Source: a virus
Strand: one strand, 5' to 3'
DNA length: 25,743 nt
IMG/VR virus record: IMGVR_UViG_3300025437_000055
Location: 1 to 25,743 of that record
Positions 1-25,743 of this stretch are shown here, piece after piece (the first letter of the stretch is position 1; each line of letters opens with the position of its first letter). The position numbers and the translations under genes were made by a program. The notes below the pieces were generated by a model. The model was given only the letters and a program-made list of their open reading frames with translations, was not told the DNA's origin and ran no database searches.

Positions 1-13
1 CCAGACTAAATGC

Positions 14-42
14 TTGACATTAGGACAAAGGCACTTTAACCT
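14..42 (+). promoter_or_regulatory. Promoter of the left-end small RNA locus
   Basis: A perfect -35 hexamer TTGACA (14-19) is followed after 17 nt by TAACCT (37-42), which fits the actinobacterial TAnnnT -10 pattern. Transcription would start near 49, immediately before a run of hairpins and with no open reading frame downstream. The same 17-nt architecture occurs at the other promoters of this window, which supports the call. Confidence 0.6.
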
Positions 43-48
43 AATAAC

Positions 49-216
49 GTTCTACCATGACTTATACCCTTACTTGTAAGTGCATGGTCCCGCGGTAGGT
101 TCTTCCACTTTCCTACCTGCGGTGTGGGGATAGGCAGATTTAGAGGAACGTTCATGTGTCTGTCCCCACTGTTACAAAGCAAAAGGCCCCCTGCGCAAAG
201 CAAGGGGCCTTTTGTT
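49..216 (+). ncRNA. Putative structured phage small RNA with three hairpins
   Basis: No plausible protein is encoded here, but the predicted transcript is almost entirely base-paired. Hairpin 1 (54-88) has 13 pairs with one bulged G. Hairpin 2 (90-122) has 10 pairs with one bulged T. Hairpin 3 (124-169) has 13 pairs including two G-T pairs, with a loop that contains AGAGG. A 10-bp terminator stem (181-213) follows. A good promoter lies upstream, so this has the layout of a complete RNA gene of about 165 nt. It does not fold as a tRNA cloverleaf and I recognise no known RNA family. It is convergent with the minus-strand operon that ends at 227. The role is unknown; the proximity to a small-terminase-like gene is noted only as context. 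Confidence 0.55.
181..213. terminator. Bidirectional Rho-independent terminator
   Basis: A perfect 10-bp inverted repeat (AAAAGGCCCC at 181-190, GGGGCCTTTT at 204-213) has a further 3-bp inner stem TGC/GCA. The T-rich arms make it functional on both strands. It lies 13 nt after the stop codon of the leftward operon and ends the rightward small RNA. Confidence 0.85.
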
Positions 217-226
217 AGTTTGACTC

Positions 227-931
227 TTAATCAACAATATCTGCGTCAATAATTCCCGACGCCCAACTTGGTTCCATATCGCCACCAAGTTCGGTCATTC
301 TTTCAGCGAACATGTTTCGCGCTGCTTCAATTTGACTTTCGGACAACTTTAAATCCTTGCTTAAAATAATTGCCATGAAAGCAGCACCAACTAAATTGGC
401 TTGGTGTTCTTCAAGTTCGATAACGCGCTTGCGAAGGTCATACTTAAGCATGAATTCAAGTGCGCCTTGATAACGTTCCCATGCACGTTCGACTACTTCG
501 ATAAGGGCACGAACGTGTTCCACACCAGCCTTGTCGGTTACTTCCAAAATACCATTTAGTTCGTCAAGTTTTTCTTCTAGCACCACCGACCAAGTTTTCA
601 TCTTGGAAGCAAGTAGGTACGCTTCAACTTCTGGCGGACCCATTGGTTCTGGTTCACCCAAGCGTTCGGTTAGTGTTTGTAATTCTTTGTTCATAACCTT
701 ACGAACTGCACCCCTAGTGTGTTTAAGGCTATTGCCTAAGTGCCACTTACAAGTGCCTTCGCCAAGGTGGTCTGTTCCCATTCCAGCGGTCTTGTTGCAA
801 AAACGTTCCATGCCAAGTTCTTTAAGGTTCTTGTTACGTAAACGTGCGCCACATTTTCCTGGAAGTGGTTCAGCAACACCAGGAATTTTTTCTTCCGGAA
901 AGTGTTGCGACCAAAGTTCTTCATCTGTCAT
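227..931 (-). CDS. Small-terminase-like phage protein
   Basis: This 234-residue protein has an N-terminal Cys/His-containing motif, KCGARLRN then CNKTAGMGTDHLGEGTCKWH (residues about 26-63). The motif resembles the one at the start of many actinophage proteins annotated as terminase small subunits. The rest is charged and predicted helical, compatible with an oligomerising DNA-binding protein. A small subunit would recognise phage DNA ends and recruit the large subunit, but no large terminase is nearby and a terminator follows directly. The packaging role is therefore only a family-level inference. The ATG at 929-931 is preceded by AAAGGC and lies 1 nt after the stop of the 29-residue ORF. 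It is the last gene of the leftward operon. Confidence 0.55.
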   Translation of the reverse strand: MTDEELWSQHFPEEKIPGVAEPLPGKCGARLRNKNLKELGMERFCNKTAGMGTDHLGEGTCKWHLGNSLKHTRGAVRKVMNKELQTLTERLGEPEPMGPPEVEAYLLASKMKTWSVVLEEKLDELNGILEVTDKAGVEHVRALIEVVERAWERYQGALEFMLKYDLRKRVIELEEHQANLVGAAFMAIILSKDLKLSESQIEAARNMFAERMTELGGDMEPSWASGIIDADIVD

Positions 932-932
932 T

Positions 933-1022
933 TTATGCCTTTAGGTAAAAGAAGAACGTTCTATTTACTTTTTCGCCAACGGCAGAATTGTTTGTTTTCT
1001 GGTATACGTAAAAATATTTCAT
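933..1022 (-). CDS. Putative 29-residue peptide
   Basis: This short reading frame (MKYFYVYQKT..., rich in aromatic and basic residues) fills the gap between its neighbours exactly. Its ATG (1020-1022) overlaps the upstream gene's TGA as ATGA, and its TAA ends 1 nt before the next ATG. That coupling is the pattern used throughout this genome and is the main support. No domain, signal peptide or family is recognisable, and it may be only a spacer that keeps ribosomes coupled. Confidence 0.4.
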   Translation of the reverse strand: MKYFYVYQKTNNSAVGEKVNRTFFFYLKA

Positions 1023-1465
1023 ACAAGTTCTTCCTGTTTGTGTTCACTAGGCCAATAGTATTCAAGGTCATCTGGAACGCCGGGAAAGTATTGTGCGTAG
1101 TGGTCTGGTAATTTTCTAAGCAAGTTGCTTTGGTGCGAACGATGGAATTCTTCGTTGCCAACCCAGTCTGGCTTTACAATGCGAAGTTCAGCATTAAAAT
1201 TGTCTAGCAGTGCAAAAGACTTTTCTAAACAAGTGTCTTTGTAACCACGACTAGTCCATTCTTTGCAGATTGCAACTTGGTATTCAAGCAGTGAAAGAAC
1301 GTGTCCAACCCACATTTTTACGGCGGGGTGATTCTTCCAACCGTATTCTGGCATTGTCAACGCTTTAAGTACTTGCAAGTTTTCAACGCGTTGCTTGCCT
1401 AGTCGTTTCATGTCCAATACTGACGCTGATTTTTCAAAATCTGCATATGGTAAAAAAGTTTGCAT
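1019..1465 (-). CDS. MSMEG_6728-family protein, pyrimidine-dimer DNA glycosylase-like
   Basis: This 148-residue protein begins MQTFLPYADFEKSASVLDMK and continues with RLGKQRVENLQVLKAL and GWKNHPAVKMWVG. This is the signature of the actinobacterial MSMEG_6728 family, which is related to pyrimidine-dimer DNA glycosylases (Pyr_excise type). These would excise UV-damaged bases and act with the recombination genes in genome repair. The open frame extends further upstream, but family alignment starts at MQTF and that ATG (1463-1465) lies 1 nt after the upstream WhiB stop, so I chose it. The molecular activity of the family is not firmly established; family assignment is strong, function moderate. 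Confidence 0.8.
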   Translation of the reverse strand: MQTFLPYADFEKSASVLDMKRLGKQRVENLQVLKALTMPEYGWKNHPAVKMWVGHVLSLLEYQVAICKEWTSRGYKDTCLEKSFALLDNFNAELRIVKPDWVGNEEFHRSHQSNLLRKLPDHYAQYFPGVPDDLEYYWPSEHKQEELV

Positions 1466-1466
1466 C

Positions 1467-1868
1467 TTAAGCCACCCTAATATCTTTGTTTTCACGCTTC
1501 TGCGTCTTATTAACAACATTATGCGCTTTACGGCATGCTTCGCAAGTCGGCACTCCTTGACGGCGATGCTGGTTATACCCACGATTAGTTCCGTGTTGAA
1601 TTGCAGAACCAAAGTGACCGTTCATTTCTTCAATGTTTTCAGGTAATTTGGCTGGAATTGGTATGCCAAATTCCTTGCGCAATTTTTCACGTTGTTTTTC
1701 TGTTGTTCCCGACCAAAAACCAAACACTTCATATTTCAATGCGTGTTCATAACATTCTTTTGCAACAGGGCAATTTTCACATAAGTCTTGCATTTTTGTT
1801 GTAGGTCTTCCAGAAAAAAAGTTTTCGTCTGTGCCCCGACAAGCACCTAATTTTACCCATGTGTCCAT
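1467..1868 (-). CDS. WhiB-family Fe-S transcriptional regulator with C-terminal Cys motif
   Basis: This 133-residue protein carries the four WhiB cysteines C10, C30, C33 and C39 (C-x19-CxxC-x5-C), expected to bind a 4Fe-4S cluster. They are followed by the turn GFWSGTT and a basic tail. WhiB proteins bind the principal sigma factor and modulate transcription; phage versions (for example in mycobacteriophage TM4) alter host gene expression. After the WhiB part comes HGTNRGYNQHRRQGVPTCEA (92-111) plus C112, a small Cys-containing motif seen in many actinobacterial proteins and possibly metal-binding. The ATG at 1866-1868 overlaps the preceding stop as TAATG. A longer frame upstream is out of register with the family and overlaps the previous gene. 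Confidence 0.9.
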   Translation of the reverse strand: MDTWVKLGACRGTDENFFSGRPTTKMQDLCENCPVAKECYEHALKYEVFGFWSGTTEKQREKLRKEFGIPIPAKLPENIEEMNGHFGSAIQHGTNRGYNQHRRQGVPTCEACRKAHNVVNKTQKRENKDIRVA

Positions 1869-2065
1869 TACTGTTCGAACCACCAATCCGGCAGTTCCCA
1901 TTCGGAAGGTGTACCTAGTCTGACAATTGTTGCGCATGGGTCGCTTCCTTCTTCCCATGCACGGTCTTCTGTTTCGTGTGTTGGCACGCCATCATGCGTT
2001 GCGCAAACAACACCACTACAAAAACCATTTTCGATTCCATACTTAAGCCATTCATCAAAATTCAT
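1868..2065 (-). CDS. Conserved small actinophage protein of unknown function
   Basis: This is a 65-residue acidic protein with a GIENGFCSGVVCATHDGVP core and a later DPCATIVRL segment. This pattern (Cys residues followed by THDGVP, then DPC) recurs in small hypothetical proteins of actinobacterial phages, as far as I can recall. There is no signal peptide or membrane segment. The start ATG (2063-2065) has an AAAGGGG ribosome-binding site, and the stop overlaps the WhiB start by 1 nt, so the two are translationally coupled. Its function is unknown. Confidence 0.75.
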   Translation of the reverse strand: MNFDEWLKYGIENGFCSGVVCATHDGVPTHETEDRAWEEGSDPCATIVRLGTPSEWELPDWWFEQ

Positions 2066-2084
2066 TGTTTCCCCTTTTCATTAT

Positions 2085-2558
2085 TTACCAACCACGTCCG
2101 CAACCATATTGGTCTGGCACGTAATCTGGTATTCCTGCTGCTGCTTGTATTTTTCTTGCGATAAAAACTTGTTGCTGTGGACTTGCTAAGTACAATGCAC
2201 CAAACAAAGACAACCCGCCGTATTTAACCCAGTTCACTTCGGTGATACCTAAACCACCTGAATAAATTGGACCACGTACATGCCAGTTGCCACCCTGTTC
2301 ACACTGCGCAACCTTTTCCCACTTAGCCACAATATCATCAGATACCAATGGTAGTGGAACAGTCGTAACCGTTGTTGACGGATTAATCAACGAAGGTGGT
2401 GAAACTGGTGGTGCAGAAAGTGAAGCAGGATTCCATGAAGTTCCTGTATCAAGTGTTGTTACAGTGCTTTCATTTGACGAAGCCGCGCTGTTGCTTGGCA
2501 GTGCCGAACCAAAAATAAAACTACTACAAGATAAAAGAACAATAGATAGGTATTTCAT
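2085..2558 (-). CDS. Secreted Rpf-like transglycosylase
   Basis: This 157-residue protein has a hydrophobic N-terminus (1-20) that looks like a signal peptide. The LLSC at 8-11 could be an early lipobox, but this is uncertain. A Ser/Thr/Pro-rich linker (about 21-75) leads to a resuscitation-promoting-factor-type transglycosylase domain (about 78-157). The catalytic Glu is E87 in VAQCEQGGNW, followed by SGGLGI and a Cys near the end (C153) that could pair with C86. Rpf domains cleave peptidoglycan glycan strands in actinobacterial walls. Placement in the replication operon rather than beside virion genes suggests the protein is made early and exported by the infected cell, where it could remodel the wall or aid later lysis. 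Confidence 0.85.
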   Translation of the reverse strand: MKYLSIVLLSCSSFIFGSALPSNSAASSNESTVTTLDTGTSWNPASLSAPPVSPPSLINPSTTVTTVPLPLVSDDIVAKWEKVAQCEQGGNWHVRGPIYSGGLGITEVNWVKYGGLSLFGALYLASPQQQVFIARKIQAAAGIPDYVPDQYGCGRGW

Positions 2559-2568
2559 TTAGCCTTTT

Positions 2569-3063
2569 CTACTTCGACCCGCAGTAAAGATTTTTTACTG
2601 GGCCTGCGACAAACGGGGAGTATTTAATTGCTACTTCCACGGCATCGCTTAGTTCATTTGGGCCTATTTCTTGACAACCTTCTAAGTAGCCAAGTGAATA
2701 GGGGGAACCACTACCAATCGCCAAAAACGGCGAATCCACCTCAACTGCCGAAAAGTCATTTTGAATAATGACCAACGGACGGTTAGGCCAAGCACAAAGA
2801 ATTTCTGTATCTTTCACAGAATCATCTTCACCCTTGATTTCTTTAAGCATACCAACGATGGTTTCAGGGGTACACTTTCTTTTTTCCAATTTGGAAAGCA
2901 GATTTATAATACGCCAAGAACCAGCGGCACCAATAATGCCGTTACCGGCATGAATGAATGCTTTTGGTGTTGACGAAATAAGGACGGCATCTTCATCGCC
3001 CACGGCAGAATCGAAGGCCATCCCACAACTTGCTTCATTTGTATAAGCAACTACTACTGTCAT
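2569..3063 (-). CDS. HslV/proteasome beta-type Ntn hydrolase
   Basis: This 164-residue protein begins MTVVVAY. Removal of the initiator Met would expose Thr1 as the N-terminal nucleophile without any propeptide. In mature numbering Asp17 (FDSAV) and Lys33 (STPKAF) fall exactly where the catalytic Asp17 and Lys33 lie in HslV and proteasome beta subunits. GAAGSWR and AIGSGSPYSLGYLEG match other conserved positions of the fold. The family forms ring-shaped peptidases fed by AAA+ unfoldases, but no HslU-like partner is in this window. The frame extends upstream to 3105; the ATG at 3061-3063 is preferred because it forms an ATGA overlap with the previous gene and places the nucleophile correctly. 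Substrate and partner are unknown. Confidence 0.8.
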   Translation of the reverse strand: MTVVVAYTNEASCGMAFDSAVGDEDAVLISSTPKAFIHAGNGIIGAAGSWRIINLLSKLEKRKCTPETIVGMLKEIKGEDDSVKDTEILCAWPNRPLVIIQNDFSAVEVDSPFLAIGSGSPYSLGYLEGCQEIGPNELSDAVEVAIKYSPFVAGPVKNLYCGSK

Positions 3064-4301
3064 GCTGTAGGAACACCTCCATCCCAACTTCCTTCGACCA
3101 ACCAAGTTCGGTCACGCATAATGCGGTCTGGCCATGATACACCAGATAGACGGTCACCACGAAAACGCTTTACATGAAGCATTGTTGGGTCACGGTCGTC
3201 TTTGTACAAAGATATACCAATTTCAGGCCACGCCATCCAACGCTGGGAACCCATAGGTGAAAGTTCACGCTTTTCACCTGACTTACCCTTGGCCGCGTGG
3301 TGTTCCATGATTAATGCAAAACCATACTTGGTTCGCAACGTGTCAAGAATTGCCATCGCTTCATCAGCACTGTCTTCGTAAGATTCGCTTGCACCGCGTC
3401 GGTACATCTTATAGATAGGGCCAATGCAAACAAGTTCCGGTCTGAATGCAGCAATTTCACGTTGAATTTCTGCGCGGTCAGAAAGGTTTCTGATTTCAAT
3501 ACCACCGGGGCGTCTGAAAAACTTAATGCGTTCAGGGTCAAACGTTTTCTTTTCGTTATCAATTCCGAATTCGCGGGTCTTAAGCATGTCCATGAATGGA
3601 ATGGCTGTTTGCGTAATTGCCTGCGTAGGGTTTTCAAGGTCAATGATAAGAACGCGAACCGGCTTGATACGTTGGTGACTAAATGGGTGATACCCTTGCG
3701 AAGCGGACATTCCAATCGTACGAAGAAGAAGTGACTTACCCGCACCTTCTTCAGCAACAACAATAGTTCTGTAGTCGCTGTGCATCATTCCAGGGATTAC
3801 AACCGGTGCAATGGCTTCTGAATTAGCGGCAAGTTCGTACACCGTCATTGCTTCTGGACCACCTGCGTGAATGTTGCCAACACCGTTAACGGTCTTTTCA
3901 ACTTTCTTAGCCTGTTCGTATGGGTCTTCGCCGTTTCGGATATTATCTACTGCACCGCCAAGTTCCCGCATCAACTTACGTGCAACTGAATGCTTGTAAA
4001 TGATAGAAGCGTAATTAAACGCACCAGCAGACGAAGGTGTGTTAAGTACCATTGCCATAAGCATTGGTACAACTTCGCTGTTGTTCAACTTTGCGGAAAC
4101 TGTAGTCGTGTCAACAACCACGCCTTCACCCATCAAGTTTGCAATGGCACTAAAAATCTGACCGTGCAAAGGACGATAAAAATCTTCCGCACGAACAACA
4201 TCAATACCAATCAACGCCGCTTCGGGTGACAAAATCATTGCACCCAGTAAAGATTCTTCAGCCACCATGTCATATGGTGCCGGTTTGTTATCCTGTTCCA
4301 C
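3060..4301 (-). CDS. DnaB-like replicative helicase (AAA_25/RepA-type ATPase)
   Basis: This 413-residue protein has an N-terminal DnaB-type helical domain (about 12-115, with EESLLGAMILSP and DFYRPLHGQIF). A RecA-fold ATPase domain follows, with Walker A EEGAGKS (184-190), Walker B VLIIDLEN (217-224) and a conserved HH-containing segment (IMEHHAAKGKSG). It would act as the hexameric 5'-3' helicase at the phage replication fork or as a RepA-like ATPase. It is shorter than host DnaB and has a more divergent C-terminal domain. The start is GTG (4299-4301) with a GGGA-type ribosome-binding site upstream. An alternative ATG at residue 12 is possible. It follows the winged-helix replication protein, as initiators and helicases often pair in phages. 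Confidence 0.85.
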   Translation of the reverse strand: MEQDNKPAPYDMVAEESLLGAMILSPEAALIGIDVVRAEDFYRPLHGQIFSAIANLMGEGVVVDTTTVSAKLNNSEVVPMLMAMVLNTPSSAGAFNYASIIYKHSVARKLMRELGGAVDNIRNGEDPYEQAKKVEKTVNGVGNIHAGGPEAMTVYELAANSEAIAPVVIPGMMHSDYRTIVVAEEGAGKSLLLRTIGMSASQGYHPFSHQRIKPVRVLIIDLENPTQAITQTAIPFMDMLKTREFGIDNEKKTFDPERIKFFRRPGGIEIRNLSDRAEIQREIAAFRPELVCIGPIYKMYRRGASESYEDSADEAMAILDTLRTKYGFALIMEHHAAKGKSGEKRELSPMGSQRWMAWPEIGISLYKDDRDPTMLHVKRFRGDRLSGVSWPDRIMRDRTWLVEGSWDGGVPTA

Positions 4302-4315
4302 CTTTTACCCGTCCC

Positions 4316-5194
4316 TTACACTTCAACTAAATATCTACGGCGACCACTTGCTGTATCAAGTTCAAACGGTCGGCCTTGCGCGTCAATCAACTGACCACGA
4401 CTATTGATAGGTCTACTATAGCCGTTCTTGGCGGGGTTAATGTTTGTTTTACCACCGTCGTAATCATCATACAATGCGCACGCTTTCTTTTCTTCGCCAG
4501 AAAGTTCGTATGCATACGTAGAAGTACTTGGCAGGTAGTCGCGCCACCTATCGTTCGGGCCAAAAAAAGTTTGCGCGTGTAACGTAAATCTTTCTTCCTG
4601 ACCGGTGCGTTCCAACGCGTAATTTTTTGTAGCGGTCATAAGTTCTTCGTGTGTCGCGCCACGCTTCCTTGCAGTGCAGTACGCCTTGGCAGAACCTGAC
4701 TTGTTTACCTTACGTGGGTACAACTTCCACAGGGATTCAAAGTCATCATCGTAAGAATTACGCTTCTTCTTTTCCGAAGAAGTATCTTTCTTTAATGTTC
4801 TTTCTATTAATGTTCTTTCATGTTGTAGGAGATTGGCGGCTAGGGTAGGGTCGTTTTGACGGCTACCTAGGGGTGTTTTAGCGGCTACCCCCTCCGAAGT
4901 TAGCGGCCACAAGTAGTAGAAATTACTGGTGTAAGAACCATCTTCACGGTGCCTACGGACTGTAGAAATAGCACCAATTTCAACTAATTCCTTGACAGAA
5001 GCATCAACCCTGTCAACGGAACAGTGCATTCGTTCAGCCAATAGCCTTCGCGAAGGCCAAGCGGCTTCGTTGCTACCTACATAACGGCTAAGTACACTAA
5101 AAAGACGGACTGAATATGGGCTAATTTCGGCGTCCAAAATCCATTCCGGGATGGTCGCATACCTGTATCCATGTATGCCTACGGTTTCGGTCAC
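4316..5194 (-). CDS. Winged-helix phage replication initiation protein
   Basis: This 292-residue protein has an N-terminal winged-helix domain (about 15-95; AAWPSRRLLAERMHCSVDRV is the helix-turn-helix core). A charged linker leads to a C-terminal segment with FESLWKLYPRKVNKSGSAK and FTLHAQTFFGPNDRWRDYL. That C-terminal domain is typical of phage replication proteins and replisome organisers. It likely binds the phage origin and loads the helicase encoded directly downstream. The start is GTG at 5192-5194, overlapping the helicase gene's stop as GTGA. I see no obvious iteron array within the gene, so the origin location is undetermined. Confidence 0.75.
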   Translation of the reverse strand: MTETVGIHGYRYATIPEWILDAEISPYSVRLFSVLSRYVGSNEAAWPSRRLLAERMHCSVDRVDASVKELVEIGAISTVRRHREDGSYTSNFYYLWPLTSEGVAAKTPLGSRQNDPTLAANLLQHERTLIERTLKKDTSSEKKKRNSYDDDFESLWKLYPRKVNKSGSAKAYCTARKRGATHEELMTATKNYALERTGQEERFTLHAQTFFGPNDRWRDYLPSTSTYAYELSGEEKKACALYDDYDGGKTNINPAKNGYSRPINSRGQLIDAQGRPFELDTASGRRRYLVEV

Positions 5195-7248
5195 TTGGAC
5201 AACCCCCGTTCAGCAAGGTCTTTAATAAGCCCACCCATAACACTGTCTCCTTCCTCAACATCCACACCATCGGTAACTGCGTTAACTACCTTCTTCTTAT
5301 TTTCAAGCAGGTTATAGATAGTTTCATCAATAGTCTGCTGTGCAAGAAGGTACCACGCGGTAGCACCGTGCATATCGTTAGCACGGGCGTAACAACGGCT
5401 GACGCACTGTTCGTGAATGGCTGGGGTCCAGCCAAGTTCACAAAACACTACATCACTTGCGGCGGTCAATGTCAAGCCTTCGGAAGCGGCTGTCATATTA
5501 GCAATAAAAACACGGCAATCTGGGTCGCTTTGGAACTTATCAACTGCGGCCATACGGTCGTCGGCGGATACACCACCACGGATTTTGACTGCAACTGACT
5601 TGTAGCGGTCAAACAATTTTTCTACAAATTCGATGTGTTCAGCAAAGACAATTACTTTTTCGCCGTCACCTGATTCAAGGAAGTTGTCCAGCCACGCTGT
5701 AATGCTGTCGTACTTAATCTTAGATACGGCATCACGTAGCGCAGTAATTTTGACAAGATTTTCGGCGCGGGCCAAAGTAATTTTTTTCTGCCAGTAGGCG
5801 TCCGTGCCATCACTACCGTCTTCTTCGGCTAGTTCCTTGGCACGGTTGGCAAAGTATTCAACTACATCACGTTCAACTTCTTGGTACCAGTTCATCTGCT
5901 TGCTGTCAATCGGCAAGTACTGGACGGCATTGCGAAGTTCCGGTAGGTCTTCGTACACGTCTTTTTTGTTGCGTCGTACGAAACACAGTTCACGAAGTTT
6001 TACATTTAGTTCGGCGGTATTAAGTGCCACGTTACGCTTCGGTGCGTAGCGGTTCTTAAATCGCCACGACCCACCAAACGACGCTAGGTGACCGACCGCT
6101 TCTAGTTGCGGGATTAATTCATCGGGTCTATTCGTAATCGGGGTACCGGTTAGTAGGATTACAAAATCCTGCGGGTCCAACGACTTCGCTAGTTGCATCA
6201 CCGCACCGGTGCGCTTCACCGTCCACGATTCAATCGGTTTAATTTTTCCCGCGCCACAAGTGTTGCACCGCGTAGCGTTAGAACGCACGGCTGTATTACA
6301 CAACGGGCACTTCGTCTTCTTCACACCATTTTTTATGGCGTGGGATTCATCCACGATTAACGAATTAAAACCATGCCTAAGCATGTCACCATTACGTTCA
6401 TAGCAAATGTCATAATTAACAATGATTACATCTGTTTCTTCTATGGTTTCAGACTTAGTTCCACTAAGGATGGAAACCCTTAATTTTGGGAAAAATTTTT
6501 GAATTTCCCGCTGCCAATTAAATTTTAATGTATTAGGACATACAACTACTACTGGGTAAGCATTTTCCGAAGCGACGGTGGCTATTGCTTGTGCAGTCTT
6601 ACCAAGACCGGGCTGGTCACCGATGATGCCCTTACGCACCTTCTTCATGTAGGCGACGCCCGCCTTTTGATACGGCATAAGGGGTAGCGCAATGTCGGGG
6701 ATTTCTATTTCCGCGTCCAACGACATAGACGCTTCACGCATGTCCATGTTGTTCTGAAGTACTTCAATTGCCTTTTCTTCAAGCATCTTGGAAATACTTA
6801 GGTTGTATTCAACCGCAAAATTCACCGCTTCGTACATGCTGGTAATGGCGCAACGCCATTCCTTGTGGTTAGCGTTCCACTTGACCCCAGGGATAAACAT
6901 ACGGATGGCTTCAATCATCCTAGGGTTGTAGTCAAAGCAAATAACTATTTCATCGCCGTCAACGGTAACCTGGAAGTGATTACGCGTGGAATTTGTGAAA
7001 TATTTCCCATCGTCAGCACTAATGACTTCCTTGGGCATGCGGATATTCCACTTTTCGGCAAGCATTTTAAGTGCCGGAATTTGTGAAACTGGGAATACGT
7101 TGACTTTTTGTTCAGAATCCCAGCGACGGCCTTCGATTTGGCGACAGTCTTCCACAAAGGCTTCGGAATACCTTGCCCTTACGAAAACTTCTTCTTTGTC
7201 GACCCACGCTATGTTCAGTGTACTGAACGACGACATAAATTGGTTCAT
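5191..7248 (-). CDS. SNF2-family DEAD/H-box helicase with zinc-ribbon insert
   Basis: This 685-residue protein has two N-terminal repeats (about 20-55 and 100-135) resembling HARP-type half-domains, as in SMARCAL1-like annealing helicases. The SNF2 ATPase core follows: Walker A GDQPGLGKT (210-218), motif II DESH (300-303), motif III LTGTP (366-370), and C-terminal motifs SEGLTLT and QCVSRCYARAND. A four-Cys zinc ribbon (C314, C317, C328, C331) is inserted between motifs II and III. Such enzymes translocate on DNA and remodel or restart forks. It is the first gene of the leftward operon. No Shine-Dalgarno motif lies close to the ATG at 7246-7248, but a promoter places the transcript start essentially at that ATG. 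Confidence 0.92.
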   Translation of the reverse strand: MNQFMSSFSTLNIAWVDKEEVFVRARYSEAFVEDCRQIEGRRWDSEQKVNVFPVSQIPALKMLAEKWNIRMPKEVISADDGKYFTNSTRNHFQVTVDGDEIVICFDYNPRMIEAIRMFIPGVKWNANHKEWRCAITSMYEAVNFAVEYNLSISKMLEEKAIEVLQNNMDMREASMSLDAEIEIPDIALPLMPYQKAGVAYMKKVRKGIIGDQPGLGKTAQAIATVASENAYPVVVVCPNTLKFNWQREIQKFFPKLRVSILSGTKSETIEETDVIIVNYDICYERNGDMLRHGFNSLIVDESHAIKNGVKKTKCPLCNTAVRSNATRCNTCGAGKIKPIESWTVKRTGAVMQLAKSLDPQDFVILLTGTPITNRPDELIPQLEAVGHLASFGGSWRFKNRYAPKRNVALNTAELNVKLRELCFVRRNKKDVYEDLPELRNAVQYLPIDSKQMNWYQEVERDVVEYFANRAKELAEEDGSDGTDAYWQKKITLARAENLVKITALRDAVSKIKYDSITAWLDNFLESGDGEKVIVFAEHIEFVEKLFDRYKSVAVKIRGGVSADDRMAAVDKFQSDPDCRVFIANMTAASEGLTLTAASDVVFCELGWTPAIHEQCVSRCYARANDMHGATAWYLLAQQTIDETIYNLLENKKKVVNAVTDGVDVEEGDSVMGGLIKDLAERGLSK

Positions 7249-7255
7249 GGGTCAA

Positions 7256-7284
7256 AGGCTATCGTAAAAAAATCCCCCTGTCAA
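7256..7284 (-). promoter_or_regulatory. Leftward promoter for the replication operon, probably leaderless
   Basis: Read on the minus strand, TTGACA (7279-7284) is followed after 17 nt by TAGCCT (7256-7261). The last -10 base lies 8 nt before the A of the helicase ATG, so transcription should start at or 1 nt before the start codon. This explains the missing Shine-Dalgarno and predicts a leaderless mRNA, which is common in actinobacteria. Confidence 0.75.
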
Positions 7285-7285
7285 G

Positions 7286-7314
7286 TTGAATTTGAACATG
7301 GGTTCGTGTATAGT
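7286..7314 (+). promoter_or_regulatory. Rightward recA promoter
   Basis: TTGAAT (7286-7291), a 17-nt spacer and TATAGT (7309-7314) form a strong SigA-type promoter. Transcription would start near 7321, leaving a short leader with the AGGAGA ribosome-binding site (7330-7335) before the GTG start of recA. The -35 is separated by one base from the -35 of the divergent promoter, so the two probably influence each other. Confidence 0.85.
7292..7307 (+). promoter_or_regulatory. LexA-type SOS box in the recA promoter
   Basis: TTGAAC-ATGG-GTTCGT contains a perfect GAAC-N4-GTTC core and matches nine of ten fixed positions of the Gram-positive/actinobacterial LexA box CGAAC-N4-GTTCG. It lies inside the spacer between -35 and -10, an ideal place for repression. 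Host LexA, or the LexA-like protein encoded directly after recA, could bind it. Confidence 0.75.
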
Positions 7315-7339
7315 GTTGTTCTAACCGATAGGAGAACAA

Positions 7340-8365
7340 GTGGCAAAGAAAACGGCTACCCCAGAATTGCAAGCAATTATGGATGAAATCAATAAGCAGT
7401 TCGGTGCTGGGGCAATTATGCGCCTTAACAGTAGCGAAGTGCTTCCGGTGGAAGTTATTTCCACGGGCATTCTACCCCTAGACATGGCCTTGGGTGCCGG
7501 TGGTCTTCCAAAGGGCAGGATTGTGGAATTTTACGGACCGCCTTCAAGCGGTAAATCAACCCTTGCAATGCACGCTGTTGCTGAGGCCCAGGCTTTGGGT
7601 CTAACTTGCGCTTACGTTGACGCAGAACACGCTTTAGACCCCGTATACGCCAAAGCAGTGGGTGTCAACCTGGACGAATTATTGCTATCCCAGCCAAGTA
7701 CGGCTGAAGAAGGTCTTGAAATTGCACTTCGACTGGTGGAAAGTGGCAAAATTGCCATGGTTGTCATTGATTCAGTGGCCGCTTTGGTTCCCCGAGCCGA
7801 AATTGAGGGCGAAATGGGCGACCACCATGTTGGCCTTCAGCCACGATTGATGGGTCAGGCACTGCGAAAATTGACAGGGGTCGTATCAAAAACGGGAACC
7901 ATTGTCATTTTCATTAACCAATTGCGTGAATCCATTGGAAAAATGTACGGTCCTAGCGAATACACCCCTGGCGGAAAGGCTTTGCCCTATTACGCTTCGG
8001 TACGCCTAGATGTTCGCCGTATTCAGACCATTAAGAAGGGCGAAGATGCTACTGCTAACCGAACCCGTGTAAAGGTAGTAAAAAATAAAATAGCAGCCCC
8101 CTTCAAGCAGGCTGAATTTGACCTTGAATACGGTGTCGGTGTTCCAAAAGTAAATGCACTTTTGGACTGTGCCGTAGATGTTGGTATTTTCCAAGCACGC
8201 GGTGCATGGATTTACTATGATGGCGAACAGTTTGCAAACGGTAGGAACAAGGCCATTGAAAAAATCAAGGCTACCGAAGGTTTGTACGAAGAAATTTACA
8301 AGCGCGTTCTTGCTATGTCAGGAACCTTAACCTTGGAAGGGTTGCAAGTTGAAGACGCCGAATAA
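7340..8365 (+). CDS. recA: RecA recombinase
   Basis: This 341-residue protein is a full-length RecA. Walker A is GPPSSGKST (66-74), the VDAEHALD segment carries the conserved acidic residue, Walker B is VVIDSVAAL, and the DNA-binding loop and ATP-cap region include NQLRESIGKMYG and TPGGKALPYYASVRLDVRR. It catalyses strand exchange and, as a nucleoprotein filament, triggers LexA self-cleavage. The Walker A has Pro-Ser in place of the common Glu-Ser. The C-terminal tail is short. The start is GTG with a clear AGGAGA site, under an SOS-box promoter. It is the first gene of the recombination operon. Confidence 0.97.
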   Translation: MAKKTATPELQAIMDEINKQFGAGAIMRLNSSEVLPVEVISTGILPLDMALGAGGLPKGRIVEFYGPPSSGKSTLAMHAVAEAQALGLTCAYVDAEHALDPVYAKAVGVNLDELLLSQPSTAEEGLEIALRLVESGKIAMVVIDSVAALVPRAEIEGEMGDHHVGLQPRLMGQALRKLTGVVSKTGTIVIFINQLRESIGKMYGPSEYTPGGKALPYYASVRLDVRRIQTIKKGEDATANRTRVKVVKNKIAAPFKQAEFDLEYGVGVPKVNALLDCAVDVGIFQARGAWIYYDGEQFANGRNKAIEKIKATEGLYEEIYKRVLAMSGTLTLEGLQVEDAE

Positions 8366-8588
8366 GAACGAAAAAAACGCAAAACTTGCGAACGAACGAA
8401 CAGTTGTTCAAGCAGTAAAATTGTGGTACACTGAACATAACTACGGTCCAAGTTACCGTGATTTGTCAAAGAATACAGGTCTTTCAGTTGGAACTGTGTT
8501 CGCGGCTTGTCAGGAACTACGGTCTTTAGGTATCCTGACTTTTGAGGATAAGGTAGCAAGAACAATCAAGTTGAAGGAAGACAAATGA
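8349..8588 (+). CDS. LexA-like DNA-binding domain without protease domain
   Basis: This 79-residue protein aligns with the winged helix-turn-helix N-terminal domain of LexA: AVKLWYTEHNYGPSYRDLSK, then NTGLSVGTVFAACQELRSLG and the ending VARTIKL. It stops where LexA's hinge and Ser-Lys protease domain should begin, so it cannot self-cleave or use the normal C-terminal dimerisation. The start is TTG (8349-8351), inside the recA end by 17 nt, with GGAAGG 8 nt upstream; no later start preserves the domain. The gene overlaps the next as ATGA. It may bind the LexA-type box upstream of recA or host SOS boxes as an uncleavable repressor, but that is inference. Confidence 0.8.
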   Translation: MKTPNKNEKNAKLANERTVVQAVKLWYTEHNYGPSYRDLSKNTGLSVGTVFAACQELRSLGILTFEDKVARTIKLKEDK

Positions 8589-9610
8589 AAAAGGTAAAAG
8601 TAATTCCCGTTTGGGACATGTCAGAAAGCGAATGGCTTGAAGCACGCAAGGGTGGTATCGGTGGTTCTGATGCTGGTACCGTTGTTGGCGTTAACAAGTA
8701 CAAGTCACCCTATGCACTCTGGTCAGAAAAGACTGGTGCAGTAGAGGCAGATTCCGTTGGCAATGAAGCCACCAAGTGGGGTCACCGTCTAGAACGTGTT
8801 GTTGCAGAAGCGTATGCGGAAGATTACAACAAGGCTGTTGTTGAGTGGCCTGTCATTCTTTGGTCAGAAGAACCTGGCCAAGAATTCATGTTTGCCAACC
8901 TTGACTTCCTTATTGTTGAACCAAGCGAAAAATTTCCTGCTGGTCAGGTAACGATGTGGCGTGAAGAATCAGAACCAAGTGACAATGTTCACGGAATTCT
9001 TGAAGTCAAAACCGCTGGTATTGCAAGCCCAGGAAATCCTGCGGCTTGGGCAAACAATCAGGTTCCACAGTCATACATGTTGCAGGGTTATCACTACGGA
9101 ATTGTTACTGGTTATACCAACATTACATTTGCCGCACTTGTTGGCGGACACGGACTTCAGGTTCGTGAAATGGAATGGGACGACCAGTTGGCGGAAAACG
9201 TTGTAATTATGGAATCCCAGTTTTGGGACCTTATTCAAACTGGCGTTGCACCTGAAACCGATGGTAGCGATGCCACAGAATCTGCGCTTAGTGCCCGCTA
9301 TCCACGCCATGAAGTTGGCAAAGGGTTTGAAGGCGGTTCACAACTTAAAGAACTTTGGGAAGAATTCACCGAAGCAAAGGTGAATGCTGATGAAACCGAC
9401 AAAGCAAGGAAGGCCTTACGTGCCCGAATCCTAGAACTTGTTGGTGATGCAGAATACGCCACTGTTAACGGTGAAGTCATTCTTTCTTACAAAGCAAGCA
9501 AGGATGTTGAAACCCTTGACACCGACCGCTTAAAGCGTGAAGCACCTGAAGTGTTTGAACAATTTAAGAAAACACGTCCCGGCCCAAGAACTTTGCGTGC
9601 AGCGAAGTAG
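8585..9610 (+). CDS. YqaJ-family viral recombinase (exonuclease)
   Basis: This 341-residue protein shows the YqaJ/lambda-exonuclease fold. It begins with RKGGIGGSDAGTVVGVNKY (22-40). The PD-(D/E)xK active site appears as E70 (GHRLE), D107 (FANLDFLI) and E140-x-K142 (GILEVKTAG), followed by QVPQSYMLQGYHY. It degrades one strand of double-stranded ends to produce the single strands used by the annealing protein. The C-terminal third is helical and charged. The ATG overlaps the LexA-like gene by 4 nt. Together with ERF, SSB and RecA it forms a complete phage recombination module. Confidence 0.92.
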   Translation: MKKVKVIPVWDMSESEWLEARKGGIGGSDAGTVVGVNKYKSPYALWSEKTGAVEADSVGNEATKWGHRLERVVAEAYAEDYNKAVVEWPVILWSEEPGQEFMFANLDFLIVEPSEKFPAGQVTMWREESEPSDNVHGILEVKTAGIASPGNPAAWANNQVPQSYMLQGYHYGIVTGYTNITFAALVGGHGLQVREMEWDDQLAENVVIMESQFWDLIQTGVAPETDGSDATESALSARYPRHEVGKGFEGGSQLKELWEEFTEAKVNADETDKARKALRARILELVGDAEYATVNGEVILSYKASKDVETLDTDRLKREAPEVFEQFKKTRPGPRTLRAAK

Positions 9611-9614
9611 GTTC

Positions 9615-9643
9615 TTGACAAGTGACAAAAACACCTGTACAAT
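9615..9643 (+). promoter_or_regulatory. Internal promoter upstream of the ERF gene
   Basis: A perfect TTGACA (9615-9620), 17-nt spacer and TACAAT (9638-9643) lie in the 62-nt gap between the exonuclease and the annealing protein. The ERF start follows with an AGGAAGG ribosome-binding site (9661-9667). No LexA-type box is visible, so ERF and SSB can be made independently of recA control. Confidence 0.85.
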
Positions 9644-9672
9644 ATTTAAACCTTTAAGAAAGGAAGGTAAAT

Positions 9673-10338
9673 ATGAAAAGTGAATCAATCAACGAATTGG
9701 CTATGGCACTTGTTAGCGCACAGGCAGAATTTTCTGCCGTGCCCAAGGATTCCGTAAACCCATTCTTCAAAAGTAAGTACGCAGGATTGCCCGAAGTTGT
9801 GAAACACACAGCACCGATTTTGTCTAAGCATGGTCTTGCGGTTAGTCAATTCATCGATTCAAGTGGTGACAATGACACGCTAACCACTTACTTGTTGCAC
9901 ACGTCAGGTCAATACATTTCACATGAAATGCGTTTGCACCTAGTAAAGAATGACCCTCAAGCCCAGGGCTCGGCGGTCACCTATGCACGAAGGTATTCCT
10001 ACATGTCATGCCTTGGTATTGTTGCCGATGACGATGACGATGGAAACTTTGCAACACAAGCAACACAGCAATCTGCACCAGCACCTAAAGCGAAGGCTTC
10101 ACAACCTAGTCTTAGTGCCACAGTTGCTAGCAAAGCAGCAAGTGGAAAGATGGCAACCGAAGGAATGACCCGAATGATTTGGGCTATTTCACACACCGGC
10201 CTTGGCTGGGATGACCTTCAGATGTACGATTCACTTGACAAAATTGTTGGACACCCTGTAACGGGATTGGCCGACCTTACATTCGATGAAGCAAAAGCAG
10301 TAATCGACAACCTGAAGTCACTTCAGGGGACTAACTAG
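9673..10338 (+). CDS. ERF-family single-strand annealing protein
   Basis: This 221-residue protein matches the ERF superfamily. Its N-terminal region (INELAMALVSAQAEF, then NPFFKSKYAGLPEVVKHTAP) and QAQGSAVTYARRYSYMSCLG followed by an Asp-run (ADDDDDG) are diagnostic. ERF proteins form rings that anneal complementary single strands and act with an exonuclease. The core ends near residue 125. A low-complexity Ala/Gln/Lys linker and a small C-terminal helical segment follow. It has its own strong promoter and ribosome-binding site and precedes SSB by 12 nt. Confidence 0.92.
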   Translation: MKSESINELAMALVSAQAEFSAVPKDSVNPFFKSKYAGLPEVVKHTAPILSKHGLAVSQFIDSSGDNDTLTTYLLHTSGQYISHEMRLHLVKNDPQAQGSAVTYARRYSYMSCLGIVADDDDDGNFATQATQQSAPAPKAKASQPSLSATVASKAASGKMATEGMTRMIWAISHTGLGWDDLQMYDSLDKIVGHPVTGLADLTFDEAKAVIDNLKSLQGTN

Positions 10339-10350
10339 AAAGGAATCGTA

Positions 10351-10743
10351 ATGGATTCATCAATCACAGTAACGGGTAACTTAACCCGTGAACCAGAATT
10401 GAAGTTTGGCGATAGTGGAATGGCACGCGTGCGTTTTGGTCTTGCATCAACACGCCGTGTTAAGGACCGCGAAACCACTTCCTTCTACGATGTTGTTTGC
10501 TTCGGCAAGACAGCAGAAAACGTAAACGAATCACTTCAAAAGGGTGCTGGTGTTGTTGTAACTGGTCGTCTTGAAGTTCGTGATTACGAAAAGAAGGACG
10601 GAACAAAGGGAACAATTGCTGAAATCGTTGCTGACGATGTTGGTGCATTGCTTCGCTTTGCCACTGTATCAATCACCAAGAATGTTAAGAACGATGCCCC
10701 TGCTTTTGCTGGCGCAAGTAAGTCGGAATACGAAGCGTTCTAA
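10351..10743 (+). CDS. ssb: Single-stranded DNA-binding protein
   Basis: This 130-residue protein is an OB-fold SSB. It opens SSITVTGNLTREPELKF, continues with RVRFGLASTRR and FYDVVCFGKTAENV, and has GVVVTGRLEVRDYEKKDGTK. The disordered tail is short and ends SEYEAF, an acidic tip with a terminal Phe that resembles the protein-interaction tip of bacterial SSBs. It protects single-stranded intermediates in replication and recombination. An AAAGGA ribosome-binding site precedes the ATG. The stop overlaps the next start as TAATG. Confidence 0.95.
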   Translation: MDSSITVTGNLTREPELKFGDSGMARVRFGLASTRRVKDRETTSFYDVVCFGKTAENVNESLQKGAGVVVTGRLEVRDYEKKDGTKGTIAEIVADDVGALLRFATVSITKNVKNDAPAFAGASKSEYEAF

Positions 10744-11123
10744 TGTCTGACAAAAACTATTACTCCGTTCCGCTTAGTTACTTGCATATAGAAGAAACAA
10801 TGCGTCATGCCATGAATCAAATGGAAGACCTTACGAAAGACTTTGCAGTAACAGCGGACGAGTATGGTTTTGCAGAATCTGCCTTTAAAGTTGCTTTTGC
10901 TAAGAATCGTCTTATGGCAAGAGTCGATGGTGATTACGAAGGTAAAAAAGTAACTGCTGACCTTGCCGATGACATTGCAACCGTTCAAACAGAAGCAGAA
11001 CGAATTGCCATGGAAAGCGCGAAGGCTAAGCACGATGCAACACGTCAGGCATTAATGTCTGTACGAAGCCGTTTAGAAGCACTTAGAAGTCTTATGGCTT
11101 CCTACCGAGAAAGTGGTAACTAA
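10743..11123 (+). CDS. Helical protein of the recombination operon, unknown function
   Basis: This 126-residue protein is almost entirely alpha-helical and charged, with a C-terminal amphipathic stretch (AKHDATRQALMSVRSRLEAL and onward to SLMASYRESG). No catalytic motif or signal peptide is visible. It is coupled by TAATG to both SSB upstream and the 51-residue ORF downstream. Location after ERF and SSB suggests an accessory recombination or replication factor, and similar proteins occur in this position in other phages as far as I recall. I do not recognise a named family. Confidence 0.75.
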   Translation: MSDKNYYSVPLSYLHIEETMRHAMNQMEDLTKDFAVTADEYGFAESAFKVAFAKNRLMARVDGDYEGKKVTADLADDIATVQTEAERIAMESAKAKHDATRQALMSVRSRLEALRSLMASYRESGN

Positions 11124-11278
11124 TGTCTTACGACAACGAAATTAATGAATACGTCACGGAACTTGAAAAGACTGTAGTAACTTTGGGCGAAAAGGTTGAA
11201 CACCTGGAAGCAAAAATAAAAGAATACAAACGCCTTATTTCAATTCTTGACACACAACAACAACACGTAGACCTGTAA
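11123..11278 (+). CDS. Small coiled-coil protein (51 residues)
   Basis: The ATG at 11123-11125 overlaps the preceding TAA as TAATG and the frame runs to TAA at 11276-11278. The product (MSYDNEINEYVTELEKTV...) shows regular spacing of Val, Leu and Ile with Glu/Lys between, typical of a short coiled coil from about residue 7 to 42, then a QQQH tail. It fills the interval between its neighbours exactly, and the next gene starts at the following base. It may be an oligomerisation partner of an adjacent protein; no family is recognised. Confidence 0.7.
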   Translation: MSYDNEINEYVTELEKTVVTLGEKVEHLEAKIKEYKRLISILDTQQQHVDL

Positions 11279-11671
11279 GTGGAAAGGCGAAAGCCCCTTA
11301 AATCAAAAAAGGGACTTATTAGCAGAACAACAATACATGCACGCACCACTTTAAAAAGCAAAAAAGGACTGAAAGCGACTAAATCGCTACAGCCCCGTTC
11401 TGAAAAAATGAAAAAGATATACGAAAAGCGTTCCAAATTTGTGGAACGTTTTTTACGTGAACACCCTAATTGCAATGCAAAATGGGATAGTAAATGTACC
11501 GGTCGTTCGGTAGATGTTCACGAAATTCTTCCGCGCGGTGTTGGCGGAAAAATTATTGATTCAGACGAATCAAATTTTATGGCGGTATGTCGTTACTGTC
11601 ATACTATGATTACAGACAACCCTAAAGAAGCACACGAAAGAGGACTTAGAAAATGGTCATGGGAAGAATAA
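11279..11671 (+). CDS. HNH-type nuclease-like protein
   Basis: This 130-residue protein has a strongly basic N-terminus (1-60, Lys/Arg/Ser-rich, including two KSKKGL repeats). A compact Cys/His module follows: HPNCNAKWDSKCTG, VDVHEILPRGVGG, AVCRYCHTMITDNPKEAHERG. The C-x-C pairs with the HE and CH motifs fit a zinc-supported HNH nuclease fold, as found in phage recombination and homing enzymes. It might nick or process DNA during recombination. The start is GTG at 11279, directly abutting the upstream stop with no clear ribosome-binding site, so translation is probably coupled. Its 3' end overlaps the next small gene by 19 nt. Confidence 0.75.
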   Translation: MERRKPLKSKKGLISRTTIHARTTLKSKKGLKATKSLQPRSEKMKKIYEKRSKFVERFLREHPNCNAKWDSKCTGRSVDVHEILPRGVGGKIIDSDESNFMAVCRYCHTMITDNPKEAHERGLRKWSWEE

Positions 11672-11832
11672 CCCGAAGCACAATCGAAACACATCAGGTC
11701 ACCTTTGTCCTTTTTAAGCAAAAATATGACATTACTTGTAATTGCGGATTTAGGGACCGTGTTGAAAGTCGTAACATGGCATTTTCTAAATCGCACGAAC
11801 ACATTGCTTCAATGTACCGCGATAGTCAATGA
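11653..11832 (+). CDS. Small C-x-C/H-x3-H putative zinc-binding protein (59 residues)
   Basis: The frame begins with ATG at 11653, within the HNH gene, 8 nt after an AGAGG ribosome-binding site, and ends at TGA (11830-11832), overlapping the WhiB start as ATGA. The product contains DITCNCGFRDR and later SKSHEHIA, a C-x-C ... H-x-H arrangement seen in short phage proteins that may bind zinc. A second in-frame ATG two codons later is possible. Perfect coupling to the next gene supports reality. Function unknown. Confidence 0.7.
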   Translation: MVMGRITRSTIETHQVTFVLFKQKYDITCNCGFRDRVESRNMAFSKSHEHIASMYRDSQ

Positions 11833-12155
11833 CCGCTGAATTCAATTTCCAAGATTACGTAACCGCTGAATTCATTAGCCTGTTCCAAAAAAGTCAACCT
11901 TCTTTCTACAAAGAAGCAGGTTGTCGTGACCTTGGTTTTCAAACATTTTTTCCTGGTCGCGGAAAGTCTAAACAGATTAGATACGCAATTACAATTTGCG
12001 AAAAATGTCCAGTGCGTTTTGAATGTCTTGAATACGCAATGAAAGAAAACATTGAATACGGTGTTTGGGGTGGTTCAACACCAGAAGAACGTCAGGACTG
12101 GAAAACCAGCCTAGTAACAATGGAAGAACTATGGTCAAACCTAAATCTAAAATAA
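11829..12155 (+). CDS. WhiB-family Fe-S transcriptional regulator (second copy)
   Basis: This 108-residue protein has the cysteines C32, C57, C60 and C66 (C-x24-CxxC-x5-C), followed by the diagnostic turn GVWGG (78-82) and STPEERQDW. It should bind a 4Fe-4S cluster and interact with the host sigma factor. It is shorter than the other WhiB in this window, lacks that protein's extra Cys motif, and is closer to the canonical family. As the last gene of the rightward operon it would appear after recombination functions begin. Its 3' end overlaps the convergent gene by 9 nt. Confidence 0.93.
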   Translation: MTAEFNFQDYVTAEFISLFQKSQPSFYKEAGCRDLGFQTFFPGRGKSKQIRYAITICEKCPVRFECLEYAMKENIEYGVWGGSTPEERQDWKTSLVTMEELWSNLNLK

Positions 12156-12401
12156 AGAAACTTTTGCTTCTTCTTCTCTTTGCTTTTTTAGTTCTCTAGA
12201 ACGCGCATAGTAAGAAGTATCGTACCTGCAGGTTAAATGAACCGTATCAAGGTCACGATAGCGTTCATCGGTGTTTGATTGTGGGCATAAATCACCACAG
12301 ACAATACAAGCCATCCACCTAATGCCCTTGTAGAATTCCTTGTACTTTTTAACCATTTTGCGAACGTGTTCTACGTTCTGCGGTTCTTTGTTTTTCTTCA
12401 T
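12147..12401 (-). CDS. Small Cys-containing protein of unknown function
   Basis: This 84-residue basic protein contains RWMACIVCGDLCPQSN and, later, HLTC. The four Cys plus His could form a zinc site. Both ends are Lys/Arg/Glu-rich helices. The ATG overlaps the metallophosphoesterase stop as TAATG, so it is the last gene of that short operon, and its 3' end overlaps the convergent WhiB gene by 9 nt with no terminator visible between them. I do not recognise a family. Confidence 0.7.
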   Translation of the reverse strand: MKKNKEPQNVEHVRKMVKKYKEFYKGIRWMACIVCGDLCPQSNTDERYRDLDTVHLTCRYDTSYYARSRELKKQREEEAKVSLF

Positions 12402-13393
12402 TAAAGGATTTGAAGGTCAGACCAACCAAATGGTCCACAACCTTCACCTACAAGAAGCGTAAGCATTCCTGGTGGGCAATTGCTACCAGAAGTACTAGTA
12501 AACCAATGTGAACCACCGTCAGCAGCAGGTGACATAAAAACCTGTCGCCCTGTAGCATTTGATGCTACAAAGTGGTGAAGGTGACCGCAAAAAAGAATGT
12601 CGGCATTAGAAATCGGTTGACGGCCCATTGCTTGTCCAAGCCACCAGGATTCAATTTTTCCAATGCTACCATTGGTCTTAATCCAGTTCTTGCTTCCGCC
12701 ATTTCGGAAACTGTGACCGTGCGCAAAACCACAAACAACACCAGAAATGTTTAGTGTCATGGTAAGGTCATCGGCAATAGCGCCAAGTGGAATTTCTACA
12801 TTGTCATAACGTTCTGGGTTGTGACTAATGATTTCTGCAATGCCATCAAAGATAGCAAGGTCATCATTGTCCGTCCATGTAGTGTATGCCTTACCCATAG
12901 CATTTCGGTTTTCACCGTGGTTACCAGGTACTGCACCAAGGACAACGTTGTAGCCTTCATCAACCATAAGGTCAACAAAGCGCATAACAAGTCGTCGCGC
13001 TAAACGCATTTGTTCGCGTCGGTCTAAGTCTATATTGGCGGTTTGCATTGCATAGTGGCCTGAACATTGTTCAATAAGGTCACCCAATCCAACGCCGTAA
13101 ACAGTGTTGATTTCGTAACCAATCTTCTTAAGGTCACGTAGTCGATATACAAGTCGGTCTTGAAAGGAAATGATGCGTTCTGCAATCATTGGGCTTCCGC
13201 CACCTTCATTTTTGCCAGCCTGCCAGTCACTTAAAAGTACAAGCATCGATACATCGCCAGTTGGTTTTGTTGATTTGCCTGGTTTCTTCTTTGCAACTGT
13301 TTTGCAAAGTTCGGTTAGGTCTTCCGGTTCAACTGCTTTTGGTTCAAGGCGATGGCGATAAAATTCGCTAACATCAATTTTGTTTTTACTCAC
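12401..13393 (-). CDS. Phage metallophosphoesterase
   Basis: This 330-residue protein carries the calcineurin-like metallophosphoesterase motifs in order: SDWQAGK (55-61, with Gln replacing the usual His), GLGDLIE (102-108), GNHGENR (157-163), FAHGHS (223-228) and CGHLHH (269-274). These bind two metal ions for phosphoester hydrolysis. Related proteins are common in actinobacterial phages and are often annotated as DNA exonucleases or phosphoesterases. The DxQ instead of DxH in motif I is a feature of part of the phage family. The N-terminal 45 residues are a basic tail. The ATG (13391-13393) overlaps the upstream HTH gene by 8 nt. The exact substrate is unknown. Confidence 0.88.
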   Translation of the reverse strand: MSKNKIDVSEFYRHRLEPKAVEPEDLTELCKTVAKKKPGKSTKPTGDVSMLVLLSDWQAGKNEGGGSPMIAERIISFQDRLVYRLRDLKKIGYEINTVYGVGLGDLIEQCSGHYAMQTANIDLDRREQMRLARRLVMRFVDLMVDEGYNVVLGAVPGNHGENRNAMGKAYTTWTDNDDLAIFDGIAEIISHNPERYDNVEIPLGAIADDLTMTLNISGVVCGFAHGHSFRNGGSKNWIKTNGSIGKIESWWLGQAMGRQPISNADILFCGHLHHFVASNATGRQVFMSPAADGGSHWFTSTSGSNCPPGMLTLLVGEGCGPFGWSDLQIL

Positions 13394-13607
13394 AACAGCA
13401 CGTTCCTCGTCTGTGTTCGGACAGCGTGGTCCTTTTCACTTTAAATCCCCATTCGCCCAATACGCGCATAATTTCTACGGTTTGGATTTCTTCGTTGGAG
13501 TACGCTAATGCAGCGTTTAGTTTTTCACGTTGTACATCAGATAGGTCCAAAGAACCAATGACGCAACGTTTAATGCGAAAAAATTCTGTTAAATCCGGCT
13601 TTGCCAT
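13386..13607 (-). CDS. Small HTH-like protein with HRRGxCxC tail
   Basis: This 73-residue protein begins MAKPDLTEFF and has two predicted helices (SLDLSDVQREKLNAALAYSN), a recognition-helix-like part (VLGEWGFKVKRTTLSEHRRG) and a CCCE end. Short proteins ending HRR-G-x-C-x-C are frequent in actinobacterial phages and usually annotated as helix-turn-helix DNA-binding. The ATG at 13605-13607 has AAAGGAG five bases upstream. An earlier ATG at 13626-13628 would add seven residues and could only be used from a nearly leaderless transcript. It leads a three-gene operon with the metallophosphoesterase, and probably regulates it or binds phage DNA. Confidence 0.7.
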   Translation of the reverse strand: MAKPDLTEFFRIKRCVIGSLDLSDVQREKLNAALAYSNEEIQTVEIMRVLGEWGFKVKRTTLSEHRRGTCCCE

Positions 13608-13636
13608 ACCTGCTCCTTTAACTTCCATTTCAAGAA

Positions 13637-13665
13637 AGTTTATACGAACAAGTGTTTAAAGTCAA
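13637..13665 (-). promoter_or_regulatory. Promoter of the HTH/metallophosphoesterase operon
   Basis: Read on the minus strand, TTGACT (13660-13665), 17-nt spacer and TAAACT (13637-13642) give a TAnnnT-type promoter, with start near 13630. The spacer contains CGAAC-AAGT-GTTTA (13645-13658 on the plus strand), matching eight of ten LexA-box positions, in the same location as the box in the recA promoter. Confidence 0.7.
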
Positions 13666-13668
13666 GTT

Positions 13669-14040
13669 TTAACCCATGTCGAAGGTTGGCTTTAGGACAA
13701 CTAATTCACCCATGGCGCGTACCTTCGTTTTTGTGTAATCGTGATTAACGGCATCACTAGGTTCACCCATGAAAGAATAAACCCAAACGCCATCAGCGTA
13801 CAAAGAAGTGTCAATGCTGGCAACATAAAGACCCAGGCCAAGACGCTTAATAGTGTCTGTTGGGTCACCAACGTTGTAGGTGTAGGTCCAAACATATTGC
13901 TGTGAACCGTTAGTTTGGAAGCCAAAAGTAACAATATCGGGGTCAACGTAAGTAACGTTATCTGCTGCCGTAAAGGCGGTAGATGTGAAGAACTGGATAG
14001 TTGTTCCCTGGACGTAGGTATTAGCAATTTTGGGTTTCAT
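13669..14040 (-). CDS. Putative virion beta-sandwich protein
   Basis: This 123-residue protein is rich in Thr, Tyr, Val and Asp with almost no long helices (for example TIQFFTSTAFTAADNVTYVD, then VWTYTYN and GLYVASIDTS). The pattern fits an Ig-like or other beta-sandwich structural domain, such as small head-tail or tail-decoration proteins. No signal peptide is present. The ATG at 14038-14040 is preceded by AGGATAAA. It is the last gene of the virion-side operon. The assignment rests on composition and context, not on a recognised family. Confidence 0.6.
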   Translation of the reverse strand: MKPKIANTYVQGTTIQFFTSTAFTAADNVTYVDPDIVTFGFQTNGSQQYVWTYTYNVGDPTDTIKRLGLGLYVASIDTSLYADGVWVYSFMGEPSDAVNHDYTKTKVRAMGELVVLKPTFDMG

Positions 14041-14046
14041 TTTATC

Positions 14047-14232
14047 CTACAGTTCTGGGTTTATGCCTAGGTAGTCAAGTACGTCTTCCATATTACCAAC
14101 GTCAAGTACCGTAAGGGCAGCAGAAGAATCTTCAATAGACACTGAACCAGGTTGTGGCGTGTGCTTGACGGTATTTGTTCCGGCAGAAAATCCCCGTGTT
14201 TGGTCATTGAATCTATTGGTAAAAAAGGTCAT
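14047..14232 (-). CDS. Small protein of the structural operon (61 residues)
   Basis: This short, largely polar protein begins MTFFTNRFND and ends with an acidic helix (VGNMEDVLDYLGINPEL). Its ATG overlaps the previous stop as TAATG and it lies 6 nt before the next gene, so it is clearly part of the operon. No motif or family is recognised; a small virion or assembly component is plausible. Confidence 0.6.
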   Translation of the reverse strand: MTFFTNRFNDQTRGFSAGTNTVKHTPQPGSVSIEDSSAALTVLDVGNMEDVLDYLGINPEL

Positions 14233-14546
14233 TAACGTCCTTCGTTTGCCTTTCTGGCATTTTCTTCAATTTCTGCTTGCAGGTTCTTAGCAAGTGTAAG
14301 TGCGCTTGCAAGGTCAGTTGCTACGTGTCTTACTTCTACAGCACCTGGATTTGTTCCAACAGAAATAATGTAAACCTTGTAATTCTTAAGTCGCTCTACA
14401 AAGATACGTGCTGGGTCATTTGCAATTGGAAGCCAACGAAGTGAACGACGGCTCTTGTGGCCTTCCTTGTCCTTCGGAATAAACATGTACTGGAACTTTT
14501 TTGGGTCCGCAGGCTTCTTTTCGTTTACAACTTTAATTTTAAACAT
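14232..14546 (-). CDS. Hypothetical phage protein (104 residues)
   Basis: This basic protein has beta-type segments (MFKIKVVNEKK, FQYMFIPKDK, YKVYIISVGTN) followed by a C-terminal helix (DLASALTLAKNLQAEIEENA). There is no signal peptide, membrane segment or catalytic motif. It sits between a DUF-type protein and a 61-residue ORF in the structural operon, with a ribosome-binding site AAAGGAACTT ahead of its ATG. I do not recognise it. Confidence 0.65.
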   Translation of the reverse strand: MFKIKVVNEKKPADPKKFQYMFIPKDKEGHKSRRSLRWLPIANDPARIFVERLKNYKVYIISVGTNPGAVEVRHVATDLASALTLAKNLQAEIEENARKANEGR

Positions 14547-14558
14547 TTCAAGTTCCTT

Positions 14559-15269
14559 TTACTTGTAGGTTTTCTTTTGCCATTTACGGCGACGATACCA
14601 ACCACCAGCAGCGAAGTCTTCGTTGTCGGTGTTCTTTTGACTTTCTTCGAAAACGCCCTTTTCTTCTGTTGCCTTCCAGTTTTCACGAAGGAATGGAATA
14701 CATTGAATAAATGGCGTACCCTTTGGGATGATACCTTCAAAGCCATCCTTGATGTGGAAAGGAATGTTGCCTTGGTGGATTGTAAATGGTCCATCGATAA
14801 CGCCAGCAACCGTTGTGAACGGAAGGTCAAAGCGGTTAATAGGATGAACCATAAGAACGCTGTAGCCTTCTGGCCAGCGAATAGCAACTTGGGTTCGCCA
14901 CGTAAAGTGTTCAAGGTGGTGTCCAGCAGGTGCTGGCATTTTTCCAGTTTGTCCTGGTGGCCTATTGTGAACAGGCGCTGGTTCTTCTGCCCAACGGCAA
15001 GAAGGACCATCTTCAAGTTGTTCTACATAAATGTCTTGTGGCGTGCGATAAACGTAACCAATTGTAAGACTGTCAAGAAATGGGACGCAGTGTTTCATGG
15101 TCATTAGACCACGATTCTTTTCATCGCCTTCAACGTCACCAAGGTAACGTGGCATTTCCTTGTACCAGGTAGGAACAACTTCAAGTGCAGGTGTCAATAA
15201 TCCCTTTGGTGCTTCTGGGATTGATTCAAATGCGGCTTTGTTTGTTGTTCTTTCGCCCTTAAATTTCAA
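14559..15269 (-). CDS. Conserved phage protein resembling DUF6065-type folds
   Basis: This 236-residue protein has a conserved central/C-terminal part: AIRWPEGYSVLMVHPINRFD, VAGVIDGPFTIHQ, then FEGIIPKGTPFIQCIPFLRE. This order resembles the DUF6065-like family of bacteria and viruses (a beta-rich, cupin-like layout), though I recall that only by pattern. The N-terminus includes EVVPTWYKEMPRYLGD. It starts at TTG (15267-15269) with AGAGG upstream, overlapping the previous gene by 11 nt; the first internal ATG would remove the conserved N-terminus. No enzymatic residues are evident. Probably an accessory enzyme or assembly protein of unknown role. Confidence 0.6.
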   Translation of the reverse strand: MKFKGERTTNKAAFESIPEAPKGLLTPALEVVPTWYKEMPRYLGDVEGDEKNRGLMTMKHCVPFLDSLTIGYVYRTPQDIYVEQLEDGPSCRWAEEPAPVHNRPPGQTGKMPAPAGHHLEHFTWRTQVAIRWPEGYSVLMVHPINRFDLPFTTVAGVIDGPFTIHQGNIPFHIKDGFEGIIPKGTPFIQCIPFLRENWKATEEKGVFEESQKNTDNEDFAAGGWYRRRKWQKKTYK

Positions 15270-15606
15270 TTGGGGCCGCCTCTGCTACCTGCCATTTACC
15301 AAGCGGACAGTAAGCGTTAGGAAGTTTTACCTTCTCAATCATAAAGCAACCGCATTCTTTGCATTGGTTGATTTTCTTACGAAGCGATGGGCAATTTTTG
15401 CAAATAGCAAGACGTTCTGCTGCAACTTCTTCAGTCACGCGGCCAATGTTTTTATTAAGAAGGTCCCAAGGACGTGCGGCGCGTGCTTTTTGTTGTTCAG
15501 TATCTTCAATAGGTTCTACTGCAGGTGGGTATACCTGGGCTTTTGTGATAGCATCTGCTTCACCCCTTTTAAAAAGTTCCCAAGGTGTTAATTGTTGTTC
15601 GCTCAT
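15259..15606 (-). CDS. Zinc-ribbon-like phage protein
   Basis: This 115-residue protein has an acidic N-terminal half, then RPWDLLNKNIGRVTEEVAAE (a helix), and a Cys cluster: ICKNCPSLRKKINQCKECGC and CPLGKW. Six cysteines in the order CxxC, CxxCxC, C suggest one or two zinc sites. Small proteins with a C-x2-C ... C-x2-CGC ... CPxGKW pattern are common in aquatic phages. The ATG at 15604-15606 has AAAGGA ahead. It overlaps the following DUF-type gene by 11 nt, which suggests co-production. Function unknown. Confidence 0.65.
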   Translation of the reverse strand: MSEQQLTPWELFKRGEADAITKAQVYPPAVEPIEDTEQQKARAARPWDLLNKNIGRVTEEVAAERLAICKNCPSLRKKINQCKECGCFMIEKVKLPNAYCPLGKWQVAEAAPIEI

Positions 15607-15616
15607 TACTGTTCCT

Positions 15617-15904
15617 TTAGTTAATTGGTGGAACTACATCTTCTGCAGAAGTAGAAGTAATCGGTGTTCCATCTGGGTTCAAAAACAAACCAGAAGCAGC
15701 ATCATACTTTGATTCGCCAGGAATAAGTTTAAGTCCAGTAGTTTTTACAATTATTGGATTGCTAAGAAGAATTGCTGCAAAACGGTCTTGTGTGTAAATT
15801 GTGTCTTGCGCAATGCCGTCAAGAACAAAAGTAATTGCGTGTGGTGGCAATTCAGTTGGCATTTGTGGCATTTGTGGTTCTGATGGAATTGGTTGGTCTG
15901 ACAT
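15617..15904 (-). CDS. Small modular phage protein, one repeat unit
   Basis: This 95-residue protein has a Pro-rich N-terminus (1-22) followed by a module of about 50 residues: HAITFVLDG, DRFAAILLSNP, VKTTGLK and SKYDAASGLFLNPDG. The same module occurs twice in the neighbouring upstream gene, so it is a paralogous unit. The ATG at 15902-15904 is preceded by AGGAT. Position near virion genes suggests a structural or assembly role, but no function is known. Confidence 0.65.
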   Translation of the reverse strand: MSDQPIPSEPQMPQMPTELPPHAITFVLDGIAQDTIYTQDRFAAILLSNPIIVKTTGLKLIPGESKYDAASGLFLNPDGTPITSTSAEDVVPPIN

Positions 15905-15908
15905 ATAA

Positions 15909-16430
15909 TTATCCTAGCAGTGCTATGTTACCGATTGCTGGAACCGGTATTGTTGTGTTATCTGGGTTTACAAGTTCATTTTTTGATGCATCGTATTTGG
16001 TGTCACCAATTATGATTTTTCTTTCAATTCCAGTTACATTTACAAGTGTGGCATTATTTGTAAGGAACCTATAAAAATCATCATCAATTCCCATAATGTC
16101 TACAACATCATTTTCTATGATGCATGCTAAATAGTGCATAACACCTGAATCTGGTGAACCGTAGGCAGCGACTACATCTGGTTTTGGTGCTGGAAGCGTA
16201 TTTTTTTCTTCGGTTTCTTCCTTAGTGAACAGTTTGGTTGCTGAATCATAAGTTGTTTGGTTGGGAACTAACTGTTCTTCAATGCCCGTAACACAAACAA
16301 ACTTAGGATTACTCATCATCCAAGCAAACATACGGTCTGTTGCACCAATAATCTGAACAACAAAATTGTTGTTTACAATGCCAACAAAGTGCGTTGCGGC
16401 ATCAGATGAATTTGAAGTTTGGTCTGACAT
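15909..16430 (-). CDS. Small modular phage protein, two repeat units
   Basis: This 173-residue protein contains two copies of the module seen alone in the next gene. Copy 1 (about 14-70) includes THFVGIVNNN, DRMFAWMMSNP, VCVTGIE and TTYDSATKLF. Copy 2 (about 98-165) includes MHYLACIIEN, DDFYRFLTNN, VNVTGIE and TKYDASKNELVNPDN. The linker is acidic and Pro-rich. The first copy's P becomes A in the second, so the copies have diverged. The ATG at 16428-16430 follows GGAAATC. Together with the next gene it looks like the result of tandem duplication of one domain. Function unknown; virion-associated by context. Confidence 0.65.
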   Translation of the reverse strand: MSDQTSNSSDAATHFVGIVNNNFVVQIIGATDRMFAWMMSNPKFVCVTGIEEQLVPNQTTYDSATKLFTKEETEEKNTLPAPKPDVVAAYGSPDSGVMHYLACIIENDVVDIMGIDDDFYRFLTNNATLVNVTGIERKIIIGDTKYDASKNELVNPDNTTIPVPAIGNIALLG

Positions 16431-16439
16431 AAGATTTCC

Positions 16440-17684
16440 TTAATTTGCCTTAAATGGGCCCACGGTGGTACCCTGAGAATAACCGCCTGGGGTCATAATT
16501 ATACCAACACCATCACCCTTTTGTCCAGTATTTGTTGTATTTACTGTGCCAAGTGACGTTGTTCCAGCAGTATCGCTGTAACCAGTTGCAGTTGCTGAAT
16601 TTCCAGAAGTTGTAATGCTTATTGCGTTAATAGCAGGGGTTGTTGAATAACCTGTGGATAAAGTGTTACTGACAACGGTTGAAATACTTCCGGCAACATT
16701 ACTAATAATGTTAAGCAACCAGTTGTAGTTTGTTCCGCTTCCAGTGTATGGTCCAAAGTATCCTGGACCCGCCAAAACAACGCTGCAACATGGACTGGAA
16801 ACACATGTTGAACCAGAATTACAAGTTGCACTGTATTTGCAGGTGCTAGGTGTGTATGATTGTCCACAACTTGTTGCCGAAATACAATATCCGGCGCTAT
16901 ATGTTGTGCCGCAACTTGAACTTGCTACGCAGGTGTTAGTACTACCATAACAACAGGTTGAAAAGTAGGCACCACAGTGCGACGAAGCAGAACAGTGGTT
17001 AGAACCCGTGCAGCAGGCATTATAAACCCCTGCATATTTACCTGATGCACCACACCTTGACGAAGCGGCGCATGTGTTTGAACCGCTGCAGCAAGCACTG
17101 TAAAAAGAACCGCAATATCCGGAAGCAGCACAAGTGTTTGCATGTGTGCAACATGAATTGAAAGTACCGGCGTAGTAAGAAGAAGGAACATATGTGCAAC
17201 ATGCTTTATATGTTCCGCCGTAATACGATGCGGGGGAACCAGTGCAACAAGAACTTGGTGAACCAGCGTAATAATTAGTACTACAACAAGAATTAGATTG
17301 ACATGTGTAGTAGTAACCATAGTAGTAATACGTGTAGTAATACGTACCAGTGGTTCCGGTTGTGGTAACAGCCCACCAGTTGTTTGCGTCGGTTTGCCAG
17401 AAAAGAATTCCCGAACCTTGCGATGCGGATTGAATGCTTGCGGTTACGTTCTGGTTGTACGGTGTTGTTGCAAAAGGGTATGAAGATGCTGCCGTTGATG
17501 TAACAGCAGTTCCACCGTTTGAATACCACGTTCCGTTTACGGCAGTCCAAACATTTCCGGTATCTGCATTCTTAAGAACACCAGAAGTTACGCGTGAAAA
17601 ACTGTCACGGATACCAATTCCAAATTGACTGACAAAACCTGAAGCCTTGTCTGAAAGTCCCCCAAAGGTATCTAGTAAAGGCAT
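16440..17684 (-). CDS. Lectin-like virion protein with Cys/Tyr-rich insert
   Basis: This 414-residue protein has an N-terminal half-domain (26-112: DSFSR, NADTGNVWTAVNGTWYSNGG, ILFWQTDANNWWAV) typical of concanavalin/LamG-like domains of phage tail proteins. Its matching C-terminal half (about 304-414) includes YNWLLNIISNVAGS, ITTSGNSATATGYSDTAGTT and IIMTPGGYSQGTTVGPF. Between the halves a region from about 115 to 300 starts with a Tyr run (YYYTYYYYGYYY) and contains 30 cysteines with eight CC pairs and units such as CCSGSNTCAASSRCG. The insert would sit as a loop on the lectin fold. It likely forms a disulfide-rich, exposed receptor-binding surface. The ATG overlaps the upstream fibre stop as TAATG. 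Confidence 0.75.
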   Translation of the reverse strand: MPLLDTFGGLSDKASGFVSQFGIGIRDSFSRVTSGVLKNADTGNVWTAVNGTWYSNGGTAVTSTAASSYPFATTPYNQNVTASIQSASQGSGILFWQTDANNWWAVTTTGTTGTYYYTYYYYGYYYTCQSNSCCSTNYYAGSPSSCCTGSPASYYGGTYKACCTYVPSSYYAGTFNSCCTHANTCAASGYCGSFYSACCSGSNTCAASSRCGASGKYAGVYNACCTGSNHCSASSHCGAYFSTCCYGSTNTCVASSSCGTTYSAGYCISATSCGQSYTPSTCKYSATCNSGSTCVSSPCCSVVLAGPGYFGPYTGSGTNYNWLLNIISNVAGSISTVVSNTLSTGYSTTPAINAISITTSGNSATATGYSDTAGTTSLGTVNTTNTGQKGDGVGIIMTPGGYSQGTTVGPFKAN

Positions 17685-20600
17685 TAGAACTTCACCAAAC
17701 TTGCTAGTGTTGTGTATGTGTTTGCACCAGTTTTGATGATGCTAAACGAATAAATGTCAAGACCACTTGGGTTTCCAGAAGAAGGAGCACTACCACCCTG
17801 CCAGTATGGCGAAATGGTAGTTCCGTCAATCTGAACAGACGTGCAGTAATATGCAGTTGTTCCTTGCGTGGTTATAATTGTTACGTTGATTGACTGACCA
17901 GTTGACAAAAGTGTGTTTAATGTCTGACCCGACGTTGAAGCAAAGTTAAAGATAAAGTTGCTTGTTGCAGTCGCGGTGTTAAGGTAAAGTGAACCATTCG
18001 TAGTAAGGTAAATAGTGTTAGCGCTTGAAGCGTAGGCGGTTGCAACAATGTTTGCTGTTTCAAGCGGCCCAACAAGAACTGGGTTGGTTGAAAGAACACT
18101 TGAACCCGTACCAGTTGAACTTGTTACACCAGTTCCACCGTTAGCAACCGCTAGCGTACCAGAGGTAATGTGAGCGACACTTGTAACTGTTGGGCTAGTA
18201 GCCGTTCCAGCAAGGTCACCGGCAAGTTGGATAATTCCTTGCGCACCAGTTGTAGCACCTACAGGAATCTGACCAAATGCAGCAGCATCTGTAGAAGCAG
18301 TACCGTTAGCAAGACCAGTAATCTTCTGACTGTTCATAGCCAAGGTGCCATTAATGGTTGTGTTTCCAGACGCACTAATTGTCATTGCATCAGTAGTTGA
18401 ACTATTTACAACAAAGTGAATTGGCTTTGAACCGTATGTACCAATTGCAAGGTCAGTAGTTGCCGATGCAACATAAACCGTTCCGGGGGTGTTAAATGCA
18501 CCTGAACCTTGGAAACCAGAACTGTTAATACCAATTTCACCAAAGTTAGTTGTTGAACTACCTTGGTCATTAGAAATGTTGAAGTTGGCACTAGCCTGTG
18601 AACCGGCGCTGGTGTTTTGAATAATTACTTGGGTGTAGTTGTTAATGCTTTCCGCGGTTGATTGCAGAATGTTAACGTCGGAATATCCAAGTGTTGCCCC
18701 AACTTGAACCGTACCAACATTTGCGGAAACAGTGTTGGAAGGTGCAGTTGTAAATGCGGCGGTTGTACCTGAAAGGCTACCTGAAAGCGTTCCACCAGAT
18801 GTTGGAAGTTTTGTACCGTCCAATGGTGCCGCAGTGGTGATTGAAGTTACACGACCCTTGGCATCAGTGGTAATAATTGGAACAGCCGTAGCACCACCCT
18901 GGGTACCTTGTGTACCAACAGATGCAAGTGTTATTGCACCAGAGCCAGCAAGTGTGGCGTCACCAGATAGTGATTGAATACCCCATTGTGAACCGTTGTA
19001 GATAATTGCTTGTCCAGATGATGCTGGGTTGTTTCCAACCAAAGCACCCTGAATGTAGTTTTGTGGACCAGCGGCACCTTGATAGCCTTGGTTACCCTGA
19101 TAGCCTTGAGGTCCTTGCGAACCGGTAGCACCCTGTGAACCAGTAGTACCTTGATTTCCTTGGAATCCTTGGTACCCTTGTGGTCCTTGTGAACCCGTGG
19201 CACCTTGTGAACCCTGAGCACCAGTATTTCCCTGTGGCCCTTGGAAGCCTTGATTTCCCTGAAATCCTTGGTACCCTTGTGGTCCTTGTGCACCGGTTGT
19301 ACCTTGTGCACCAGTGGAACCTTGGGCTCCTGTTGAACCCTGACTTCCGGTTGCACCTTGTGCACCGGTTGAGCCTTGCGAACCAGTAGAACCCTGAGCA
19401 CCTGTTGAGCCTTGCGCCCCTGTGGTTCCTTGGAAACCTTGGTTACCTTGCGTTCCCTGGCTTCCAGTAGCACCTGTAGAGCCCTGTGAGCCTGTTGCTC
19501 CTTGGTAACCCTGTGTACCCTGGGCACCTGTAGAACCTTGCGCACCGGTAGAACCTTGAACACCTTGGAATCCCTGATTACCTTGCGTTCCTTGAAAGCC
19601 TTGGTTTCCTTGCGCACCAGTAGAACCAGTAGAGCCTTGTGAACCTTGTGCTCCTGTTACACCTTGATAACCCTGCGAGCCTTGCGTTCCAGTTGCACCC
19701 TGGTATCCCTGGTTGCCTTGTGCACCAGTAGTTCCCTGCGCACCGGTTGAACCTTGGTAACCCTGGTTTCCTTGATTGCCTTGGTATCCCTGTGCACCTT
19801 GAATACCTTGGTATGCAAGTTGTGAAACACGAATAACCGCAGAACTAGCGGCGGGAACGGGGGAAGCAGCAGCAGTAGCGTTTAAAAATAGGCTTGTGGT
19901 GTCACCATTCCAGAACACTTCGTAGTAGTCACCAGCAGTGGCGTTTACTTGCCAAGTCCATGTTGTAATGGTAGGTGTGTTAGAAGTGCACTGTGAGTCA
20001 AAGGCGGTTGATACGGCAGTTGTACCGTTTTTTACAAGCCAGAAATTTGCGGTGTGGGTTCCAGGACCGGTAAGTGCTAATTGTCCAACAAAGTCAATTA
20101 GGTATGTACCTGTAACAGGCATAACCACACCGGTGTTGTATGTTCCGTTGCTGTGTAATGTAACACCGTAGTTGATGTTTGTTGAGTCGTAGCGTACTGC
20201 TTCGCCACCAGTTGTGGCGTTTTGGTCTATTGTTGAAAAAAACGAACCATAGTTGGTAATTACTCCACCGGCACCTTGTGTACCTTGGAATCCTTGGGCA
20301 CCAATACCGGCAGTTTCGGTGAAAAGAATTGGGTCTGTGCCAATCTTGATTGCACCATCTGTGTTTGAACCGTCAGCGTATTGTGTCCAAGTTGTGTTTG
20401 CGTAAGTGGTTCCGTTAATTACGAATACGTAGTCACCAGATTCAACTTGTCCAAGAATGTGGTTGTCGTAGTCTGTGGCGCGAGTGAACTGGTATTTGCT
20501 ACCTGGTGCACCAATGCTTGTTACGGTGTAGATACCGTTTTCAAGACTGCTTGTGCGACCTGTAAATAGAATACGATTACCGACAGAAAGCGTTTGTCCG

Positions 20601-21790
20601 TCAATTGTGCCAAGTGCGCCGTTTGAAATTGCAGTAATAGTTGCGCCAACACCTGTACCATTTTCTGCGTCGGCAGAACCATTTGCATAGATAGCAGGAA
20701 GTTGATTTGTGTAAACAACCTTTACAGCGGCGTGTGCGTTAGCGGCACTAGCGGCACCCTGATTACCTTGGTATCCTTGGTACCCTTGATTACCTTGGAA
20801 ACCTTGATTTCCTTGGTACCCCTGGTTGCCCTGCGTTCCCTGAAAGCCTTGATTACCTTGTGGACCCTGATTGCCCTGATAGCCTTGCGCCCCTGTGGAA
20901 CCTTGGCTACCTTGTGAACCTGTTGTTCCAGTGTTTCCCTGGTATCCTTGATTACCTTGGAACCCTTGTGTTCCTTGGCTACCTGTTGAACCCTGTGAGC
21001 CTGTAGAACCTTGGTTTCCTTGATTGCCCTGGAATCCTTGATTACCCTGCGAGCCTGTTGAACCTTGGGAACCTGTTGAACCTTGTACGCCTTGGTATCC
21101 TTGGTATCCCTGATTGCCTTGGAAACCTTGTACTCCTTGGTTGCCTGTTGAACCCTGTGAACCAGTTGAACCTTGAGAACCCTGTGAGCCCTGTGCGCCG
21201 GTAGAGCCCTGAGAACCAGTTGAACCTTGTGAACCAGTGTCACCTTGAAAACCTTGATATCCTCTATTACCTTGAAAACCTTGCGCACCCTGTGCGCCAG
21301 TTGAGCCTTGAGAGCCCGTGGAGCCTTGTGCCCCAGTAGAACCCTGCGCTCCAGTATCACCTTGGAATCCTTGTGTTCCTTGGGCACCAGTATTTCCTTG
21401 TGGGCCTTGTGCGCCTGTATTACCGGTATATCCCTGGTATCCTTGCGTTCCCTGGAAACCTTGGTTTCCTTGGGCACCAGTGGCACCTGTAGTGCCCTGT
21501 GCGCCATCGTATCCCTGGAACCCTTGGTAACCTTGATTACCCTGTGTTCCTTGCGCACCGGTTTCGCCTTGAAAGCCTTGGTATCCTTGCGGGCCTTGCG
21601 GGCCTACGTTACCAGTATTGCCTTTAGCACCAGTTACGCCCTGCGTTCCCTGGTTTCCTTGAAAGCCTTGTGTACCTTGGTTTCCTTGAAACCCTTGATT
21701 TCCCTGGGTACCCTGATTACCCTGGAAACCCTGGGCGCCAACAATGGCAGTCTGCCAACTGCTTCCATTCCAGTATTTTAATTGTGCCAT
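17684..21790 (-). CDS. Collagen-like tail fibre 1 (1368 residues)
   Basis: The N-terminal 17 residues ([17 protein letters not shown]) nearly match the other fibre in this window and probably anchor both to the same virion site. Collagen-like Gly-x-Gln/Thr repeats span about 18-347. A tail-protein domain follows ([38 protein letters not shown]), then a C1q/TNF-like or similar jelly-roll segment ([35 protein letters not shown]). Repeats resume at about 662-905. The C-terminal part (906-1368) has [20 protein letters not shown] and [16 protein letters not shown], a pattern of tail fibres. The triple helix would make a long rod with folded domains. Pro is scarce in the repeats and never in the Y position, so stability must come from Gln, Thr and other contacts. 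Confidence 0.9.
19065..19807 (-). repeat. Collagen-like Gly-x-y repeat block 2 of fibre 1
   Basis: About 245 residues of Gly-x-Gln/Thr begin right after a folded domain ([12 protein letters not shown]) and end at GAAGPQNY. Units of the [10 protein letters not shown] type are frequent, giving a Thr- and Ser-rich rod section. Confidence 0.92.
20756..21739 (-). repeat. Collagen-like Gly-x-y repeat block 1 of fibre 1
   Basis: About 330 residues of Gly-x-y, mostly Gly-x-Gln with Gly-x-Thr. The x position is filled by Asn, Tyr, Phe, Ser, Thr, Ala and Pro. The DNA repeats (units resembling GGTAACCAAGG on the minus strand) are near-identical and could recombine to vary rod length. One imperfection ([13 protein letters not shown]) interrupts the regular pattern near the start. 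Confidence 0.92.
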
Positions 21791-21804
21791 AATGGTGCCT
21801 TAAA

Positions 21805-22440
21805 TTAGTCGTTTAATTTTAACCATTGGGTTGGTATAATGTCAACCAATAGGTGAATTCTGTCTTCGGTTCCCCTGTTCCAAACACTGTGGAACCTGGT
21901 GTTATTTATTTCCCAGCACTCGCCGGGTTGCATGTGAATTGTTGTGTCGCCAACTTGAAATCCAACTTTTTGATTGGTAATGATTGCTATGTGATGACGA
22001 CGACCGATTTTTAAATATTCCCCACCATCGCTGTGGGGTTCGATGGTTTTTCCAGCGGCCAGTTTAATAAAAAGGCAACGGCCAACTTTGCCATCGTGAA
22101 TTTCTTCAAGTCTTTTAATTATTGGATTTACAAGTTCCAAAAGTTCTGGTTTATCGCATTTTAATTCTGGCTTGTAAACGTAACCAGGTTTCCAGTCCAT
22201 GTCGTAAGAATAAACAAAGTAGGTATTTGTGTGCTTGTGAATTGGATAAAGTTCTTGCCTGCTAGTGTCAATGAACCATTCTGATTCAAATTCACGGACG
22301 TATTCTACAATTTTGCTAACATCAAAATCGTCGTGACGTTTGAATTCAAAGTCTTCAAGTTCCTTGGAACCGGCAAAAAAAGGAATTGCTTCCTCCACTT
22401 GCTTTTCCATGTATTGTTCCCAAACACTCTTTTCAGACAT
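21805..22440 (-). CDS. Aspartyl/asparaginyl beta-hydroxylase-like 2OG-Fe(II) oxygenase
   Basis: This 211-residue protein has a double-stranded beta-helix with the HxD...H iron triad H136-S-D138 and H184, R194 as the probable 2-oxoglutarate ligand, and the segments GRRHHIAIITN, MQPGECWEINN and DRIHLLVDI. These match the Asp/Asn beta-hydroxylase family (PF05118 type). Such enzymes hydroxylate the beta carbon of Asp or Asn in proteins. The ATG (22438-22440) overlaps the kinase stop by 8 nt, and the gene ends 14 nt before collagen-like fibre 1. The fibres are rich in Asn and Asp at Gly-x-Gln positions, making them candidate substrates (inference). Some family members act on small molecules, so a non-fibre role is possible. 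Confidence 0.85.
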   Translation of the reverse strand: MSEKSVWEQYMEKQVEEAIPFFAGSKELEDFEFKRHDDFDVSKIVEYVREFESEWFIDTSRQELYPIHKHTNTYFVYSYDMDWKPGYVYKPELKCDKPELLELVNPIIKRLEEIHDGKVGRCLFIKLAAGKTIEPHSDGGEYLKIGRRHHIAIITNQKVGFQVGDTTIHMQPGECWEINNTRFHSVWNRGTEDRIHLLVDIIPTQWLKLND

Positions 22441-22852
22441 TGATATTCTTTAGAACTAGGTTGACTTCTTCTTCAATTGTTAATCCATTGGTAATTCGAA
22501 CACCCTTGAAGCATATTGGGTCTTGCCACAAAGTGTTAGTGTCTTCATAACGACTGGTTTTAATTCGGTCAACCCAAACAAGAATATCTGGTTCTCCAAA
22601 AGCCAACCTTGTTTCAAAAGTTGGACAAACAAAATCAACGATAACGTTGTGACCTTGTTTGTTTATAAGTTTTGCCATTTCACCAAGTCGTCGTGATTGT
22701 TCTATTCGTCCGGCTTCTGAAAAATCTAAGTCCGAATTTATAGTTGCACGAACTTCGTCAGCATTTAAATGAATTGCTTTTAAACGGTCGTTAAGTGCTA
22801 TAGCAAGTGCCGTTTTTCCAGCACCAGGTAAACCTATGATTTGTATAATCAT
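22433..22852 (-). CDS. Adenylylsulfate (APS) kinase-like protein
   Basis: This 139-residue P-loop kinase opens IIQIIGLPGAGKTALA (Walker A 7-14). It continues with HLNADEVRATINSDLDFSEA and RIEQSRRLGEMAKLINKQG and ends the core with VIVDFVCPTFETRLAFG, the order of CysC/APS kinases. CysC makes PAPS, the universal sulfate donor. It lacks the C-terminal RDPKGLY element of cellular enzymes and has SRYEDTN instead, as in phage members of the family. The frame could start earlier, but the ATG at 22850-22852 overlaps the sulfotransferase stop as ATGA and is chosen. Its neighbour is a PAPS-using sulfotransferase, which supports PAPS supply; another kinase substrate cannot be excluded. Confidence 0.82.
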   Translation of the reverse strand: MIIQIIGLPGAGKTALAIALNDRLKAIHLNADEVRATINSDLDFSEAGRIEQSRRLGEMAKLINKQGHNVIVDFVCPTFETRLAFGEPDILVWVDRIKTSRYEDTNTLWQDPICFKGVRITNGLTIEEEVNLVLKNINV

Positions 22853-23520
22853 TGTCCACCATTCCAAAAAAGGTCATCATTAAAGTAAATGCTGCAATCA
22901 ATTGGACTAAGATAATAAAGCGTTTCAATTTCTTCTTGGTTTAATTTATTAAAAAGAATTTCTGAATCAACGTTTTTGTTATGGTCCCTGCTTTTGTCAA
23001 GAATTCTTTGTTTTCTTTGATTGTTGGGAAAATCGGAATAAATCTTTTCTACAGCATTTTTTGCTGTTTCGGGATTCATTTGATTGTCCCTAAGAAAAAT
23101 TTCAATTGATTTAATTCGTTTTAACAGAATTTCTTCGTCAATATTATTTATGCCACGAAAAACTTTGTCCCCTGAAAAAAACATACCCCCACCGTCACCG
23201 GAAGAAAGAATATTTTTTGATTGAAAGTTAGACAAAAATGCTTTGTTTTCGTCAACCCATTCAAAAAAATCGTTAACGGTTAACTTTGATTCTGGTATTA
23301 AACCTGAACTAACAAGCCAGCAATAGTGACTAACTGTTCTTTTTGCAGGGTCGCGCCAAGAACTAATCAAGTACGTAGACTTTAATACTGGTTTCCACGC
23401 ATAATGTGCTACCTTATCAAAGACAAAAATATCCCTACTAACTATGTCAATGATTTCACGTAGCACCCAATGACCACCGGCCTTTGGTATGTGTAGAAAA
23501 TAAATGTGGTCTTTTTCCAT
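22849..23520 (-). CDS. PAPS-dependent sulfotransferase-like protein
   Basis: This 223-residue protein has the two PAPS-binding elements of sulfotransferases. The 5'-phosphosulfate loop is FLHIPKAGGHWVL (8-20) and the 3'-phosphate element is SSWRDPAKRTVSHYCW (53-68, with R56 and S64). The end LSPIDCSIYFNDDLFW resembles the tail of the Sulfotransfer_2 group. It would transfer sulfate from PAPS to a hydroxyl or tyrosine. The ATG at 23518-23520 follows GAGGGAACT, directly after a strong hairpin, and the stop overlaps the APS-kinase-like start. The acceptor is unknown. Candidates are Tyr or hydroxylated Asn/Asp in the collagen-like fibres on either side, or the Tyr-rich insert of the lectin-like protein. 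Confidence 0.78.
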   Translation of the reverse strand: MEKDHIYFLHIPKAGGHWVLREIIDIVSRDIFVFDKVAHYAWKPVLKSTYLISSWRDPAKRTVSHYCWLVSSGLIPESKLTVNDFFEWVDENKAFLSNFQSKNILSSGDGGGMFFSGDKVFRGINNIDEEILLKRIKSIEIFLRDNQMNPETAKNAVEKIYSDFPNNQRKQRILDKSRDHNKNVDSEILFNKLNQEEIETLYYLSPIDCSIYFNDDLFWNGGQ

Positions 23521-23530
23521 AGTTCCCTCA

Positions 23531-23561
23531 TTGCCGCGGGCCCATTACAGACCCGCGGCAA
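23531..23561 (-). terminator. GC-rich hairpin between fibre 2 and the sulfotransferase gene
   Basis: A perfect 10-bp inverted repeat (TTGCCGCGGG at 23531-23540, CCCGCGGCAA at 23552-23561) with an 11-nt loop lies 14 nt after the fibre 2 stop and just before the ribosome-binding site of the sulfotransferase. No T-run follows, so it may be a weak terminator, a processing site or a stem that tunes the fibre-to-cassette ratio. Confidence 0.6.
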
Positions 23562-23575
23562 CCCTAGATTTAAAA

Positions 23576-25612
23576 CTACAGTGTAGTTGGTGTCCAAACA
23601 CCACTTGTAAAGACAAGAACTTGTCCTTCAGTTGGTGCAATTGGACTAACTGGGTATCCCTGTAGTTCAGTTGAATTTGGTGGTGATGCAGTAACGGTTT
23701 CGTCAAGCCAAAGGATGTTGGTGTCCATTGGTGGAACGCCGTCATTTGACTCGTAAATACCTGGGTCACCAATGTTTCCTTGGTTTCCTTGGTATCCCTG
23801 GTTTCCTTGTGGACCTTGGTCTCCTTGGAATCCTTTTGCACCTTGGTATCCTTGGTTTCCATCATTTCCTTGGTAGCCTTGGAATCCACGTGGTCCTTGG
23901 AATCCTTGCGGTCCTTGGTCACCTTGGTATCCCTGGTTACCCATAACACCGTCGTTACCTTGGAATCCTTGGTTACCTTGGAATCCTTGTGTACCTTGTG
24001 GTACGAATACGTACCAGTCAGCGTTACTGTTGTCTGGTTCGGGGGTGCTATTTTTATTTGAATCAGGCGTAATGTAAACTGCGCCGTTGTAAGTAACTAC
24101 ATCATATGGTGCATAAGTAGTTCCTGCATCCCAGTCACCTTGGTAAGTAAATCCTTGTCCTTGGTATCCCTGGTAGCCTTGAGGTCCCATGTCACCTTGG
24201 AATCCTTGAGGTCCCTGGTCGCCCTGGAATCCTTGGTTTCCTTGGTCGCCCTGGAATCCCTGTGGACCATCGTTACCCTGAAATCCTTGGTCGCCTTGTG
24301 GGCCCTGGTATCCCTGTGGACCCTGGTCACCCTGGAAGCCCTGGTTTCCGTCGTTTCCTTGGAATCCCTGCGGACCCTGGTCACCTTGGAACCCTTGATT
24401 ACCATCGTTACCTTGAAAGCCTTGTGGCCCTTGGTCGCCTTGGAAACCTTGCGCACCCTGAACACCAACAGCACCGTTAAGGTTTACTGTCCATGATGTG
24501 AATTCGCCAGAACCAACAACGTCACCAGGTGTGGTGCTAACGGTAAAGGCAAGTGCTCCGCCTTCTGGGTCGTATGAATCAACGGTAGCAACTACATAGT
24601 GTGTGCTGTCGTTGGCAATAACAATTTCTTGTCCAGGTGTGTATGAAAGACCTGCTGCAACTGTAATGTCGCCAGAACCGGTAGCAAGTGTGTAGTCGCT
24701 TGAACTTGTTGTAGCGTACTTGTCAGACTGTCCTTGGTAACCTTGGTAACCCTGCGGACCTTGGTCTCCCTGGAATCCCTGCGTTCCCTGGTCGCCTTGA
24801 AAACCCTGTGGACCCTGGTCACCTTGAAAACCTTGATTTCCCTGGTCTCCTTGGAATCCTTGCGTACCATCTTGTCCCTGCGAACCTTGGTATCCTTGGT
24901 ATCCACGTACACCCTGTGTACCTTGGTCACCCTGAAATCCTTGAGGTCCTTGGTATCCCCGGTTTCCTTGCGTACCGTCATTACCCTGGAACCCTTGTGG
25001 TCCTTGGTCGCCCTGAAAGCCTTGTGCGCCATCTGCACCTTGGAAGCCTTGATTTCCTTGGTTTCCTTGGTCGCCCTTAGAAGCAATAAGTGACCAGTAA
25101 CCTGGCTTAGAAACTGGGTTTCCGGTATTGTCAGTGTCGTTTGTGCAAACGAATGAAGAACCTTGGTATGTAACTACGTCATTAATGTAGTAGTTGTCGT
25201 TTGTTCCGTATGAACCTTGGTAGTTTAGACCTAGACCTTGAAAACCTTGTGGTCCTTGGTCACCTTGTAAGCCTTGATTTCCCTGAAATCCCTGGTCTCC
25301 TTGAAAACCTTGTGGGCCTTGGTCGCCTTGAAATCCTTGTGGACCGTCATTTCCTTGGTAACCTTGGTCACCTTGTGAACCTTGAAAACCCTGGGGTCCG
25401 TCTGCGCCTTGGAAACCTTGGTTACCCTGGTAACCCTTAGAACCCTGTGGTCCCTGGTAGCCCTGACTTCCTTGATTACCTTGTGAACCCTGCGAACCAG
25501 TGTCACCTTGTGTTCCTTGATTACCTTGGGGACCTTGGTCTCCTTGGAATCCCTGAGCACCGACTACTGCGGTAACCCAAGCGGACCCATTCCAATACTT
25601 TAATTGTGCCAT
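23576..25612 (-). CDS. Collagen-like tail fibre 2 (678 residues)
   Basis: It shares the N-terminal anchor with fibre 1 ([18 protein letters not shown]). Four collagen-like blocks with Gly-x-Gln and Gly-x-Asp units (for example GFQGDQGPQGFQGNDG) are separated by small folded modules. Two are carbohydrate-binding-like modules (about 129-180 and 486-538) with YINDVVTYQGSSFV and YAPYDVVTYNGAVYI followed by a Trp. One beta-rich domain is at about 293-380 (LATGSGDITVAAGLSYTPGQ). The tail (619-678) includes ILWLDETV and EGQVLVFTSGVWTPTTL, which is typical of phage fibre C-termini. The repeats are rich in Asp and Asn at x positions, unlike the Thr-rich second block of fibre 1. It is the first gene of the region, with AAAGGAAA ahead of its ATG. 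Confidence 0.9.
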   Translation of the reverse strand: MAQLKYWNGSAWVTAVVGAQGFQGDQGPQGNQGTQGDTGSQGSQGNQGSQGYQGPQGSKGYQGNQGFQGADGPQGFQGSQGDQGYQGNDGPQGFQGDQGPQGFQGDQGFQGNQGLQGDQGPQGFQGLGLNYQGSYGTNDNYYINDVVTYQGSSFVCTNDTDNTGNPVSKPGYWSLIASKGDQGNQGNQGFQGADGAQGFQGDQGPQGFQGNDGTQGNRGYQGPQGFQGDQGTQGVRGYQGYQGSQGQDGTQGFQGDQGNQGFQGDQGPQGFQGDQGTQGFQGDQGPQGYQGYQGQSDKYATTSSSDYTLATGSGDITVAAGLSYTPGQEIVIANDSTHYVVATVDSYDPEGGALAFTVSTTPGDVVGSGEFTSWTVNLNGAVGVQGAQGFQGDQGPQGFQGNDGNQGFQGDQGPQGFQGNDGNQGFQGDQGPQGYQGPQGDQGFQGNDGPQGFQGDQGNQGFQGDQGPQGFQGDMGPQGYQGYQGQGFTYQGDWDAGTTYAPYDVVTYNGAVYITPDSNKNSTPEPDNSNADWYVFVPQGTQGFQGNQGFQGNDGVMGNQGYQGDQGPQGFQGPRGFQGYQGNDGNQGYQGAKGFQGDQGPQGNQGYQGNQGNIGDPGIYESNDGVPPMDTNILWLDETVTASPPNSTELQGYPVSPIAPTEGQVLVFTSGVWTPTTL
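23758..25561 (-). repeat. Collagen-like repeat blocks of fibre 2, with modules between
   Basis: Four Gly-x-Gln/Asp blocks lie at about residues 18-128, 180-292, 381-485 and 539-618. The recurring 15-18-nt DNA unit encodes GFQGDQGPQG. The folded modules interrupt the triple-helical rod, giving a bead-and-rod layout. Confidence 0.9.
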
Positions 25613-25685
25613 AATAAATTTCCTTTGAAAGAAGTTGAATAAGCGTTTTGGCTACGCTTGGGTTACTACTGTTAGAACTGCCGTG

Positions 25686-25713
25686 ATTTTACCATGGCAT
25701 TTCAAAATGTCCA
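25686..25713 (-). promoter_or_regulatory. Candidate promoter of the fibre operon
   Basis: On the minus strand TGGACA (25708-25713) is followed after 16 nt by TAAAAT (25686-25691), with a start near 25679. The leader of about 65 nt includes a hairpin (AAGCGT 25641-25646 with ACGCTT 25654-25659) and then AAAGGAAA before the fibre ATG. A small CCAGT/ACTGG inverted repeat overlaps the -35. The spacer is one base shorter than at the other promoters, so the call is less certain. I see nothing else in the sequence out to the window end. Confidence 0.5.
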
Positions 25714-25743
25714 GTATTTCACTGGTTTTTACTGCATTTACTG

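Follow-up and report, generated by a model that had tools for sequence, protein, structure and literature searches.

The presence of three overlapping genes for a predicted sulfotransferase, a predicted sulfate-activating kinase and a putative hydroxylase between two collagen-like fibre genes of a freshwater virus of bacteria raises the question of whether these genes function together and, if so, what they modify. The window, that is, the whole stretch of DNA analyzed here, is a 25,743-base virus record with WhiB-like and RecA-like open reading frames (ORFs). On its minus strand, a collagen-like fibre gene (23576-25612, 678 aa; PF01391, E=7.8e-68) lies directly upstream of the cassette and is followed by the genes for a PAPS-type sulfotransferase (ST; 22849-23520, 223 aa), an APS-kinase-like P-loop enzyme (KIN; 22433-22852, 139 aa) and an Fe(II)/2-oxoglutarate oxygenase of the Asp/Asn beta-hydroxylase family (HYD; 21805-22440, 211 aa), then, directly downstream of the cassette, by a second collagen-like fibre gene (17684-21790, 1368 aa; PF01391, E=1.8e-89) and by the gene for a Cys/Tyr-rich putative tail protein (16440-17684) that is syntenic in contigs L002 and L004. 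KIN is a short form without the C-terminal nucleotidyltransferase; its coordinates are counted from the ATG at 22852, the likelier start, a TTG at 22867 (22433-22867) being possible. ST and KIN overlap by a 4-nt ATGA that includes the ATG start of KIN; the overlap between KIN and HYD measures 8 nt. A sequence-only reading of this locus had described three coupled genes with overlaps of these lengths between two collagen-like genes, and the ORFs, their strand and the flanking PF01391 matches bear out that description.

The three ORFs did not arise by chance, because they are conserved in L002 (64.7 kb) in the same ST-KIN-HYD order, between homologous genes, with dN far below dS. Amino acid identity between the window and L002 is 68% for ST, 63% for KIN and 82% for HYD, and the dN/dS values (0.25/1.96, 0.27/1.42 and 0.10/1.55, respectively), the ratios of which are approximate because dS is high, show that all three genes are under purifying selection. 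The protein that adjoins the cassette (family 66) is shared as well, the homologs of the product of 16440-17684 consisting of 415 aa in L002 and 491 aa in L004; the window protein contains Cys-, Ser- and Tyr-rich repeats and had no match in a search of phage records. A scan of the window for promoters and terminators yielded hits at chance level. The WhiB-like ORFs suggest an actinobacterial host, and the nearest phage matches of the window helicase and RecA come from actinobacterial and mixed hosts, all at less than 60% identity. Elsewhere in the window, a phrog_7084 gene (14559-15269) has phage-record matches that are nearly all from haloarchaeal tailed viruses (about 31-33% identity).

The motifs that had been read from the sequence, HIPKAGGHW, RDPAKRTVSHY, GLPGAGKT and HSD...H, are all in place. 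In ST, the 5'-PSB loop HIPKAGGHW (HIPKxGG) contributes K13, G15 and G16, and the 3'-PB motif RDPAKRTVSHY contributes R56, P58 and S64, all invariant in 12 sequences. The AlphaFold model (pLDDT 87), compared with the PDB by Foldseek, matched almost only sulfotransferases, including all of the best 28; the top match, heparan sulfate 6-O-sulfotransferase 5t03 (probability 1.00), is remote (E 2e-3), and the ST profile compared with PDB sequences gave only a weak match, to HS6OST. In a profile-profile comparison, ST matched, at 95%, a family in which Sulfotransfer_2 is recognized. The window ST had no hit in Pfam or NCBIfam, its L002 counterpart falls below the Pfam cut-off (15.2 bits against 22), and more distant neighbouring sulfotransferases pass. 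No relatives of ST were found in phage records or in a single-sequence search of viral contigs, and an alignment-based search recovered 3 loci. The family placements anticipated for HMM searches were, in other words, confirmed for KIN (PF01583) and HYD (PF05118), and for ST, with no Pfam hit of its own, the support comes from the motifs and the predicted fold, which place it in the PAPS-dependent sulfotransferase family as a putative catalyst of sulfuryl transfer.

The assignment of HYD to the PF05118 Asp/Asn beta-hydroxylase family is supported by a match of 68 bits (E=1.1e-18; cut-off 22.6) and by the metal and 2-oxoglutarate ligands H136-x-D138...H184 (the HSD...H motif) and R194, invariant in 23 sequences. 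Its best PDB sequence match is L-proline cis-4-hydroxylase (4p7w), and the family includes amino-acid and lipid hydroxylases, and protein Asp/Asn hydroxylation by HYD is putative. A PF05118 hydroxylase gene also lies beside a terminase-like gene in Limnohabitans phage DC33 (PQ492659.1), filed as Inoviridae, a classification that looks wrong because the genome is 39 kb long and carries the terminase-like gene.

KIN matches PF01583 with 60.6 bits (E=2.4e-16; Pfam gathering cut-off 21.1), the profile alignment covering positions 3-89 of 152, with a short and divergent C-terminal part; the model of the L002 protein aligns with APS kinases over about 150-178 columns. The P-loop GLPGAGKT and the APS-kinase block around D37, R40, F49 and R54, residues whose roles are general knowledge, are present, align with 3cr7 and 3uie and are conserved in 20 sequences, the Asn of DRxEN being usually Gln in this family. 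APS kinases and PAPS synthases rank first when the profile of these 20 sequences is compared with the PDB, and they account for all of the first 49 PDB matches of the model of the full-length L002 homolog. We do not class KIN as a CysC ortholog, because its score against the NCBIfam apsK equivalog (58.9 bits) is under the cut-off of 138.7. At least 534 stretches in IMG/VR carry relatives of KIN, and 84,980 prokaryote genomes yielded a single close relative; this sole close match to the full kinase is a metagenome-assembled genome, on a contig that resembles the phage neighbourhoods. The family is essentially phage-specific. Most of the relatives read are about 252 aa long and possess a second domain (GRYQPWHEGH...GRD...ISATEKRKEM) that is closest to NadM-type nucleotidyltransferases, the short form being found in the window, L004, L005/L006 and L023/L029. 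An ATP sulfurylase domain is absent from the window KIN, and the domain carried by its relatives is the NadM-like one, not PF01747. A DUF2061 gene, which usually comes after the kinase-nucleotidyltransferase fusion, is located within 3 genes of KIN in 46 of the 65 non-redundant loci. Two cultured Stenotrophomonas phages, Bhz60 and DLP_6 (L204, L205), encode fused homologs with no adjacent annotated sulfotransferase; the KIN homologs of Stenotrophomonas phages adjoin NADAR/MazG-type genes.

Bacterial counterparts, reached only through a search for DUF2061 in an alphaproteobacterial sample, point to the pathway to which this kinase would belong. In genome G077 (L234:6992-11353, G077:C1), consecutive genes code for a CysG-type tetrapyrrole methylase, sulfite reductase (NIR_SIR), CysH (PAPS_reduct), DUF2061, a KIN homolog (PF01583, 24.5 bits) and a separate nucleotidyltransferase homolog (CTP_transf_like). 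KIN and the nucleotidyltransferase occur side by side, as separate genes, in 5 of the 6 genomes searched within a single alphaproteobacterial order, and in the short stretches read from the other four positive genomes (L236-L239) the arrangement is again CysH-DUF2061-KIN-nucleotidyltransferase. DUF2061 is, in addition, fused to CysN-C (L220:1-1704) and to a CysN-like protein (L219:1465-2610). Because of this operon and these fusions, a role in activating or assimilating sulfate is supported for KIN, the nucleotidyltransferase and DUF2061, and the earlier proposal that KIN serves to make PAPS gains from this gene context to the same extent. The nucleotidyltransferase was considered as a stand-in for a missing ATP sulfurylase in these bacteria, which is not supported for G077, where Sat is also encoded; the CysH of this genome may use APS, as its CC motif would suggest. 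For DUF2061 and the nucleotidyltransferase, the literature, as far as searched, describes no function; a candidate sulfate-handling role can now be offered for DUF2061 and for the NadM-like domain. ATP sulfurylase (PF01747) had no match in 14 related contigs and, given also that the window KIN is without the nucleotidyltransferase, the host would have to supply the APS. The streamlined acI freshwater actinobacteria have no assimilatory sulfate reduction (PMC5301498), a lack that would make this supply problematic in a host from this group.

The three genes are, moreover, recurrently linked. In the 65 non-redundant loci, an ST gene occupies 11 of 128 positions adjacent to KIN, compared to 14 of 1367 at a distance of at least 3 (odds ratio 9, P=2e-6), and HYD is enriched beside KIN as well (P=0.002). 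The ST calls combined HMMs with a motif rule of our own, so single calls may err, and genes that neighbour one another in related phages count as only partly independent observations. The ST genes beside KIN fall into several groups that diverge from each other. Among 31 non-redundant HYD genes, ST is located within 3 genes in 26 and KIN in 23, the latter count being biased upward, and the former less so, because part of the loci were found via KIN. These counts support the view that HYD and ST are parts of one module and agree with the suggestion, made from the window alone, that the hydroxylase and the sulfotransferase could work together. The order of the genes varies: ST-KIN-HYD in the window and L002, ST-HYD-KIN in large phages, HYD-ST-KIN in L043, ST-HYD-x-x-KIN in L023, HYD-KIN-DUF2061-ST in L003 and KIN-HYD in L090. 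In many large phages, KIN lies away from fibres and has no neighbouring ST. A conserved ST-HYD-KIN-DUF2061-Trp halogenase block is found in the large aquatic phages L108 and L118 and their relatives, some with a luciferase-like protein encoded upstream. Glycosyltransferase-like genes occur near KIN at L009:10857-13539, L104:8171-9993 and L063:1048-2010, with ST also present in L009 and L104; L104 further carries a GDP-mannose 4,6-dehydratase-like gene, and the gene in L063 is a GlcNAc transferase (PF11397).

Taken together, these observations are best read as showing the cassette to be part of a large mobile phage module that recurs in many aquatic viruses. Our main reading, to which we assign a probability of roughly 0.6, is that ST, KIN and HYD make up one translationally coupled cassette for sulfation and hydroxylation that belongs to this module and sits, in the window, at the fibre locus; the activities, the order of the steps and the acceptor are read from motifs, models and gene neighbourhoods. 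KIN would contribute to the activation of sulfate, at the step from APS to PAPS, ST would pass the sulfate of PAPS on to an acceptor, and HYD, using Fe(II) and 2-oxoglutarate, would oxidize this acceptor or a site close to it. The module at large would consist of KIN, usually fused to the NadM-like nucleotidyltransferase, then DUF2061, and interchangeable sulfotransferases, often with the addition of HYD, other 2-oxoglutarate oxygenases, Trp-halogenase or glycosyltransferases. The likeliest acceptor would be a fibre protein, or a glycan borne by the fibre or by the host surface and met at adsorption, because the cassette sits inside the tail-fibre cluster.

The genomic context in small tailed phages agrees with such an acceptor. 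ST and KIN are found as a pair amid tail genes in L095, L097, L078, L179 and L190, with a long probable tape-measure ORF and fibre-like ORFs nearby in L095 and Gly_rich_2 and LamG proteins in L097, and alongside collagens in L002, L004, L009, L173 and L154. In L097, a small fibre-cluster protein encoded directly before KIN is fused to a sulfotransferase-like domain (1788-2630; Sulfotransfer_1, 18.1 bits, below the cut-off). The fibre region, where the sequence-only reading had placed the cassette, is supported as its location by the first five of these contigs as well as by L002 and L004. In small tailed phages, fibres or the glycans on them are the probable target of the cassette. The main competing view, improbable on balance and nevertheless the strongest of the alternatives, is that the cassette acts on a small molecule or on a host surface glycan or lipid, in metabolic reprogramming, superinfection exclusion or chemical signalling, and that the fibre locus is a mere site of cargo insertion. 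The relatives in large phages, away from tail genes, indeed add a Trp-halogenase (PF04820, E=3e-101), the luciferase-like protein and 2-oxoglutarate oxygenases; glycosyltransferase-like and GDP-mannose dehydratase-like genes accompany ST-KIN in L009 and L104; free proline is the substrate of the nearest solved relative of HYD; and the nearest solved fold of ST is that of a glycan sulfotransferase. However, this view has to contend with the placement of ST-KIN within the fibre clusters of small phages and the fusion of one ST-like domain to a fibre-cluster protein, and glycosyltransferase family 2 was found in neither the window nor L004.

The collagen-like repeats themselves were the substrate originally proposed, with HYD hydroxylating Asn/Asp in the Gly-x-Gln repeats and ST sulfating Tyr or the new hydroxyls on both flanking fibres. 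The cassette does lie between two fibre genes in the window and in L002, and the composition of the repeats is compatible with the proposal: there are 137 G-x-y triplets in 23576-25612, with mostly Gln at Y, and 193 in 17684-21790, with Gln in 140 and Thr in 47, and across both proteins, Tyr occurs in 38 and Asn/Asp in 83 of the 330 triplets. The statement that Pro is missing from the Y position fails in the strict sense (1/330) and is nearly right, Gln taking this position in 254/330. A precedent exists as well, since mimivirus encodes its own collagen hydroxylation (L230; PMC9546862), and Planktophila phages carry collagen-like genes in a variable tail-fibre island (PMC10202952). Nonetheless, the co-occurrence survey that had been named beforehand as capable of overturning the proposal largely does so, the module being common without collagen genes. 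A collagen gene is located within 5 genes of HYD in 2 of the 31 non-redundant loci, PF01391 matches were detected in 3 of the 32 contigs chosen for the module, many of which are fragments, and the enrichment of collagens near KIN is not significant (P=0.15, 65 non-redundant loci). Neither does the richness in Asn, Asp and Tyr discriminate: the collagens of L004, where ST-KIN occurs without HYD, are N/D/Y-rich like those of the window, whereas Tyr is missing altogether from the triplets of the collagens that accompany ST-KIN in L009, L173 and L154. Collagens richer in N/D in HYD-bearing phages were sought and not seen. We therefore regard the repeats as an unlikely specific substrate, and the location, with ST-KIN among tail genes, as support for a role in the fibres or adsorption.

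Slightly less probable still is that KIN, with the nucleotidyltransferase and DUF2061, is an auxiliary metabolic gene for sulfur assimilation, and ST and HYD are independent cargo. This would fit the occurrence of KIN and DUF2061 in a bacterial assimilatory sulfate reduction operon and the many phage KIN genes with no ST nearby, but not the roughly 9-fold enrichment of ST beside KIN, the co-travel of HYD with both or the overlap of the three genes in the window. That KIN phosphorylates something other than APS, perhaps a nucleotide or a metabolite of the NAD or nucleotide pathways, so that the sulfate reading is wrong, is equally doubtful: the NadM-like partner domain, the NADAR gene next to the Stenotrophomonas phage homolog and the score under the apsK cut-off hint at it, whereas the first rank of APS kinases in the sequence and fold searches, the ties to CysH, sulfite reductase and CysN-C through operons and fusions, and the sulfotransferase neighbours all speak against it.

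Under the preferred reading, of a sulfation and hydroxylation cassette at the fibre locus, some of the sulfotransferases of aquatic phages, which had been noted before with their function called unclear (PMC10580990), are now tied, in recurrent cassettes, to a phage kinase family with relatives in sulfate assimilation operons and to a hydroxylase, and, in small phages, these cassettes are located at the host-recognition locus. Through these ties, phage-directed sulfation becomes a concrete hypothesis with named genes. The remark in the sequence-only reading that no phage system of this kind had been described agrees with the open-access literature, searched mostly at the level of titles and abstracts, where no phage cassette joining sulfate activation, sulfotransfer and hydroxylation was found. 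If the hypothesis holds, sulfation and hydroxylation of fibres or fibre glycans would be a virion modification not described in phages. The broadest form of the idea, in which phages modify receptor-binding fibres or fibre glycans with their own sulfation machinery and the fusion of kinase and nucleotidyltransferase represents a second type of PAPS synthase, peculiar to phages, is conceivable, but we entertain it tentatively, at odds of well under one in two.

Comparison with known systems brings out both the kinship and the distinctness of the cassette. With CysC and the PAPS synthases (PAPSS, CysNC), KIN shares the P-loop kinase fold, the motif block IHLNADEVR...NSDL.F....R.EQ.RR.GE, frequent fusion to a nucleotidyltransferase and the link to sulfotransferases and CysH, but it is phage-borne, its C-terminal half is shorter and divergent, and the partner domain in its relatives is NadM-like (GRYQPWHEGH) rather than a canonical ATP sulfurylase, the window copy having no partner. 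ST has both PAPS-binding motifs, 5'-PSB and 3'-PB, in common with Sulfotransfer_1/2/3 and heparan sulfate 6-O-sulfotransferase, as well as its predicted fold, and differs in its length of 223 aa and in having no Pfam hit of its own. HYD resembles the PF05118 enzymes (L-proline cis-4-hydroxylase, LpxO, OlsC) in its HxD...H and Arg motif and its domain match and is set apart by being encoded in phages, in the company of ST and KIN. Mimivirus, with the L230 lysyl hydroxylase/glucosyltransferase and R699, also combines a virus-encoded hydroxylase with collagen-like proteins, whereas the window has a hydroxylase of another family along with sulfation genes, and most relatives of the cassette occur without collagen genes. 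Finally, the RaxST/RaxP/RaxQ system of tyrosine sulfation in Xanthomonas, although bacterial, directed at a peptide and devoid of a hydroxylase, joins genes for sulfate activation to a dedicated sulfotransferase, as the phage cassette appears to do.
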